From NCBI GenBank assembly GCA_902629935.1, contig CACOSU010000001.1:124001-188000 (forward strand): a stretch of 64,000 nucleotides of DNA, in the 5' to 3' direction. This document shows positions 1 through 64,000 of this stretch, piece by piece (position 1 is the first letter of the stretch; the number at the start of each line of letters is the position of its first letter). The notes beneath the pieces were generated by a model. The model was given only the letters and a program-made list of their open reading frames with translations, did not search any database and was not told where the DNA came from. A program made the position numbers and the translations under genes. Origin of the DNA: an uncultured Pelagibacteraceae bacterium. Its GTDB lineage: Bacteria; Pseudomonadota; Alphaproteobacteria; Pelagibacterales; Pelagibacteraceae.

Positions 1-2151
1 GAGGTTTTAATTTCATCAGGATCTATTGAAAGACCAATAGTTTTTGGAAATAATGATACGCCAGGTGTAATGCTTTCTTCTGCTGCTAAAGAATACTTAA
101 AAGTTTATGGAGTTTTAGTTGGAAAAAATCCATTGATATTTACAAATAACGACAGTGGATACGAAACAGCTATTGAATTTCAAAAACATGGAGTGCAACC
201 AACAGTATTAGATTCAAGAAAAAATCCTGAATCAGAAATTATTGATGAGGCGAAAAGTTTAGGAATAAATATTAAAAATTCTTATGTAGTTGTTGCAGCA
301 CAAGGATATAAAAAAGTAAAATCTGCAGATATAGCGAGTATTTCTGATGATAAAAAACAACTTGGAAAAATAGAAAATATTATATGTGATTGTATATGCG
401 TTTCAGGTTTTTGGACACCGTCTATTCATTTAGCATCTCAATCAGGAAATAAAACTAAGTTTAAAGAAGAAATTGATGCATTTGTTCCAGGGACCTCAAA
501 ACAACAAGAGACCACTTTAGGAGCTGCTAACGGAGTATTCTCTTTAGAAGAAACTCTAAAAACTTCATTTGAAAAAGGAAGAGAGTTATCAAAAAAAATT
601 ACTGATAATGATAACGAAGTAAGCATTCCAAACGTAGTTGAAAAAAAATCTTCTAAACACGATAAGTTTTGGTGTGTTCCATTACCAGCAGGAAAAAATT
701 ATAAAAGATTTTTAGATTTTCAAAACGACGTAGCTGTATCGGATATCGAAATAGCTCTGAGAGAAGGTTATAGATCAATCGAGCATGTTAAAAGATATAC
801 TACGCTTGGAATGGCAACAGACCAAGGTAAAACAAGTAATTTGAATGGTTTACAGCTAGTTTCAGAAATTGAAAATAAAGTTGTTCCAGCAGTAGGTCAT
901 ACTACTTTTAGACCTCCATATACACCTATATCAATTGGTGCGATTGTAGGAAGAGAAGTTGGCAAAAATTCAAAACCAACAAGGAAATCTCCAATGCATG
1001 ATTGGCATGAGAAAAATAATGCAGTTTTTGTTGATGCGGGTGTTTGGTTGAGACCTAGATATTACAAAAGAGGTAACGAAAATTTATTTGAAGGATCTAA
1101 GAGAGAAGCAAAAAATGTGAGAACAAATGTTGGTGTTTGTGATGTGACTACACTTGGTAAAATTGATATCAAAGGACCAGATTCGGCTGAGTTGTTAAAT
1201 AGAGTCTATACTAATGCTTGGTTAAAATTACCAGTAGGTAAAGCTAGGTATGGTGTTATGTTAAGAGAAGACGGTATTGTTATGGATGATGGAACAACTA
1301 CAAGAATTTCAGAAAATCACTATCATATGACTACGACAACAGCACAGGCTGCAAATGTTCTTTCACATTTAGAATATTATTTACAACTAGTATGGCCTGA
1401 ATTAAATGTTAATGTTGTTTCAACAACAGAACAATGGGCAGGAGCGGCTATTGCAGGACCAAAATCTAGAGATGTCTTACAAAAATTATTTCCAAATTTA
1501 GATGTATCTAATGAGGGACTTCCTTTTATGGGTTATATGGAAGGAAATTTATTTGGAGTAAAAGCTAGAATATTTCGAATATCTTTTTCAGGTGAGCTTG
1601 CATATGAAGTCAACGTCGAGTCTGATAATGGAAACTTTATGTGGCAAAAAATTATGGAAGTTGGTGAGGAGTTTAAAATCCAACCATATGGTACAGAAGC
1701 ACTATCAACTTTGAGAATTGAAATGGGACATGTTGCTGGCTCAGAACTTGATGGGAGAACAATACCTTATGACAATGCTTTAGATGGCCTTGTTAGCAAA
1801 AAGAAAGATTTTATTGGAAAAAGATCACTTCAAAGAGCAGCTTTTACAGCAGGGGACAGACAAAGAGTAGTAGGGGTAGTTCCCCTAGATAAAAAAACAA
1901 GTATTCCAGAAGGATCTCATTTAGTTAAAGATGCTAATGCACCTTTACCAAATCCAAAGTTAGGGCATATCTCAGCATCGTGTTGGAGTGTTGAATATGA
2001 CAATCCTTTTTCTTTGGCAATATTGAAAGATGGAAAAAATATGATTGGTGAAAAACTATTTGTAATGTCACCTCTTAAAAACAAAGTAATTCCAGTAGAA
2101 GTAGTATCGTCACATTATGTAGATCCAAAAGGTGAGAGGGTTAGATCATGA
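1..2151 (+). CDS. soxA: Sarcosine oxidase alpha subunit, 5'-truncated by window edge
   Basis: The reading frame is open from base 1, so the true start lies outside the window; 716 residues remain of a family that is usually about 1000. SoxA belongs to the heterotetrameric sarcosine oxidase (SoxBDAG), which oxidises sarcosine to glycine and passes the methyl carbon to tetrahydrofolate. The fragment opens inside the FAD/NAD-binding half with the family-typical [16 protein letters not shown] stretch. A middle segment with [21 protein letters not shown] follows, and the C-terminal half, from about residue 320, is a GcvT-like folate-binding domain ([12 protein letters not shown], then [19 protein letters not shown]). 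The stop overlaps the soxG start (ATGA), which supports translational coupling. soxB and soxD would be expected just upstream. The identification is secure. Confidence 0.95.
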
Positions 2152-2735
2152 CTTTAATTTCAGCTTTGGCAAATGTTCATAAACAAGGTGAGTTTGGAGA
2201 TCATGAGGGCAAGAATGAACATGATCTATTAAAAATAACGGAAAATAAAAATTTACTAATTGTTCAAATAGTTCAGTATAAAAACTCTTCAGTTTCATTT
2301 GAGGGTATTAATGTAGATGGATTAAAATTAAAAAACGAACCTCAAACTGTAATATTTAATGATAATACAAGAATTATGTGGAACGGGCCAAAGAATTGGC
2401 TTTTAGTATCAACAAAAAAAGATTTAATAAAGAATATTCTAAACGAATTTAAAGATACAGACTTTGCTATAACAGATCTATCACATTCAAGAGCGATCAT
2501 TGAAATTGAGGGAAAAGAAACAATAGAGGTTTTAAAAAAAGGTTGCCCTTTTAATTTAAACATATTAGAGATAAATAATTCAATAAATTCAACTTATAAT
2601 GGAATAACCATCACCGTTGATAAGCTAAATGACAATCCATACAAAGTAAGATTGTTTGCTTTAAGAAGTTTTGGAGAATCTTTGTATCACTCAATAACCG
2701 ATGCATCGTTAGAGTTTGGCTTTAAATCTTTTTAA
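2148..2735 (+). CDS. soxG: Sarcosine oxidase gamma subunit
   Basis: This 195-residue protein starts inside the soxA stop codon (4-base overlap), as expected for the last gene of a soxBDAG operon. SoxG is the small GcvT-like subunit of heterotetrameric sarcosine oxidase and is poorly conserved. Recognisable traits are the central NWLLVS and the [29 protein letters not shown] stretch, which matches the SoxG pattern of 'DxSHxRxxxxxxGxxAxxxLxKGCxxDL' closely. The end GFKSF is also ordinary. The 3' end overlaps the convergent DMT transporter by four bases, so the operon ends here with no room for a terminator between the two genes. Confidence 0.9.
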
Positions 2736-3580
2736 TCTCTTGTTGCTATATAAACACCTATTGATGTGATTAGAAATCCTATTAAATCTAATCGAGTTAA
2801 ATTTTCATTCAAGAAGAGCCATGCCATAAAAGCAGAGGTTGCTGGAATTAAAAAAAATATAGAAACAGTTTTGCTTGCTGAATTATTTTTAATTAAAAAC
2901 ATCAATATTGTAAATGCTCCAAAAGATACTAAAAATATTTGATGGCTCATAGCAATAATAAAAGTTCGTGAAAAATCAATATATGGATCAACAAATAAAA
3001 TAATTATTAACAAATGGAACATGCATCCACCAAGAGCTTGATTCATATTGTTTACCGATAAAGGTAAGTTGTTACTCAATTTTTTTTGCCATAAAGTTGA
3101 AAAAGTAATTGCTAATAAGGCTATTATTGTTGCTATCAATCCAGCGGTTGGTATTTTATTGCCAATATCAAATCCCAATACAAGTCCTGCGCCTGTAAAT
3201 CCCAATAAAACGCCTACCCATTGTTTCAGAGATACTTTTTCATTTAAAATTGGACCGCTCAATGCATTAGTAAGCACTGGTTGCAGAGTTACAATTAAAG
3301 CTGCAATAGCTGTAGGCATACCTATAGAAATTGAGTAAAAGACACCACCAAGATAAAACCCATGAAATAAAACTCCACTAAAAAAAGATTCAAAAAAGTT
3401 TCTTTTGTTAACTAAAATTTTTTGATTTAAAAAAATAGAAAATAAAAAAAAACCTAAAGCGACTAAAGCAAATCTAAAAGCTAGGGCAGCAAACGGATCA
3501 CTACTATCTATAATAGGTTTAGTAGTTATGAACGCGGAAGACCAAAGAAGCACAAATATCAAAGGAAATATTTTAATCAT
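2732..3580 (-). CDS. DMT-superfamily (EamA) membrane transporter
   Basis: A 282-residue, very hydrophobic protein with about ten predicted membrane segments in two repeated halves, the layout of EamA-domain drug/metabolite exporters. It opens [20 protein letters not shown], close to the usual WSSxFxxxK entry of the family. The second repeat ends in a typical '[21 protein letters not shown]' tail. Members export amino acids, metabolites or drugs; the substrate cannot be read from sequence. The gene stands alone, convergent with soxG and divergent from the small secreted protein at 3683. Its link with sarcosine metabolism is only positional. Confidence 0.85.
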
Positions 3581-3682
3581 AATATTTAATAACCAAATAA
3601 ATTAACTAAAATCAAATAAATCACGCCTAAAATGAACTAATTAATTATAGATATAGATTACCAAATCACTTATGTTTAGTTT

Positions 3683-4057
3683 ATGATTTATAAGATGTGT
3701 AAAATTTTTACGTTACTACTATCGTTTTTATTTTTAACAGGTTTTACACCCATTATTTCAATTCTTGGTCCGGGTGTCACAGTTCTCACTTCAGGCAATA
3801 TATATAAAGCAACAGCTCAATTTATCATAGATCAAAGTATAAAAAAAAAAACTGGTAAAAATTCTTTAACTTTAGTTAAGGAAGAACTAAATAAAAAAAA
3901 TAACAAAAAAAATTTTAATGATGAATTAAGACAATTAGTTGAAAAAAGAATAAAGATAACTAGAAAAGAAATAGAAAATCAAAATTTCCAAAAATTAGTT
4001 AAAAAAAGAATAACAATTACTAGATCAATAATTAATTTAAATAATACTACTCGATAA
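3683..4057 (+). CDS. Small exported protein with a tandem 20-residue repeat, unknown function
   Basis: 124 residues beginning with a lysine-flanked hydrophobic segment (about residues 8-22) that looks like a signal peptide or membrane anchor. The rest is highly basic and probably helical. Residues 85-97 and 105-117 are near copies (LVEKRIKITRKEI and LVKKRITITRSII), so the C-terminal half is an internal duplication with a 20-residue period. An alternative start at 3695 removes four residues and leaves the signal intact; neither start has a clear ribosome binding site. I do not recognise a family. The 3' end overlaps the convergent gene at 4047 by 11 bases. Confidence 0.6.
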   Translation: MIYKMCKIFTLLLSFLFLTGFTPIISILGPGVTVLTSGNIYKATAQFIIDQSIKKKTGKNSLTLVKEELNKKNNKKNFNDELRQLVEKRIKITRKEIENQNFQKLVKKRITITRSIINLNNTTR

Positions 4058-4487
4058 TATTAAGATATATCAGATTTTCTTGATCTGTTTCTTTGCACCA
4101 CATTTCGTAGCTTTCACAAACTCTCCATAAATGATCAAAAGCCCTTTGTGAAAGCTCTAGAGGAAAATGACTTTTCGTATAATATAATTTAGGTATTTTT
4201 AGTAAAAACTTTAACATGGAGTCCTTTTGAAGTTCTAAAAGTCTTAATGTTTCTCCATTTATTTTTTTTCTGGTAACAGAATCAATAAATTTATTATTCT
4301 TAAGTTCTAAAAACCATTTATCATGAAATTCTCCAGAACTTAAAATATCATATTCTTTAGTCGTCATAAAAATTTCAAATGCTTGTATGTTGTTAAATTC
4401 AGGATTTTGTTTTTTTATTTTGATAATATTTGAGTAAACAAATTCAGCTGCTCTCAATACATATGGCTTTTCTAACTTATTAGACAT
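4047..4487 (-). CDS. Conserved-looking hypothetical protein, 146 aa
   Basis: A soluble, probably helical protein of 146 residues with an aromatic-rich C-terminal region (FDHLWRVCESYEMWCKETD). There is no signal peptide, membrane segment or familiar catalytic motif. The start lies three bases after the stop of the Asp/Glu racemase gene, so the two are almost certainly co-transcribed. I do not recognise the family. Codon use and composition match its neighbours, which argues for a real gene. Confidence 0.65.
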   Translation of the reverse strand: MSNKLEKPYVLRAAEFVYSNIIKIKKQNPEFNNIQAFEIFMTTKEYDILSSGEFHDKWFLELKNNKFIDSVTRKKINGETLRLLELQKDSMLKFLLKIPKLYYTKSHFPLELSQRAFDHLWRVCESYEMWCKETDQENLIYLNIIE

Positions 4488-4490
4488 GAG

Positions 4491-5237
4491 CTAATATTTA
4501 TGCTTAACCATAGCTGAATGAGCCAAAACTAAGTTGGGATCTAAAAATACTTTTGATGATTTTACTTTTTTAAAAGATTTAAATGCAAAAATTGCGATTG
4601 GTAGCTCTGTACAACCTAAAATAATTTTTTTACATTTCATTTTAACTAAGGAGTCAATTGCAGGTTTAATTGCTTTTGCTGCAGCTTTTACATTGCCCAT
4701 TTTAACAAATTTAATAGCTTTATTAACTGATGACTTTTGGAGTTTTTGAGAAGGCTCAATTAATTGATAATCTTTTTCGAAAAATTTTTTGTAAACTCTA
4801 GTTTTAAGGGTGCCCTCAGTCGCTAATAGTCCAACCTTCGTGTTTTTTTTACATTTTTTTTTTGTAAACTTGAAAACTTCTTTAGGCATATTGATAATTG
4901 GAATATTTATTTTTTTTTGTAGATCATCAAACCAATAATGAGCTGTATTGCAAGGTATTACTATAAATTTACATTTATTTTTCTCTAGAAGCTTACAACC
5001 TACCAGTAAACTTTTTAAAACTCTATTGTACTTTTCTTTACTTGCTTTGTTGGTAGATTTATTGGAGAGCTCTCTGGCGTGTAAGCCTATAGACTCAGGT
5101 CTTCCAGGAATGTTTGATTTATTGTAAAGTAAAAATAATGGATATTCTTGGTCAATTTTACCTCGATTAAGAACAGCAAGCTTGTTACAAAAATCAAGAC
5201 CAGCTTGAGTTCCCATTCCACCTAAAATTCCAATCAT
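4491..5237 (-). CDS. Aspartate/glutamate racemase family protein
   Basis: 248 residues with the hallmarks of PLP-independent Asp/Glu racemases: the N-terminal glycine loop MIGILGGMGT, a first catalytic cysteine in VIPCNTAHYW (Cys96) and a second in LGCTELPI (Cys209). These two cysteines act as the acid/base pair that inverts the alpha carbon. Length fits the aspartate racemase branch (YgeA/RacD type). The likely role is interconversion of L- and D-aspartate or a related amino acid in the cytoplasm. It is the first gene of a two-gene unit with the 146-aa unknown. Substrate specificity is not resolved by the sequence. Confidence 0.85.
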   Translation of the reverse strand: MIGILGGMGTQAGLDFCNKLAVLNRGKIDQEYPLFLLYNKSNIPGRPESIGLHARELSNKSTNKASKEKYNRVLKSLLVGCKLLEKNKCKFIVIPCNTAHYWFDDLQKKINIPIINMPKEVFKFTKKKCKKNTKVGLLATEGTLKTRVYKKFFEKDYQLIEPSQKLQKSSVNKAIKFVKMGNVKAAAKAIKPAIDSLVKMKCKKIILGCTELPIAIFAFKSFKKVKSSKVFLDPNLVLAHSAMVKHKY

Positions 5238-5314
5238 ATTGTAGCTTAATGTATTAATTTTTTAATATAATTCTATAATTAATAATTATGTTTAAAGGTT
5301 GTTTTCAAATTAGG

Positions 5315-5366
5315 TATTGGCTGAATATTAAATTTAAAAATTTTAAAATAACGTTTTCAGCCAATA
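5315..5366 (-). terminator. Hairpin downstream of the cold-shock gene, possible terminator
   Basis: Arms TATTGGCTGAA (5315-5325) and TTCAGCCAATA (5356-5366) are perfectly complementary over 11 bp, enclosing a 30-base AT-only loop that can fold further on itself. It begins 12 bases past the csp stop codon (minus strand). There is no clean T-run after it, so it may terminate transcription or protect the mRNA 3' end. Confidence 0.5.
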
Positions 5367-5378
5367 GGAAGTGTGAAA

Positions 5379-5585
5379 TTATGCAGTTTTTAAGTTAACT
5401 GCTGAAGGACCTTTGGGACCATCTTCAACATCGAAAGTCAAAGCTTGACCCTCATCTAAACCGTTCATACCAGCATCTCTTACTGCTGAAACATGTACAA
5501 ACACATCTTTTTCTTTATCTTCTCTTTCAATAAAACCAAAACCTTTGGTTGGATTGAACCACTTTACTTTTCCTTGTAGACTCAT
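5379..5585 (-). CDS. Cold-shock domain protein (CspA family)
   Basis: A 68-residue single cold-shock domain, the standard length. RNP1 is present as KGFGFIERE and RNP2 as DVFVHVSAV; the opening [19 protein letters not shown] is canonical. Such proteins bind single-stranded RNA and DNA and act as RNA chaperones. The gene stands alone with its own 5' leader of about 115 bases and a strong hairpin just beyond the stop. The leader could carry post-transcriptional control, as in other csp genes, but I see no specific fold in it. Confidence 0.95.
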
Positions 5586-5701
5586 ATTTATCTTCTTACT
5601 TTTTGTTTAATTAATTATTACTTATAATTAAGTAATATTCGCTTTTTTTAGATTTTATAGGGATTTGTCAACAAAATAGATCAACTATTGAAAAAATTAT
5701 T

Positions 5702-6169
5702 TTAGATATTGTCAATTAACATAGTTAAATAGACAGAATTGACGTCTTTTTCATAATGTGCAAAAGGTTCGCACACTATAAATCCAGTTTTTTTGAAAAG
5801 TTTTCTAGCTGGAATAAAAAAATCACCAGCACCTGTCTCTATACTTAATCTTTTAATTTTAAGTTTTTTAGCTTCATTTATTAAATGGTTTATTACATTT
5901 GTTCCTTGCCCTTGATTTCTAAAGTTATCATGAATTCTGATAGATTTAAATTCGCCATGTTCTTTATCTAAAAATTTTAAAGCTCCACAACCAATTAATT
6001 GTTTTTCATTCCACAAACTCCAAAATTTAATTGATGGCACTTGTAAACCATGAATATCTAGTACATGAGCACTACCTTCAGGTGATGCAGCTCTAAGTTC
6101 TACAAAATGTTTTGTTAAAAGCTCGTTAACCTCTGGGTTATCAAAATTCGCTTCAATTGATTTTAACAT
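5702..6169 (-). CDS. GNAT-family N-acetyltransferase
   Basis: 155 residues with the acetyl-CoA-binding signature of the GNAT fold: IRIHDNFRNQGQGTNVINHL carries the Q/RxxGxG/A loop (NQGQGT). The following strand-helix (LKIKRLSIETGAGDFF, then ARKLFKKTGFIVCEPFAHY) resembles small ElaA/YhdJ-like acetyltransferases. The gene directly follows purK with no gap and is the last of a purE-purK-GNAT unit. Its acceptor is unknown. The link to purine synthesis is by position only. Confidence 0.85.
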   Translation of the reverse strand: MLKSIEANFDNPEVNELLTKHFVELRAASPEGSAHVLDIHGLQVPSIKFWSLWNEKQLIGCGALKFLDKEHGEFKSIRIHDNFRNQGQGTNVINHLINEAKKLKIKRLSIETGAGDFFIPARKLFKKTGFIVCEPFAHYEKDVNSVYLTMLIDNI

Positions 6170-7216
6170 TTATATTAAAGTTGTGATATGACCCATTTTT
6201 CTTTTCTCTTTTATATCTTTCTTTAGATAATCAAAGAAAAATTCATTATTTTTAAATTTTTCAATATTTCTATAATGTATAATTTGATCACCAAGCAGAT
6301 TGATCATCTTAGCATTAGATATTTTTTTTAATGGAACTTGGTCTAAACCACAAACAGCTCTCACATGATTTTCAAACTGACTAACATTAAAAGCATTAAT
6401 TGTTAAATGTCCTGAGTTATGTACTCTCGGTGCAATCTCGTTCACATATAAATTGTCATTTCTATCAATAAAATATTCAACACACAAAGTTCCAATATAT
6501 TTTAATTCCTCTGCAATCAGCATAGCCCATTCTTTAGATTGATCAAAAATTTTTTTATTAATTTCAGCAGGAATTTTTGAATATTTTAAAATTTGGTCTT
6601 CATGAGTGTTTTCTATTGGCTCATATATTTCATATTTGTTATTACTAAATCTTGTAATGATAATTGAAATTTCTTTTTTTAACTTTACAAGCTTTTCAAG
6701 AATGAATCCTTTTGAAAAATCAATATTTAATAAATTAAGTTCATCACCTGATTTTATGGGATATTGACCTTTTCCATCATATCCAAGAGTTGTAGTTTTT
6801 AATATTCCTGGCAAGAAATCTTCTAATGCATCTATGTCAGATTTTTTCTCAATTGAAACATATCTGGTTGTTCTAATATTTAATTTATTTACAAAATCTT
6901 TTTCAGCTAATCGATGTTGAATTAATCTATTAACAGATGGTTTTGGTAAAACTGGTTTTAATTTATTAATTTCGTTTAATGTCTCGAATGGTATATTTTC
7001 AAACTCGTAGGTGACCATATCTACCTCATTTACAAATTCTATTATCTTCTCATTATTTTCGTAACTTCCAGCAATAAACTGATTGCAAAAATTTTGTGCT
7101 GGTGCATCAATATCATCACAGAAAATAACAGTTTTGACATTTAATTTTTTAGCTGCAATCGCTAGCATACTACCAAGTTGACCACCCCCAATAATACCAA
7201 GAGTAATTTCAGACAT
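6170..7216 (-). CDS. purK: N5-carboxyaminoimidazole ribonucleotide synthase
   Basis: 348 residues of the ATP-grasp family. It uses ATP and bicarbonate to convert AIR to N5-CAIR in purine biosynthesis. The N-terminal glycine motif is GIIGGGQLGSMLAIAA. The central ATP-grasp core includes LKTTTLGYDGKGQY and the metal-binding segment VNEIAPRVHNSGHLTINAF. The length is usual. It lies one base after the purE stop, an arrangement found in many bacteria, and purE-purK act in sequence. The C-terminal end runs to the GNAT start. Confidence 0.95.
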   Translation of the reverse strand: MSEITLGIIGGGQLGSMLAIAAKKLNVKTVIFCDDIDAPAQNFCNQFIAGSYENNEKIIEFVNEVDMVTYEFENIPFETLNEINKLKPVLPKPSVNRLIQHRLAEKDFVNKLNIRTTRYVSIEKKSDIDALEDFLPGILKTTTLGYDGKGQYPIKSGDELNLLNIDFSKGFILEKLVKLKKEISIIITRFSNNKYEIYEPIENTHEDQILKYSKIPAEINKKIFDQSKEWAMLIAEELKYIGTLCVEYFIDRNDNLYVNEIAPRVHNSGHLTINAFNVSQFENHVRAVCGLDQVPLKKISNAKMINLLGDQIIHYRNIEKFKNNEFFFDYLKKDIKEKRKMGHITTLI

Positions 7217-7217
7217 T

Positions 7218-7709
7218 TTATTTTGGAGTTCTCTTTACAGACCTTGTTTGAGAGCTTCTAAAGTTTTTAAGTTTTTTTCGTACATTTGGATTATTATTAC
7301 CAATTATCGCTGCAGCTAATAATGCGGCATTAATTGCACCATCTTCTCCTATAGCAAGTGTTCCCACAGGAATTCCTTTAGGCATTTGTACAATTGATAA
7401 CAAACTATCCAAACCTTTAAGTTTTTTACTTTCAACAGGAACACCAAGAACCGGCACATGTGTAAGTGCTGATATCATTCCTGGAAGATGAGCAGATCCT
7501 CCTGCACCTGCAATTATCACACCTATATGATTTTGCACGACTTTTGCAGCATATTTATACATTCTTTGTGGTGTTCTATGAGCTGATATTATTTTAGTCT
7601 CAAATGGAACGCGAATTTTTCTAAGAGTTTTTTCTGCTTGTTTCATTATTTTATAGTCAGATTGGCTACCCATAACAATTGAAACTTTTAATTTAATATT
7701 TTTTTTCAT
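7218..7709 (-). CDS. purE: N5-carboxyaminoimidazole ribonucleotide mutase
   Basis: 163 residues, standard class I PurE. The substrate-binding residues sit in MGSQSDYKIM and SAHRTPQRM, and the glycine-rich loop AGAGGSAHLPGMISALT is intact. The enzyme shifts the carboxyl group of N5-CAIR to give CAIR. It is the first gene of purE-purK-GNAT and divergent from the M19-like gene, with about 90 bases between them that must hold both promoters. Nothing unusual. Confidence 0.96.
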   Translation of the reverse strand: MKKNIKLKVSIVMGSQSDYKIMKQAEKTLRKIRVPFETKIISAHRTPQRMYKYAAKVVQNHIGVIIAGAGGSAHLPGMISALTHVPVLGVPVESKKLKGLDSLLSIVQMPKGIPVGTLAIGEDGAINAALLAAAIIGNNNPNVRKKLKNFRSSQTRSVKRTPK

Positions 7710-7803
7710 GAAAATTGACCAATCTGTTTATTTCAAAATTAAGTAAAAATTTCAATAAAATTAATAGTATTTAAAATGTATATTGATTAGAGTTAAACAT
7801 ACT

Positions 7804-8769
7804 ATGAATTATAAAATCGATAATCTTCAATATTGTAATTGGTCTAGAAAAATCCTTGAGATAAATAGATCTGCTGGTCTAGATGCCGTTCATGTAACTA
7901 TCGTGTATCATGAAGATTTTGATGAATTACAGCTCGAAATTAAAAAATGGGAAAAATTATTTCATGAAAATTCTGATTTAATTTTTCTTGGTAAGAATTT
8001 TAAAGATATTGAAAAAGCAAATATAGAAAACAAAACTGCAATATTCTTTGGTTTCCAAAATTGTTCTCCAATCGAAGATGATATAAACCTTGTGGAAAAA
8101 GTTCATCGATTAGGATGTCGTTTTATGCAGCTCACTTATAATAACCAATCCTTACTTGCAACTGGCTGTTACGAAAAAGTAGATAGTGGAGTTACAAATT
8201 TTGGTCGAGAGGTTATAAAAGAAATGAATAGATTAGGAGTTGTTGTGGATATGTCACATTCTGCAGAAAAAAGTACGCTAGATGCAATTGAGTTAAGTGA
8301 AAAACCAATAGCAATCACTCATGCAAATCCTTCTTTTTGGCATCCAGCAAAAAGAAATAAATCATCTGAATTATTAAAAATTTTGAGTGATAGTGGTGGA
8401 ATGTTAGGTTTATCGTTGTATCCCCATCATTTAAAAAATAATTCAAATTGCACTCTTGACAGTTTTTGTGAGATGATAGCAAAGACAGCTGAAATAATGG
8501 GTGTAACAAAAATTGGAATAGGTTCTGATCTTTGTTTAGACCATCCAGATAGTGTTGTTGAATGGATGAGAAACGGCTCTTGGTCAAAAAGTAAAAATTA
8601 TGGAGAAGGAACAAAAAATAAACCAGGTTTTCCAAAACAACCGGATTGGTTTCTTGATGCAAGAGGGTTTTCAAATATTGAAAAAGGACTGAAAAAAATT
8701 GGATTTTCAGATACTGAGACACATGGAATACTTGGAAACAACTGGTACAGTTTTTATAAATCCATCTAA
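7804..8769 (+). CDS. M19 (renal dipeptidase) family protein with altered metal site
   Basis: 321 residues from the ATG at 7804; an in-frame TTG at 7783 is possible but less likely. The fold of peptidase family M19 is clear from GVVVDMSHSAEKSTLDAI, PIAITHANP and KIGIGSDLC. Measured against human renal dipeptidase from memory, three ligands are kept with exact spacing: His152, His173 and Asp242 (intervals 21 and 69). The N-terminal HxD pair is not visible, and the bridging Glu of the GxEG motif is Gln85 (FFGFQN). A standard binuclear zinc site is therefore unlikely. The protein may use one metal, act on a non-dipeptide substrate, or be non-catalytic. It is followed after two bases by an unknown 553-aa gene. 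Confidence 0.8.
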   Translation: MNYKIDNLQYCNWSRKILEINRSAGLDAVHVTIVYHEDFDELQLEIKKWEKLFHENSDLIFLGKNFKDIEKANIENKTAIFFGFQNCSPIEDDINLVEKVHRLGCRFMQLTYNNQSLLATGCYEKVDSGVTNFGREVIKEMNRLGVVVDMSHSAEKSTLDAIELSEKPIAITHANPSFWHPAKRNKSSELLKILSDSGGMLGLSLYPHHLKNNSNCTLDSFCEMIAKTAEIMGVTKIGIGSDLCLDHPDSVVEWMRNGSWSKSKNYGEGTKNKPGFPKQPDWFLDARGFSNIEKGLKKIGFSDTETHGILGNNWYSFYKSI

Positions 8770-8771
8770 TT

Positions 8772-10433
8772 ATGAAAGTTAAACTTAGAGACCCAAATAA
8801 GATAATGAAATTATCAAGGCTAGGGTCTTTTCATCAATCAAAATTATCTTTTTTAAGAAGTTTTCTTAATGAATTTAAAGAATGGGAATATAAAAGAGAT
8901 TTATTTAATTTAAATGAAAGTGGTTTTGGAGAAGCTGTTTATTCATTTAGAAAAAATAAAAGAATTTATTCTTTAGTTTGTTTTGCAAATGAAATTAATG
9001 ATGAAGAAAGATCAGATAGAGTTATTGCTACAAAATGGGATGCTGCTTTTACATTGCACGATGGAGTTCCAACTGAGAAAGATATTGAGAGATTAAAAAA
9101 TGAAGTTCCAAAACAAGAAGTTGGCAGACTTTCATATAAAGAATTAACTTTATCGAGAGCAAATAAGTCAGTAAGAATTTACAATCATGTAGTTGAAAGT
9201 TTGAGTAATGGTAAGCAACCAGATTTAAAATTGTTATCAAATGTAGGTTATTTATATAGGACAACGGCAGTATATGGTTCAGGTAAATTTGGTCTTGCAG
9301 ATCGATTTAGAATTAAAAATCGTGAGGAAATTAATGGGCCATTTAGATTAGAAATGATGTTGGTTTATCTGGTAAGACAATTTACGTTTGATCAAGTTAA
9401 TCATGTTGCTTATCATAAAAATCCAAAAACAGCGGTTAGGCTAGATGATAATATTTGTAAAAACTTAGGAATTGGTAACTCTACGGGTTTAGGTATGGCT
9501 CCTTTTATAGTTAATCACCCAACTCTACTTAATAATTGGATCTTAAGTAGAGAAATGGCACTTAAAAAAATTAGAGAAATCAAAGACGTAAAAATTCAAG
9601 ATAGTGATTTATTTATAGATTGTGTAAAAGAATCATTAAAAAATATTACAAGCTGGAATACGGATAGCGAATATCAACAAAAAAAAATTTCCTCATTATT
9701 AAAGGATGTTAAAAGATTTTTAAATTTTATAGACAAAGATTTTAATTTTGAGATCGAATATCCTTTTAATAAAATATATCAATGGTTAGAGAAAAATACT
9801 TGCGAGGAATGTATTGAATATATTGTTTCGATAATGATGGAACCCTATAACAACATTGTAAATCCTTTGGTAAAACAAATGAGCTCAGATGAAGAAAAAT
9901 ATTTTAATATACCAACTCATAGAAAAGTTGAAGAATTGCGTAATATCATTAAAGTAAAGTATCCCAATATTTTAGATATTGATTTTGAAGAAAAAGAAAA
10001 TAATAAAAACTTTTGGTTTATTTCAAAAAATAAAGAGGAACCTAGATTGGCTGACCGTTTTGAAGAGCATGGATCAGAATTAGAACAACCGTTAGCAATA
10101 GCTAGAGATATAAAAAAACTTTTTGACAGATTATTAGCCTCAAAAAATAGTTTAACTATTGCTGAGTTTTTAAAATCAAATTCTGATTTAAGACATGTTG
10201 TAAGGAGAGCGTTCATTGTAGAAAAATTTCCTTATTCAGAAATACAAGATAATACAATTGGTAAAGATTTGATGCCAATTGATATGCTAAGACTAAAGTT
10301 ATCTTTTTTTGGGGCATTAAAATTTGATCCACGATCAGATAAATGGTTAAGGATTTGCATGTTCCAAGGAGCTCCACTTCCAAATGAGTTAAAAAGTTAT
10401 GACGAGCAGTGGGTATATAAAACCAATATTTAA
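8772..10433 (+). CDS. Unknown 553-aa protein linked to the M19-like gene
   Basis: A large soluble protein of 553 residues with mixed charged and aromatic content, no signal peptide and no membrane segment. I do not recognise its family and see no nucleotide-binding loop or metal motif. Conserved-looking stretches are GKFGLADRFRIKNREEINGP, QVNHVAYHKNPKTAVRLDD and GNSTGLGMAPFIVNHPTLL. These glycine- and histidine-rich segments in a lysine-rich protein are likely functional sites. It begins two bases after the M19-like gene and ends two bases before the DUF3726-like gene, so the three form one translational unit. Confidence 0.75.
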   Translation: MKVKLRDPNKIMKLSRLGSFHQSKLSFLRSFLNEFKEWEYKRDLFNLNESGFGEAVYSFRKNKRIYSLVCFANEINDEERSDRVIATKWDAAFTLHDGVPTEKDIERLKNEVPKQEVGRLSYKELTLSRANKSVRIYNHVVESLSNGKQPDLKLLSNVGYLYRTTAVYGSGKFGLADRFRIKNREEINGPFRLEMMLVYLVRQFTFDQVNHVAYHKNPKTAVRLDDNICKNLGIGNSTGLGMAPFIVNHPTLLNNWILSREMALKKIREIKDVKIQDSDLFIDCVKESLKNITSWNTDSEYQQKKISSLLKDVKRFLNFIDKDFNFEIEYPFNKIYQWLEKNTCEECIEYIVSIMMEPYNNIVNPLVKQMSSDEEKYFNIPTHRKVEELRNIIKVKYPNILDIDFEEKENNKNFWFISKNKEEPRLADRFEEHGSELEQPLAIARDIKKLFDRLLASKNSLTIAEFLKSNSDLRHVVRRAFIVEKFPYSEIQDNTIGKDLMPIDMLRLKLSFFGALKFDPRSDKWLRICMFQGAPLPNELKSYDEQWVYKTNI

Positions 10434-10435
10434 TA

Positions 10436-11047
10436 ATGAAATCACTAAGTGAAATTGAAACTACTGTTAAAAGAGCTTCAAAAGCAGCTGGATATTCTTG
10501 GGGAGTTTCAGAGGAAACAGGAAAAAGTATAAGGTTGTTAGAACTATTTAGTTTACCAGGTATTAAGCACCTCAATGAATATTTTAATGAAAAAAGTAAA
10601 AATAAATTTGACAATTTAAATTTAATTAGTGTAAATAACTCTTCATCAAACAATCCTTATTGTCCAATTACTTTAGGCGTTAGTTTTTTAGATCAAATAA
10701 ACGTTTTAGAAAATTTAAAAAAAATTAAATTTAACAATGTCGCTTATCCAATAATTTTTATTTCCTTCATAAGTCGTTCTTCAGAAATTATTGGAAAAAA
10801 AATTTATGTAAAAATAGATGAAAAAAAAATTTTACTAAATTTTAATATAAATATTAGTTCAACTTTTATTAATCAAGAATTTCCTAAGGTAGCGAACACA
10901 ATTGAGGTCAATTTACTTGAAAATGAAGACAACTTTACAGACGATGAATGGAATAATTTATACAAGTTATCCGAAGAAACTTTTGTTGAAGAGAGTGACA
11001 GTTTAAAAGAGGGTGCGGCAGGTGCTGGTTTGACTGATAATGATTGA
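10436..11047 (+). CDS. DUF3726-like protein
   Basis: 203 residues opening KSLSEIETTVKRASKAAGYSW with GVSEETGKSIRLLELF, which resembles the N-terminal pattern of DUF3726 as I remember it (xxLAxxAARGAGxxWGxAEEAGxAxRWL). The function of that family is unknown. The C-terminal tail is acidic and ends in a glycine/alanine-rich EGAAGAGLTDND. The gene is tightly coupled to the 553-aa unknown before it. Its last codons overlap the start of a 55-aa cysteine-rich ORF. The family assignment is tentative; that it is a real gene is near certain. Confidence 0.7.
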   Translation: MKSLSEIETTVKRASKAAGYSWGVSEETGKSIRLLELFSLPGIKHLNEYFNEKSKNKFDNLNLISVNNSSSNNPYCPITLGVSFLDQINVLENLKKIKFNNVAYPIIFISFISRSSEIIGKKIYVKIDEKKILLNFNINISSTFINQEFPKVANTIEVNLLENEDNFTDDEWNNLYKLSEETFVEESDSLKEGAAGAGLTDND

Positions 11048-11207
11048 TAAAATTGATGAAAAAAATCTTAATACAGATAATGAAGAATTAAATAATATTT
11101 GTGAGGAATGTAAAGATGAAGACGAGAGTGTTACTCAAAATTTAATTCTTACTGGGTTTAAATTATGTAAATCTTGTAGAGTATCTAAGATTATTTTTCC
11201 ACTTTAA
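11040..11207 (+). CDS. 55-aa protein with two CxxC knuckles (mini zinc ribbon)
   Basis: A small ORF starting with ATG at 11040, eight bases before the end of the DUF3726-like gene, and stopping at 11205-11207. It encodes an acidic N-terminal half followed by CEEC (residues 21-24) and CKSC (residues 43-46), the spacing of a zinc ribbon or small treble-clef domain. Overlap with the gene before it suggests translational coupling in the same four-gene unit. Its 3' end overlaps the convergent Yip1-like gene by four bases. The paired CxxC motifs make chance unlikely, but no homologue is known to me. Confidence 0.65.
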   Translation: MIDKIDEKNLNTDNEELNNICEECKDEDESVTQNLILTGFKLCKSCRVSKIIFPL

Positions 11208-11749
11208 CTGATTTGACTAACTGGAAGCATATTCATTCTACTCATCACAAATGATATAGATAAAAATGCAATAATTAAAAAAGATAAAAGCACTATACCG
11301 AAAGATTTAAAATTAGATTTTAAATTTAATATTTGTTTAGTTGAAATTATTAAACCTGCAAAAATCCAAAATTGGGTAAGAAAAATTATTGGTATCATTA
11401 AATCTGGTGTGACAGCAAAAAATCTTAATAAACCAGGAGCATGTGCAAAACCAACTGCTATTAAGACTTTTTTGAAACTAACTTTAGTTTGTTTATCAGG
11501 AAATAATTTAACTCCAATTACAAATATAAAAATTGCCCATATAAGCCAAGTAACTATTGCAGTAAGTCCAGACATTGCAATAGCTGTTTTAATAATGGTA
11601 TTCGCTGCTACTGCCCCAGCAATACCATCTAGGATCATTATAATCCCAGCAAAATATATTGATGCTTCCCCAAAATTTTTAGTATCAGAATAAAGAGTTT
11701 TGTCTAATTTTATTGACTTAAAAATTATATTTAAAAATTCAGCAAACAT
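11204..11749 (-). CDS. Yip1-like integral membrane protein
   Basis: 181 residues with five likely membrane-spanning segments. The overall pattern (FKSIKLDKTLYSD near the N-terminus, then GIAGAVAA, TWLIWAIFIFVIGVKLF and FAHAPGLLRFFAV) is that of bacterial Yip1-domain proteins, where the AHAPGLL segment is typical. The bacterial function is not established. It lies downstream of a possible 36-residue membrane ORF, whose stop overlaps its start (TAATG). It is convergent with the zinc-ribbon ORF. Confidence 0.75.
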   Translation of the reverse strand: MFAEFLNIIFKSIKLDKTLYSDTKNFGEASIYFAGIIMILDGIAGAVAANTIIKTAIAMSGLTAIVTWLIWAIFIFVIGVKLFPDKQTKVSFKKVLIAVGFAHAPGLLRFFAVTPDLMIPIIFLTQFWIFAGLIISTKQILNLKSNFKSFGIVLLSFLIIAFLSISFVMSRMNMLPVSQIS

Positions 11750-11859
11750 TAATTTTTTTTATCTTTATTTTTTTGAGCCTTATAAGAAATAATTAATGGA
11801 AATATTATTAAAGCAATAGCTATGATAATGCAAACTGCTATTAGAAAACTTTTGGTCAT
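11749..11859 (-). CDS. Possible 36-aa single-pass membrane protein
   Basis: ATG at 11857-11859 (minus strand) opens a 36-residue ORF with one hydrophobic helix (FLIAVCIIIAIALIIFPLII) and a lysine-rich end. Its stop overlaps the start of the Yip1-like gene in a TAATG junction, which favours a coupled small gene. Against it, the start is only 12 bases beyond a strong terminator hairpin and has no visible ribosome binding site. Confidence 0.4.
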   Translation of the reverse strand: MTKSFLIAVCIIIAIALIIFPLIISYKAQKNKDKKN

Positions 11860-11871
11860 TGGAATTGAAAA

Positions 11872-11893
11872 GGGGAGCTAAATTTAGCTCCCC
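11872..11893 (-). terminator. Rho-independent terminator of the demethylase operon
   Basis: GGGGAGCTAAATTTAGCTCCCC is a perfect 22-base palindrome. On the minus strand it begins 11 bases after the stop of the GcvT-like gene and is followed by TTTT, the arrangement of an intrinsic terminator. It is the most GC-rich element in its surroundings. Confidence 0.8.
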
Positions 11894-11904
11894 CTTAGTA
11901 AATT

Positions 11905-13263
11905 TTAGCCTTTTACAACTTCTCTTGTATTTGCGTTGAAAGACTCTTTGAATGGAATATCCACTACAACAGCATCTACAGGTGTTCCTGGAGTTTCTGA
12001 ATATTCTTCAGGTAGATGAACTTTATATTTTGTTCCCACTTTTCCTTTTGGAAAACCATTTGCATTCAACGTTCCATCGAAAGGAACATATCCCATAGCA
12101 ATATTTGTTTTCTTTTCAGGATGCCACCATGGTGATGTTAAAAATCCTACCGGATCTCCACCACTTTCTGGAGAAACTAACCAAAAGTCAGGTGCATAAT
12201 TATCAATAGGTTTGCCGCCTAATTCCATACCAACTAATTGAAGTTTATATGGTTTTTTTCCTGCTTTTAATTCTTCTTTCATTTTTTCTAGTGCAGCCTT
12301 ACCAACATAATCAGCAGTTTTGTTCCATTCTCCTTTTCCAGACAAAGAAACTTGATAACCTAAATTACATTGAAACGGATTGTGTTGTTGATCCATGTCT
12401 TGTCCCCATGAAAGTATACCTGCTTGAATTCTTCTATGGTGAGCAGGAGCAATAACCATTAAGCTATGTTTTTTTCCAGCCGCAAGCACAGCATTCCACA
12501 TATCTTCAGCATATAAAGTAGAATTTCTTAGATAAATTTCATAACCTGCTTCTCCTGAAAAACCAGACTGAGAAATTACAACATCTCTTCCTCCAACCTT
12601 AGCTGCTGCTAAGCCGTAGAAAGGCATATTATCAAAATCAACTTGATCGCCGCATAGATCCTTCATTAATGCTTTTGATTTAGGTCCTTGTATTTGTACT
12701 GGACTGACATCAATTTCTTCAATAGTACAATTGAATCTTCCATCAGCATTAACACCTTGTAAATACATTCCAATATCAGAGTCTGATAATGAAAACCAAA
12801 ACTCATCTTCTGAAATTCTTAAAAGAATTGGATCATTTAAAACTCCACCATAAGCGTTACACAAAATAACGTATCTTGCTCTCATTGGAGAAATTTTAGT
12901 TGCATCTCTTGTGATCACATAGTCCGTAAATTTTTCTGCATCTGGACCCTTTACTCTTATTTGTCTTTCAACAGCCACGTTCCACATTGTTACATGGTTT
13001 ACGATCGCATCGTATTCAACCATAGCTCCACCATCTTCAGGTTTTACATAACCTCTTGGGTGATAAATTCTGTTGTATACAGTTGCTCTCCAACAACCCG
13101 CCTGCATTGATAAATGCCAATAAGGTGACTTTCTTACCCTTGTTGAAATTAACATTTCAACTTTTGTTGGTCCACTTTGTCTTAAATTGTATGGTACTTC
13201 TCTATCTGACTGATCAACAGAAGTAACATGTTTTAATTTAGTATAGTCAAATTCATTAGACAT
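11905..13263 (-). CDS. GcvT-fold, tetrahydrofolate-dependent demethylase-like protein
   Basis: 452 residues of the aminomethyltransferase/GcvT superfamily, longer than GcvT or DmdA (about 370). Family traits are VNHVTMWNVAVERQIRVKGPD, the ILCNAYGGVLNDPILLRI segment and QIQGPKSKALM. The C-terminal half has GYVPFDGTLNANGFPKG. Relatives such as DmdA and LigM move a methyl group from DMSP or an aryl ether to tetrahydrofolate. The partner gene just upstream in the operon encodes a MetF-like protein, and the first two genes encode a betaine-type transporter, so the substrate is probably an imported methylated compound. I could not match it to true DmdA and leave the substrate open. An intrinsic terminator follows. 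Confidence 0.8.
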   Translation of the reverse strand: MSNEFDYTKLKHVTSVDQSDREVPYNLRQSGPTKVEMLISTRVRKSPYWHLSMQAGCWRATVYNRIYHPRGYVKPEDGGAMVEYDAIVNHVTMWNVAVERQIRVKGPDAEKFTDYVITRDATKISPMRARYVILCNAYGGVLNDPILLRISEDEFWFSLSDSDIGMYLQGVNADGRFNCTIEEIDVSPVQIQGPKSKALMKDLCGDQVDFDNMPFYGLAAAKVGGRDVVISQSGFSGEAGYEIYLRNSTLYAEDMWNAVLAAGKKHSLMVIAPAHHRRIQAGILSWGQDMDQQHNPFQCNLGYQVSLSGKGEWNKTADYVGKAALEKMKEELKAGKKPYKLQLVGMELGGKPIDNYAPDFWLVSPESGGDPVGFLTSPWWHPEKKTNIAMGYVPFDGTLNANGFPKGKVGTKYKVHLPEEYSETPGTPVDAVVVDIPFKESFNANTREVVKG

Positions 13264-13984
13264 AACTATTCTCCCTCAACCACTTGTTAGTTTCCTTCAA
13301 GCCGCCGAATGTATAAATGTGGAAGTTATCAGTATGCGATTTAACTTTCCCAATTAAATCATTAGGGTCTTTAGGTTTCAATAAATCTAATGCCTTAGTA
13401 AAATTAGATTTAAGAAAGTTTAAGGAATTTTTTGCCCCAACAATATTAGCAAATTTAATTAAGCTAGATATTTTTAATGGCCCAGTAATTCCCACATGCA
13501 CTGGTACGCTTTGCTTAGAAATAAAATCTATAATAGGCTGAGGATCAAGTAACCATTGAGTTACAATATAATCAGCATAAGGCTTTTTATCTATCATAGC
13601 TTTTTCTAAATCTGAGTCGGATATATCAGGACTCCCCTCGGGATGTCCAGCAATTCCTATTTTCATTTTTTCAAAATAACCTGTCTCTAAAAGTTGAAAA
13701 GAACTGTCAAATTTACCAGCAGGCTCTCTTCCACCTCCAATAATTAAAGCTTGTTTAACACCACCATCCTTACATCTTGAAACATAATCTTTAAGTTCGT
13801 TTTCGTCCTGCATTGATCTAGCTGGAAAGTGGGGCACTGGATTAAAACCTTTTTTTACAAGTTCTACAGCTTTTTCTGCTGTCTCTCTATAATCACCTCC
13901 AGGCAACATTGTAATGTAAACATCGCTCAAAGATGGGATTGTATCAATTTCAGTTTTAGGACTAATTTCTAAAGAAAAATTCAT
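13256..13984 (-). CDS. Methylenetetrahydrofolate reductase-like protein
   Basis: 242 residues with the MTHFR barrel pattern: a start resembling EISPKTEIDT, PVPHFPARSM (the segment that holds folate-contact residues), a QALIIGGGREP glycine loop and GIAGHPEGSP. IVTQWLLDPQPIIDFI corresponds to the IVTQFFFD segment of MetF, with Phe replaced by Trp/Leu. It is shorter than E. coli MetF (about 296). Its coding end overlaps the start of the GcvT-like gene by eight bases. A MetF-like protein beside a methyl-accepting GcvT protein suggests it processes the methyl- or methylene-THF formed there. True MTHFR activity is not proven. Confidence 0.75.
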   Translation of the reverse strand: MNFSLEISPKTEIDTIPSLSDVYITMLPGGDYRETAEKAVELVKKGFNPVPHFPARSMQDENELKDYVSRCKDGGVKQALIIGGGREPAGKFDSSFQLLETGYFEKMKIGIAGHPEGSPDISDSDLEKAMIDKKPYADYIVTQWLLDPQPIIDFISKQSVPVHVGITGPLKISSLIKFANIVGAKNSLNFLKSNFTKALDLLKPKDPNDLIGKVKSHTDNFHIYTFGGLKETNKWLRENSYV

Positions 13985-14048
13985 TTTTCATGGATCTTTA
14001 TTTATTTTGAAATATGAGTCTAGAAAATTCGATGCGATAAACAATTAC

Positions 14049-14933
14049 TTATTTGATTTGGCCTCTGTGTTTCTGAATTCTTCTTCCGTACTCTTGAGTG
14101 ACCCTATCAAAAACTATAGCAAGAGCTACTATTGCTAAACCATTCATCATTCCGAGGGCTAAATATTGATTAGATACTGCTCTTAATATTGGTACCCCAA
14201 GCCCTTTAACCCCAATCATTGAGGCTATCACTACCATGGCTAATGCCATCATAATAGTCTGATTAACCCCTGCAAAAACAGTCGGTAAAGCAAGAGGTAT
14301 TTGAACAGATTTTAATTTTTGAGTTGTAGTTGCCCCAAATGCTTCACTAGCTTCCAAAGTTTCTTTATCTACCTCTCTGATCCCTAGATTTGTTAATCTT
14401 ATAATTGGAGGAACTGCATACACACAAACAGCTATTAATCCAGGAACTTTACCAATACCCAACAACATTAATATAGGAATTAAATAAACAAAACTTGGAA
14501 TTGTTTGCATCATGTCTAAGACAGGAAGAATAGCTTTTTCAGCTCTACTTGATCTTGCCATTACAATACCAATTGGGATACCAACAACAATACAAATTAT
14601 TGTACAAACTGTAATAATGGCAACTGTTGCCATACAATCTTCCCACATACCAAAATAACCAATTAACAAAAAAGCAATTGCACTTCCTGTAACCAATTTC
14701 CAACTCTTCGAACCCAACCAGGCTAATCCGCAAATTACAGAAATAATTATTATCCATGGCGTAGATAATAGTAATTTTTCTAATGATACTAAAAAAAATA
14801 ATAGTGGATCAAAAAATGCCTCTATATTATCCCCATATTCTCTTGAAAAATTTCTAAAAGCTAAGTCTATCCCTTTTCTTAACTCCATCTGGGATCTTCT
14901 TCCCATTTCAGGAAATTCAGTAAAAAATTCCAT
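14049..14933 (-). CDS. Glycine betaine/proline-type ABC transporter permease (ProW/OpuAB)
   Basis: 294 residues with about seven membrane segments. The binding-protein-dependent permease signature is EAFGATTTQKLKSVQIPLAL (the EAA loop that contacts the ATPase), and the neighbouring GVNQTIMMALAMVVIASMIG is typical of ProW/OpuAB. The N-terminal tail is soluble. It follows the binding-protein gene and precedes the MetF-like gene. No ATP-binding subunit is encoded in this operon or elsewhere in the window in a matching form, so an ATPase must come from another locus. Substrate class is quaternary amine or related sulfonium compounds. Confidence 0.88.
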   Translation of the reverse strand: MEFFTEFPEMGRRSQMELRKGIDLAFRNFSREYGDNIEAFFDPLLFFLVSLEKLLLSTPWIIIISVICGLAWLGSKSWKLVTGSAIAFLLIGYFGMWEDCMATVAIITVCTIICIVVGIPIGIVMARSSRAEKAILPVLDMMQTIPSFVYLIPILMLLGIGKVPGLIAVCVYAVPPIIRLTNLGIREVDKETLEASEAFGATTTQKLKSVQIPLALPTVFAGVNQTIMMALAMVVIASMIGVKGLGVPILRAVSNQYLALGMMNGLAIVALAIVFDRVTQEYGRRIQKHRGQIK

Positions 14934-14943
14934 AAGTATTATT

Positions 14944-14972
14944 TTACGAGCCTATATTAAATAGGCTCGTAA
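14944..14972 (-). other. Perfect 12-bp hairpin between binding-protein and permease genes
   Basis: TTACGAGCCTAT (14944-14955) and ATAGGCTCGTAA (14961-14972) are perfect complements around a five-base loop. The element fills most of the 50-base gap between the binding-protein stop and the permease start and lacks a T-run on the minus strand. It fits an mRNA-stabilising or attenuating hairpin that lets the binding protein be made in excess. Confidence 0.75.
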
Positions 14973-14983
14973 TTTAAAGTTAA

Positions 14984-16003
14984 TTATAAACTTTTTTTGA
15001 TTTTTTTTGCAGCACTAGAAGATACCCACTTAGTCCAAATATCTTCATGCTTAATTAAAAACTCAACTGCTGCATCAGAACCTTTTGCTTGGTTATCAGC
15101 CATATAAACAAGCATTCCATTCATGACTGTACCTGGATATGTTCTATTTTCAACATAGCTAAGAACATCTTTTCCACCAGTTTTAGCAAAGTTAGCACTT
15201 ACAATTGAATTAACCTCAGATTTTGTCCATGCAGTTGGTTTTGGATTTGCACAATCTTGCTCAGCAAGAGTAATGCAATTATCCCAATTATCTCTTCCCG
15301 CAAAAGGAACACCAAAGTCTACTGGTTGTAAATTATATTTACCAACCATTGATGTAGGGTTCCAGTAATAACCAAACCATGGTTCACCAGAGTCTGATGC
15401 TTTTGCGATAGAGCCGTCTAAACCTGCAGCTGAACCTGGATCAATTAGTTTCCAACCTTTTTTCTCCATTTCAAATGCTCTATATAAGTTTGCATTAGCT
15501 AATTGACATCCCCAACCAGCTGGACATCCCATGAAAGCTCCTTTTGATGGATCTTCTTTGTCTGGAAATAAATCAGGACGTTCTAAGATTTGCATTGCAG
15601 TCATTCCTTTAAGCTCTGGATGTTTTTTTAAAGCTGCAGGATTTAACCACCAACCTTCACCAAGACCTGTAATTGGAGCTTTATTAGCAATAATTAATCT
15701 TTTTTCACTTACTGCTTTTTTTAAAGGAGTGTAAACTGCATTAGCCCATTGCTCAGGGTTCATGTCAGGAGTTCCTTTATCATTCATTGATGTAAATGTT
15801 GGCATAGTAGCACCAGGCACTAATTCCACTTCACATCCATATCCTTCCTCAAGGATGATCTTGTCAACGTTTGCCATCAACTCAGCTGACGCCCAGTTTT
15901 GCTCGGCAATTACTAATTTTCCACAAGCATTAGCAACATTGCTAAATGCTGTCATTCCAAACGCTAGAACTGCAGAAAGTAGTATACTATTTAGTTTTTT
16001 CAT
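14984..16003 (-). CDS. Periplasmic glycine betaine-type substrate-binding protein (OpuAC/ProX)
   Basis: 339 residues with a signal peptide whose likely cleavage is after VANA (residue 26). The mature protein begins CGKLVIAEQNWASAE, typical of OpuAC-family binding proteins that catch quaternary amines between aromatic residues; Trp-rich segments such as GEGWWLNP, GCPAGWGC and EPWFGYYWNP supply candidates for the aromatic cage. Cys27 directly follows the predicted cleavage site, but the region does not look like a lipobox. First gene of the operon with the permease, MetF-like and GcvT-like proteins. Likely ligands are glycine betaine, DMSP or a similar osmolyte; the exact one is not readable. 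Confidence 0.88.
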   Translation of the reverse strand: MKKLNSILLSAVLAFGMTAFSNVANACGKLVIAEQNWASAELMANVDKIILEEGYGCEVELVPGATMPTFTSMNDKGTPDMNPEQWANAVYTPLKKAVSEKRLIIANKAPITGLGEGWWLNPAALKKHPELKGMTAMQILERPDLFPDKEDPSKGAFMGCPAGWGCQLANANLYRAFEMEKKGWKLIDPGSAAGLDGSIAKASDSGEPWFGYYWNPTSMVGKYNLQPVDFGVPFAGRDNWDNCITLAEQDCANPKPTAWTKSEVNSIVSANFAKTGGKDVLSYVENRTYPGTVMNGMLVYMADNQAKGSDAAVEFLIKHEDIWTKWVSSSAAKKIKKSL

Positions 16004-16070
16004 TATTACTCCGTAAGTTTAATTTCTAATAATTAACTAGAACATATGAAGTCAAATATTGCAAATATCT

Positions 16071-16120
16071 TTCAACTCTTAGTTGAAGCCAAATTGTCTT
16101 TAAAAGTCGCTTTTTTAAAG
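16071..16120. promoter_or_regulatory. Two hairpins in the divergent control region
   Basis: In the 267-base gap between the divergent binding-protein and Rieske genes, TTCAACT (16071-16077) pairs with AGTTGAA (16081-16087) across three bases, and CTTTAAAA (16098-16105) pairs with TTTTAAAG (16113-16120). The first is also a plausible dyad operator. The rest of the gap is AT-rich with no riboswitch I can recognise. Regulatory meaning is inferred. Confidence 0.35.
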
Positions 16121-16270
16121 CTAAAGTTTTGAAATGAAATTTTATTCAAATTTCTTTTTCAAAGAGTTTGTATTTTTATTAAATTGTAAAACTGTTTTCC
16201 AACAAATTATTATCAAAGAGTCGTAATATTTAACTTTTCTTAATTAATCTCAATATTGAAAGGAGGTTTA

Positions 16271-17461
16271 ATGGAGGTTGAAACTAGAAAGTTATCCCAA
16301 ATAATTGACTTAAATAAAATCAAAGTAGTTAATAGACCCATTGCAAAAGCTCATGGCTTACCTAATGAATGTTATACAAATAAGGATTATTTATTTTTTG
16401 AGAGAAAAAAAATTTTTGAAAATAAATGGGTGGTAATTGGTGTTGGTAGCTCAATTCCAAACATTGGTGATGCAAAGCCTTTTGATCTTCTTGGAATTCC
16501 TTTAATAATTTTGAGAGATAAAAATAATAATATTAGAGTTTATCACAATGTTTGTAGTCATCGAGGTTACAAAATTTTACAAGAAGAATGTAAATTAAAA
16601 AATGTAATTCGTTGTCCTTACCATTCATGGTCATATGATATGAATGGGAAGCTAGTTGCTACTCCTCATATTGGTGGAATGAATAAACATAGTTGTAGTA
16701 ACTTTAATAAATCTGGAAGTTCCCTTAAAGAGGTAAAGTCATATGTGTGGTTAGATTTAATATTTGTAAATTTAAATAATAATGAAATTGAATTTGAAAA
16801 CTATATTAAACCTTTAAGTGATAGATGGGCTAAATTTTGGCCACTTACAGATAGAAGTTTAATGGTTTACTCAAATGATTATGGGTATTTTAATCTTAAT
16901 GCAAAATGTAATTGGAAATTTGCAATAGAAAATTATTGTGAAAGTTATCACCTCCCATGGGTACACCCTGGACTAAATTCCTACTCGAAACTGGACGATC
17001 ATTATCACATTCAAGGATTACCAAATAGATTTGCTGGACAAGGAACGCTAGTTTATAATCCTAGATTTAAAAGTAAGCTAAAATTTCCATGCTTCCCAAG
17101 TTGGCCTAAAGATAAAGAGAATATTGCTGAGTATGTAGCTTTATTTCCTAATGTAATGCTTGGAATTCATAAAGATCATTTTTATGCCTATTGGCTAGAA
17201 CCAGTTAGCAATGAATATACAAAAGAACATATGGAAATTTATTATGTTGGTAATGAAGCTGCAAATTCAAAAAAATTTAAATCATTAAGAAGACAAAATT
17301 TTGAGCTTTGGAAAGGAGTTCAAAGTGAGGATTTAAATATTATTGAGGGTATGCAAGAGGGTAGAAACTCTCCATCTTATAATGGAGGAAATTTTTCTCC
17401 TAAAATGGATAATCCTACTCACCATTTTCATAAATGGGTTGCAAGTAACTTAATGAAATGA
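16271..17461 (+). CDS. Rieske-type oxygenase alpha subunit
   Basis: 396 residues from ATG 16271, which is preceded by the strong ribosome binding site AAAGGAGG (16259-16266); an upstream TTG at 16256 would include that site and is rejected. The Rieske [2Fe-2S] ligands are Cys95, His97, Cys115 and His118 (CSHR and CPYH). The mononuclear iron site is seen in NYCESYHLPWVH (His227, His232). The family includes choline monooxygenase, glycine betaine monooxygenase and stachydrine demethylase, which oxygenate N-methyl groups. It heads the long betaine run and is followed by BHMT after 11 bases. I infer a methylated-amine substrate. No reductase partner is evident nearby. Confidence 0.88.
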   Translation: MEVETRKLSQIIDLNKIKVVNRPIAKAHGLPNECYTNKDYLFFERKKIFENKWVVIGVGSSIPNIGDAKPFDLLGIPLIILRDKNNNIRVYHNVCSHRGYKILQEECKLKNVIRCPYHSWSYDMNGKLVATPHIGGMNKHSCSNFNKSGSSLKEVKSYVWLDLIFVNLNNNEIEFENYIKPLSDRWAKFWPLTDRSLMVYSNDYGYFNLNAKCNWKFAIENYCESYHLPWVHPGLNSYSKLDDHYHIQGLPNRFAGQGTLVYNPRFKSKLKFPCFPSWPKDKENIAEYVALFPNVMLGIHKDHFYAYWLEPVSNEYTKEHMEIYYVGNEAANSKKFKSLRRQNFELWKGVQSEDLNIIEGMQEGRNSPSYNGGNFSPKMDNPTHHFHKWVASNLMK

Positions 17462-17472
17462 AAGGATAAATA

Positions 17473-18513
17473 ATGAAAAAAGACCTGATTACAAGATTAA
17501 ATGAGGGGCCCATAATGTGTGCAGAGGGATATCTTTTTGCAATGGAAAGAAGAGGCTATCTTTCAGCAGGACCTTTCGTGCCTGAAGTTGTTTTAGAACA
17601 TCCAGAGGTGGTTTCACAATTACATAGAGAGTTTATACGAGCAGGCTCAGATGTTGTTCAAGCATTTACATATTATGGTCATAGAGAAAAACTGAGAATT
17701 ATTGGTAAAGAAGATATGCTAGAACCACTTCAAAAAAATGCTCTTAAAATTGCTAAAGATGCAGCAAGCGAATTTAAAGACCTAGATCTAATGGTTTGTG
17801 GAGATGTAGCTAATACAAATATTTTTGATCCTGGAGATAATAGTACTCATAAAGAATGTCAAAAAATGTATGAGGAACAAATAGGTTGGGCAAAAGATGC
17901 AGGTGTAGATTTCGTAATAGCGGAAACAATCAATTGGACAGAGGAAATGAAAATTGCACTAAAAGCAATTAAAGATGCAGGTTTAATAGCTGTCTGTAAT
18001 TTTGCAATACCAAGAGGAGACAAAACTAGAGAAGGACATAGTGCTGAAGATGCTTGTAAAATGATGGAAGATTTAGGTGCTGATGTTGTTGGTTTAAATT
18101 GTTACAGAGGTCCAAATATGACTATGAAGCTATTAAAAAAAGTAAGAGATAAAGTTTCTTGTCATGTTGCTGGTCTTCCCGTCCCTTACAGAACAACAGA
18201 AGAAGAGCCAGGTTTTTTAAATATTTCTGATAGTGGATGTAATTGCATTCCTGGAGGAAATGCATTCCCTGTTGCTTTAGATAATTTATTTTGCAATCGA
18301 TTTGAAATGGCAGAATTTGCTAAAGATTGTGTTTCAAAAAAAATTAATTTTATTGGTATTTGTTGCGGGGCCGAAGCTCATCATGTGAGAGAGATGTCAG
18401 TCGCAATTGGAAAAAAACCAATATCAATGAAATATATGCCAGATATGAGTAAACACTTTCATCATGGAACAGATAAATCTTTAAAAAAAGTTAATAAGGA
18501 AATTAAATATTAA
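17473..18513 (+). CDS. bhmT: Betaine-homocysteine S-methyltransferase
   Basis: 346 residues of the homocysteine S-methyltransferase barrel. Zinc ligands are Cys210 (VGLNC) and Cys297/Cys298 (GICCGA). Other family features are the N-terminal EGYLFAMERRGYLSAGPFVP and AGSDVVQAFTYYGHREKL. The enzyme moves a methyl group from glycine betaine to homocysteine, giving methionine and dimethylglycine, the substrate of the next gene. The stop overlaps that gene's start (TAATG). In SAR11, which depends on reduced sulfur and on osmolytes, this also supplies methionine. DMSP could be an alternative methyl donor, but nothing in the sequence settles this. Confidence 0.9.
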   Translation: MKKDLITRLNEGPIMCAEGYLFAMERRGYLSAGPFVPEVVLEHPEVVSQLHREFIRAGSDVVQAFTYYGHREKLRIIGKEDMLEPLQKNALKIAKDAASEFKDLDLMVCGDVANTNIFDPGDNSTHKECQKMYEEQIGWAKDAGVDFVIAETINWTEEMKIALKAIKDAGLIAVCNFAIPRGDKTREGHSAEDACKMMEDLGADVVGLNCYRGPNMTMKLLKKVRDKVSCHVAGLPVPYRTTEEEPGFLNISDSGCNCIPGGNAFPVALDNLFCNRFEMAEFAKDCVSKKINFIGICCGAEAHHVREMSVAIGKKPISMKYMPDMSKHFHHGTDKSLKKVNKEIKY

Positions 18514-20918
18514 TGGAAAAAAATGCTAAAGTAGTTGTTATAGGAGGAGGAGTAGTTGGCTGCTCAATTCTATATCATCTATCAAAGTTTGGTTTAAAAG
18601 ATTGTATTTTGCTTGAGAGAAACGAACTTACATCGGGTTCATCTTGGCATGCTGCTGGAAATGTTCATGTTATTTCTTCAGACCCAAATATCTCTAGAAT
18701 GATGGCTTATACTATTGGTCTCTATAAAGAAATTGAAAAAGAGTCAGGTCATTCAGTTGGATTTAAACCAAGTGGTGGATTTTATTTAGCTTCAAATGAA
18801 GTTTGGGCAGATTATCTTAAAAGAGAAAGATCTAAAGCTAGATACATGGGTCTTGATCAAGAATTTATTTCTCTTGAAGAAGTAAAGAAGAAACATCCTC
18901 TAATAGATCCATCTCGATACTTATTAGCACTTTGGGATCCCATTGATGGAGAAGTTGACCCATCAGGTGTAACCTACGCTTTTGCAAAAGCTGCCAAAGT
19001 ACATGGCGGTAAATATTACACACACACAGTTGTTAAAGATACTAAACAGAAAAAGGATGGTACATGGGATGTATTTACAGACAAAGGTAATATTAATGCT
19101 GAAATAGTTATTAATGCTGGAGGACTTTGGGCAAGAGAAGTTGGTCAACTTGCAGGATTACATCTGCCCGTTCAGCCTATGGAGCACCATTATTTAATTA
19201 CAGAGCCTATTCCAGAAATTGAGGAAATGGGTGATCAAAGGCTACCAATTGGAACTGATTTTGAGGGAAATATTTATTTTAGGCAAGAAGGAAAAGGAAT
19301 GCTTTTAGGGACTTATGAACCAAAATCAACCCCCTGGAAAATAGAGGGGACACCAATGAACTTTGGTCATGAATTGTTGGATCCTAAATTAGATAACATC
19401 CAAGATAGGCTAGCGATTGGTTTTGAGCGTATGCCTGCTTTAGAGAGAGCTGGTATAAAAAATATCGTTAATGGACCTTTTACCTTTGGACCAGATGGAA
19501 GCCCTTTAATAGGACCAGTTCCTGGAATGAAAAATTATTGGGTTGCAGTTGGTGTTATGGCTGGATTTTGCCAAGGGGGTGGAGTTGGAAAATGTATTGC
19601 TGAATGGATTATAGATGGAGAGCCATCTATAGATGTATGGGCAATGGATGTTGCTAGGTTTGGAGATTACGCATCTCCACAATATGGAACAATAAAATCT
19701 TCTGAAAACTATGAAAGAAGATTTATTATGACTTTTCCAAATGAAACTTTACCAAAAGGAAGAAAACAAAAAACTACAGCACTATATGATCGTTTTATTA
19801 ATCAAGGAGCAGTCATGGGAGATAGCTTTGGTTTAGAGAACGTTTTGTGGTTCGCAAATAACAAAGAAGATGCATTTGAGGAACCTACTATAAAAAGATC
19901 TAGATCTCATGATTATGTTTCAAAAGAAGTAATTAATGTAAGAGAAAATGTTGGATTTATAGAAGTTGCTAATTTTTCAAAGCATGAATTCAAAGGTCCA
20001 GATGCTAGAAAGTTTTTAGATCATATAATGGCTGGAAAAATTCCAAAACCAGGCAGAATTTCTCTATCACCAATGCTATCTTACAGGGGAAAATTATGTG
20101 GAGATCTTACTGTCGCTTGTTTTGATGAAGATGAATTTATGGTTTTTGGATCTGGTGCTGCTCAAGAAATGCATAGACGATGGTTTGAAAGTCATTTAGG
20201 AAAATTTAATTTGAATTATACAAATAGATCCGATGAGTTCCATGGATTGTCAATAGCTGGCCCTAACTCTAGAAAGGTTCTTGAAAAAATAGTTAGAGAA
20301 GATGTTTCATCCGAAAAATTTAAATTTAGAGACTCTAGAAGAATGTTTGTTGGAGGAGTACCAGCAATTATAAATAGAATCTCATTTACTGGAGAACTTG
20401 GTTATGAAATTTATGTTGCTCCACATTTCCAAATTAAACTATATGAGGAGATAATTGAAGCTGGAAAAGAATTTAATATTAAACCATTTGGTGGAAGAGC
20501 CCTTATGTCAATGAGATTAGAAAAAAATTGGGGCGCTTGGACTTTGGATTATAGACCAGATTTTACCGCGAGGGAAACAGGGTTAGATGCTTTTATAAAT
20601 TGGGATAAAGATTTTATTGGAAAAGAAAATGCTCAAAAAGAAAATGGTTCAAACAAATTAATTCCGTTAATTGTTGAAACTAATGATATAGATGTAACAA
20701 ATAATGAAGCTGTAATGATTGGTAATCAAAGTATTGGCTACGTTACTTCAGGTGGATTTGCACACTTTGTTAATAAAAGTATGGCTTTTACTTATATAGA
20801 TGAAAATAAAGTAAATTTTGAAAATAAAATTCAAATAGAAATTAACGGAGACTTATTTAATTGTTCAATAATAAAAGAACCACTCTATGATCCTAGTGGA
20901 CAAAAAATGAGAAGTTAA
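18513..20918 (+). CDS. Dimethylglycine/sarcosine dehydrogenase-type flavoprotein with GcvT domain (copy 1)
   Basis: 801 residues in the DMGDH layout: N-terminal FAD-binding oxidoreductase (VVVIGGGVVGCSILYHL), His46 in SSWHAAG at the position of the covalent FAD histidine, then a C-terminal GcvT-like folate domain from about residue 430 (SFGLENVLWFANN, then VNVRENVGFIEVANFSKHEF). It would demethylate dimethylglycine or sarcosine, hand electrons to ETF and the one-carbon unit to tetrahydrofolate. BHMT lies immediately upstream, which favours dimethylglycine. The second copy at 28534 probably takes the next step. Which copy prefers which substrate is not decided by sequence. Confidence 0.9.
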   Translation: MEKNAKVVVIGGGVVGCSILYHLSKFGLKDCILLERNELTSGSSWHAAGNVHVISSDPNISRMMAYTIGLYKEIEKESGHSVGFKPSGGFYLASNEVWADYLKRERSKARYMGLDQEFISLEEVKKKHPLIDPSRYLLALWDPIDGEVDPSGVTYAFAKAAKVHGGKYYTHTVVKDTKQKKDGTWDVFTDKGNINAEIVINAGGLWAREVGQLAGLHLPVQPMEHHYLITEPIPEIEEMGDQRLPIGTDFEGNIYFRQEGKGMLLGTYEPKSTPWKIEGTPMNFGHELLDPKLDNIQDRLAIGFERMPALERAGIKNIVNGPFTFGPDGSPLIGPVPGMKNYWVAVGVMAGFCQGGGVGKCIAEWIIDGEPSIDVWAMDVARFGDYASPQYGTIKSSENYERRFIMTFPNETLPKGRKQKTTALYDRFINQGAVMGDSFGLENVLWFANNKEDAFEEPTIKRSRSHDYVSKEVINVRENVGFIEVANFSKHEFKGPDARKFLDHIMAGKIPKPGRISLSPMLSYRGKLCGDLTVACFDEDEFMVFGSGAAQEMHRRWFESHLGKFNLNYTNRSDEFHGLSIAGPNSRKVLEKIVREDVSSEKFKFRDSRRMFVGGVPAIINRISFTGELGYEIYVAPHFQIKLYEEIIEAGKEFNIKPFGGRALMSMRLEKNWGAWTLDYRPDFTARETGLDAFINWDKDFIGKENAQKENGSNKLIPLIVETNDIDVTNNEAVMIGNQSIGYVTSGGFAHFVNKSMAFTYIDENKVNFENKIQIEINGDLFNCSIIKEPLYDPSGQKMRS

Positions 20919-21541
20919 TGGCTCAAAAAGACGTTGGAAATAAAATACCAATTTATAAGCTTAAAACTACAAGTGAAGTAATGAAATACTATGATGAATG
21001 GGGTGATAAAGATAAATATAATAAAGATATGGTCGATTGGAACTACACTGGACCAAAAGAAACTGTTGAAATATTTAATAAATATCAAAAAAACAAAAAT
21101 ATTCTTATATTTGATGCTGGTTGTGGAACGGGTTTAGTTGGAATAGAGTTGAAAAAGTATGGTTTTGAAAATTTTCATGGAGCAGATTTGTCACAAACAT
21201 TGCTAGATACCGTTCCAGTAAACCTTTATCAAAAATTAGAAAAAGTTGATTTAAATCAAAAAATTAGTTCTGATGATAATTATTATGATGCAGTAATGTG
21301 TGTTGGTACATTTACTTTTGGACACGTAAAACCAAATGCGTTAGATGAATTCGTAAGAATTACAAAACCAGGTGGTTTAATATGTTTTACCATTAATGAG
21401 GGCATACATGAAGAATATGGCTTTGATAAAAAAATTGAAATTTTAAAAAATAATAAATGGGAAGAACTTGAATTTTTTAAATCAGATTATATTGCAAGCA
21501 AGGATGTTAATGCTTGGTTAGGACTGTACAGAGTAAAATGA
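20918..21541 (+). CDS. Class I SAM-dependent methyltransferase
   Basis: 207 residues with the Rossmann motif I as FDAGCGTGLVG (Asp66 to Gly75) and the acidic post-I residue in GADLS. The YYDAVMCVGTFTFGHV segment and FVRITKPGGLICFTIN are motifs II/III of small-molecule methyltransferases (Methyltransf_11 type). Coupled to the flavoprotein by a TAATG and to the M24 gene by an ATGA overlap. The acceptor is unknown. A methyltransferase inside a demethylation run is notable: it may make, repair or detoxify a methylated intermediate. Confidence 0.85.
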   Translation: MAQKDVGNKIPIYKLKTTSEVMKYYDEWGDKDKYNKDMVDWNYTGPKETVEIFNKYQKNKNILIFDAGCGTGLVGIELKKYGFENFHGADLSQTLLDTVPVNLYQKLEKVDLNQKISSDDNYYDAVMCVGTFTFGHVKPNALDEFVRITKPGGLICFTINEGIHEEYGFDKKIEILKNNKWEELEFFKSDYIASKDVNAWLGLYRVK

Positions 21542-22773
21542 GATTTGGTAGAAAAATAGCTCCACATGTAAAAACTAAACAAAATTTTATAACTAAAAAA
21601 AGATTAAGAGAAGATCAAATAAATTTTGAAAAATTAAGGTCATATCGTTTGAGCAGAGTAAGAAAAGAATTAGAAAAAAATAATTTAGAAGCTTGTATTT
21701 TATTTGATCCAGTTAATGTACGTTATGCTTTAGATAGTCTTAATATGAGTGTTTATAATATGCATAATTTGACTAGATATTGTTTTGTTCCAGTAAATGG
21801 ACCAACAATTCTATACGAATATTTTAATTGCGAAAATTTGTCTTCACATTTAAATTTAATTGACGAAATCAGACCAGCAATTACTTGGGATTATTTTAGC
21901 AATGGCAATCAAGCATCTAACGAATTAAAAAAATGGATTAATGAAATAAAAGATTTATCAAATAAATATTTTAAATCAAAAAAAATAGCAGTAGATGTTT
22001 TAAATGGACCTGCTGTATCAGCTTTAAACAAAGAGGGTATTGAAGTAGTAGACGCAAAACTAATTCTTGAACAAGCTAGAGTCATAAAATCACCTGACGA
22101 ATTAATTTGTATGAAAGCTGCTATTGAAGTTGCCGAAATGGGTGTATCAAAAATGCGTTCTGAACTGAAAGCAGGAATGACAGAGGATGAGTTATGGTCA
22201 ATTTTGCATAAGACAAATATTGAAAATGGAGGAGAATGGATTGATTGTAGAATTTTATCATCTGGGCAGAGAACAAATCCATGGATGCAAGAAAGTAGTA
22301 ACAAAGTTATCCAACATGGAGAACTAGTAGCTTTTGATACTGATATGGTAGGACCTTATGGATATTGTGCAGATATCTCCAGAGCTTTTGTTGTTGGTAA
22401 CAAATTTAGTGATGAACAAAAAAAATTGTATCAAATGGCTCGAGAACAAATTAATCATAATTCACGATTAATTAAAGATGGTGTGTCTTTTCAGGAATTT
22501 ACTGAAAAATCTTGGGTATTACCTGAGGACTATTATCCAAACAGATATTCAGTAATGGTGCATGGAATCGGAATGTGTGACGAATGGCCTGCAATAAAAT
22601 ATCCTACAGATGGAGGTGAACGAAGTGGCATTTTCTCAAAAAATATGACTATTACTGTAGAAAGTTATGTTGGTAAAGTAGGTGGTAAAGAGGGAGTTAA
22701 ACTTGAACAACAATATTTGATAGGTGAAAATGGACTTGAATTGATGTCCCATCATCCTTTAGAAGATATTTAA
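21538..22773 (+). CDS. M24-fold protein resembling DMSP lyase DddP
   Basis: 411 residues from the ATG overlapping the previous stop (ATGA); an in-frame TTG at 21514 is rejected. Annotated by fold it is an M24 (creatinase/Xaa-Pro peptidase) protein, but the match to DddP as I remember it is close. Metal ligands Asp267, Asp269, Asp279, His342, Glu375 and Glu390 show nearly the intervals of Ruegeria DddP (295, 297, 307, 371, 406, 421). The DddP catalytic pair Tyr366/Asp377 is matched by Tyr337 and Asp348 in HGIGMCDEWP. ILFDPVNVRYALDSLNM and GGEWIDCRILSSGQRTNPW are also DddP-like. It would cleave DMSP to acrylate and DMS; a peptidase role is the alternative. Confidence 0.75.
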   Translation: MRFGRKIAPHVKTKQNFITKKRLREDQINFEKLRSYRLSRVRKELEKNNLEACILFDPVNVRYALDSLNMSVYNMHNLTRYCFVPVNGPTILYEYFNCENLSSHLNLIDEIRPAITWDYFSNGNQASNELKKWINEIKDLSNKYFKSKKIAVDVLNGPAVSALNKEGIEVVDAKLILEQARVIKSPDELICMKAAIEVAEMGVSKMRSELKAGMTEDELWSILHKTNIENGGEWIDCRILSSGQRTNPWMQESSNKVIQHGELVAFDTDMVGPYGYCADISRAFVVGNKFSDEQKKLYQMAREQINHNSRLIKDGVSFQEFTEKSWVLPEDYYPNRYSVMVHGIGMCDEWPAIKYPTDGGERSGIFSKNMTITVESYVGKVGGKEGVKLEQQYLIGENGLELMSHHPLEDI

Positions 22774-23183
22774 TGAAAATAATATTAGTAATGGGTTTGC
22801 CAGGAGCAGGCAAAACTACATTAGCAGATGAAATGGCTCCACTCTTAAATGCAAAGCGGTTAAATGCCGACGAAGTTAGAACTGCAGCTAATGATTGGGA
22901 TTTTTCAGAAGAAGGCAGAGTAAGACAAGCAAAACGAATGGCAGATTTTGCAATAAAATTAAAAAACGAAGGTAATTACGTTATTGCAGATTTTGTAGCA
23001 CCAACACCAGCAGCTAGAAAGTTATTTCCTTCAGATTTTATAGTATGGGTAGATACAATTAAAAAAGGAAGATTTGAAGACACAAATCAAATGTTTGTAG
23101 AGCCTGAAAATTTTGATTTTAAAGTTACTACTCAAGATGCAAAAAATTGGGCTCCGAATATTATAGAGGAGATAAAAAAATGA
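22773..23183 (+). CDS. Small P-loop kinase, adenylylsulfate kinase-like
   Basis: 136 residues with a Walker A loop VMGLPGAGKTTLA (residues 6-18), a segment RLNADEVR like that of APS kinase, and LKNEGNYVIADFVAPTPAARK, which parallels the 'G..VI.a..sp....R' stretch of CysC. It is about 40-60 residues shorter than CysC and lacks the C-terminal lid typical of it. No ATP sulfurylase or sulfate reduction gene is nearby, and SAR11 usually lacks assimilatory sulfate reduction, so a true APS kinase role is doubtful. It overlaps the next gene, a nucleotidyltransferase, by four bases, which suggests the pair phosphorylates and then activates the same small molecule. Confidence 0.75.
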   Translation: MKIILVMGLPGAGKTTLADEMAPLLNAKRLNADEVRTAANDWDFSEEGRVRQAKRMADFAIKLKNEGNYVIADFVAPTPAARKLFPSDFIVWVDTIKKGRFEDTNQMFVEPENFDFKVTTQDAKNWAPNIIEEIKK

Positions 23184-23554
23184 CTTATAAATGGGATAAT
23201 AAAAAACCTACTGCACAAATGTTAGGAAGATGGCAACCTTTTCATGATGGGCACTATAAGTTATTTAAGGAAATAATAAAGAAAACTGGTCAAGTTTGTA
23301 TACAAATTAGAGATGTACAGGGTGTAGATGACAATCCTTTTGATTTTGAAACAGTAAAAAAAAATATAGAAGAGAGATTAAATCCAGAATTTGAGGGTCA
23401 ATTTAAAATAATGATGGTACCGAATATCACAAATATTTGCTACGGTAGAGGTGTTGGATATAAAATTGAAGAAATTGTTTTAGATGAAGAAACACAAAAA
23501 ATATCAGCTACAAAGATAAGAGCAAAAATGAGAGAAGAGGGAAAGTTAAAATAA
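23180..23554 (+). CDS. Cytidylyltransferase-type nucleotidyltransferase
   Basis: 124 residues from the ATG overlapping the kinase stop; a longer frame from 23147 lies wholly inside the kinase gene and is rejected. The fold signature is clear: the HxGH motif as PFHDGHYKLF (His22, His25) and the ISxTxIR motif as ISATKIRA (residues 108-114). Members transfer AMP or CMP to small phosphorylated acceptors (pantetheine phosphate, glycerol phosphate, nicotinate mononucleotide). The acceptor here is unknown. It ends six bases before a 2OG oxygenase gene. Confidence 0.8.
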   Translation: MTYKWDNKKPTAQMLGRWQPFHDGHYKLFKEIIKKTGQVCIQIRDVQGVDDNPFDFETVKKNIEERLNPEFEGQFKIMMVPNITNICYGRGVGYKIEEIVLDEETQKISATKIRAKMREEGKLK

Positions 23555-23560
23555 ACTTAA

Positions 23561-24412
23561 ATGAACGATAGACTGAAGACTATTGTAGATTTAGAAAAAT
23601 ATCCAATACACGATTTAAATTCACCAATAATTAAAAATCTAGTTAAACAATGTAAAGAGGAGCTTGATAAGTATAGTTGCTCAACAATTCCAAATTTTAT
23701 TTTACCCAAATCACTTAAGGTAATGAATTCTGAGTTAGAAAAACAATTAGACGAAGTTTATATGTCTAAAGAAAGTATTAATGCTTACTTATATGCAAAG
23801 GACGATCCTTCATTGCCAAAAGATCATCCAAAAAGAACTTTTATGAATAGATATAATGGATATTTAAATTCAGATTGTTTCCCAAAAGATTCTGAGATGA
23901 AATATCTCTATGAAACTGAAGAGCTTTTAAAATTTGTTTCTGCTTGTTTAGGCGTTTCTCCTATTTACAGATGGGCAGATCCTTTAGCATGTCATGCTTA
24001 TAATGTTATGAAACCAGAAGGAGTACTCCCTTGGCATTTTGATAGTTGTGAATTCACACTTAGTTTAATGATACAAAAACCGGAGAAGGGAGGTGTATTT
24101 GAGTACTGTCCAAATATAAGAGAGCCTGGAAATGAAAATTTCGATGAAGTTCAAAAAGTTATATCAGGAGATAGAACAAGAGTAAGACAATTAAAGTTAG
24201 AGCCAGGAGATTTACAAATATTTAAAGGCAGATTTACTTTGCATAGGGTAACAAAAGTTGAAGGCCTAAAATCAAGATATATGTGTATTCCAGCTTATGT
24301 TTTAGATCCATGGAGAGTAAACACCCCAGAACACTCAAAAGCTATTTATGGCAAAGTTTTACCAATTCATATAGAAAGAAATCAGGCTAGATCCGATGGA
24401 TTAACTGATTAA
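23561..24412 (+). CDS. Fe(II)/2-oxoglutarate-dependent oxygenase (phytanoyl-CoA dioxygenase-like)
   Basis: 283 residues with a facial triad visible as His159 and Asp161 (PWHFDS) and distal His228 (FTLHRVTKV), followed by Arg239, which would bind 2-oxoglutarate. The fold is the double-stranded beta-helix of PhyH/HalD-like oxygenases. The likely role is hydroxylation or oxidative demethylation of a small molecule, made plausible by the surrounding N-methyl metabolism. It sits between the nucleotidyltransferase and the enoyl-CoA hydratase with almost no gaps. The aspartate in place of an alanine or glycine makes hydroxylation more likely than halogenation. Confidence 0.8.
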   Translation: MNDRLKTIVDLEKYPIHDLNSPIIKNLVKQCKEELDKYSCSTIPNFILPKSLKVMNSELEKQLDEVYMSKESINAYLYAKDDPSLPKDHPKRTFMNRYNGYLNSDCFPKDSEMKYLYETEELLKFVSACLGVSPIYRWADPLACHAYNVMKPEGVLPWHFDSCEFTLSLMIQKPEKGGVFEYCPNIREPGNENFDEVQKVISGDRTRVRQLKLEPGDLQIFKGRFTLHRVTKVEGLKSRYMCIPAYVLDPWRVNTPEHSKAIYGKVLPIHIERNQARSDGLTD

Positions 24413-25192
24413 ATGAATAGTAATATTAAAATTAAAAAAATTAACAATGAAGTTGCATCGATTGTCATTGATGAACCAAAAACTTATAACTCCTTATCAT
24501 TCAAAAATCTCTCCGATTTATTAAAGACTTTAAAAAAGCTAGATACTGATAAAAAAGTTAAAGTAATAATATTAGAAGGTGCTGGTAAAGGATTTAGTGC
24601 TGGACACAATTTAAAAGAAGTTAGAGGTCTTAAAAAGAGAGATAAATATTTAACATTATTTAATCTTTGTTCAAAAGTAATGCTTCAGATCGTTGAAAGT
24701 AGAAAGCCTGTAATAGCTAAAGTTCATGGTGCTGCATTTGCTGCTGGCTGTCAATTGGTTGCTAGTTGTGATTTAGCATACAGTACTAAAGATGCACTAT
24801 TTGCTACACCAGGGGTCAACATAGGTTTATTTTGTAGTACACCTATGGTTGCTGTTAGTAGAAAGATAAATCGAAAACCAATGATGAAAATGTTGTTAAC
24901 TGGAGAACCTATCACTGCAAATTATGCAAAAGAAATAGGTTTAATAAACGATAATTTTTCAAAATCTAAATTAGATAGTGAAGTATTAAAAGTAGCAAAT
25001 AAAATTGCTTCTAAATCTAATTTAACAATAAAAATCGGAAAGCAAGCTTTTTACAAACAATTAGAAATGCCATTAAGTAAAGCTTATGCTTATACAAGTA
25101 AAATGATGACTCTTAATATGATGTCAATGGATGCAAAAGAAGGAATTTCTGCTTTCTTAGAAAAAAGAAAACCTAATTGGAAAAATAAATGA
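24413..25192 (+). CDS. Enoyl-CoA hydratase/isomerase family protein
   Basis: 259 residues of the crotonase fold. Oxyanion-hole segments are FSAGHNLKE and HGAAFAAGCQLVASCD, both canonical. It resembles the ECHDC3 branch, where the usual paired catalytic glutamates are not both obvious: the second segment reads PGVNIGLFCSTPM, so one Glu is absent and hydratase chemistry is not guaranteed. If the M24 protein makes acrylate, a crotonase could hydrate acryloyl-CoA to 3-hydroxypropionyl-CoA, but no CoA ligase is present in the run. The start immediately follows the preceding stop; the end overlaps a small membrane gene (ATGA). Confidence 0.85.
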   Translation: MNSNIKIKKINNEVASIVIDEPKTYNSLSFKNLSDLLKTLKKLDTDKKVKVIILEGAGKGFSAGHNLKEVRGLKKRDKYLTLFNLCSKVMLQIVESRKPVIAKVHGAAFAAGCQLVASCDLAYSTKDALFATPGVNIGLFCSTPMVAVSRKINRKPMMKMLLTGEPITANYAKEIGLINDNFSKSKLDSEVLKVANKIASKSNLTIKIGKQAFYKQLEMPLSKAYAYTSKMMTLNMMSMDAKEGISAFLEKRKPNWKNK

Positions 25193-25380
25193 AAATTAAA
25201 AATATTTTAATAATTATTTTTATTATTATAGGGCTTTATATTGTTTTAGATTTTAGAGATCATAATTTTAAAAGAGCTATAGATGCATGTGTTGCAGGTA
25301 GTCAAAAATTAGAAAAACCAATGACCATTGAAGAAGCAAAAGAATTTTGTAAGAAAAAAATTTTATTAAAAGACAAATAA
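25189..25380 (+). CDS. Small single-pass membrane protein, 63 aa
   Basis: A 63-residue protein with one N-terminal hydrophobic helix (about residues 5-21) and a short soluble tail with two cysteines (ACVAG and EEAKEFCKKK). It starts in a four-base overlap with the crotonase gene and is followed by the CoA-binding protein after five bases, so it belongs to the operon. The two cysteines might form a disulfide if the tail is periplasmic. No family recognised. Confidence 0.65.
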   Translation: MKIKNILIIIFIIIGLYIVLDFRDHNFKRAIDACVAGSQKLEKPMTIEEAKEFCKKKILLKDK

Positions 25381-25385
25381 ATCTT

Positions 25386-25820
25386 ATGAGTGAAATAAAA
25401 AATATTCTCTCAAAATATAAATCTATTGCAATGGTAGGAGTTAGTAAGGATCTTAAAAAAACATCAACTATTGTTATGAAATATATGCAAGATTATGGCT
25501 TTAAAGTTTACCCAGTAAACCCAAGCGCAAAAGGAGAAAAAATTTTAGGTGAAGAAGTTTATGCTAAAATAACAGATATTAACAAAAATGTAGAAATAGT
25601 AGATGTATTTAGACCATCTAGTGAGGCATATGTGATTGCAGAAGATGCAGTAAAAATAGGTGCGAAAGTCTTATGGCTTCAGCTTGGTATTCGAGATAAA
25701 AAGGCAAAAAAATTAGTTGAAGAAAATAAGATAAAATATGTTGAAAACAAATGTACTAAAATGGAATATCAAAAGTATTTTTTAAAAGTAAGACAAGCAT
25801 TCCCAGTTCTAAGTGATTAA
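25386..25820 (+). CDS. CoA-binding domain protein (YccU-like)
   Basis: 144 residues forming a single Rossmann-like CoA-binding domain, as in YccU and the N-terminus of succinyl-CoA synthetase alpha. Signs are SIAMVGVSKDLKKTSTIVMKY, VYPVNPSAKGEKILGEEVY and EIVDVFRPSSEAYVIAEDAV, all typical. It is a stand-alone domain of standard length. Biochemical role is unproven. The neighbour upstream is a crotonase-family protein, and a CoA sensor or carrier in the same operon is plausible. Confidence 0.88.
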   Translation: MSEIKNILSKYKSIAMVGVSKDLKKTSTIVMKYMQDYGFKVYPVNPSAKGEKILGEEVYAKITDINKNVEIVDVFRPSSEAYVIAEDAVKIGAKVLWLQLGIRDKKAKKLVEENKIKYVENKCTKMEYQKYFLKVRQAFPVLSD

Positions 25821-27431
25821 ATGAATAAAATAATTAAATTTTTAGATAATACTTTTTTAGATTTAGGTCGTCAGTTTAAATGGACTTATTTACCTCCATT
25901 AATGGTTTATATGGCTGCTGGGATTTCTGGATTAACAGGAATAGTCGGAACTTTTTTTGTTAAGGATTATTTAAATTTGTCTGCTGCTTTTCTCGCAGGA
26001 TTGGGTTTTTGGGCAGGAATTCCATGGGCTTTGAAAATGCCATTAGGTCATTTAGTTGATCTTATTTGGGAAAGAAAAAATTACATGGTTTACTTTGGAG
26101 CATCGTTAATAGCTCTAAGCTTATTAATTATGTATGGGCTGATTATTCACACTGAAGATATGGCTCAAATTTTTTCAGTAGAAACTTGGTTCGTCATCAG
26201 TGTGATTTTAGCCCCTGTTGGTTATGTTGTTCAAGATGTTGTGGCAGATGCCATGACGGTCGAAGCTGTTCCTTTAGTTGATGATACTGGGAATGAATAT
26301 ACTAAAGATCAAATAAAAATAATGCATACGACAATGCAGACACTTGGAAGGTTTGCTATTATTGGTGGTACGGTACTTGTTGCATTAGTTAACGTAGTTT
26401 TATTTAGAGACGTGGAAAGCTTAGAGCAAGCTGATAAGATAAATTTATATGGAACCATTTATATTTATGCTCTTGTAATACCTTTGGTTTCAATTTTAGG
26501 TGTAATTTTAGCAAATTATTTAAGACTGAAGAAAATACAAAACTTACAATCAAAGGGTTTAGAATTTAAAGAGGAAAGAGGCGACGAAAAAACAAAAGTT
26601 AATTGGTGGATTTTAGGTGGAAGTTTAGTTTTTGTAATTTTTACGTTATCAGTAGGTTCGTTCAAAGTACCTTTTGCACAAGAAATTGTATTTATAGGGT
26701 CAGTCATAATCATTTTGTTTTTAATGTTTAAACTTATTAAGGAATTACCCGAGGAATTACGATTAACAATTGTAGGTACAGCTGTAATAATATTTATATT
26801 TAGAGCCATGCCAGGCCCTGGTCCTGGTTTAACATGGTTCGAAATTGATGAACTAGGATTCAATGAGCAATTTTTTTCCATCCTATCTCTGCTTGCATCT
26901 ATTTTAACATTAGCTGGCATTGTTTTGTTAAGACCATTTATGGCCAAAAATTCAATTGCTAAAATAATAGTTGTTTTAAGTATTGCTGGTGCAATTTTAT
27001 TTTTACCAAGTGTTGGAATGTATTATGGTTTTCATAATTGGACTGCTTCATTAACAGGTGGAGTGGTTGATGCTAAGTTTATTGCATTAATTAATACCGC
27101 TTTAGAGTCTCCTCTTGGTCAAGTATCAATGATACCTTTACTAGCTTGGATAGCAAAAAATGCTCCAGCACATTTGAAAGCAACTTTCTTCGCGGTTTTT
27201 GCCTCATTCACTAATCTTGCTTTATCTGCAAGTGCATTAGGTACTAAATATTTAAATGAAATATTTACTGTGACTAGAGAGGTTAAAGATAAAGTTTCTG
27301 GCGAAATTCAAACTACAGCAGATTATTCTGAACTTGGAATTTTATTAATTGTTGTAACGATATTAACCTTAGTTTTACCAATTCTTTTTGTATTCATTAT
27401 TAATAATAGTAAGTACAAAACTTCAGAATAG
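25821..27431 (+). CDS. MFS-type carrier resembling folate-biopterin (BT1) transporters
   Basis: 536 residues with 12 or more membrane segments. The N-terminal region (FVKDYLNLSAAFLAGLGFWAG followed by IPWALKMPLGHLVDL) resembles BT1/FBT family folate-biopterin carriers as I remember them, including the conserved Lys-Pro pair and Asp in the loop after helix 2. QDVVADAMTVEAVP is another family-like segment. The protein could import folates, pterins or another anion. Folate is the methyl acceptor for the flanking demethylases, so uptake of folate would make sense, but this is inference. It is flanked without gaps by the CoA-binding gene and, after 30 bases, a quinone reductase. Confidence 0.7.
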   Translation: MNKIIKFLDNTFLDLGRQFKWTYLPPLMVYMAAGISGLTGIVGTFFVKDYLNLSAAFLAGLGFWAGIPWALKMPLGHLVDLIWERKNYMVYFGASLIALSLLIMYGLIIHTEDMAQIFSVETWFVISVILAPVGYVVQDVVADAMTVEAVPLVDDTGNEYTKDQIKIMHTTMQTLGRFAIIGGTVLVALVNVVLFRDVESLEQADKINLYGTIYIYALVIPLVSILGVILANYLRLKKIQNLQSKGLEFKEERGDEKTKVNWWILGGSLVFVIFTLSVGSFKVPFAQEIVFIGSVIIILFLMFKLIKELPEELRLTIVGTAVIIFIFRAMPGPGPGLTWFEIDELGFNEQFFSILSLLASILTLAGIVLLRPFMAKNSIAKIIVVLSIAGAILFLPSVGMYYGFHNWTASLTGGVVDAKFIALINTALESPLGQVSMIPLLAWIAKNAPAHLKATFFAVFASFTNLALSASALGTKYLNEIFTVTREVKDKVSGEIQTTADYSELGILLIVVTILTLVLPILFVFIINNSKYKTSE

Positions 27432-27461
27432 TACCTATATATATAATAACTAAAAAAATTT

Positions 27462-28031
27462 ATGAAAAAAATATTTATTGTTTATGGACATTATGATGAA
27501 AATTCTTTTAATGCTGCAATTCGAGATACTTTTATAGAATGTGTTGAAAAAAATGGTCATTCTGTAGATTTAATTGATTTATATAAAGATAAATTTGATC
27601 CAGTCTTCTCAGGTGAAAAACCAGATGAAAAAGTATTAAATCATAGAAAAAGAATAGATGACTCAGATGTAATAGTTATTATTGCACCAATTTGGAATTT
27701 TAGAATGCCTGCAATAGTTGAAGGTTGGATTGACAAAGTGTTAGCACCTCCATGGGCATTTAAATTTAAAAAACTTTTTGGGAATTATGGCTATCCAATA
27801 GGTAACCTAAAAGGAAAAAAAGCAGTGGTATTTTGCACATATGGATCACCACAATTTGCAGTAAGAACATTTTTCCTTAACATGCCAACAAAAAGGTTAA
27901 GAAGAGGAGTGTTCAATATATGTGGCATCACGGATGTTGTATACAAACGTTACTTTGCTGTACCATTCGTTGAGGATAAAAAAAGAAAAAAGTTTTTAAA
28001 AGATGTTGAAAATACTGCAAATAAAATTTAG
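27462..28031 (+). CDS. NAD(P)H dehydrogenase (quinone)-type flavodoxin-fold protein
   Basis: 189 residues of the NQO1/MdaB flavodoxin-like fold: IFIVYGHYDENSFNAAIRDTF at the N-terminus, IDLYKDKFDPVF, then IVIIAPIWNFRMPAIVEGWIDKVL, the FMN/FAD-contact segment. It probably reduces quinones or a related electron acceptor with two electrons. The last 29 bases overlap the next gene. Promoter-like TATAAT lies in the 30-base gap before it, so it may have its own start of transcription inside the operon. Confidence 0.85.
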   Translation: MKKIFIVYGHYDENSFNAAIRDTFIECVEKNGHSVDLIDLYKDKFDPVFSGEKPDEKVLNHRKRIDDSDVIVIIAPIWNFRMPAIVEGWIDKVLAPPWAFKFKKLFGNYGYPIGNLKGKKAVVFCTYGSPQFAVRTFFLNMPTKRLRRGVFNICGITDVVYKRYFAVPFVEDKKRKKFLKDVENTANKI

Positions 28032-28476
28032 TGTTTTAATTATACTTATAATCTTTACCTCAATCTCAAAAGCAGACTTATTAAAGCCAAAAAAAGATAT
28101 TTTACCTTCAGAAGTTGTTAAAATCCAACTGACAGGTTTGCAAAATAATGATTCATATTTTAAGGATGGTGGTATAGAGCAAACATGGAATTTTGCCCAT
28201 CCAAATAACAAGAAAGTTACGGGACCGTTAGATAATTTTAAAAGAATGATTAAAAGTGATTCATATCAAATGATGATTGATCATTTAAGCCATACTATTA
28301 AGGAGGTAGGGAGTAGTGACAAATGGGCCCAATTTGAGGTTATAATTCTAGATAAAAATAAAATTTATCACAAGTTCAACTGGCAAGTAGAAAAATACAC
28401 TATAGATGGAACATTAAAGGACTGCTGGATGACAACAATGGTCTCTAGCCCTATTCCACTTGGAAGCTCAATTTGA
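28003..28476 (+). CDS. Exported DUF4864-like protein
   Basis: 157 residues with a clear signal peptide (about residues 1-24, ending SISKA). The mature part resembles DUF4864 proteins: SEVVKIQLTGLQNNDSYFKD, then QTWNFAHPNNKKVTGPLDNF and a KSDSYQMMIDHLSH segment, a pattern shared with many alphaproteobacterial periplasmic proteins of unknown role. The 29-base overlap with the previous gene is long, but no later start keeps the signal peptide. It is followed after 57 bases by the second flavoprotein. Confidence 0.75.
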   Translation: MLKILQIKFSVLIILIIFTSISKADLLKPKKDILPSEVVKIQLTGLQNNDSYFKDGGIEQTWNFAHPNNKKVTGPLDNFKRMIKSDSYQMMIDHLSHTIKEVGSSDKWAQFEVIILDKNKIYHKFNWQVEKYTIDGTLKDCWMTTMVSSPIPLGSSI

Positions 28477-28533
28477 TTTTTAACAGATACATTTTTGTTT
28501 CGTAAATATTAAAAATTTAGTAGAACTCGCTAA

Positions 28534-30966
28534 ATGAAAACAAAAACTAAAGTTGTAGTAGTTGGAGGAGGAGTTGTAGGCGTCAGTGCACTTTATCATT
28601 TAGCTAAAAAAGGCTGGTCAGATGTTGTCTTAGTTGAAAGAAAAGAATTAACTTCAGGATCTACTTGGCATGCTGCCGGGTTATTACCTTTATTTAATAT
28701 GAGTTATTCAGTAGGGCAACTTCATAAGTATGCAGTTAACCTATACAAAACATTGGAAGAGGAAACTGGAAAAAATGTTGGCTTTAGTGTTGTTTCAAAT
28801 ATTCGTTTAGCAAGCACAAAAGATAGAATGGATGAATACCATCAATACGCAGGTGTTGCACGAACTATTGGAGTAGATGTAAAATTTTTGAAACCAGAGC
28901 AAGTAAAAGAAATTTGGCCATTATGTCATACAGATGATTTAGTTGGCGCAATACAACACCCTGAGGATGGATATATTCAACCAGCAGATTTAACGCAAGC
29001 ATTAGCAACAGGCGCAAGAAACAGAGGAGCAGAAATTTATAGAAATACAACTGTCCTATCAATGAGACAAACGAAAGAAGGATGGGTTGTAGAAACAGAT
29101 AAAGGATCAATAGAGTGTGAGCATGTTATTTCGTGTTCAGGAAATTTTGCACGACAAACAGGTGAAATGGTAGGATTAGATATTCCAGTAATACCTGTTG
29201 AACATCAATATATTGTTACAGAACCACATCCCGCAATTCAAAAGAGAAAAAAAGATGGATTACCAGAAATGGGGGTCTTAAGAGACAGTGATAGCAGATG
29301 GTATATGAGGGAAGAAGCTGGAGGATTAATTTTAGGTCCTTACGAAGATGGTGCACCAGCTTGTTATGTAGAGGGACCATCAAAAAATTCTGAATATGAA
29401 TTATTTCAAGAAGACTTAGATAGATTAGCTCCGCATATTGAAGGAGCAATTCATAGAGTACCTGCGTTTGGAGAAGTTGGGGTAAAGAAAGTTTATAACG
29501 GTGCAATCTGTTATACACCTGATGGAAATCCAATTGTTGGACCAGCTTGGGGACTTAAAAATTTTTGGATTAATGAAGGACATAGTTTTGGAATAACAGC
29601 AGCAGGTGGTGCTGGCTGGCAATTAGCAGAGTGGATCGTTGATGGTGAGCCTACTATAGACATGTTAGGCGTTGAACCAAGACGTTACGGAAATTATGCA
29701 ACTAAATCTTATTTGAAAGCAAAAAATGAAGAAGCATATAGTCATGTATTTATTGTGCATTATCCAGATGAAGAGAGACCAGCAGCAAGACCATTAAGAA
29801 CAGCTCCTTGTTACGAACGAATGAAAAACTTAGGTGCAGTATTTGGTCAGAAATTTGGATGGGAAAGACCTAATTTTTTCGCAACAGATGGAATGGAACA
29901 AAAAGATGATTGGTCATTTAGAAGATCAAAATGGTTCGATGCAATTAAAAAAGAATGTCAAAATGTAAAAGAAAACGTGGGTCTTTTAGATATGACTGCT
30001 TTTGCCAAATGCAGAATTAAAGGGCCTAAAGCGGAGGAATTTTTAGATTATTTAGTAGCTAATAAACTTCCAAAAAAAATTGGAAGGATAAATCTGTGTC
30101 ATGCTCTAAATACTAAAGGTGGGGTACATTCAGAGTTTACAATAATGAAAGAAGCAGAGAATAGTTATTATTTAGTCTCAGCTGGAGCGAATTTAAGATT
30201 AGATCATGACTGGATACAAAAATGGATGCCAAATGATGGATCAGTAATATTTGAAGATCTAACAAATAGTACAGGAGTTTTAGTAGTAGCAGGTCCTAAG
30301 GCCAGACAATTAATGCAAAAGGTTTCAAAGGATGATTTTTCTAATGAGAATTTTAAATGGTTAACTGCTAAAAACGTAAATGTTGGATATGCTCCAGTGA
30401 ATGCAATGAGAGTAAACTTTGTTGGTGAACTTGGTTGGGAATTACATCATCCAATTGAATATCAAAACCATATTTTTGATAAATTAATGGAAGCAGGTAA
30501 AGATCTAGGAATAAAACCTTTTGGAATACGTGCTATGAATAGTTTAAGGGTTGAAAAATCTTATAAATTAGTAGGTACCGAATTATCAATTGAATATTCA
30601 CCTTACGAATCTGGCCTAGATAGATTTGTTCACCCAAATAAAGGAAACTTTATCGGCTTAGATGCATTAAATAAGTGGAGAGAGAAAGGTTTTGACAATA
30701 AATTAGTTACTTTGGAGGTACATAATACAAAGGACGCTGATGTGCTTGGAAATAACCCGATTTTTAAAGATGGGAAGGTAGTTGGAAGAGCAACTGGAGG
30801 AGAATTTGGGTTTAGATTAGATAAATCAATAGCACTAGCTATGGTAAAACCGGATTGTTCTAACGTGGGCGACAAATTACAAGTTGATATATTAGGAGAA
30901 ATGTACGACGCTACAGTATTAGATGAGAGTCCGTACGATTCAGAAAATAATTTATTGAGAGCTTAA
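28534..30966 (+). CDS. Dimethylglycine/sarcosine dehydrogenase-type flavoprotein with GcvT domain (copy 2)
   Basis: 810 residues with the same architecture as the copy at 18513: [17 protein letters not shown], His46 in [10 protein letters not shown] at the covalent-FAD position, [11 protein letters not shown], then a GcvT domain beginning around residue 430 ([14 protein letters not shown]). It overlaps etfB by one base and is followed by etfA and ETF-QO, so its electrons clearly pass to ETF. The N-terminal half is closer to classical DMGDH/SARDH enzymes than copy 1 ([17 protein letters not shown]). One copy probably acts on dimethylglycine and the other on sarcosine; I cannot assign them with confidence. 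Confidence 0.92.
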
Positions 30967-31715
30967 TGAAAATTTTAGTCGCTGTAAAAAGAGTTATTGA
31001 TTACAATGTTCAAATTCGAGTGAAAGAAGATGGAACTGGTGTGGTTACAGACAATGTAAAAATGTCAACTAATCCTCCAGACGATAATGCAATTGAAGAG
31101 GCTGTAAAAATTAAAGAGGCAGGTAAAGCAACTGAAGTGGTTGCTGTAACAGTAGGAGAAGAAAAAGCTCAAGAAACAGTTAGAAAAGCTCTAGCTGTTG
31201 GTGCAGATAGGGGTATTCATGTAAAAGCAGATGGTATACTAGAACCACTTGCTGTTTCAAAAATTTTACAAAAAATAGTTGATAAAGAAAAACCAGATTT
31301 AGTATTTATGGGCAAACAAGCAATTGATGATGATTGTAATCAAACAGGTCAAATGTTGAGTGCTTTATTAAATTGGCCACAAGCTACATTTGCATCAAAG
31401 ATTGAAGTTAAAGATAATAAATTAGAAGTTACAAGAGAAATAGACGAGGGCCTTGAAACAATTGAAATAAATGTTCCAGCTATTGTAACTTGTGATCTTA
31501 GACTGAATGAACCTAGATATGCCTCATTACCAAATATTATGAAGGCTAAGAAAAAACCAATTGAAGAAATTGTAGCTTCTGATTTAGGTGTAGATGTATC
31601 GCCAAGATTAGAACAATTAAAGGTAGAAGAGCCTCCAAAAAGAAAAGCAGGCATAAAAGTAGCAAATGTTGCAGAATTAGTTCAAAAATTAAAAAATGAA
31701 GCAAAGGTAATATAA
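30966..31715 (+). CDS. etfB: Electron transfer flavoprotein beta subunit
   Basis: 249 residues, standard length. It shows [18 protein letters not shown] at the N-terminus, the [19 protein letters not shown] motif and the ETF beta signature around [20 protein letters not shown]. With EtfA it carries electrons, here most likely from the demethylating dehydrogenases, to ETF-ubiquinone oxidoreductase. Both ends overlap neighbours by one base (TAATG type), so flavoprotein, etfB and etfA form one translational chain. Confidence 0.97.
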
Positions 31716-32668
31716 TGGCAGTTTTACTAATAGCAGAACATAATAATAAAGAATTAAGACCATTCACTTTAAATGCTGCTACAGCAGCATCTCAAATAGA
31801 TGAAGATGTTCACGCTGTAATCATTGGTCAGAATAGTGCAGAAGCAGCAAAACAATTATCTGAACTTCAAGTTGTTAAAAAAGTTCTAAGTGTAGAAGCA
31901 GCTCATTATGAAAACTTTACTGCAGAAAATTTTGCTCCGGTAATTGTTAAACTTGCAGAAAATTATTCACATATTGTTTGCTCAGCAAATACATTTGGAA
32001 AAAATTTAATGCCAAGAATTGCTGCTCATCTTGATACTTCACAGGTAAGTGACATTATCAAGGTAATATCACCAGATACTTTTTTAAGACCAATTTATGC
32101 TGGAAACGCTTTTGCAACAATTAAAAGTAGTGATGCAAAAAAATGCGTAACTATAAGACCTACTTCTTTTGATCCATGTGATAGTTCTGGAGGATCAGCC
32201 TCAATTGAAAAAGTAGAGGCAGGTGAAGAATTTTCAAATACAAAATTTATAAAAAGAGAAGAAATTAAATCTGATCGACCTGAATTAGGAACAGCAAGAA
32301 TTGTCGTATCGGGTGGAAGAGGAATGCAAAGTGGAGATAATTTTAAATTGATTACAGAGGTTGCAGATAAACTTGGTGCAGCAATAGGCGCATCTAGAGC
32401 AGCAGTTGACGCTGGTTATATTAGTAATGATCATCAAGTCGGTCAAACAGGAAAAGTTGTTGTACCAGATCTATATATTGCAATTGGAATTTCAGGTGCA
32501 ATTCAGCATTTAGCTGGCATGAAAGAAAGTAAAATTATCGTCGCAATTAATAAAGACGGAGAAGCCCCAATTTTTAGTGTTGCAGATTACGGTTTAGAAG
32601 CTGATTTATTTGAAGCTATACCTCAGTTCATGGAAGAGTTGAACAAATTAAACACTATACAAAAATAA
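31715..32668 (+). CDS. etfA: Electron transfer flavoprotein alpha subunit
   Basis: 317 residues with the C-terminal FAD domain intact: [40 protein letters not shown], then [16 protein letters not shown] and [20 protein letters not shown]. The last is the ETF alpha signature. It pairs with EtfB to bind one FAD and one AMP. The one-base overlap with etfB and 23-base gap to the ETF-QO gene show a complete electron-transfer branch in one operon. Confidence 0.97.
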
Positions 32669-32691
32669 TCCTTACAGTTAAAAACTAGAGT

Positions 32692-34311
32692 ATGTCTAGA
32701 GAATCCATGGAATATGATGTTGTTATAGTTGGTGGTGGTCCATCAGGTTTATCAACTGCAATTAAATTAAAACAATTAAACCCAAATATTAATGTTTGTT
32801 TATTAGAGAAGGCATCAGAAATTGGCGCACATATTTTGAGTGGAAATGTTTTTGAAACTCGTGCATTAGATGAATTATTACCAAATTGGAAAGAATTAAA
32901 TTCCCCAATTAAAACAAAAGTTAAAAAGGAAAAATTTTTATTTTTAGGAAAAACAAAATCATTAAGTTGGCCAACATGGCTTTTGCCTGAAGTTCAACAA
33001 AATCATAAAAATTATATAATTAGTTTAGCAAATTTATGCAGATGGTTAGCAGAGCAGGCTGAGGCTTTAGGTGTAGAAATTTTTCCAGGATTTCCTGCAA
33101 GTGAAATTTTATATAATGAAAATGGATCTGTAAAAGGTGTTGCAACACAAGATATGGGAGTTGATAAGCAAGGAAATAAAAAAGATAGTTTTGAACCAGG
33201 AATTGAACTTTTAGGAAAGGTGACTGTTTTTGCTGAAGGTTGTAGAGGTCACCTAGGAAAACAATTAATACAAAATTTTGAATTGAATAAAGGAAAAGAT
33301 CCTCAACAGTATGGAATTGGTTTTAAAGAAATATGGGAAATTGAGGATAAAAATCATGAAGAGGGTTTAGTTATGCATACAGCTGGATGGCCACTAGATA
33401 ATAGTACATATGGTGGAAGCTTTATGTATCATGCAGAAAATAAACAAATATTTTTAGGGTATGTAATTGGTTTGGATTATAAAAACCCTCATTTGTCTCC
33501 ATACGATGAATTTCAAAGATTTAAAACTCATCCAGCAATCAAAAAAATTATTGAAGGAGGAAAAAGGATTTCTTACGGTGCTAGAGCTTTAATTGAAGGT
33601 GGATTTCAAAGCTTACCAAAAATGTTTATGCCTGGTGCTTTACTAGTTGGATGTGATGCAGGTACTTTAAATATGCCGAAAATAAAAGGCTCTCACACAG
33701 CGATGAAGAGTGGAATTATTGCAGCCGAAACTATTAATGAACATTTAAAAGAAAATAAAGATTTATCGATTTTTGAAGAAAAATTTAAAAATAGTTGGTT
33801 ATATAAAGAATTATACGAGGCTCGGAATGTCAAACCAAGTTTTAGTTGGGGTTTAATATTAGGAATTATATTTACAGGAATTGATCAAATACTTTTTAGA
33901 GGAAAACTCCCTTTCACGCTTAAACATAAGCATGCTGATCATGAAACTTTAAAACCAGCAAATGAAATGCCTAAAATAGATTATCCAAAGTATGATAATG
34001 TAATTACTTTTGACAAGACTAGCTCAGTATATTTAACTGGTACAAATCATGCTGACAATCAACCTGTTCATTTAAAATTAAAAGATCCAGATCTACCAAT
34101 TAATTATACTTTAGAAAAATTTAATGAACCTGCTCAATTGTATTGTCCAGCAGGCGTGTATGAGGTTCAAAGAGAAAATGATATAAATAAATTTGTTATT
34201 AATTCACAAAACTGTATTCACTGCAAAACTTGTGATATTAAAGAACCATCTCAAAATATAACTTGGGTAACACCAGAAGGTAGTGGTGGACCAAGATATG
34301 GAAATATGTAA
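32692..34311 (+). CDS. Electron transfer flavoprotein-ubiquinone oxidoreductase
   Basis: 539 residues, usual length for ETF-QO. The FAD-binding loop is DVVIVGGGPSGLSTAI. The C-terminal 4Fe-4S cluster is supported by NCIHCKTCDIKEP (CxxCxxC) together with the earlier cysteine in LYCPAGVYE, and the protein ends in the usual GGPRYGNM. It is a monotopic inner-membrane protein that passes electrons from ETF to ubiquinone, linking demethylation to respiration. Last gene of the 18-kb run; its stop abuts the convergent DUF2237 gene. Confidence 0.96.
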   Translation: MSRESMEYDVVIVGGGPSGLSTAIKLKQLNPNINVCLLEKASEIGAHILSGNVFETRALDELLPNWKELNSPIKTKVKKEKFLFLGKTKSLSWPTWLLPEVQQNHKNYIISLANLCRWLAEQAEALGVEIFPGFPASEILYNENGSVKGVATQDMGVDKQGNKKDSFEPGIELLGKVTVFAEGCRGHLGKQLIQNFELNKGKDPQQYGIGFKEIWEIEDKNHEEGLVMHTAGWPLDNSTYGGSFMYHAENKQIFLGYVIGLDYKNPHLSPYDEFQRFKTHPAIKKIIEGGKRISYGARALIEGGFQSLPKMFMPGALLVGCDAGTLNMPKIKGSHTAMKSGIIAAETINEHLKENKDLSIFEEKFKNSWLYKELYEARNVKPSFSWGLILGIIFTGIDQILFRGKLPFTLKHKHADHETLKPANEMPKIDYPKYDNVITFDKTSSVYLTGTNHADNQPVHLKLKDPDLPINYTLEKFNEPAQLYCPAGVYEVQRENDINKFVINSQNCIHCKTCDIKEPSQNITWVTPEGSGGPRYGNM

Positions 34312-34686
34312 TTAAGATAAATCTATCGCAAACTTCTTCAACGTTTCAATAGGAAGATGTTTTAAAGTATTTTTATGGGTTCTTTTTAAAAATATTGGAC
34401 AACCTTTGCCTGCTTCTACAGCTTTGGCGTACCAACTAGCACAAACACACCAACCATCACCATCTTTTAAACCTGGAAACCCAAATTCCGGATGAGGAGT
34501 AATTAAATCATTTCCTGCTTCTTTTAGCCATTCCAAAAATTCTGTAGTTACTTTTGCACAAACAGTATGAACTCCATGGTCATTTTCATCCGTATTACAA
34601 CAACCATCACGAAACCAGCCTGTTAAAGGATCGTTTGAACATTCCTCTAAGTCTTCTCCTAGAACATTTTTTTGTTTATCATTCAT
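34312..34686 (-). CDS. DUF2237 family protein
   Basis: 124 residues matching DUF2237 by VLGEDLEECSNDPLTGWFRDG followed by CCNTDENDHGVHTVCAKVT, and by DGWCVCASWYAKAVEAG with a nearby KRTHKNTL. The family is small, cysteine-rich and of unknown function. It sits directly downstream of hisI with no gap. Many conserved cysteines could bind a metal. The assignment is firm, the function is not. Confidence 0.88.
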   Translation of the reverse strand: MNDKQKNVLGEDLEECSNDPLTGWFRDGCCNTDENDHGVHTVCAKVTTEFLEWLKEAGNDLITPHPEFGFPGLKDGDGWCVCASWYAKAVEAGKGCPIFLKRTHKNTLKHLPIETLKKFAIDLS

Positions 34687-35154
34687 TTAAATTTTCGTCG
34701 GATTTGGCTGACCTTTATAAATAATTTCAGGATCAAATTTTTTTTCTTTTTCAAGAAATTCCATTTCAACTTTTCTTCCGTTTTCTATTGGACCTAATGG
34801 AATTGACCTATAAAAACAAGATTTATATCCAACATGACAACTAGCTCCATCACCAATATCAACCGTTAACCATATAGAGTCTTGATCGTCATCAATTCTT
34901 ATCTCAGTTACTTTTTGGGTAAATCCACTTGTTTTCCCTTTATGCCAAATAGCTTTTCTAGATCTACTAAAATAGTGAGCTTCTTTAGTTTCAATTGTTT
35001 TTTTGAGAGCTTCAACATTCATATATCCATGCATTAAGATATCTTTAGTTTTTGAACACATAGTAATAACAGGTATTAGCCCATTATTATCAAATTTAGG
35101 TGAAAGAAGATTTCCTTCTTCAATATCATAGATATTTTCTCTTTTTTTGAACAT
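34687..35154 (-). CDS. hisI: Phosphoribosyl-AMP cyclohydrolase
   Basis: 155 residues, the stand-alone HisI of alphaproteobacteria. Key segments are MHGYMNVEALKKTIET, HYFSRSRKAIWHKGKTSG and DQDSIWLTVDIGDGASCHVGYKSCFYRS, with the zinc-binding cysteines at the last. The enzyme opens the adenine ring of phosphoribosyl-AMP in histidine synthesis. It is separate from the other his genes here and is paired with the DUF2237 protein. It diverges from folE over 77 bases. Confidence 0.95.
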   Translation of the reverse strand: MFKKRENIYDIEEGNLLSPKFDNNGLIPVITMCSKTKDILMHGYMNVEALKKTIETKEAHYFSRSRKAIWHKGKTSGFTQKVTEIRIDDDQDSIWLTVDIGDGASCHVGYKSCFYRSIPLGPIENGRKVEMEFLEKEKKFDPEIIYKGQPNPTKI

Positions 35155-35231
35155 ACGAGGTGATTATGTAGCACATATCTAAATATATTAAATATTTTTA
35201 AATTAATGTATTTACTGTATAAAAACACCCT

Positions 35232-35852
35232 ATGAAATTAGTAAAAAACACAGACAATAAGAATTTAGACACAAAAAAGGTTTCTGATAAAGAAGCTGAA
35301 GAAGCTATTAGAACGATTTTATCTTGGATGGGAGAAGATCCTAAAAGAGAAGGGTTGTTAGAAACTCCTAAAAGAGTTGTAAAAGCTTTTAAAGAATATT
35401 TTCAAGGTTACAGTGAAGATGCAAAAAAAGTATTAGATAAAACTTTTGGTGATGTTGAAGGTTATAGTGATATGGTTGTTCAAAAAAATATCTCAGTGCA
35501 AAGCCATTGCGAACACCATATGGCACCAATTATAGGAAAAGCTCACGTTGCCTATATTCCAAATGAAAGAGTTGTGGGACTAAGTAAAATTGCAAGAGTA
35601 GTTGAAATATTTTCAAAAAGATTACAAACACAAGAAAGATTAACTGTTCAGATAGCAAATAGTCTTATGGAAGCTTTAGATGCAAAAGGTGTAGCTGTTA
35701 CAATTGATTCAACTCACCAGTGTATGACTATGAGAGGGATTAAAAAAGAACAAGCAACAACAGTAACTAATTTTTACTTAGGTCAGTTTAAAGAAGATTT
35801 AAGTTATCAAAATAGATATTTACGATTTATCAGCACTACGTTAAAAGATTAA
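35232..35852 (+). CDS. folE: GTP cyclohydrolase I
   Basis: 206 residues of standard length. QSHCEHHMAPIIGKAHVAYI carries a zinc cysteine and histidines, VVGLSKIARVVEIFSKRLQTQERL is the family signature, and the second zinc cysteine is in STHQCMTMRG. The enzyme makes dihydroneopterin triphosphate, the first step to folate. It has its own promoter region shared with divergent hisI. A folate gene next to a methyl-transfer region is fitting but not proof of co-regulation. It is separated from the next gene by one base. Confidence 0.97.
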   Translation: MKLVKNTDNKNLDTKKVSDKEAEEAIRTILSWMGEDPKREGLLETPKRVVKAFKEYFQGYSEDAKKVLDKTFGDVEGYSDMVVQKNISVQSHCEHHMAPIIGKAHVAYIPNERVVGLSKIARVVEIFSKRLQTQERLTVQIANSLMEALDAKGVAVTIDSTHQCMTMRGIKKEQATTVTNFYLGQFKEDLSYQNRYLRFISTTLKD

Positions 35853-35853
35853 T

Positions 35854-36858
35854 GTGTCTGACCAATTTAAAGCATTAATTCTTAATCAAGAAGGTGAAAA
35901 TTTTTCACGCGATATAAAATCTATTGATAAAAGTTTCTTAAAGCATGGAGATGTAACAGTAAAAGTTCATTACTCAGGTCTTAATTACAAAGATGCTTTA
36001 ATTTTAAAAAATGGCGCTAGACTTGTAAAAGAGTTTCCGCATATACCTGGTATAGATTTTTCTGGAATTGTAGAAGAAAGTAATAATGATAAGTTCAAGA
36101 GAGGTGATGAAGTTATTTTAACAGGATGGAGAGTTGGTGAAATTTATTTTGGAGGATACTCTGAATACGCAAAAGTAAATGGAGAATTTTTAGTTAAAAA
36201 ACCAAAGGGTATTTCTCTTAAAGAGGCGATGATAATGGGTACTGCTGGATTTACAGCTTTACAATGTTCATTCACAACAAAAACAACTAGAGAAGAATTA
36301 TTATTAGGAGAGAAAGTTCAAAACGTTGTTGTTAGCGGTGCATCTGGTGGTGTTGGTAGTATGGCTGTAATGATACTTAATAATCTTGGATGTGATGTTA
36401 CTGCTATTACTGGTAAAGATAGCAACAAGGACTTTTTAAAATCTATTGGTGCTAAAAATGTTGTAAATACTAGTGAATTGACTAAAGATGCAAGACCACT
36501 AGACAAAGGATTATGGGACGGTGCTGTTGATACAGTTGGTGGAAAAGTATTGGAAAATATATTGTCTCAAACAAAAGATGGTGGCATAGTTTCTGCATGT
36601 GGAAATGCTGCAGATATAAAATTAAATACAACTGTAATGCCCTTTATTATTCGAGGAGTAAAACTTTGGGGAATTAATTCTGTTACAGCTTCAACACCTA
36701 GGAGAAATTTTTTGTGGGGAGAAGCCTCAAAACTGATAAATTTTGAGTTACTAAAAAAATCTGTGAAAGAAATTAACTTAGAAGAATTAATAGAAGTTTA
36801 CTCAAAAATGTTAAAAGGAGAAACATCAGGTAGATATATTATAAATTTAAATAGATAA
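35854..36858 (+). CDS. Acryloyl-CoA reductase (AcuI/YhdH)-type quinone oxidoreductase
   Basis: 334 residues of the medium-chain dehydrogenase family, YhdH/YhfP branch. It begins at GTG 35854 just after folE. Hallmarks are FKALILNQEGE, SGLNYKDALILKNGARLVKEFPHIPGIDFSG and NVVVSGASGGVGSMAV. AcuI enzymes of this branch reduce acryloyl-CoA to propionyl-CoA and detoxify acrylate in DMSP users. A DddP-like candidate lies 13 kb upstream, which makes AcuI activity attractive, but general quinone reductase members look alike. The stop overlaps a LysR gene (TAATG). Confidence 0.8.
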   Translation: MSDQFKALILNQEGENFSRDIKSIDKSFLKHGDVTVKVHYSGLNYKDALILKNGARLVKEFPHIPGIDFSGIVEESNNDKFKRGDEVILTGWRVGEIYFGGYSEYAKVNGEFLVKKPKGISLKEAMIMGTAGFTALQCSFTTKTTREELLLGEKVQNVVVSGASGGVGSMAVMILNNLGCDVTAITGKDSNKDFLKSIGAKNVVNTSELTKDARPLDKGLWDGAVDTVGGKVLENILSQTKDGGIVSACGNAADIKLNTTVMPFIIRGVKLWGINSVTASTPRRNFLWGEASKLINFELLKKSVKEINLEELIEVYSKMLKGETSGRYIINLNR

Positions 36859-37745
36859 TGGATTGGGATAAATTAAAAATTTTTCATGCTGTTGCAGAAG
36901 CTGGTAGTTTTACAAATGCTACTATAAATTTAAACCTTAGCCAATCAGCTATAAGTAGGCAAATACAATCATTAGAACAAGATTTGAAAGTACAATTGTT
37001 TGAAAGACATGCGAGAGGCTTGACTCTTACAGAGAATGGTGAATATGTATTTAAAACAGCCCATGAAGTAATCAGTAAACTTAAAGAAGTGGAAACTACA
37101 TTAGGGGATCAAAAAAATAAACCGACAGGAAAATTAACAATTACAACAGTCAGAAGTTTTGGAACTCACTGGTTAACTCCAAGAATTCAAGAATTTATGA
37201 GACTAAATCCAGAAATTGAGATTGAGTTAGTTTTTGATGATAAAGAATTAGATTTAAGTACACGACAAGCCGATATTGGAATTTTTATGAGAAGACCAAA
37301 GCAACTTAATTACATTCAGAAAAAATTGGTAGACATCAAGTACTACATTTATGGCTCAAATAAATATTTAGAGAAAAATGGAATGCCAAAAACCATTAAT
37401 GATTTAACTAAACATAAATTTATTTCATTTGGCAAAGGTGCTCCTTCACCAGTCTATAATCCTGATTGGGCACTCAAAATTGGTATGCATGATGGAAAAA
37501 AAAGAAAAACAATTATGAAAGTAAATAGTGTAATGGGATTATTGTTGGCTGTAGAATCTGGTGTAGGATTAGCGGCGCTCCCGGAATATTTGGTATCAAA
37601 TTCAAATAATTTAATTAAAGTACTTCCAAAAGTAGAAGGACCAATTACAGAGGCTCACTTTGTTTATCCCCAATCATTAAAAAATACAGCAAGAGTTCAA
37701 GCTTTCAGGAATTTCCTTTTTAGCAAAATTGGCGACTGGAAGTAA
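36858..37745 (+). CDS. LysR-family transcriptional regulator
   Basis: 295 residues, normal length. The N-terminal winged helix-turn-helix reads MDWDKLKIFHAVAEAGSFTN with NLSQSAISRQIQSLEQDL, and a periplasmic-binding-like effector domain follows. It is translationally coupled to the acuI-like gene, and the two probably share a promoter. Because LysR regulators usually sit divergently, this same-strand arrangement suggests it does not simply control its upstream neighbour in the classical manner. Its target could be the iron-uptake operon that starts 121 bases downstream, but this is conjecture. Confidence 0.93.
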   Translation: MDWDKLKIFHAVAEAGSFTNATINLNLSQSAISRQIQSLEQDLKVQLFERHARGLTLTENGEYVFKTAHEVISKLKEVETTLGDQKNKPTGKLTITTVRSFGTHWLTPRIQEFMRLNPEIEIELVFDDKELDLSTRQADIGIFMRRPKQLNYIQKKLVDIKYYIYGSNKYLEKNGMPKTINDLTKHKFISFGKGAPSPVYNPDWALKIGMHDGKKRKTIMKVNSVMGLLLAVESGVGLAALPEYLVSNSNNLIKVLPKVEGPITEAHFVYPQSLKNTARVQAFRNFLFSKIGDWK

Positions 37746-37805
37746 ATACTGCTAATATCCTCAATAACACTGGCATAAACAAGATATGCGACATTATTGC
37801 GATTG

Positions 37806-37838
37806 ATAATCATTCTCATTGCGAATAATTCTCATTCT
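37806..37838 (+). promoter_or_regulatory. Tandem operator-like repeat, probably iron-responsive
   Basis: Two near-identical 13-mers, AATCATTCTCATT (37808-37820) and AATAATTCTCATT (37824-37836), lie head to tail with a 16-base period and differ at one base. The run begins GATAATCATTCTC, which resembles half of a Fur box. It sits 31 bases before the iron-binding protein start. Whether a Fur/Mur, Irr or RirA-type regulator binds it is unknown. Confidence 0.6.
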
Positions 37839-37866
37839 CAAAATAACGTTAATTTTAAGGATAAAT

Positions 37867-38895
37867 ATGAAAAAAATATCAATTTTAGCATTGATAGTTT
37901 CTTTATTTATATCAGCTTTCGCTGTTGCAAATGAGGTAAACGTATTCAATGCAAGACACTATAAAGCTGATGCTGAAATGTACGGAAAATTTACAGCAGC
38001 TACAGGAATTAAAGTAAATTTAATTAATGGTAAATCAGGAGCTTTAGAAAAAAGAATAGCAGAGGAAGGAGCAGATTCTTCAGCTGATCTTTATATTACT
38101 GCGGACGCTGGAAGATGTGGTGCAATGGACGCAAAAGGTTTGCTTCAAGGTGGATTAACATCAGCAACAATTAAAGCATCAGTTCCAAAAAACTTTAGAA
38201 CTAATAAGTGGGTTGGAGTAGCAAAAAGAGCAAGAATTATTTATTACTCACCTGAAAGAGTTTCTGGTGCTGAATTGTCAGGTTTAACTTATGAAGGTTT
38301 AGCTGATCCAAAATGGAAAGGTAGATTAGTAATAAGAAAATCTAGTAACATTTATAATAAATCACTTGTAGCATCGTTAATTGCAAATAATGGAAAAAAA
38401 GCCACTGCTGAATGGGCAAAAGGTGTTGTTTCTAATATGGCAAGAGCACCAAAAGGTAACGATAGAGCTCAAATCATGGCAGTAGCAGCAGGCGAAGCTG
38501 ATATTGCTGTAGCTAACACTTATTATTTAGCACTAATGCTTTCAGGTAAAAAAGGTGCTGAACAACAAGAAGCTGCAAAAAAAGTTAAAGCGTTTTTCCC
38601 TAACCAACAAGGTAGAGGAACACATATGAATATTAGTTGTGCTGCTCTTGTTAAAGGTGCGCCTAACAAAGCAAATGCTATTGCACTTGTTGACTTTTTA
38701 CTATCAGCAGAATCTCAAGAACATTTTACAAATAATACCTTTGAGTTTCCAATGATAGGTGGAGTTTCTCCAAATCCACTAGTGGTAAATAATTTAGGTC
38801 TAGATTTTAAACAAGATTTAGCAACTAAAGTTTCAACTTATGGAAAAAATCAAGCTGCTGCATTAGAAGTAATGACAGCTGCTGGTTGGAAGTAA
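37867..38895 (+). CDS. Iron(III) ABC transporter periplasmic binding protein (FbpA/FutA type)
   Basis: 342 residues from ATG 37867, chosen because AAGGA lies just upstream and the protein then opens with a clean signal peptide (MKKISILALIVSLFISAFAVA). A longer reading from TTG 37819 runs through the operator repeats and is rejected. Family features are VNVFNARHYKADAEMYGKF and the twin tyrosines in ANTYYLALML, which bind ferric iron. It starts the iron operon followed by a 61-aa protein, permease and ATPase, and is preceded by an operator-like repeat. Probably abundant in iron-poor seawater. Confidence 0.93.
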   Translation: MKKISILALIVSLFISAFAVANEVNVFNARHYKADAEMYGKFTAATGIKVNLINGKSGALEKRIAEEGADSSADLYITADAGRCGAMDAKGLLQGGLTSATIKASVPKNFRTNKWVGVAKRARIIYYSPERVSGAELSGLTYEGLADPKWKGRLVIRKSSNIYNKSLVASLIANNGKKATAEWAKGVVSNMARAPKGNDRAQIMAVAAGEADIAVANTYYLALMLSGKKGAEQQEAAKKVKAFFPNQQGRGTHMNISCAALVKGAPNKANAIALVDFLLSAESQEHFTNNTFEFPMIGGVSPNPLVVNNLGLDFKQDLATKVSTYGKNQAAALEVMTAAGWK

Positions 38896-38901
38896 CAAAA
38901 A

Positions 38902-39087
38902 GTGAAAAAGAATTTATTTAACTCTGGTTTAAATAATTCTTCTAATACGAGTGGCTCGCTTGAGGGTCAGATAACATGTGGGCCTTGCTCGTTAGAAGTT
39001 GAAAAAATGCAGAGTAAAATAAATAATAGAAAATTATCAGAGATTGAAAAAGACGAGGCTCTAGACATCCTCACTCCTTTTAAATAA
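38902..39087 (+). CDS. Small 61-aa protein with CGPC motif, iron operon
   Basis: A possible GTG-started gene six bases after the binding-protein stop. It encodes 61 soluble residues rich in Asn and Ser at the N-terminus, with Cys26 and Cys29 as CGPC and a lysine/glutamate-rich helical C-terminus. CGPC is the thioredoxin active-site sequence, but the protein is far too short for a thioredoxin fold. It could bind iron or be a redox partner. No clear ribosome binding site is seen, so the gene is probable, not certain. Confidence 0.55.
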   Translation: MKKNLFNSGLNNSSNTSGSLEGQITCGPCSLEVEKMQSKINNRKLSEIEKDEALDILTPFK

Positions 39088-39109
39088 TGATATATTTCTT
39101 TTTATACGG

Positions 39110-39165
39110 TGCCCACGTCACTCTCCTCTAGGATCTTTACCCTTTCCTAGAAACTGTCGTGGGCA
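39110..39165 (+). other. Two-tier RNA hairpin between the iron-binding-protein and permease genes
   Basis: Outer arms TGCCCACG (39110-39117) and CGTGGGCA (39158-39165) are perfect; inner arms TCTAGGA (39127-39133) and TCCTAGA (39145-39151) close an 11-base loop. The stretch is markedly GC-richer than its surroundings. No T-run follows. It lies in the 150-base gap before the permease and may stabilise the upstream message or be a small structured RNA. Confidence 0.65.
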
Positions 39166-39222
39166 TTAAATTTATTATCTTTAAAATATTACTTAAAATT
39201 TAGATAATTTTTCTATTTTATA

Positions 39223-39228
39223 TATAAT
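39223..39228 (+). promoter_or_regulatory. -10-like TATAAT, possibly giving a leaderless permease message
   Basis: TATAAT ends nine bases before the ATG of the permease gene at 39238. If used, transcription would begin only a few bases before the start codon, giving a nearly leaderless mRNA. I see no matching -35, which is common in AT-rich genomes. Confidence 0.35.
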
Positions 39229-39237
39229 AAGCCTATA

Positions 39238-40857
39238 ATGTTAAAAAATTTTAATATTTGGTTTATATCATCTTTATTTGTTTCTGTTGGTGTATTAATT
39301 CCAATTATTACAGTTTTTTTTAGTTTTTTTGAGGAAACTTCTAACTATTACCAATTATTAAAAGATACTTTCTTATTAGAGTATATTTTCAATTCGTTTA
39401 CATTATTGATATGTGTTTTGCTTTTAACATTTTTAATAGGGACCGCTTGTGCATATTTAGTATCATTTTATAAATTTCCACTAAGTGATTTCTTCAAATG
39501 GGCACTTATACTCTCGTTTGCAGTCCCTCCATATATTTATGCATATTCTTTAACAGCTTTTTTTGAGAATTATGGAACAGCATTTACAATCTTAACTAAT
39601 TTGTTTGGAGAGGGAGAATATAACAGATATATCCCAAAGTTTGACGGTCGATTGGGAGCAGTATTGTCACTTTCGTTTTCTTTATATGCCTACGTTTATA
39701 TACTTTCTCGTGCCTCTTTTTTATATCAATCTCAAAATTTAATTGATTTAGGTAGAAGTTTAGGTTTTTCAAAATTTAAGTCATTATATTCTTTAATATT
39801 ACCAGCCGCTAGGCCAGCTATTGTTGCAGGTTTGTCTCTTGTTGCTATGGAGACGTTAGCTGAATTTGGGGCAGTTGATTTTTTCTCAATAAATACTTTA
39901 ACTACCGGTATTTATAATTCTTGGATAACATTTGATGATTTAGCTTTTTCAAATAGATTGTCATTTTTTTTATTAATTTTTATATTTGCGTGTTTCATAA
40001 TAGAAAATCTTTCTAGAAAAAGAGCTAGATATCATTTTAATTCAAAGGGTGGATTTAAACAAAAAGAAAAAATTATTTTAACAGGAAAGCAATCATTTTA
40101 TGCTGTTTGTTTTTGTTTTATTATTTTCTTTTTAAGTTTTTTATTTCCTTTAAGTCAAATGTTATATTGGACTATAAAATTTCCAGAAAATCTTTATGAC
40201 ATTGATATAATCTCACTTACTTTGAATACTATTTATTTAGTTGTTTTATCTAGTCTAGTGCTAATTATATTTTCTCTGGTTTCAAATTATGGAAATAGAG
40301 TTTCTAAAAATAAAATATTAAATTTTTTATCAACAATATCAATTTCAGGCTATGCTATCCCAGGGGTAATTTTAGCAGTTGCATTCATTACTTTTGTTGC
40401 TTGGTTTGATAATAATATAATTAAAGCACTAGGTTTTTTATCTATTAAAAAAGTTTTTATTGGCTCAGTGCTTGGCTTAGTAATTGTTTACTTTGTAAGA
40501 TTTTACTCTTTAGCTTTTAATGGAATAAAATCAGGATATGAAAAAATTAATATTTCTGTTGATGAAAGCTCTTATCTTCTTGGTTATTCTAAGAAAAAAA
40601 CTTTTTTAAATATTCATATGCCTCTTTTAAGGAATTCACTTTTGTTTGTAGCAATATTAATCTCCATTGAAATTGTAAGAGAATTACCAATAACTCTTAT
40701 TTTAAGACCATTTAATTTTGAAACATTTGCAACAACAGCTTATATATCTGCCTCTGAGGATTTGTTAGAAGCTGCAGCAGTACCATCACTTTTTTTGATT
40801 TTAATTGCAGCAGTTTTTATTATGTTAACATCTAAATATATTTTAAGAGAAAAATGA
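39238..40857 (+). CDS. Iron(III) ABC transporter permease (FbpB type)
   Basis: 539 residues with about twelve membrane helices arranged as two permease domains in one chain, the FbpB/AfuB layout. EAA loops appear as DLGRSLGFSKFKSLYSLILP and ESSYLLGYSKKKTFLNIHMP. It moves iron released by the binding protein across the inner membrane using the ATPase encoded directly downstream with a four-base overlap. The start at 39238 has no ribosome binding site and lies close to a TATAAT. Confidence 0.92.
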   Translation: MLKNFNIWFISSLFVSVGVLIPIITVFFSFFEETSNYYQLLKDTFLLEYIFNSFTLLICVLLLTFLIGTACAYLVSFYKFPLSDFFKWALILSFAVPPYIYAYSLTAFFENYGTAFTILTNLFGEGEYNRYIPKFDGRLGAVLSLSFSLYAYVYILSRASFLYQSQNLIDLGRSLGFSKFKSLYSLILPAARPAIVAGLSLVAMETLAEFGAVDFFSINTLTTGIYNSWITFDDLAFSNRLSFFLLIFIFACFIIENLSRKRARYHFNSKGGFKQKEKIILTGKQSFYAVCFCFIIFFLSFLFPLSQMLYWTIKFPENLYDIDIISLTLNTIYLVVLSSLVLIIFSLVSNYGNRVSKNKILNFLSTISISGYAIPGVILAVAFITFVAWFDNNIIKALGFLSIKKVFIGSVLGLVIVYFVRFYSLAFNGIKSGYEKINISVDESSYLLGYSKKKTFLNIHMPLLRNSLLFVAILISIEIVRELPITLILRPFNFETFATTAYISASEDLLEAAAVPSLFLILIAAVFIMLTSKYILREK

Positions 40858-41915
40858 AAAAAAAATTTTTAGAAATAACTGATGTTAATTTTCAAATTGG
40901 TGGAAAAACTAAAGTCAAAAATGTGTCATTTTATATTGAAAATGAGGGAGAAACTTTGTGTATTCTGGGCCCTTCAGGCATTGGAAAAACAACAATATTA
41001 AGAACGATAGCTGGTCTCGAAAAAGTAAACAAAGGTACAATCAAATTGAATGGCAAATTATTATCCGCAAAAGATAAACATATCGAGCCTGAGTATCGAA
41101 ATATATCATTAGCCTTCCAAGATAACAGCTTATTCCCTCATTATACTGTTGAAAAAAATATATTAATAGGTGCTGAGAGAAACAAAAATGTTAGAAAAAA
41201 AAAACTTAGTTATAAAGAAATTATAAATTTACTTGACATTTCAAAAATACTTAAAAAGTACCCTCATGAAATAAGTGCAGGTGAAGCTCAGAGAGCCTCA
41301 CTTGCGAGAGCTTTATTAACGCAACCTGATCTTTTATTGTTAGATGAACCTCTATCAAATGTTGATCAAAGTTTTAAAGAAGAAATTCAAGAAAGGTTAA
41401 AAAAAATATTAAGCAAATTAAAAATTACTACTATAATTGTAACACACGATTCATATGAGGCTTTTTATTTAGGTAATAAATGTGCAATTATTTTAAATGG
41501 TCATCTAAATCAATTTGATGATCCTTACAATGTATATCACTTTCCAAATTCAATTGAGGTTGTAAATTTTTTAAATCGAGGAATTTTAATACCAGCAAAA
41601 GTAACTGGTGAAAATTCCCTTGAAAATGATGATCTAGGACTGATAGAAGGAAAATTTATTAAGCATTACCCCAAAGGTTCAAAAGTTCAATTATTATTGC
41701 AGCCAGAAGATTTAGAGCATGACGATAATAGCAACTTAAAGTTAGAAGTTGTAGATAGAAAATTTAGAGGTACAAATTTTATTTACACACTAAAAACATT
41801 AAGTAAAAAATTTATTCCAGTTCTTGTAAATACACATCACCACGAAATTCATGAGATTAATGATAAGTTCGGAATAAAAAGACCTATTCGACTTGAGCAT
41901 ATAGTTTGCTTTTAG
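40854..41915 (+). CDS. Iron(III) ABC transporter ATPase (FbpC type)
   Basis: 353 residues. Walker A is GPSGIGKTT, Walker B LLLLDEPLSN, and the ABC signature is ISAGEAQRASLARAL, which differs slightly from LSGGQ. A C-terminal regulatory extension with a TOBE-like domain follows (QPEDLEHDDNSN). It powers uptake through the permease upstream. The overlap and order (binding protein, small protein, permease, ATPase) define a complete iron importer. Confidence 0.93.
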   Translation: MKKKFLEITDVNFQIGGKTKVKNVSFYIENEGETLCILGPSGIGKTTILRTIAGLEKVNKGTIKLNGKLLSAKDKHIEPEYRNISLAFQDNSLFPHYTVEKNILIGAERNKNVRKKKLSYKEIINLLDISKILKKYPHEISAGEAQRASLARALLTQPDLLLLDEPLSNVDQSFKEEIQERLKKILSKLKITTIIVTHDSYEAFYLGNKCAIILNGHLNQFDDPYNVYHFPNSIEVVNFLNRGILIPAKVTGENSLENDDLGLIEGKFIKHYPKGSKVQLLLQPEDLEHDDNSNLKLEVVDRKFRGTNFIYTLKTLSKKFIPVLVNTHHHEIHEINDKFGIKRPIRLEHIVCF

Positions 41916-41927
41916 TAAAAGAAATAC

Positions 41928-42614
41928 ATGCTTTCCAAAAAACAATTATTAACCAGAGGTATGTTCGATATTTCTCCACATATGCTTTCAGTAATTCCAT
42001 TTGGAATTATTTGTGGAGCAATTGGAGTCGAGCTTGGGTTTAATCCATATTTAGTTTACGCAATGTCTTTCATCATTTTTGGTGGAGCTTCGCAAATAGT
42101 TTTTTTACAATTGTTATCAGGCGGTGCTTCAAGTTTAGTTGCTGTTGCGTCTGTTGGAATAATAAATTCTCGACATTTATTATATGGAGCAGTTTTATCT
42201 GAATATTTAGAAAAATTATCTTTTATAAAAAAATTATTAATATCTTATATTGTAGTTGATCAAGGTTTTGCGGAGTCAAATAAATTTTTTAAAAAAAACA
42301 GAAATGAAGAATATTTACATTATCATTTAATTGGTACAGGTTGCACATTATGGGTTTGTTGGCAGATTGCAACATTGTCAGGTATTATTTTAGGATCATT
42401 TGTTCCCGAAGAACTTGGCTTAAAATTTGCGATACCACTAACATTTATTGCGATTGTTGTTCAAGATTTAAAAAAGTTAGATCATGTAATTGTTATGATT
42501 ACTTGTGGTCTGAGTTCTTTATTATTTTTTGATGCTCCATTTAAATCTTACATAATAATTTCACCATTAATTGCTTTATTTGTAGCTGCACTTTTAATGA
42601 AATTAAAAAAATGA
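41928..42614 (+). CDS. azlC: AzlC-family branched-chain amino acid exporter subunit
   Basis: 228 residues with several membrane segments. The AzlC pattern is GIICGAIGVELGFNPYLVYAMSFIIFGGASQIVFLQLLSGGAS, with the following NSRHLLYGAVL typical. It works with AzlD, encoded next, in export of branched-chain or other amino acids. It lies 12 bases after the iron ATPase and may be read from the same transcript, although a functional link is not evident. Confidence 0.9.
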   Translation: MLSKKQLLTRGMFDISPHMLSVIPFGIICGAIGVELGFNPYLVYAMSFIIFGGASQIVFLQLLSGGASSLVAVASVGIINSRHLLYGAVLSEYLEKLSFIKKLLISYIVVDQGFAESNKFFKKNRNEEYLHYHLIGTGCTLWVCWQIATLSGIILGSFVPEELGLKFAIPLTFIAIVVQDLKKLDHVIVMITCGLSSLLFFDAPFKSYIIISPLIALFVAALLMKLKK

Positions 42615-42928
42615 CATTAACTTCAATAATATTTGCTGGAATATTAACCTACCTTACAAGAATGACCATGATAGCATTAATTAGTAGACATATGTTAGGA
42701 GATAAAATTAAAGCAGTACTTGAATATGTTCCTTCTGCTGTGTTCCCAGCAATTATATTTCCTGGAATATTTATCAATGATTTTGGAACTTTTATAGAAA
42801 TTAATGATCCAAAGATCTATGGAGCATTAGTTGCAATTATTGTTGGTTATTTTTCAAAAAATATTATTGCGACTATTTTAGCTGGTTTGATTTCTTATTG
42901 GTTTTTAATATTTATAGTATTTAGTTAG
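42611..42928 (+). CDS. azlD: AzlD-family small membrane partner of AzlC
   Basis: 105 residues, four predicted membrane helices, with the AzlD-type opening TSIIFAGILTYLTRMTMIAL and PSAVFPAIIFPGIF. It overlaps azlC by four bases. The pair is thought to form a two-component amino-acid exporter. The stop overlaps the convergent MBL gene by eight bases. Confidence 0.9.
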   Translation: MTLTSIIFAGILTYLTRMTMIALISRHMLGDKIKAVLEYVPSAVFPAIIFPGIFINDFGTFIEINDPKIYGALVAIIVGYFSKNIIATILAGLISYWFLIFIVFS

Positions 42929-43604
42929 CACCTAATCTTATATTTTTACTTACATTGATGTCTATTAATTTAGGTTTTGCTAAATTTAAGTTTGACATGA
43001 GTTCAACATACTGATCAGCATCTTTAACTTGTAATCTTGGATTAAACTTTTTTTCATTACCTATCGTACTTGATTTTTTTCCATTATAATCATGGCCAGG
43101 ATACAAAATTGTATCTTCTGGTAATTTCAATAATTTATTAAAAATTGAATTATATGCATCTTTTGAATTTCCATTTTGAAAATCAGTTCTACCTGTTCCG
43201 TTAATTAAAAGAGTATCTCCTGAAAATAAATAATTATCCATTAAAAAACTGTAACTGTCAGAGGTGTGCCCAGGAGTATACATTGCTTTAATTTCTAATT
43301 GATCAATTTTTATAGTTTCTTCATCTCTTAATTTGATATCAACAGAATCTGCAGGAGTATTTTCACCCATTACAGTCGTGCAACTTGTTTTAATCTTTAA
43401 GTCTGATGCCCCGGTTACATGATCAGCGTGGATGTGAGTGTCTATTACTTTAACTAATTTTAATTCTAACTCATTTAGTAAGCTTATATAGATATCTACA
43501 TTTTCTATTACAGGATCGATTATGAGTGCCTCGCGACCTTTTGCCGAAGCAATTAAATAAGTATAAGTTGATGATTTATTATCAAAAACTTGTCTAAAAA
43601 TCAT
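42921..43604 (-). CDS. MBL-fold hydrolase, persulfide dioxygenase (ETHE1) type
   Basis: 227 residues of the metallo-beta-lactamase fold. Metal residues are in THIHADHVTGASDL, GHTSDSY and GDTLLINGTGRTDFQNG, with YPGHDYNGK at the C-terminal histidine. The combination of the TGRTDFQ segment and the HxHxDH site matches sulfur dioxygenases that oxidise glutathione persulfide to sulfite. In a SAR11-like cell that uses reduced sulfur compounds this would handle sulfide released from thiols. Glyoxalase II activity is the alternative, but the substrate segment favours ETHE1. Confidence 0.85.
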   Translation of the reverse strand: MIFRQVFDNKSSTYTYLIASAKGREALIIDPVIENVDIYISLLNELELKLVKVIDTHIHADHVTGASDLKIKTSCTTVMGENTPADSVDIKLRDEETIKIDQLEIKAMYTPGHTSDSYSFLMDNYLFSGDTLLINGTGRTDFQNGNSKDAYNSIFNKLLKLPEDTILYPGHDYNGKKSSTIGNEKKFNPRLQVKDADQYVELMSNLNLAKPKLIDINVSKNIRLGAN

Positions 43605-43623
43605 TTATAATTAATATCAAATA

Positions 43624-44064
43624 ATGATGAATACCTCCACTTTTCATTGGTCTTGCAAACACACGTGGAAAAGAAGTGCAAAAAATACAGCTTGGTGCGT
43701 ACTTGGTTGTGCAATCGGAGATTTTGGGACAATATTATTTTTTCAATTAACTAAAATTCCTTTTCCAATTTTAGGAATAATGATTCTAGCAATAATTAAT
43801 GGTTTGATCACTAGTATTATTTTAGAAACTATAATTTTGATGATACAAAAATTTAATCTTGTAAATGCATTAAAAACTGCTTTTGGTATGAGCTTAATCT
43901 CCATGATTAGCATGGAAATTATGATGAATTTAACTGATTATGTTTTGACTGGAGGAGCAATACTAACTTGGTGGGTAGTACTGATAATGCTGCTCGTAGG
44001 TTTTTTAACACCATGGCCATATAATTATTGGAGATTGAAAAAATTTGGAATTGCTTGTCATTAA
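43624..44064 (+). CDS. DUF4396-like membrane protein
   Basis: 146 residues with three to four membrane helices. The conserved FHWSCKHTWKRSAKNTAWCVLGCAIGDFG stretch and the C-terminal PWPYNYWRLKKFGIACH match my recollection of DUF4396 proteins. The conserved Cys and His residues at both ends suggest metal binding, perhaps copper, but no function is established. It diverges from the MBL gene over 19 bases and is convergent with the cytochrome b561. Confidence 0.75.
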   Translation: MMNTSTFHWSCKHTWKRSAKNTAWCVLGCAIGDFGTILFFQLTKIPFPILGIMILAIINGLITSIILETIILMIQKFNLVNALKTAFGMSLISMISMEIMMNLTDYVLTGGAILTWWVVLIMLLVGFLTPWPYNYWRLKKFGIACH

Positions 44065-44066
44065 AA

Positions 44067-44594
44067 CTAAAGCATTTTCTTTAATAAATTATCTTTAAAA
44101 AATAATCGGTGAACAATTACAGCTATTAAATGAATTGCTATTAAAAATATGATAACATAGTTTGATAAAATATGGATGTTATAAAATTGATCTGCTAGTT
44201 CAAAGTTATCTTTTATTTGAATTTCTTTAAACAATATAACTAAAGTCTCCCCATTGAATAATTTCTTTAATATCCCTGAAACTGTTATTGATAAAATTGC
44301 AATGTATAAAAATATATGATTCATTTTAGCTAAAAATACTTGACCTTTAAAAATACTTGGATCTAATCTTGGAGTAGGGTTGAGTATTTTGTTTAAGAGT
44401 CTTATAATAACTATATAAAAAATTGTTAAACCTAAGATTACATGAATATTTTCAATATTTATTCTCTCCTCTCCAAAATCTAAGTCAACCAGATAAAAAC
44501 CCAAAGGAATTTGTACCAAAAGCAAAATAGCACTAAGCCAATGTAATACCTTTGAAATTATACCATACTCTGTTAGGCTGTTTCTTAAATGCAT
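44067..44594 (-). CDS. Cytochrome b561-family protein
   Basis: 175 residues with four membrane helices and histidines placed as heme ligands (VLHWLSAILLLVQIPLGFYL, NIHVILGLTIFYIVIIRLLNK, then HIFLYIAILSI and HLIAVIVHRLFF). Bacterial members move electrons between membrane quinone and periplasmic partners. Its start codon touches that of the divergent cytochrome c gene (ATGCAT at 44589-44594). The two probably act as an electron-transfer pair. Confidence 0.9.
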   Translation of the reverse strand: MHLRNSLTEYGIISKVLHWLSAILLLVQIPLGFYLVDLDFGEERINIENIHVILGLTIFYIVIIRLLNKILNPTPRLDPSIFKGQVFLAKMNHIFLYIAILSITVSGILKKLFNGETLVILFKEIQIKDNFELADQFYNIHILSNYVIIFLIAIHLIAVIVHRLFFKDNLLKKML

Positions 44595-45059
44595 AATTTA
44601 TTAAAACATATTACTAAATTTATTAAAATTACTTTATTATCAATTTTTAGCGTTTTTTTTGTCTCAACAACCTGTAATGCAAATTTAAGTGCAGAAGATA
44701 TTATTAAGAGTAGAAAAGCATTATTTAGTAAAAATTATAGTACAGCCAAAAGAGTACAAGTATTTTCTACAAAAGGAGACTTCGAAAAAGCAAAAAAACT
44801 AATGATTGAAATGAGTGAAAATTATAAAGTTTTGTTAGATCTCTTTCCTGAGAATACTCAAGAAGGATTTAACACTGAAGCTTTACAAATAATCTGGGAA
44901 GAAAAAGATTCCTACAATGCATTAATGCAAAAAGCATCTGATGATATGATAAAACTAACATCACTTATTAAAAATACAGATGATATTAGGGGTACAATAC
45001 AGCAACATATGTGGAGTAATTGTAAAGCCTGTCATAGTAAATATCGAATGCCACATTAA
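44589..45059 (+). CDS. Cytochrome c'/c556-type periplasmic protein
   Basis: 156 residues with a signal peptide (about residues 1-31) and a C-terminal heme-binding CKACH (Cys145, Cys148, His149), the position typical of cytochrome c' and c556. The helical region before it (KAKKLMIEMSENYKVLLDLFP) also fits. There is no later ATG that preserves the signal peptide, so the start at 44589, overlapping the b561 start on the other strand, is accepted. It probably exchanges electrons with the b561 membrane protein. Confidence 0.9.
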   Translation: MHNLLKHITKFIKITLLSIFSVFFVSTTCNANLSAEDIIKSRKALFSKNYSTAKRVQVFSTKGDFEKAKKLMIEMSENYKVLLDLFPENTQEGFNTEALQIIWEEKDSYNALMQKASDDMIKLTSLIKNTDDIRGTIQQHMWSNCKACHSKYRMPH

Positions 45060-45076
45060 TATTTTTTTCAAAAAAA

Positions 45077-45604
45077 ATGATACCCAAGAAAGCAAGAGAA
45101 CATATCGAAGAATATATTAGTCAGGAAGTATATGTTCAAATAGCTGTAATTAAGGGTAAAGAGAAGGTTTCAACAGAAATAGCTATAGATAAATATTTTA
45201 ACACAAATCATTTTAGAGATTTTTCAGAGGGTAAACCTTATTTTTATTTTATTGATGGTTTAAGAGATAAATGTCTGGGAAAACTTAAGAATTCTCCAAT
45301 GAGATATAAAAAAACTGAGGACGAGACTATAAAATTATTACAGAAAAAATTAAATGATTTAAGTGATGATGAGCTTGAAGATACTTTTTGGGAAATAGAA
45401 ACAGGAGAATTTTTTACAGGAGAACAAATAAAAGAATTAGAAAATAATTGTAATGAACTAATTAAACAGCTTAACCTTTCAAATATAAATAAAACTGAAG
45501 TCCAAAAAAGAATTTTAAAATTTTGTGAAAATTATGAGAGATTATGTCAAAAAAAATACCCAGAAGCACCACTTCCACTAGAAATATTGAAATCTGTAAA
45601 TTAA
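45077..45604 (+). CDS. Hypothetical protein, 175 aa
   Basis: A soluble, acidic and largely helical protein of 175 residues, with no signal peptide and no motif I recognise. GKPYFYFIDGLRDKCLGKLK and DTFWEIETGEFFTGEQIKEL are its most distinctive stretches. It follows the cytochrome c gene by 17 bases and is followed by terminator-like hairpins, so it is probably the last gene of that unit. Confidence 0.6.
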   Translation: MIPKKAREHIEEYISQEVYVQIAVIKGKEKVSTEIAIDKYFNTNHFRDFSEGKPYFYFIDGLRDKCLGKLKNSPMRYKKTEDETIKLLQKKLNDLSDDELEDTFWEIETGEFFTGEQIKELENNCNELIKQLNLSNINKTEVQKRILKFCENYERLCQKKYPEAPLPLEILKSVN

Positions 45605-45612
45605 GTTTTTTA

Positions 45613-45651
45613 AGGGTTCGCTCTTTAAGACAATACCTAAAGAGCTCCCTT
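45613..45651 (+). terminator. Hairpin after the 175-aa gene
   Basis: GCTCTTTA (45620-45627) pairs with TAAAGAGC (45638-45645) around a ten-base loop; AAGGG (45613-45617) and CCCTT (45647-45651) extend the stem past a small internal loop. It lies eight bases after the stop codon. There is no T-run directly after it, so it may protect the mRNA end and not terminate. Confidence 0.55.
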
Positions 45652-45671
45652 ATATTGCCTCTTTGGCTTTT

Positions 45672-45690
45672 AAATCCTAGTGGATTTTTT
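45672..45690 (+). terminator. Probable intrinsic terminator
   Basis: AAATCC (45672-45677) and GGATTT (45682-45687) form a six-bp stem with a four-base loop, followed by further T residues (45688-45690). This is a short but classical intrinsic terminator for the cytochrome c and 175-aa unit. Confidence 0.55.
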
Positions 45691-45796
45691 ATATTTTAAG
45701 TATTTTTATATTTAGAATTGTTCAGCTAAGTATCAGGTGGTGAAAGTATTAACATAAACCTCCTTATATAAAAAAGGTAATTATAATTAATATAAT

Positions 45797-45839
45797 TTCA
45801 ATAAATTTATTTTTATTTTCTATAAATAAATTTATTGAA
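45797..45839. repeat. 16-bp AT-only inverted repeat
   Basis: TTCAATAAATTTATTT (45797-45812) and AAATAAATTTATTGAA (45824-45839) are perfect complements around an 11-base loop. The arms are almost pure A/T, yet a 16-bp perfect arm pair is longer than expected by chance even in this composition. It might form a cruciform or a bidirectional terminator. Confidence 0.6.
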
Positions 45840-45987
45840 TACAACCTAGCGCTTTAGTAGATTCCCGTTAACTTAAAAACTCCTTAAAATTATTTTTTAT
45901 TTTAAATTCACTATTAAAATATTCCCCATATGATAAATTTTTTGATATATCTCACACAAAAAATATACCTAGAGACTCGAATTAAAA

Positions 45988-46857
45988 ATGAAGAAAGTTA
46001 GTTTTATTGGAACCGGTCTTATGGGTTTTCCAATGGCAAAAAATTTATTAAAGTCAGGAATTAATTTAAAAGTATTTAATCGATCAATTAGTAAGGCAGA
46101 ACCTTTAAAAAATTTTGGTGCAGAAATTTCAGAAACTTTAAGCAATGTTGTCGAAAATACTGATTTTGTAATTACAATGTTAACAGACGATAGCGCTGTT
46201 GATGCAATAATGGGTAATTCTGAGTTCTTAAATAATTTAATTTCTGGATCAACTGTTATCGATATGAGTTCTGTAAAACCATCTACAGCAGTAAAATACG
46301 GAAATATTTTAAAATTAAAAGATATTAACTATTTAGATGCACCTGTTTCAGGAGGAACCATTGGCGCTGAAGAGGGGTCATTAGCCATAATGGTTGGTGG
46401 CGACAATAGTGTTTATAACAATTCCAAAAGTATTTTAGAATTTATGGGAAATCCTACGCTAGTAGGTCCTATTGGTAGTGGACAAGTCTCGAAACTAGCA
46501 AATCAAATCGTTGTAGGAGTTACCATAGGAGCGGTTGCTGAAGCAATAACCCTATGTGAAAAAGCTGGAGCTGATCCATTTAAACTAATTAAAGCTCTGT
46601 CAGGTGGATGGGCAGATAGCAAGATTCTACAAACTCATGGAAAAAGAATGATTGAAAAAGATTTTAGCCCTAAAGGAAAAACTTCTACACAATTTAAAGA
46701 TATGAACAATATTTTAGACTGTGCAAATTCATATAATACTCACTTACCTATTTCAAATTTGGTGAAAGAAATGTATAAGAATTTAGTTGATAATGGTCAT
46801 GGAAATACTGATCATAGCTCACTTTATAGAGAGATTGAAAGGATAAATAAAAAATGA
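45988..46857 (+). CDS. NAD(P)-dependent beta-hydroxyacid dehydrogenase (HIBADH/GarR family)
   Basis: 289 residues. The dinucleotide loop is SFIGTGLMGFPMAKNLLKSG, the substrate motif is YLDAPVSGGTIGAEEGSLAIMVGG, and the catalytic lysine lies in IGSGQVSKLANQIVVG. Such enzymes oxidise 3-hydroxyisobutyrate or reduce tartronate semialdehyde and similar compounds. It overlaps the downstream SDR by four bases, so it belongs to the sugar-acid cluster. Its exact step there is not evident; reduction of a C3-C4 aldehyde product is possible. Confidence 0.88.
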   Translation: MKKVSFIGTGLMGFPMAKNLLKSGINLKVFNRSISKAEPLKNFGAEISETLSNVVENTDFVITMLTDDSAVDAIMGNSEFLNNLISGSTVIDMSSVKPSTAVKYGNILKLKDINYLDAPVSGGTIGAEEGSLAIMVGGDNSVYNNSKSILEFMGNPTLVGPIGSGQVSKLANQIVVGVTIGAVAEAITLCEKAGADPFKLIKALSGGWADSKILQTHGKRMIEKDFSPKGKTSTQFKDMNNILDCANSYNTHLPISNLVKEMYKNLVDNGHGNTDHSSLYREIERINKK

Positions 46858-47597
46858 GCAAAAGATTAATCGAAAAAAAAATCATTGTTACAGCTGCAGG
46901 TCAAGGAATTGGAAAAGCAACGGCGATTGCTTTTTACAAAGAAGGGGCACATGTAACTGCAACTGATTTAAATGAAAAAACTTTAGCTGAGTTAAATAAA
47001 GAATATCCTGAGATTAATGTGCAGAAATTAGATTCAACCGATAATATTGCAATTTTAGAATTTACAAAATCTTTAGATAGAGTTGATGTTTTGTTAAATG
47101 CTGTTGGATTTGTTCACCATGGAACAATATTAGAGTGTGAAGAGAAAGATTGGGATTTTTCTTCTAATGTAAATGTAAAGTCTATGTATTTTATGTGCAA
47201 AGCCATTTTACCCTTTATGATAAAACAAAATGGTGGAAGTATTATTAATATATCTTCATGTGCATCTAGTTTTAAAGGTTTTCCAAATAGATTTGTTTAT
47301 GGAACTACAAAAGGTGCTGTTATAGGCTTAACAAAGGCAATAGCAGCAGACTTTGTTAAAAAAAACATAAGATGTAACTCTATAGCACCAGGAACTGTTT
47401 TTTCTCCATCCTGGCAAGATAGGGTAAATCAAAGTCCAGATCCTGTTCAGGCTAAAAAAGATTTTATAGCAAGACAACCAATGGGAAGACTGGGTACTGC
47501 TGAGGAAATTGCTGCGGTGGCTGTATATTTGGCAAGTGATGATGCAAAGTTTACAACAGGAACCACAATTTCTGTTGATGGAGGAATTTCAATATAA
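46854..47597 (+). CDS. SDR oxidoreductase, 2-keto-3-deoxy-sugar-acid dehydrogenase-like
   Basis: 247 residues of the classical short-chain dehydrogenase family: TAAGQGIGKATAIAF (cofactor loop), NAVGFVHHG (the NAG-like motif), catalytic Ser in INISSCASS and YGTTKGA with the YxxxK motif, and a C-terminal VYLASDDAKFTTGTTISVDGG. It resembles BDH2-like enzymes and the 2-keto-3-deoxy-L-fuconate dehydrogenase used in non-phosphorylative fucose or rhamnose catabolism. The next gene encodes the matching hydrolase type, which favours the sugar-acid role over 3-hydroxybutyrate. Confidence 0.82.
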   Translation: MSKRLIEKKIIVTAAGQGIGKATAIAFYKEGAHVTATDLNEKTLAELNKEYPEINVQKLDSTDNIAILEFTKSLDRVDVLLNAVGFVHHGTILECEEKDWDFSSNVNVKSMYFMCKAILPFMIKQNGGSIINISSCASSFKGFPNRFVYGTTKGAVIGLTKAIAADFVKKNIRCNSIAPGTVFSPSWQDRVNQSPDPVQAKKDFIARQPMGRLGTAEEIAAVAVYLASDDAKFTTGTTISVDGGISI

Positions 47598-47618
47598 TTA
47601 ATTAACATAAGGATAAAT

Positions 47619-48461
47619 ATGAAATTTTTAAGAGTAGGAAAAAAAGGAAATGAAAAACCTGCCGTTTTAGACAAAGATGGCAATATAAGAGATATAAGCG
47701 AACATATTAAAGATTTAAATCCTGATTATTTAAATTTTGAAACTATATCTAAATTTCAGAGTGTTGATCTTTCTTCTTTACCAGAGTTAACATCCATAGA
47801 AAGAATTGGCTCATGTATCACAAAACCAGGGAAATTTGTAGCTATAGGACTCAATTTTTCGGATCATGCAAAAGAATCAAATTTACCAGTTCCAACGGAA
47901 CCAATTACTTTTATGAAAGCTACAAGTTCAATTAATGGACCAAACGATGATATTGAACTTGTTTCAGGTTCCAAAAAACTTGATTGGGAAGTTGAATTAG
48001 GAATTGTAATTGGTAAAGAGACAAAGCATATTTCTGAAAGTCAATCACAAGATCATATTTTAGGTTATTGTTTGGTTAACGATATAAGTGAACGAGAATG
48101 GCAAATTGAAAAAATGGGTCAATGGGTTAAGGGTAAATCACATGATACATTTGGGCCAATTGGACCTTACTTAGTTACAAAAGATGAGGTTGCAGATATT
48201 AATAATTTAAAAATGACTTTAGATGTGAATGGTACAAGAATGCAAACAGGTAATACTAGCACAATGATTTTTAATGTTGATGTTATTGTATCTTATTTAA
48301 GTAAATTTATGTCTCTTCAACCAGGTGATATTATTACAACTGGAACACCCCCGGGTGTTGGAATGGGAATGAAACCCCAACAATTCTTAAAAGCTGGGGA
48401 TACTATGAAATTGTCTATAGAAAACTTGGGAGAACAAAACTCTAAAGTAGTTGCTATATAA
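47619..48461 (+). CDS. FAH-family hydrolase, 2,4-diketo-3-deoxy-L-fuconate hydrolase-like
   Basis: 280 residues of the fumarylacetoacetate hydrolase fold: FVAIGLNFSDHAKESNLPVP, the metal-binding DWEVELGIVIGKE, NDISEREWQ and GDIITTGTPPGVGMGMKPQ. It closely resembles the hydrolases that cleave 2,4-diketo-3-deoxy-L-fuconate or rhamnonate to pyruvate and L-lactate. In databases such genes are often named ureidoglycolate lyase. Its start has the ribosome-binding-like AAGGA (47610-47614). It follows the SDR by 21 bases. Confidence 0.85.
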   Translation: MKFLRVGKKGNEKPAVLDKDGNIRDISEHIKDLNPDYLNFETISKFQSVDLSSLPELTSIERIGSCITKPGKFVAIGLNFSDHAKESNLPVPTEPITFMKATSSINGPNDDIELVSGSKKLDWEVELGIVIGKETKHISESQSQDHILGYCLVNDISEREWQIEKMGQWVKGKSHDTFGPIGPYLVTKDEVADINNLKMTLDVNGTRMQTGNTSTMIFNVDVIVSYLSKFMSLQPGDIITTGTPPGVGMGMKPQQFLKAGDTMKLSIENLGEQNSKVVAI

Positions 48462-48532
48462 TTTTAAAAAAACTGCTTTAATCTTTAAGTAGCTTTATTT
48501 TAGATAATATTTTCATTATCGTATAATTTATA

Positions 48533-49444
48533 ATGTTTAAAATTAAAACAAGTGAACCTAAAATTCTTTGGAAAGTAAGATGCACTCTAGGTGAGGGAAC
48601 GTTATGGGTCAAAGAACATAACTCAATTTATTTTACAGATATAAAAAAAAAGAAAATTTATTCATTTAATACAAAGACTAAAAAAAAGAGTATTTATAAA
48701 GTAAACAAAGAAATAGGTTTTTTAGCACATATCAGGGGTTATATTTTTGCTTTAGGTCTTCAAGGAGAATTAAGAATACAAAATCTAAAATCTAAAAAAA
48801 AATTAGAAAAAATTCTTTTAGAACAAGATTTAAAATATAATAGAATTAACGATGGAAAAACTGATCCTGCTGGGAATCTTTGGTTTGGTACAATGGATAA
48901 TTTAGAGAGAAAGATTGCAAAAGGATCTTTATACAAAGTAGATAAAAATTTAAAAATAATAAAAGTAGATAAAAACTATAGAATTACTAATGGGCCAGCT
49001 TTTATTGATCAATATAATTTTTATCACACAGATAGTTCAAAAAAAATAATTTATAAAATTAGAATTAATAAAAATAATAAATTAGTTAGTAAAAAAATAT
49101 TTAAAAAATTATTACCTGAGGAAGGGTCTCCAGACGGTATGACTGTTGATAAAAATAAAAATTTATGGGTAGCCTATTTTAATGGTGCATGTATTTCAGT
49201 TTTTAATAAAAAAGCAAAATTGATACATAAAATTAAATTTCCAGCTAAAAATGTCACTAATTGCGCATTTGGCGGAGAAAAAAATTGTGAGCTTTTTGTT
49301 ACGACTGCTAGAAAGGGAATGAGCAAAGGCGATATTCAAAAATTTAGTTATTCAGGTCATTTATTTAGTGTAAAAACTAATACTAAAGGAATTTTGCAAA
49401 AAAAATTCATATTTAAAAATGAAAAAAAAAGATCTTTATTATGA
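48533..49444 (+). CDS. SMP-30/gluconolactonase-family lactonase
   Basis: 303 residues forming a six-bladed propeller of the SMP-30 family. Divalent-metal and active-site residues lie in the segments CTLGEGTLWVKEH, RINDGKTDPAGNLWFGTMD and GSPDGMTVDKNKNLWVAYF. Such lactonases open sugar lactones, for example L-fuconolactone. Its position after the SDR and FAH hydrolase suggests the lactonase step of the same pathway. TATAAT (48522-48527) ends five bases before the ATG, so it may be transcribed separately as a leaderless message. Its 3' end overlaps ppc by 26 bases. Confidence 0.85.
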   Translation: MFKIKTSEPKILWKVRCTLGEGTLWVKEHNSIYFTDIKKKKIYSFNTKTKKKSIYKVNKEIGFLAHIRGYIFALGLQGELRIQNLKSKKKLEKILLEQDLKYNRINDGKTDPAGNLWFGTMDNLERKIAKGSLYKVDKNLKIIKVDKNYRITNGPAFIDQYNFYHTDSSKKIIYKIRINKNNKLVSKKIFKKLLPEEGSPDGMTVDKNKNLWVAYFNGACISVFNKKAKLIHKIKFPAKNVTNCAFGGEKNCELFVTTARKGMSKGDIQKFSYSGHLFSVKTNTKGILQKKFIFKNEKKRSLL

Positions 49445-52106
49445 AAGGATACCTACAAAACTTTTAAGAGAAGATATTAGGTATCTTGGAAATATACTAG
49501 GTAGAGTTATAAAGAAACAAGAAGGTGAAAATTTTTTTAATTTAGTTGAAAAAATAAGAAAATTATCGAAAGCAAACAAAGCTAATAGTAACTCGAAACA
49601 TTCTTACAATAGAATAATAAGAGAAATTAAAAAATTAAATCCAAAGACTACTCTAAAACTCACTAGAGCTTTTACTCATTTTATGAATTTTATTAACCTT
49701 GCAGAATCAATTGATGCCTCACGAAGTCTTAATATTTACGAAAATGATAAAAAAAATATTTCAAATAAAAATATCTTTATAGAGGAAATTTTTGAGGAGC
49801 TTTTTGAAAATAAAAAGATACCAGACACCAAAATATATAATTTAGCAAAAAATTTAAATATTGGAATTGTTCTAACGGCGCATCCAACAGAGGTTAAAAG
49901 ACGAACTTTAATTCAAAAATATCATACGATTACAGAGATACTTGAGCAGAGAGAACTTTTAAAGAATTTTCCTATAAAATTAAAAATACTTGATAAAAAA
50001 CTTTATGATGAATTTACTATTATATGGAATACAGATGATCTCAAAAGAGCGAAGCCAACGCCGTTTGATGAAGCAAGGTGGGGTTTAGCAATTATAGAGG
50101 ATAGCTTATGGGATACAATCCCAAAGGTCTATCGAAGGCTAAATTCTATATTTGTTCAAAACATGGGAAAAGGATTGCCAAAAAATTTTAATCCAATTGA
50201 GTTTGGCTCATGGATGGGTGGCGATAGAGATGGTAATCCATTTGTTACATCTAAAGTTACCAGGGAAGTCATACTTTTATCTAGATGGGAGGCTGCAAAA
50301 CTTTATGAAAAAGCTCTAACAAAAATTATTAGATCATATTCAATGCAAAATTGTTCTAAAAAAATTCTTAATAAAGTTGGTGAGACTTATGAGCCTTATA
50401 GAGTTTTTTTGAGACCTTTAAGAGATAAAATGAGAAACACACATAGGTTAATTGAACAACATTTGATTCATAAAAAGCCATTAGATCAAAATAAGCTATT
50501 GAATACAAAGGAAGAAATTTTAAAGCCTCTTAGAATAGTAAGAGAATCTTTAGAGGAAAATCAAAATGAAAATATTGCAGGCGGAGAATTGCTTGATTTA
50601 ATGAGAAGAGCCAAATGTTTTGGTATTAATTTAGCTAGGTTGGATATTAGACAAGAGTCTTCTAGACACACTCAACTAATGAATGAAATAATAAAAATAA
50701 AATTCAATAAAAATTACAATCAACTATCAGAAATTAAAAAAGTTAATCTTCTAAAATCATTAATTTTATCAAAAAAAAATATCATTAATAAATATAATTT
50801 TAAAAATAAAGAAAATAAGGAAGTTTGGTCAACTTTTCAGACTTTGGCCAGTGAGCCCGCTGAATGTTTGGGTGCATATGTAATTTCTATGACCACTTCA
50901 GCTTCAGATATTTTATCAATTTCTTTTTTACAAAAAGAAGCAAAAATCAAAGAAAAGTTAAGAGTTGTACCTCTATTTGAAACTTTAGATGATCTAATTA
51001 ATGCTGAGTCAATAATGGAGAGCTTATTCTCAAAGCCTTGGTATAGAAAACTTATTAAAAATCAGCAGGAAGTAATGATTGGTTACTCAGACTCAAGCAA
51101 AGATGCAGGAAAAATTTGTGCAAGCTGGCACCAGTATAAAGCACAGGAAGAAATTGTTAAATTAGCAAAAAAATATGGAATTCAAGTTGTTTTTTTTCAT
51201 GGAAGAGGAGGCTCGGCTGGAAGAGGTGGAGGACCTATTCAAGCTACTTTGAGATCACAACCACCTAACTCCGTTAATGGAAAAATTAGAATCACAGATC
51301 AAGGAGAGGTAATTCAGCAAAAATATGGATATGAACCATTGGCTAAGTATAATTTGTGCAGTTATATTGGTGCTGTAACAGAAGCAACATTAAATCCACC
51401 ACCTGTTCCAAGACATAATTGGCGAACATTGATAGAAAAAATGTCAGATATTTCAAAAAGTTCTTACAGAAAGAATATAAATCAAAACTCTGAATTTATT
51501 AAATATTTTAAAACTGTTACTCCACATGTGGCTCTTGGAAAATTATCTATTGGCTCAAGACCATCAAAGAGAAAAAATGTTGATAACATTAAAAGTTTAA
51601 GAGCAATACCTTGGGTATTTGCTTGGACACAAATACGATTAATGCTACCAGCATGGCTAGGAAGTGCAGAAGCATTAAGATATGCCAATATAAAACAATT
51701 TAGAAAAACTCTTTATGATATGGAAAAAAATTGGCCATTTTTTAACTCAATGCTTGATATGTTGGATATGGTAATTTCAAAAGCTGATCCAGATATATCT
51801 AAAATTTATGAAGAATATTTGGCAGATGAAAAATTGAAAAGAGTTGGTCAAAAACTTAGATTTCAATTCAAAGTTATAAAAGAGCTTAATAAAAAAATTA
51901 CTCCCAAAGAAATTATAAAGTTAAGAAAAGAATTTAGAACCTCAGTAATTGTGAGAAATATTTATTCAGAGGTACTAAATATAATTCAGCCAATAGTAAT
52001 TAGTAAAATTAAAAAAAATAAAAAAATTAATAATAAAAAATATTTGAACGACGCTCTTCTTACATCAATTGCAGGTATTTCTGCCGCTATGAAAAATACT
52101 GGTTAA
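49419..52106 (+). CDS. ppc: Phosphoenolpyruvate carboxylase
   Basis: 895 residues, usual for bacterial Ppc. Catalytic histidine is in LTAHPTEVKRRT, the glycine-rich loop in FFHGRGGSAGRGGGP, and the protein ends in the expected MKNTG. MIGYSDSSKDAGK and FVTSKVT are further family motifs. It fixes bicarbonate to PEP to give oxaloacetate and refill the TCA cycle. The start at 49419 overlaps the lactonase end by 26 bases. Confidence 0.97.
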   Translation: MKKKDLYYERIPTKLLREDIRYLGNILGRVIKKQEGENFFNLVEKIRKLSKANKANSNSKHSYNRIIREIKKLNPKTTLKLTRAFTHFMNFINLAESIDASRSLNIYENDKKNISNKNIFIEEIFEELFENKKIPDTKIYNLAKNLNIGIVLTAHPTEVKRRTLIQKYHTITEILEQRELLKNFPIKLKILDKKLYDEFTIIWNTDDLKRAKPTPFDEARWGLAIIEDSLWDTIPKVYRRLNSIFVQNMGKGLPKNFNPIEFGSWMGGDRDGNPFVTSKVTREVILLSRWEAAKLYEKALTKIIRSYSMQNCSKKILNKVGETYEPYRVFLRPLRDKMRNTHRLIEQHLIHKKPLDQNKLLNTKEEILKPLRIVRESLEENQNENIAGGELLDLMRRAKCFGINLARLDIRQESSRHTQLMNEIIKIKFNKNYNQLSEIKKVNLLKSLILSKKNIINKYNFKNKENKEVWSTFQTLASEPAECLGAYVISMTTSASDILSISFLQKEAKIKEKLRVVPLFETLDDLINAESIMESLFSKPWYRKLIKNQQEVMIGYSDSSKDAGKICASWHQYKAQEEIVKLAKKYGIQVVFFHGRGGSAGRGGGPIQATLRSQPPNSVNGKIRITDQGEVIQQKYGYEPLAKYNLCSYIGAVTEATLNPPPVPRHNWRTLIEKMSDISKSSYRKNINQNSEFIKYFKTVTPHVALGKLSIGSRPSKRKNVDNIKSLRAIPWVFAWTQIRLMLPAWLGSAEALRYANIKQFRKTLYDMEKNWPFFNSMLDMLDMVISKADPDISKIYEEYLADEKLKRVGQKLRFQFKVIKELNKKITPKEIIKLRKEFRTSVIVRNIYSEVLNIIQPIVISKIKKNKKINNKKYLNDALLTSIAGISAAMKNTG

Positions 52107-52814
52107 ATGTTAGAATTTTTAATTGCTTTTGGAGCAGGACTTATAAGTTTTTTATCTCCTTGTGTATTGCCTTTGATACCAGGTTATATTTCTTATATTT
52201 CAGGTCAGTCTTTACAAAATTTACTACAGTCCAAAAAGATTAATCTATTTTCTTTAGTTTTATTTTGTTTAGGATTTTCAAGTGTATTTGTGATTTTAGG
52301 AGCCTCAGCGTCTTTTTTAGGTAAGGCATTTTTGCAAAATTCTGAAGTTTTAAGAATAACAGCTGGTGTTATAATAATTATTTTTTCGCTTCAATTAATT
52401 GGATTAGTAAACATTCCTTTTTTAAATTTTGAAAAAAGATTTGATGCAAAAGAGTCTAGAAATATTCTATTTCCTTACGTAATTGGATTAGCTTTTGGAT
52501 TTGGTTGGACGCCATGCATTGGACCAATTTTAGGTTCAATTTTAGCTTTAGCATCAATTGAAGAAACTTTATCAAGAGCAATATTATTACTTATATTTTA
52601 CTCATTAGGGCTTGCAATTCCATTTGTTTTATCTGGTTATTTAATTCAAAGATTTTTATTATTTTCAAAAAATTTTAAAAAAAATATTAATTTGATATCT
52701 AAAACTGGAGGAATAATACTTTTAGTCACAGGTATTTTGATTTTAACAAATCAATTACAAGCTGTTGGTTTTTATATAATTGAAATCTTTCCTTTTATGC
52801 AAAAATTCGGATAA
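52107..52814 (+). CDS. ccdA: Cytochrome c biogenesis protein CcdA
   Basis: 235 residues with six membrane helices. The two active cysteines are placed in SFLSPCVLPLIPGYISYI and FGFGWTPCIGPILGSIL. CcdA carries electrons across the membrane to periplasmic thiol partners for cytochrome c maturation. It starts right after the ppc stop. The c-type cytochrome at 44589 is one likely client. Confidence 0.95.
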   Translation: MLEFLIAFGAGLISFLSPCVLPLIPGYISYISGQSLQNLLQSKKINLFSLVLFCLGFSSVFVILGASASFLGKAFLQNSEVLRITAGVIIIIFSLQLIGLVNIPFLNFEKRFDAKESRNILFPYVIGLAFGFGWTPCIGPILGSILALASIEETLSRAILLLIFYSLGLAIPFVLSGYLIQRFLLFSKNFKKNINLISKTGGIILLVTGILILTNQLQAVGFYIIEIFPFMQKFG

Positions 52815-52823
52815 AAGGTATTT

Positions 52824-53411
52824 ATGAATATTTATCAAATAGACTCAAGTGCACGAAAAAAAGGCTCCACTTCAAGAGCTTTAGCAAAAAAACTTTTAAA
52901 TAAAATAAAAAAACCTGGAGATGAAGTAATTTATCGTGATCTAGATGATGAGATGCTTTTTGTAAGCGGGTTAACAGAGTCTGGAATGAAAATAGACGAA
53001 AAAGACCAAACAGAGGAACATAAAAAAATGTTTGAACTTTCGGACAAGCTTGTAAAAGAACTAAAAGAAAGCGATATAATTATAATTTCAGCTCCAATTT
53101 ATAATTATGGTCCTCCAGCAACACTCAAAGCATGGTCTGACTTAGCAGCAAGAATAGGAGAAACTTTCAGATTCAAACCAAATGGTAGAAGGGAAGGATT
53201 GCTAAAAAACAAGCATGCTTATTTAGTCATAACATCTGGTGGAACAAAATTAAATAGTTCAGAAGATTTTCTAACTCCTTGGTTGAAATTTATATTAAAT
53301 TTTTTTGGGATAGAAAAAGTAGATGTTATAAGCGCAGATCAAATGGCATTAGACTATGATAAATCAATTAAAGAAGCAGAAGCTCAAATAGAAAATTTAT
53401 TTAAAGATTAA
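52824..53411 (+). CDS. azoR: FMN-dependent NADH-azoreductase family protein
   Basis: 195 residues of the flavodoxin-like AzoR family: IYQIDSSARKKGSTSRALAK (FMN phosphate loop), IIISAPIYNYGPPATLKAWSDLAARIGETF and LVITSGGTKLNSSEDFLTPWLK. It reduces quinones or azo compounds with NADH, probably as protection against redox-cycling quinones. It is separated from ccdA by nine bases and overlaps the convergent oxygenase gene by 11 bases. Confidence 0.9.
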   Translation: MNIYQIDSSARKKGSTSRALAKKLLNKIKKPGDEVIYRDLDDEMLFVSGLTESGMKIDEKDQTEEHKKMFELSDKLVKELKESDIIIISAPIYNYGPPATLKAWSDLAARIGETFRFKPNGRREGLLKNKHAYLVITSGGTKLNSSEDFLTPWLKFILNFFGIEKVDVISADQMALDYDKSIKEAEAQIENLFKD

Positions 53412-54504
53412 ATTTTCTTTTTAAATGTCTAAGTTTTCCTTCGGTGCTATCATAATCTATGTAGCATCCCTGTAAATATCTTTCACCTTCTTTTGTTTCA
53501 TATGCTGTTCTTCCATGAAGTAATCTATGATTATCCATCATCATCAAGTCTTTTGGCTCAAGTTTGAATTCAATTCTATATTTATCTGAATTATACATTT
53601 CGGAAAGTTTTTTTCTTGCCTGATAATAAATATCTAATTTTTCTGTATCTAAAATTGGAACATAATCCAGTCTAGGACTAAATCTTACTTGTTTAAAACT
53701 TTTATCCTCATGGAGTTCAATTAAAGGAGAAATTGTCTCTAAAATAACTTCTTTATCAATAAATCTAAATCTTACTTTTACCTCTGTTAAAATTTTATAA
53801 AATTTTGGATATTGTTTCTTTAAATCTTCTGTAACAGTATAACCATCAACAAGTGTTGATAAACCACCAGAAACTTTACTTTCAATACAGTGTAAAAGTT
53901 GAATACATGGAACAGGATTTCTATATGGATTATCTGTATGAGGTGCTAAAGCAAGTGATGTATAAGCAAGATCATTTGGATCAGGTTTAGATTTAACATC
54001 AAAATATTCACCAAAGTTTGTTCTTCGAACACTTCCAATAGAATTTGCAAATTTTACAATATAGTTTTTTGATGTTGGAATATTTTTAATTATAACAAAT
54101 CCATATTTATAAAAAGAAACAAGTAAATCATGCATCTCTTTACTTTGATAAAAATTTTCTTGATATTCAAAATTTTTAATATTTTCTAAAGTAGAATCCC
54201 ATTTAGTTTTTTCTATAGAATTAATTACAACATCTTCTTTAGAAAATTCTGAAGCAATTTTATCAATCTCAAGTTTTGAATAAGCACCATCGTTAAAATC
54301 AACTTCTAAAAATTTCTCATTAATATTAACTTTGTTGATTGAAATATCACTTTTTAGGAAAGTTGGATCAAAAAGTCTTTGTTGAGTTCCTTTGTCTAAA
54401 AATTCCTCACCATTTACTCTTTCACGTAACCAGAATGGGTGAATTTCTTTTCTTTCAGACCCATTATTGAAAAAAACTTTATTTTGAATAAGCTCGATTT
54501 TCAT
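53401..54504 (-). CDS. Gamma-butyrobetaine hydroxylase-like 2OG oxygenase, altered zinc site
   Basis: 367 residues with two parts: an N-terminal DUF971-like domain (HPFWLRERVNGEEF) and a TauD-type catalytic domain with His189 and Asp191 (APHTDNPYRNPVP) and a distal His in MMDNHRLLHGRTAYE, followed by Arg. Gamma-butyrobetaine and trimethyllysine hydroxylases carry cysteines in the N-terminal domain (WLRDNCPCxxC as I recall), which are absent here. The enzyme could hydroxylate gamma-butyrobetaine to carnitine or another quaternary amine, fitting the window's theme. The zinc-less N-terminus is either a variant or a sign of a different substrate. Confidence 0.85.
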   Translation of the reverse strand: MKIELIQNKVFFNNGSERKEIHPFWLRERVNGEEFLDKGTQQRLFDPTFLKSDISINKVNINEKFLEVDFNDGAYSKLEIDKIASEFSKEDVVINSIEKTKWDSTLENIKNFEYQENFYQSKEMHDLLVSFYKYGFVIIKNIPTSKNYIVKFANSIGSVRRTNFGEYFDVKSKPDPNDLAYTSLALAPHTDNPYRNPVPCIQLLHCIESKVSGGLSTLVDGYTVTEDLKKQYPKFYKILTEVKVRFRFIDKEVILETISPLIELHEDKSFKQVRFSPRLDYVPILDTEKLDIYYQARKKLSEMYNSDKYRIEFKLEPKDLMMMDNHRLLHGRTAYETKEGERYLQGCYIDYDSTEGKLRHLKRKFNL

Positions 54505-54571
54505 AATTATAAGCCTAGAATTATTTAAAATTTAACTTTAATCAATATAAATTAAATAGTAAGAGTTCTCT

Positions 54572-55378
54572 GTGAAAAATTTTGATACAAAAAAATATCC
54601 AATATTTGCTAGCTTTTTAAATAAATTAGCAAAAGATTTAACAAGTTTTTATAACACTGCGTTAAAAAAACCTTTTAAGATATCTAATAAGATGAAAGGC
54701 AAAGGTTACGACCCAGTTACAACATCAGATAGAGCATTTGAAAAATTTATAAGATCAAAAATTTCTAAAAAATTTCCAAGTCATCAAATTATTGGTGAAG
54801 AATTTGGCCATAAAAATACTATGAGTGAATTTTCTTGGGTAATTGATCCGATTGATGGAACTAGATCGTATGTTGTTGGTAATCCTAGTTGGAGTAATTT
54901 AATTTCACTTAATTATAATGGAGAACCTATTTTAGGATTAGCTAATTTTCCACAAATGAAAAAATATTATTTAAATATAAATAAGAATTTAGCTTATGTT
55001 TTTGAAAATAATAAAAAAAAAAAATTAAAAGTAAATAAAAAAATAAATTTTGCAAATGCAAAATTAGCTGCTGCATTTCATCATCACTTATCATTAAAAC
55101 AACAATTAAAAATTTCTAAATTTATAAAACGAATGCAATTTCCATGTTTTGATGCTTTAACATATTGTCAAATGGCCGAAGGTAGAATAGAGATAGTTGC
55201 TCAATGTGCAAATAAAATTTGGGATATTCATCCATTGATACCAATAATAAGAGCAGCAGGAGGCATTATAACTACATGGGATAATAAAAATCCTGTGTTA
55301 GGAGGGAATATAGTTGTTTCTAATACTAAACAAAATCATCAAAAAGTATTAAAATTATTAAAACCAGTTGCTAAATGA
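54572..55378 (+). CDS. Inositol monophosphatase-family phosphatase (HisN-like)
   Basis: 268 residues from GTG 54572. Metal-binding motifs of the family are IIGEEFGHK (Glu), WVIDPIDGTRSYVVGNPSW and the C-terminal IWDIHPLIPIIRAAGG (Asp). In alphaproteobacteria such enzymes often serve as histidinol-phosphate phosphatase; the VVGNPSW segment and C-terminal VGD/WDIHP arrangement resemble that branch, but other phosphatase roles remain possible. It overlaps the DUF924 gene by four bases. Confidence 0.85.
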   Translation: MKNFDTKKYPIFASFLNKLAKDLTSFYNTALKKPFKISNKMKGKGYDPVTTSDRAFEKFIRSKISKKFPSHQIIGEEFGHKNTMSEFSWVIDPIDGTRSYVVGNPSWSNLISLNYNGEPILGLANFPQMKKYYLNINKNLAYVFENNKKKKLKVNKKINFANAKLAAAFHHHLSLKQQLKISKFIKRMQFPCFDALTYCQMAEGRIEIVAQCANKIWDIHPLIPIIRAAGGIITTWDNKNPVLGGNIVVSNTKQNHQKVLKLLKPVAK

Positions 55379-55938
55379 TATCAGAGAGAGCACAATTAAT
55401 TCTAGACTTCTGGTTTAAAGAAACACCTTCAGAAATGCGATTTAAAAAAAATGATGAGTTAGATCAAAAAATTAGAAATAATTTTTCAAATGATTATAAG
55501 CTTGCATGCCAAAATGAGTATGATGATTGGCAAGATAATCCAATGAGTTGTTTAGCATTGGTAATTTTGTTTGATCAGTTTTCAAGAAATATGTTTAGAA
55601 ACGATAAAAAGTCTTTTGCTCAAGATCAAAAAACTAGATTGATTGTAAATGATGCTGTTTACTCTGGTTATCTGGAAGCTATGAATGAAAATCAAAGATT
55701 TTTTATGTTGTTGCCATTAATTCATAGCGAGGAAATTAGCGACCATGAAATGGCCTATTATTTATTGAATAAATATTTAAGAGAACATGAGGGATATAAT
55801 AAAATCAAAAAATTTTGGCAAGATCATACAAAAGTAATAAGATTGTTTCATAGATATCCACATCGAAACGAAATTTTAGGTCGTGAGTCAACTGAAGAAG
55901 AATTGGAATTCTTAAAAGGCCCAGGCTCATCTTGGTAA
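55375..55938 (+). CDS. DUF924 family protein
   Basis: 187 residues matching DUF924 in AQLILDFWFKETPSEMRFKK, LALVILFDQFSRNMFRND and ENQRFFMLLPLIHSEEISDHE. The family is a helical, TPR-like fold of unknown function. It sits between an IMPase and a DUF952 gene with overlaps or a single-base gap, so the three are co-transcribed. Confidence 0.88.
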   Translation: MISERAQLILDFWFKETPSEMRFKKNDELDQKIRNNFSNDYKLACQNEYDDWQDNPMSCLALVILFDQFSRNMFRNDKKSFAQDQKTRLIVNDAVYSGYLEAMNENQRFFMLLPLIHSEEISDHEMAYYLLNKYLREHEGYNKIKKFWQDHTKVIRLFHRYPHRNEILGRESTEEELEFLKGPGSSW

Positions 55939-55939
55939 T

Positions 55940-56311
55940 ATGAATCTCGAATTTATTTTCAAAATTATAGATAAAAAAGAATGGCAAGAAGCTAAACTAT
56001 CAGGAACATATGGAGGATCTAAAAAAGATATTGTAGATGGTTATATTCATTTTTCTGAAAAAGACCAAGTAGATGAAACTCTTAAAAAACACTATCCAAA
56101 AGTTGAAAATTTACTTTTACTGAAAGTAAATGCTTTTAAACTTGAACATTTACTTTGGGAACAGGCATCAAACGGAGATATGTATCCTCACTTATACTCT
56201 ACTTTAGATGTTAATTATGTTGTAGATGAATTTGAACTACCTTTAGATGATGAAGGAATTCATGAGTTACCAGAAATTTTAAAAAATTATCAGTTTAGTC
56301 GACCAAGATAA
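55940..56311 (+). CDS. DUF952 family protein
   Basis: 123 residues of DUF952: the motif DGYIHFSEKDQVDETLKKHY with LLLLKVNAFKLEHLLWEQ and FPHLYSTLDV-like MYPHLYSTLDV. The fold is related to ADP-ribosyltransferase-like Tlr-type domains and its function is unknown. It overlaps the convergent SMR gene by 22 bases. Confidence 0.88.
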   Translation: MNLEFIFKIIDKKEWQEAKLSGTYGGSKKDIVDGYIHFSEKDQVDETLKKHYPKVENLLLLKVNAFKLEHLLWEQASNGDMYPHLYSTLDVNYVVDEFELPLDDEGIHELPEILKNYQFSRPR

Positions 56312-56625
56312 TTAACCATTACTACACCAATAATAATAAGGATAATTCCAATAGTTCCATAAATATTAGGTACTTGATTAAATTTTAACACAGCAAAAAG
56401 CACAACTCCTGTAACTGTTAAACCACTGTATGTGGAATAGGCAAATCCAACCGGAAGAGCTGACATCGCTTTTGCAATTGAAAACATTGTAATACACATA
56501 AATAAAATACATAAAATAGAGGGTGTTAGTTTGGTAAATCCATCAGATATTTTAGCAAAACTATTTGAAGCAATACCAAACACTATTCCGTTGGCTAAAA
56601 ACAAATATCCTAACAATGGTTTCAT
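56290..56625 (-). CDS. SMR-family small multidrug-type transporter subunit, copy A
   Basis: 111 residues from ATG 56625 with four membrane helices. A 36-residue longer frame that would start at 56733 runs through the DUF2798 gene and is rejected. The EmrE-like pattern (GYLFLANGIVFGIASNSFAK, then SALPVGFAYSTYSGLTVTGVVL and GIILIIIGVVMVNYLG) is clear, with the first helix reading ASNSFAK where EmrE has its key Glu14, so the usual glutamate is not evident. A second SMR copy lies 230 bases upstream. Paired SMR genes often form heterodimers. Confidence 0.85.
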   Translation of the reverse strand: MKPLLGYLFLANGIVFGIASNSFAKISDGFTKLTPSILCILFMCITMFSIAKAMSALPVGFAYSTYSGLTVTGVVLFAVLKFNQVPNIYGTIGIILIIIGVVMVNYLGRLN

Positions 56626-56627
56626 GT

Positions 56628-56855
56628 TTATTCTTTTGATGCAATTTTGTTTACTAATGGTCTCATTAAAGGCGCTAAAGTAAATGCAGATATTAAAATA
56701 ATTGGATACGCAAACATTATAGAATATCTCCATCTAAAAAAGAAACCATCCGAGACCCCTGTATTCACAGCTACAACCACACCACTCATAATAATACTCA
56801 TACCAAAAGACATTAAAATCATAAATAATGGTTGAGCATATTTTTTATTAATCAT
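56628..56855 (-). CDS. DUF2798-like two-helix membrane protein
   Basis: 75 residues with two hydrophobic segments. FMILMSFGMSIIMSGVVVAVNTG and RWRYSIMFAYPIILISAFTLAPLMRPLVNKI match the DUF2798 pattern. It is sandwiched between two SMR genes with gaps of two bases each, so it is almost certainly part of the same complex or pathway. Function is unknown. Confidence 0.78.
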   Translation of the reverse strand: MINKKYAQPLFMILMSFGMSIIMSGVVVAVNTGVSDGFFFRWRYSIMFAYPIILISAFTLAPLMRPLVNKIASKE

Positions 56856-56857
56856 AA

Positions 56858-57190
56858 TTAATTATTACCTAGCAGGTTGACCATTAAAACACCAACAATA
56901 ATAAAAGCTAAACCAATTAATGAATATAAATTAGGCACTTGATTAAATCGAATTATACCCACAGCAACAGTTGCTATAATTGTTAAACCTGCAAAGGAAG
57001 CATAAGTTATTCCCATTGGAATATTTTTCATTACCAATGAAAGAGCATACATACATAATACAATAGTGATTGCTGTAATTATACTTGGAAAAAGAAGAGT
57101 AAATCCCTCAGCACTTTTTGCAAAGCTATTTGAAGTAACACCCAAAAAAACTGCAATCCCTAAAAATAAATACGAAGTAGCAAGACTCAT
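56858..57190 (-). CDS. SMR-family small multidrug-type transporter subunit, copy B
   Basis: 110 residues and four membrane helices, closely parallel to copy A: LGVTSNSFAKSAEGFTLLFPS, PMGITYASFAGLTIIATVAVG and IGLAFIIVGVLMVNLLG. Both copies carry SNSFAK in the first helix at the place where EmrE has the essential Glu. Their parallel divergence suggests they became subunits of one heterodimer. First gene of a three-gene unit with DUF2798 and copy A. Confidence 0.85.
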   Translation of the reverse strand: MSLATSYLFLGIAVFLGVTSNSFAKSAEGFTLLFPSIITAITIVLCMYALSLVMKNIPMGITYASFAGLTIIATVAVGIIRFNQVPNLYSLIGLAFIIVGVLMVNLLGNN

Positions 57191-57228
57191 GCAAAGACTT
57201 TAAATGAATTTATTCAGAATTTATATAA

Positions 57229-57819
57229 TTATTTAAGTGACCAATTAATAGCATCTTCCATTCTATCATCACCCCAAAAGAGTTCATTTTTTGTAACAAA
57301 AGATGGACTACCAAATATTTTATTTTCACGAGCTGAGTTTGTATTTTTGTTATATGTTGTCTCTATATCTGAGGATTTTGCTTCAGAGATGATTTTATTT
57401 TTATCTAAGTTTAATTCTGAACAAACTTCAGAAATACTTGGTTCGATCGCTGGTTCTTTACCTTCCTGAAACCATTTTTTATAAGTAATAGCAACAAATT
57501 TTTCACCCCAACCTTTTTCAAAACCAAGTATGGCAATTTGGTTTGCTAAATCAAATTCTGATAATGGATAGGGTACTGGTGTTTTAGCAAAAAAACCGTA
57601 ACCTTCAGCTCTTCTTTCAATATCCCTCCACATGTAATTGACTTTATTCATTTTATCCGTTGGAAAAGGGATATTATTCATCTCTTTCATGATTGCTCTT
57701 ACTGAAAAAGGTTTCCAATTGAATTTTACTTGATGTTGCTTTTCAACATCAAGTATTCTAGTTACGGATAAATAGGTGTAAGTGCTTCCTATCGAAAAAT
57801 AAAAATCAATTTCACTCAC
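57229..57819 (-). CDS. DsbA-fold protein, 2-hydroxychromene-2-carboxylate isomerase-like
   Basis: 196 residues of the thioredoxin-like DsbA/HCCA isomerase fold: DFYFSIGSTYTYLSVTRI (family opening, with Ser in place of a catalytic Cys), VKFNWKPFSVRAIMKEMNNIPFP, and the C-terminal FGSPSFVTKNELFWGDDRMED, which is typical. Such proteins isomerise ring-opened aromatic intermediates using glutathione or act as GST-kappa-like enzymes. It is followed by the SMR unit and preceded by the SnoaL-like gene with no gap. Confidence 0.85.
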   Translation of the reverse strand: MSEIDFYFSIGSTYTYLSVTRILDVEKQHQVKFNWKPFSVRAIMKEMNNIPFPTDKMNKVNYMWRDIERRAEGYGFFAKTPVPYPLSEFDLANQIAILGFEKGWGEKFVAITYKKWFQEGKEPAIEPSISEVCSELNLDKNKIISEAKSSDIETTYNKNTNSARENKIFGSPSFVTKNELFWGDDRMEDAINWSLK

Positions 57820-58140
57820 TTATTTTGGCATTGGAGTAGCGCCAGTTTCTAAACTTATGATTTTTCCGTTGTCATATTTGTAAACTGCCATTACTGCCTC
57901 GACATTTCCGTCATCAAAAGTCACTAACGAATGATGAACACCAACTTCATCATTTTCGTAGACAATTCTAACCTTATCTTGATTAATGTCACCACTCATT
58001 GCCCATTTTATAACATCACCTTTATTTAGAACATTCCCTGACTTATGCATTGTGAATTTAAAATCATCATGCAAAAGATCATTCATTACTGCTTCATCTT
58101 TATTTTTTAAAGCAGCACTATATTTTTCTAATATTGACAT
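57820..58140 (-). CDS. SnoaL/NTF2-fold small protein
   Basis: 106 residues of the NTF2-like cone fold: ILEKYSAALKNKDEAVMNDLLHDDFKFTMHKSG at the N-terminus and VEAVMAVYKYDNGKIISLET at the C-terminus. Such domains often act as small isomerases, cyclases or ligand binders. It immediately precedes the isomerase-like gene and may work with it on the same compound. Confidence 0.8.
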   Translation of the reverse strand: MSILEKYSAALKNKDEAVMNDLLHDDFKFTMHKSGNVLNKGDVIKWAMSGDINQDKVRIVYENDEVGVHHSLVTFDDGNVEAVMAVYKYDNGKIISLETGATPMPK

Positions 58141-58155
58141 ATTATTCCTTTCTAT

Positions 58156-58479
58156 TTATTCACCTGGTTTTTTAAAATTTTTTCCAGCATTTGCGGCTTT
58201 GTTAAAAGTTTTATTATAATCAAATACCTCATGAATCATAATATCTTCCATTAATCCTGCATTCATAATTGCAACTTTCATTCCTAGAACACTCTCATAA
58301 TCACCTTCAATTACATTGATTACGTCAAATCTTCCTCGAACCCATTCATAGCTATGATATTTTACTCCTACAGTTTCACAAATAGCTTTAATAGCAGCCC
58401 CTCTGTCTGCATCAGGGTCACTTTGCATTCTCTTAGCCAGATCACGACTTATCTTACCAATGATATAAAATTTAGACAT
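58156..58479 (-). CDS. GYD-domain-like small protein
   Basis: 107 residues with a ferredoxin-like alpha/beta pattern: MSKFYIIGKISRDLAKRMQS, VGVKYHSYEWVRGRFDVINVIEGDYESVLGM and NAGLMEDIMIHEVFDY. The YEWVRGRFDVINVIEG segment resembles the GYD domain (named for a Gly-Tyr-Asp-type core) seen in alphaproteobacteria. Function unknown. The start overlaps the cupin stop by one base. Confidence 0.72.
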   Translation of the reverse strand: MSKFYIIGKISRDLAKRMQSDPDADRGAAIKAICETVGVKYHSYEWVRGRFDVINVIEGDYESVLGMKVAIMNAGLMEDIMIHEVFDYNKTFNKAANAGKNFKKPGE

Positions 58480-58829
58480 TATTCACCCCACATTCCATGA
58501 AATTCATATACTACTGCTGGCTTATCTCCAACAACCCATCCATCATGTCCTGGTTGGATAGAATATGCATCTCCAGCTTTATAAGTCATTTCAGTTCCAT
58601 CATTATGTTTTGCACAAACAGCTCCAGAAACTATGATACCTAAATGTGTTGCTTGACAACTATCGCCACCAACTGTTGGTTTTATATCTTTTGACCACTG
58701 CCAACCTGGTTGCAAAGTAAGTTTCATTAATCTTTGGTTTCCAACTTTTACTGCCTCAATTTTAGCGTTTTGAAAATTATTATTAACTTCATCTGCATTA
58801 TCAAAGCTTTTTACCTCTATTCCAGCCAT
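58479..58829 (-). CDS. Small cupin-domain protein
   Basis: 116 residues, a single cupin barrel. The metal motif is loose: GDSCQATHLGIIVSGAVCAKH and YKAGDAYSIQPGHDGWVVGD, with candidate histidines at His in QATHLG and PGHDG. It begins after a good ribosome binding site (AGGAGG). Its 5' gap of 69 bases contains TATAAT and probably an internal promoter. Role unknown. Confidence 0.82.
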   Translation of the reverse strand: MAGIEVKSFDNADEVNNNFQNAKIEAVKVGNQRLMKLTLQPGWQWSKDIKPTVGGDSCQATHLGIIVSGAVCAKHNDGTEMTYKAGDAYSIQPGHDGWVVGDKPAVVYEFHGMWGE

Positions 58830-58898
58830 TATAACCTCCTGTTTATAATTTATTCTTAGAAGTTAATCATATAATCTTCACTCATTACAGTTATTTTT

Positions 58899-59180
58899 TT
58901 AAGCTTTTGATAACTCAAAAATTTCATAGCCTTCCATAACTTCATCCCATATAGGTTTTGAAACAGGGTTTGATCCATCCATGAAGGAATGTAGTGCGTT
59001 CATGTCATGAACAACAATTTTAAACATTACTGTACCTTTATCAGGCGACACACTTGCAATTGTTTTAGTAACATCTGCTACTTTTTTTCTTTCAGCCATA
59101 CCTTCGTCTGACTGCATAAACCCCATAAATTTTTCAAATTTTCCTTCTTTTAATTTTCCTACTACCAATATATCTTTCAT
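58899..59180 (-). CDS. Small alpha/beta protein, 93 aa
   Basis: 93 residues with a pattern of DILVVGKLKEGKFEKFMGFM, VMFKIVVHDMNALHSFMDGSN and PVSKPIWDEVMEGYEIFEL. It resembles small dimeric alpha/beta barrel proteins and is similar in layout to the next gene (89 aa). No family name can be assigned with confidence. It is separated from the neighbouring similar gene by 15 bases. Confidence 0.65.
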   Translation of the reverse strand: MKDILVVGKLKEGKFEKFMGFMQSDEGMAERKKVADVTKTIASVSPDKGTVMFKIVVHDMNALHSFMDGSNPVSKPIWDEVMEGYEIFELSKA

Positions 59181-59195
59181 TTTTTCCTCCTTATA

Positions 59196-59465
59196 TTAAT
59201 CAGAACAAACAGCCATTACTGTTGTCTCTTGTTTATGTCCAGATTGTTCAATTACTTTTGCATTCTCTGGATCTTGCATAAATTTTTGCATTGTATCTGC
59301 CGAAGGTGTTTCCATAACAATATGAACTTTATTGGGATTTTCTATTTCATTTCCTACATAAATTGTTTTAATCCCCGCAGCTTCTCTTTGTCCAGAATGT
59401 CCATCAAACATTTTTTTCCAATGAGCCCAATCATTTACTTCAAATGATCCAATCATTTTTACCAT
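59196..59465 (-). CDS. Small alpha/beta protein, 89 aa, similar to its neighbour
   Basis: 89 residues: MIGSFEVNDWAHWKKMFDGHSG, GIKTIYVGNEIENPNKVHIVME and the FMQDPENAKVIEQSG segment. It has the same strand-helix order as the 93-aa neighbour and likely the same dimeric alpha/beta barrel fold (DUF3764 or ABM-like). The two are paralogues or distant relatives, and both lie in a small-protein operon. No catalytic residue is evident. Confidence 0.65.
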   Translation of the reverse strand: MVKMIGSFEVNDWAHWKKMFDGHSGQREAAGIKTIYVGNEIENPNKVHIVMETPSADTMQKFMQDPENAKVIEQSGHKQETTVMAVCSD

Positions 59466-59479
59466 TTTTTTCCTTTTTT

Positions 59480-59854
59480 TTAATAAAGAGTTTGAACTAC
59501 TTTTTTAACTCTATCTTCTCCATTAGGTACTGTTGAGTTTACAAAGTCATGACAGTCATTAGTTTTAGTTTCGTCAAATTTAGACCCATAAAATTTGTCA
59601 ACAGCTTTATTTACCCCCTCATCCCATTCTTTTTCAGGAACGCCAACCTCTAAAGCATAAGCTTTTAAAACTTTTACAGAAGCCATAGATTTTTCTTTCA
59701 TACTATACTCAAATGTTTCACCTGATGGTAAGAAATAGTTAGCCATGTAAATTCCGCTACATTCCCAAGCTTTACTTTTGACGCTATTACTCATATCTGC
59801 GTATGCAGATGTTAGGAAGAAAACGCTTAATAAAGTTATTATTATTTTTCTCAT
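59480..59854 (-). CDS. Secreted 124-aa protein with two cysteine positions
   Basis: A signal peptide (about residues 1-19, ending SAYA) is followed by 105 residues with cysteines in AWECSGIYMANYF and TNDCHDFVNST, plausible disulfide partners. The C-terminus is acidic and helical. I do not recognise a family. It leads a minus-strand unit of small proteins and shares a 163-base divergent control region with the membrane gene at 60018. Confidence 0.68.
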   Translation of the reverse strand: MRKIIITLLSVFFLTSAYADMSNSVKSKAWECSGIYMANYFLPSGETFEYSMKEKSMASVKVLKAYALEVGVPEKEWDEGVNKAVDKFYGSKFDETKTNDCHDFVNSTVPNGEDRVKKVVQTLY

Positions 59855-59995
59855 ATTTCTCCAATTGTTAAAAATTTAACTTAAAGACTAGATATATGTT
59901 ATTATATAGATAAATATTAATTTGTTCGCGCGACAGATGTGCACTCTTACAGAAACTTAAGCAATATATTTATTTTGAAGAGTATCTATTGTAGT

Positions 59996-60001
59996 TATAA
60001 T
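59996..60001 (+). promoter_or_regulatory. -10-like TATAAT before the 138-aa membrane gene
   Basis: TATAAT ends 16 bases before the ATG at 60018. Its placement gives a leader of roughly ten bases. No -35 match is clear. Confidence 0.35.
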
Positions 60002-60017
60002 TTGATAATATCTAGTT

Positions 60018-60434
60018 ATGATTGAAAAGTTCAATGGAATTTTTTACTTAATAATATATCTAATACATTTTTTAATATTTGCTGTTTACGCATACCAAAC
60101 AGTTTTTGCTACTAAAAAGTTTTTAGACAAATTTGGCATTGATGATACCGGTGCAGGGATGACAAGGTTTTTTGGTTCATTATTTATTGGAGCGGTTGCT
60201 ATGGCAATATGGGTTGGTTTTATAAGAACAGATGGTCTTCAAGGCACATGGGCATTTTTCAATTTAGTTTTTTTACAAAATCTTTCAGCTCTTTGTGTAG
60301 GAATTTATACAATAAAAATTAATAAATTAGGACATACTCCACAAACATCAAATGAAGGAATTATTGCTCCAGGAATACTGACTTTGCTAAGTGCAATACT
60401 TTGTTTTGGTTTGGCTGACAAAATTTATTACTAG
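60018..60434 (+). CDS. Four-helix membrane protein, unknown
   Basis: 138 residues with four strong membrane helices. The segment between helices 1 and 2 (FATKKFLDKFGIDDTGAGMTRFFGSLFIGAV) is well formed and probably conserved. No transport or enzyme motif is seen. It is divergent from the small-protein unit and convergent with cysK, which it overlaps by four bases. Confidence 0.7.
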   Translation: MIEKFNGIFYLIIYLIHFLIFAVYAYQTVFATKKFLDKFGIDDTGAGMTRFFGSLFIGAVAMAIWVGFIRTDGLQGTWAFFNLVFLQNLSALCVGIYTIKINKLGHTPQTSNEGIIAPGILTLLSAILCFGLADKIYY

Positions 60435-61432
60435 AGCCAATTTGGCGTAGGGAGACCTTTTTCTTCAAGGAATTTCTTATTAAACATTTTAGTTGCGTAT
60501 TTATCACTTCTATCACATAGGATTGTTACTATTGTTTTACCTGGACCTAATTCTTTACCCATTCTTATTGCTCCAGCTATGTTTATTCCACAACTAGTGC
60601 CCAAACTTAGACCTTCATTCTGGATAAGATCATAAAGTATAGGTAACGCCTCATGATCATCAATTGAATATGCGTCATCGATTTTAGCTTCACCAAAGTT
60701 AGCTGTTACTCTGCTTGAGCCGATTCCTTCGGTAATTGATCCACCTTCAGATTTTAGTTCACCATTTTTTATATAATTATAAAGAGCAGAACCTTTTGGA
60801 TCTGATAAATAAATTTTTATATTTTTGTTCTTTTCTTTAAGAGCATTACTAACTCCTGAAATAGTTCCTCCAGTACCTGAAGAACATACAAAGCCATCAA
60901 CTTTACCTTCAGTTTGTTCCCAAATCTCTTGACCAGTTCCCTCATAGTGACCTTTAGCGTTTGCAGTGTTATCAAATTGATTAGCCCAAATTACACCATT
61001 GTTATTTGTTGGTCTTAGCTCATCAGCCAGTTTGGATGCTACTTTAACAAAATTGTTATCATCTTTATAGGGCTTAGGCGGCACTAATCTTAATTCAGCT
61101 CCAAGATTTATCAGTATATCTTTTTTTTCCTGAGTTTGATTGTCATTCATTACAATAATTGTTTTATAGCCCAAAGAATTTCCTAAAAGACCTAAACCAA
61201 TACCAGTGTTACCGGCTGTTCCTTCAACAACAGTTCCACCTTTTGTTATTAATTTTTTTTCCTGAGCATCTTTAATTAGTGCAAGTGCAGCTCTATCTTT
61301 AACTGATCCACCTGGATTTAAAAATTCAGCTTTTCCATAAATATTACAACCAGTAATTTCAGATGCAGCTCTTAATTTTATTAGAGGAGTGTTTCCTATT
61401 CCTGAGATAAAATCATTTTGTGTGTTATTCAT
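60431..61432 (-). CDS. cysK: Cysteine synthase A
   Basis: 333 residues from the ATG at 61430-61432. A longer frame from 61519 lies inside cysE and is rejected. The PLP lysine is Lys45 in [14 protein letters not shown], the phosphate loop is [10 protein letters not shown], and [15 protein letters not shown] is the substrate loop, though GTSGN in many family members reads GTAGN here. It makes cysteine from O-acetylserine and sulfide. It overlaps cysE by eight bases, so the two are made together. Confidence 0.93.
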
Positions 61433-62009
61433 TACCAGTTTTTTTATCACTGTCAGTAGTGATACCATAGGGTTTAAATTCACTATCAGCAATTCCAACG
61501 TTTCTAGCTGGAATACCAACCATTACTGCATTTTCAGAAACATCTTTTGTTATAACTGCATTTGCTCCAATTCTTGCACCTCTGCCTACAATTACAGGTC
61601 CTAGCACTTGAGCACCTGAACCAATTACTACTTCATTTTTAATTGTTGGATGTCTTTTAATATTACGCTGATCATTTGAATTAATACTTGGTGATATACC
61701 TCCTAGTGTAACCATATGATAGATAGTAACATCATCTCCAATATCTGATGTTTCACCAATTACAACTCCCATCCCGTGATCTATAAATAAATTCTTTCCA
61801 ATTTTTGCATTTGGGTGAATTTCAATACCAGTCATGAATCTTGAAAATTGAGAAATGATTCTAGCGATCAAATGAAATTTAGCAGTGCTAAAAAAATTTG
61901 CTATTCTATGAAAGAAAACTGCTTTTACTCCTGGGTAAGTCAGAATTAAACTAAGCTTATTTTTTGCAGCTGGATCTCTATCAATTATTGATTGTAAAAA
62001 ATTACTCAT
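61425..62009 (-). CDS. cysE: Serine O-acetyltransferase
   Basis: 194 residues, the short form of CysE. Left-handed beta-helix repeats are visible in [20 protein letters not shown] and [27 protein letters not shown]; the active His and Asp lie in the [16 protein letters not shown] segment. It acetylates serine for the CysK reaction. First gene of the cysE-cysK unit. Its stop is inside the cysK start region. Confidence 0.95.
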
Positions 62010-62089
62010 TTTTTTTAACTTTTGTTGCTGTTGATTAAAAAATTATATGCTTTATATAGTTATAAACTCATTAATTAAAAGAGGTTATT

Positions 62090-62497
62090 ATGTATAGAAA
62101 CACAAACTGTTTTCACTTAGCAATCCCTTGTGGGGACTTAGAAATAGCAAAAAAATTTTATAGTGAAACTTTAGGCTGTAGACTTGATAATTCTGCTCAA
62201 GAATGGGCTGATGTTGATTTTTGGGGAAATGAATTAACCCTTCATAAAAGTGAACATAAACTAGATCATGAAAGACATGATGTAGATATGGGAAATGTTT
62301 CTGTTCCACATTTTGGTGTCCATTTATCTAGAAAAGATTTTGATGCTTTAAAACAAAGGTTAAAAGATAGTGGTACAAAATATTATGATGAACCTTATTT
62401 AAGATTTAAAGGTACAAAATATGAACAAGAAACATTCTTTGTAAAAGATCCTAATGAAAATATTTTGGAAATTAAGACTCTGACAGCAAATCCTTAA
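62090..62497 (+). CDS. VOC-superfamily (glyoxalase-like) protein
   Basis: 135 residues with the two-domain betaalphabetabetabeta pattern: NCFHLAIPCGDLEIAKKFYSETLG and VSVPHFGVHLSRKDFDALKQRL; metal ligands His in FHLAI and PHFGVHL and Glu in ENILEIK are plausible. A good ribosome binding site (AGAGG) precedes ATG 62090. The substrate is not known. It lies upstream of a methyltransferase gene with nine bases between them. Confidence 0.88.
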   Translation: MYRNTNCFHLAIPCGDLEIAKKFYSETLGCRLDNSAQEWADVDFWGNELTLHKSEHKLDHERHDVDMGNVSVPHFGVHLSRKDFDALKQRLKDSGTKYYDEPYLRFKGTKYEQETFFVKDPNENILEIKTLTANP

Positions 62498-62506
62498 AAA
62501 AAATAT

Positions 62507-63205
62507 TTGAAGTTAAATCAATATATACCTAGTAAATTTACATTATTTATTAGAAGACTAAGATACTATTTGTATGGAGAAAAATTTTATAAAAAATTAA
62601 ATTATGATTGGAACAAGCATCAATCTAGATTCGAGATTATTAATTCAATAATTGAAAAAAAAAACTATAAAAGTTATTTAGAAATTGGCTGTCAAGCAGA
62701 CATTAATTTTTCTAAAATAAATATTAGTAAAAAAATTGGAGTTGATCCTAATGATGGAGGTACACATAGGATGACTAGTGATGATTTTTTTGATCAAAAC
62801 AAAGAAAATTTTGATTTAATTTTTATAGATGGTTTGCATGAATATGAACAAGTTAAAAAGGATATTGTAAACTCAATAAAACATCTAAATAAAGAAGGTG
62901 TCATTATCTTACATGATTGCTTACCATCAAAAATATGGCATCAAACAATTCCTCAAACACATAAAAGTTGGAATGGAGATGTGTGGAAAGCATTGGTTGA
63001 GTGCAGAACAAGACTAGATCTAGATACCTATACTTGTACAGCTGATCATGGACTAGGAATTATATTCAATAGAAAAAATCAAAATATTTTAAATTTGGAT
63101 ATTAAAAATTTCAAATCATTAAAATTTAAAGACTATTATGATAATCATAACCTATATATGAATTTAATTTCAGAAAATGAATTATATCAACTGATAAATA
63201 AATAA
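62507..63205 (+). CDS. Class I SAM-dependent methyltransferase, TTG start
   Basis: 232 residues. The only reasonable start is TTG 62507, nine bases after the previous stop; no ATG occurs before the methyltransferase core. The Rossmann motif is modified: YLEIGCQADINFSKI, then IGVDPNDGG and DLIFIDGLHEYEQVKKDI, typical of the Methyltransf_24 branch found near sugar and polysaccharide genes. Histidine-rich HDCLPSKIWHQTIPQTHKSW may be the active centre. Acceptor unknown. Confidence 0.82.
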   Translation: MKLNQYIPSKFTLFIRRLRYYLYGEKFYKKLNYDWNKHQSRFEIINSIIEKKNYKSYLEIGCQADINFSKINISKKIGVDPNDGGTHRMTSDDFFDQNKENFDLIFIDGLHEYEQVKKDIVNSIKHLNKEGVIILHDCLPSKIWHQTIPQTHKSWNGDVWKALVECRTRLDLDTYTCTADHGLGIIFNRKNQNILNLDIKNFKSLKFKDYYDNHNLYMNLISENELYQLINK

Positions 63206-63271
63206 ACTAATAGCGTTTAATAATTCCAAAGTTTGTCTATTTAATTCTTATTAATTTCTTTGACAGAGTAT

Positions 63272-63277
63272 TATAAT
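63272..63277 (+). promoter_or_regulatory. -10-like TATAAT before the terminal binding-protein gene
   Basis: TATAAT lies 39 bases before the ATG at 63317, a normal distance for a promoter with a short leader. A TTGACA just six bases upstream is too close to serve as its -35. The ribosome binding site AGGAG is at 63307-63311. Confidence 0.45.
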
Positions 63278-63316
63278 TCGAGTTAGACTTTATTTTTAAA
63301 TTTAATAGGAGATAAT

Positions 63317-64000
63317 ATGAGAATAATCAGAACTACACTTGTAGCTGGATTAATCTCAATTTTAGCTACATTTTCAACATTAGCAGAAAAAGTTAAAATT
63401 GGAGATCCCGGTTGGACAGGTGCTACAGCTATTGCAAACTTATTAGCTGCAGTTGTTACAGACAAAATGGGTGGAGAAGCTGAGCTTGTTCCAGGAAACA
63501 ATACTGCAATTTATGCAGCGATTGATAGAGGAAAAGGTGAAATTGATGTACACCCTGACATTTGGTTACCAAACCAAGAAGCTTACACAAATGATTTGGT
63601 TCCAAAAGGTACTTTAAAATTAAGTAGCAAACCTTACGAAGGAAACCAAGGTTATTGTGTTTCACAACAGTTTGCAAAAAAAATGAACATTACAGCAATT
63701 GAAGACTTAGCAAGACCTGAAGTTGTTAAGGCTATGGATAGCGATGGCAACGGAAAAGGTGAGTTTTGGATTGGTGCTGATGGTTGGGCTTCTGCAAATG
63801 TAAACCAAGTTAAATTAAGAGACTATGGTTTGTATGATGCCGGCATTGAAGCAGTTAGGGCTGCTGAAGCAGTTAAAAATGCAAGAGTACTAGATTCAAT
63901 CAAAAAAGGTGAAGGTTATGCATTTTATTGTTATAAACCACATGCAATTTGGGGAATGGCTGACGTAGTAATGTTAACAGAACCAAAATATGATCCTGCA
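63317..64000 (+). CDS. Periplasmic quaternary-amine-type binding protein, 3'-truncated
   Basis: The frame starts at ATG 63317, six bases after the ribosome binding site AGGAG, and is still open at base 64000, giving 228 residues of an incomplete protein. A signal peptide ends about STLA (residue 23). The mature part matches OpuAC/ProX-type proteins: KIGDPGWTGATAIANLLAAVV, VHPDIWLPNQEAY and DGWASANVNQVKLRDYGLYDAG. Tryptophans in PGWTG, IWLPNQ and FWIGADGWAS are candidates for the aromatic cage. Ligands could be glycine betaine, choline, TMAO or carnitine. It is clearly distinct from the binding protein at 14984. Confidence 0.85.
   Translation, partial: MRIIRTTLVAGLISILATFSTLAEKVKIGDPGWTGATAIANLLAAVVTDKMGGEAELVPGNNTAIYAAIDRGKGEIDVHPDIWLPNQEAYTNDLVPKGTLKLSSKPYEGNQGYCVSQQFAKKMNITAIEDLARPEVVKAMDSDGNGKGEFWIGADGWASANVNQVKLRDYGLYDAGIEAVRAAEAVKNARVLDSIKKGEGYAFYCYKPHAIWGMADVVMLTEPKYDPA

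Follow-up and report, generated by a model that had tools for sequence, protein, structure and literature searches.

A conserved SAR11 gene unit around an M19-clade amidohydrolase-like protein, probably for the catabolism of homarine

Four adjacent genes in the window, a 64,000-nucleotide stretch of a SAR11 (Pelagibacteraceae) genome, form a real and conserved unit that can now largely be explained. The unit is probably the SAR11 form of the catabolic operon for homarine (N-methylpicolinate), likely homABCDER, and we infer which gene corresponds to which name. Its general role would be to break down an N-methylated substance that algae release, most likely homarine. We observed the gene content, the conservation, the ligand pattern of the M19 protein, the relatedness of the reductase, and the linkage to betaine transporters and sarcosine-oxidase-type genes on which this assignment draws. 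A homarine catabolic operon homABCDER is reportedly found in Rhodobacterales, SAR11, and SAR116 (said to be the subject of Ferrer-Gonzalez et al. 2026, Nat Microbiol 11:1531), and it is said to consist of six genes, five for enzymes and one for a regulator, with N-methylglutamate as the product. By that description, the unit in relatives would resemble it in its five enzyme genes plus LysR and in its distribution, but the Pelagibacteraceae unit differs in having no adjacent aldehyde dehydrogenase, Ldh2, or LysR gene and in adding a four-cysteine gene. The pathway has probably already been published, contrary to the first-pass annotation, which took it as a candidate for an undescribed enzyme or maturation system. 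What is new here is the predicted fold of the DUF3726 protein (Ldh2-type, truncated, with no catalytic His) and the 553-aa protein as a ring-opening candidate. Products of the unit are currently annotated as "membrane dipeptidase" or "hypothetical", and a correct annotation would tie very abundant marine bacteria to the cycling of an important nitrogen compound from algae.

All four genes are on the forward strand. The M19-clade amidohydrolase-like protein (321 aa, 7804..8769) is an open reading frame with a match to PF01244; an alternative TTG start at 7783 would give 328 aa. A gap of two bases separates it from the gene for a 553-aa protein of no recognized family or fold (8772..10433), the candidate ring-opening enzyme, and another gap of two bases separates that gene from the one for a 203-aa DUF3726 protein (10436..11047), the putative partner of the 553-aa protein. 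The gene for a 55-aa CxxC...CxxC mini-protein (11040..11207) overlaps the DUF3726 gene by eight bases. These coordinates, gaps, and overlap are as the first-pass annotation described them. Values of dN/dS were 0.04–0.08 for the M19 gene, 0.06–0.09 for the 553-aa gene, 0.10–0.17 for the DUF3726 gene, and 0.13–0.28 for the 55-aa gene. This range of about 0.04–0.28 indicates purifying selection on all four genes, and the unit is therefore not a product of chance. About 5 kb upstream of the M19 unit, the forward strand encodes the C-terminal part of the alpha subunit and the gamma subunit of a sarcosine-oxidase/N-methylglutamate-dehydrogenase-type enzyme (1..2735), whose alpha-subunit frame begins upstream of the window and which is a candidate downstream enzyme. 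ProW/ProX-type betaine ABC transporter genes are on the reverse strand (14049..16003; permease 14049–14933, binding protein 14984–16003), and members of these families are also found beside the unit outside this order.

The 553-aa gene was present in 197/297 sampled genomes of the SAR11 order and in 39/289 of the class sample. Both the M19 and 553-aa genes occurred in 80/80 Pelagibacteraceae loci that we fetched, including one locus with M19 split by a frameshift and one with the 553-aa gene split in two. DUF3726 was found in 79 of these loci, and the 80th stops at a contig edge. The 553-aa, M19, and DUF3726 genes also travel together across Alpha- and Gammaproteobacteria. The co-occurrence that the first-pass annotation had proposed as a check is thus confirmed, but its four-gene unit stands only in part: the M19, 553-aa, and DUF3726 genes are co-inherited across orders, while the four-cysteine gene was seen only in Pelagibacteraceae. 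In other Alphaproteobacteria, Vibrio, and Pseudomonas the usual order was (LysR), aldehyde dehydrogenase, M19, 553-aa, DUF3726, (Ldh2). In some copies a BCCT gene interrupted this order or, in Pseudomonas, the aldehyde dehydrogenase and M19 genes ran in the other direction. In relatives the unit comprises LysR and five enzyme genes, of which the SAR11 window has three (M19, 553-aa, and DUF3726). No orthologue of the aldehyde dehydrogenase or Ldh2 was found beside the SAR11 unit, the best matches elsewhere in the genome being 29–33% identical, and a LysR gene was likewise not adjacent in the Pelagibacteraceae unit.

Recurrent neighbors of the unit were betaine-type ABC transporters, BCCT transporters, and DmdA-type, Rieske, and dimethylglycine-dehydrogenase-like genes. 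Ruegeria TM1040 had a full sarcosine-oxidase-type BDAG set with an AraC-type gene, then LysR, then the unit, and Phaeobacter porticola and Aliiroseovarius shared this order as far as the stretch reaches. The sarcosine-oxidase-type operons beside the unit in these three roseobacters encode either sarcosine oxidase or, perhaps more probably, N-methylglutamate dehydrogenase (Mgd). In R. pomeroyi, the AraC regulator TmaR adjoins mgdABCD, and the same article reports, citing Ferrer-Gonzalez 2026 Nat Microbiol, that Mgd takes part in homarine catabolism (PMC13390433). The window genome itself held gmaS, a putative mgs set, and two sarcosine-oxidase-type operons. The Ldh2 reductase in the operon of relatives was a full member of the Ldh2 family, and its best solved relative was delta1-piperideine-2-carboxylate reductase (3e-47). 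Enzymes of the delta1-piperideine-2-carboxylate reductase type also make N-methyl amino acids. The window genome encoded an unlinked, closer homologue of DpkA (1.8e-82), and a DpkA homologue was present in 143/197 genomes with the 553-aa gene versus 15/100 without it, a comparison that ignores kinship among the genomes and has no control gene. The operon aldehyde dehydrogenase had no match in the PDB under a strict limit.

This wider context also bears on the substrate. It is conceivable, though in our judgment unlikely, that the unit degrades some other N-methylated or cyclic betaine-like compound through ring opening or C–N cleavage, amide hydrolysis, semialdehyde oxidation, and imine reduction. 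A second, IclR-linked core in Sinorhizobium, Bosea, and Variovorax encoded a 553-aa protein that was 24–29% identical and was accompanied by other downstream enzymes, such as an aminotransferase and succinate-semialdehyde dehydrogenase in Sinorhizobium, which indicates that the core is not bound to a single substrate. The core is likewise present in soil bacteria and in rhizobia, and it was found next to trimethylamine-methyltransferase, Rieske, and dimethylglycine-type genes. Against a different substrate, an AraC regulator and a sarcosine-oxidase-type operon are linked to the window-type unit, which includes a DpkA-type reductase. For the Sinorhizobium version, trigonelline is an unlikely substrate and was rejected because the trigonelline phenotype is lost with pSymA (PMC4207669) and the unit is on a 1.64-Mb, pSymB-sized plasmid.

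For homarine as the substrate, we infer the compound itself, the order of the steps, and the identity of the ring-opening protein as follows. A betaine-type transporter would import homarine, and the 553-aa protein would start ring opening, assisted by DUF3726 as a partner with an Ldh2-derived fold but no catalytic role. C–C cleavage would then produce an N-acyl (probably N-formyl) N-methyl amide that the M19 protein could hydrolyze using a single beta-site metal held by His152, His173, and perhaps Gln85, with Asp242 as the base. The aldehyde dehydrogenase would oxidize the resulting semialdehyde, the DpkA-like Ldh2 reductase would form N-methylglutamate, and N-methylglutamate dehydrogenase would convert this to glutamate. 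In Pelagibacteraceae, the semialdehyde oxidation and the reduction would be carried out by enzymes encoded elsewhere in the genome. Homarine has seven carbons and N-methylglutamate six, and the loss of one carbon suits an amide-hydrolyzing M19 protein. More tentatively, the 553-aa and DUF3726 proteins may together constitute a new pyridinium ring-opening enzyme, combining a fold that has no PDB match with a truncated dehydrogenase fold taken over as non-catalytic subunit, with M19 as a single-metal N-formyl/N-acyl amidase and the four-cysteine protein added to the SAR11 complex; we would put this detailed version at somewhat below an even chance.

The M19 protein matched PF01244 over the barrel (9.6e-70, 235.7 bits, cut-off 26), with the match starting at profile position 38 and the HxD part unmatched. 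In the alignment, it kept His152, His173, Arg184, and Asp242. The 21- and 69-residue spacing of His152, His173, and Asp242 is that of renal dipeptidase, in which we take the counterparts to be His198, His219, and Asp288. Gln85 aligned with the bridging Glu of renal dipeptidase, and HxD was absent in the alignment with other M19 proteins. The first-pass annotation had read these residues correctly. The binuclear M19 site comprises HxD, the bridging Glu, and two His, of which the protein had only the His pair, together with the Arg and Asp. It therefore resembles renal dipeptidase in the beta-site residues and their spacing, but it lacks the alpha-site HxD and the bridging Glu, and renal His152 is replaced. 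Because HxD is absent and Gln85 stands in place of Glu, we consider the protein an M19 homologue and not an established dipeptidase.

The closest solved structure, PDB 2i5g ("amidohydrolase", 3.3e-56), had the same substitutions, with Gln for the bridging Glu and no HxD. Seventeen additional copies of the unit supplied M19 proteins for an alignment with annotated relatives and other alphaproteobacterial M19 proteins. All of the aligned unit M19 proteins, from both subtypes, and the 2i5g type lacked HxD and had the motif G-x-Q-N. Outside this group, classical M19 proteins retained HxD and Glu, and a few others had lost one or both. The unit M19 proteins and the 2i5g type formed one clade in the tree (support 0.94), and the FGxQN motif, the missing HxD, and monophyly place the window protein in this 2i5g/dgc-type clade. 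The first-pass annotation had called the protein a degenerate dipeptidase and had asked whether the unit in relatives has a complete M19 site. All relatives examined had the same incomplete site, and since 2i5g shares the missing ligands, the loss is not the decay of one gene. Judged from these sequences, the site is a fixed signature of a subfamily that appears to have only the beta-metal site left. In a Halomonas locus, the 2i5g-type M19 gene adjoined dgcAB-like genes, and a pepD-hp-dgcAB gene cluster has been described (PMC12093977). The 2i5g and PepD proteins of such dgcAB (dimethylglycine demethylase) clusters share with the unit M19 the same clade and a link to methylated-amine catabolism (PMC12093977, Halomonas locus), but they are accompanied by DgcAB and a ~186-aa protein, with neither a 553-aa nor a DUF3726 protein.

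The absence of HxD and the bridging Glu could also mean that the M19 protein has lost catalysis altogether and has a purely structural or regulatory role, which would be compatible with the homarine assignment. We find this improbable given that His152, His173, Arg184, and Asp242 were kept throughout the clade, that dN/dS was as low as about 0.04–0.08, and that some amidohydrolases, such as E. coli NagA, work with a single metal at the beta site.

Neither the 553-aa protein, which the first-pass annotation had called unknown, nor the 55-aa protein had a significant match to a family in Pfam or NCBIfam. About 85 residues of the 553-aa protein were invariant across Alpha- and Gammaproteobacteria. 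No other part of the unit is as poorly explained or as well conserved, and for this reason it is the best candidate for the ring-opening enzyme. The structural model had a mean pLDDT of 72 and was weakest where conservation was highest; Foldseek and VIA returned no fold match for it above Z 3.7, and since the model is weak exactly at the conserved part, the missing match is no proof of a new fold. Weak PDB profile matches of the 553-aa protein to V-ATPase subunit C (E 0.014) were read as chance coiled-coil similarity, and a relationship to that subunit was rejected.

The DUF3726 protein, called DUF3726-like in the first-pass annotation, matched PF12525 above the cut-off (4.8e-21, 74.8 bits, gathering score 22.1). 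Its model (pLDDT 86) had Ldh2/type-2 malate dehydrogenases as all of its best 15 structural matches (Z 8.8–10.4), with the next unrelated row at 4.4. The N-terminal profile match to Ldh2/MDH2 was weak (hhalign probability 14–34%), and the SHG segment with the catalytic His of Ldh2 fell in a gap of the DUF3726 alignment. The protein also had a conserved AGAGLTDND tail. Compared with the Ldh2 family, including DpkA (1wtj), the model aligned over residues 1–168, but the protein is ~140 residues shorter, lacks SHG, and has ~8% identity. According to the model, DUF3726 is a truncated Ldh2/type-2 malate dehydrogenase fold without the catalytic His. We do not class it as an Ldh2 enzyme because of the missing SHG and the shorter length, and these same features make it more likely, on the modeled fold, a partner of the 553-aa protein than an enzyme. 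An 814-aa fusion of the 553-aa and DUF3726 proteins in Mesorhizobium supports a complex of the two. A literature search for DUF3726 and PA5396 found nothing. DUF3726 appeared in only 2 plasmid records in a single-sequence tblastn search, for which the family is too divergent.

The 55-aa gene was present in 74/80 Pelagibacteraceae loci and absent from the loci of other orders that we examined. The four-cysteine protein is thus outside the general unit and is SAR11's own conserved addition to the three-gene core. The incomplete M19 site, the uncharacterized partners, and this mini-protein had led the first-pass annotation to propose an undescribed enzyme or maturation system. That a degenerate dipeptidase is the center of a system for maturation or for processing peptides or amides is very improbable: the wider operon in relatives (LysR, aldehyde dehydrogenase, Ldh2, betaine transporter, and sarcosine-oxidase-type genes) is catabolic and transporter-linked and points to N-methylated compounds, neither a precursor peptide nor a modified target came to light, and the four-cysteine gene is confined to Pelagibacteraceae. 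Within that family, the CxxC...CxxC pattern was kept in 75/75 homologues found, and from this pattern the 55-aa protein is a probable zinc knuckle.

The 553-aa and DUF3726 proteins of the core are naturally fused in Mesorhizobium (L034:8956-11400, 814 aa), which argues for a complex of the two. Three loci (L037, L038, and L040) contained a second, IclR-regulated version of the 553-aa/DUF3726-like/M19 core, in which the downstream enzymes differed (an aminotransferase and SSADH in Sinorhizobium), as did the transporters. A sister family of the same order had a type III glutamine synthetase/GmaS-like gene shortly upstream of the unit (L211:4102-5460).

Within the window, the betaine transporter genes adjoined a GcvT-like gene that overlapped the gene for a 242-aa protein (11905-13984, minus strand). 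The GcvT-like protein resembled DMSP demethylase at 234.7 bits, under the 410-bit cut-off for that assignment, and its 242-aa partner had zero matches in an NCBIfam search. Together they probably constitute a one-carbon demethylation pair. Window positions 16271-22773 (plus strand) form a methylated-amine/osmolyte island, with Rieske oxygenase, homocysteine-methyltransferase-like, dimethylglycine-dehydrogenase-like, and DddP-like genes in a row. The Rieske oxygenase was close to glycine-betaine monooxygenase with a score under the cut-off, and the DddP-like gene scored under the DddP cut-off. The window's genome also contained a second Ldh2 homologue, with genes for an aldehyde dehydrogenase and a hydrolase-like protein as its neighbors on the same strand (L179:6276-9965), and this trio adjoined a TRAP-type transporter.
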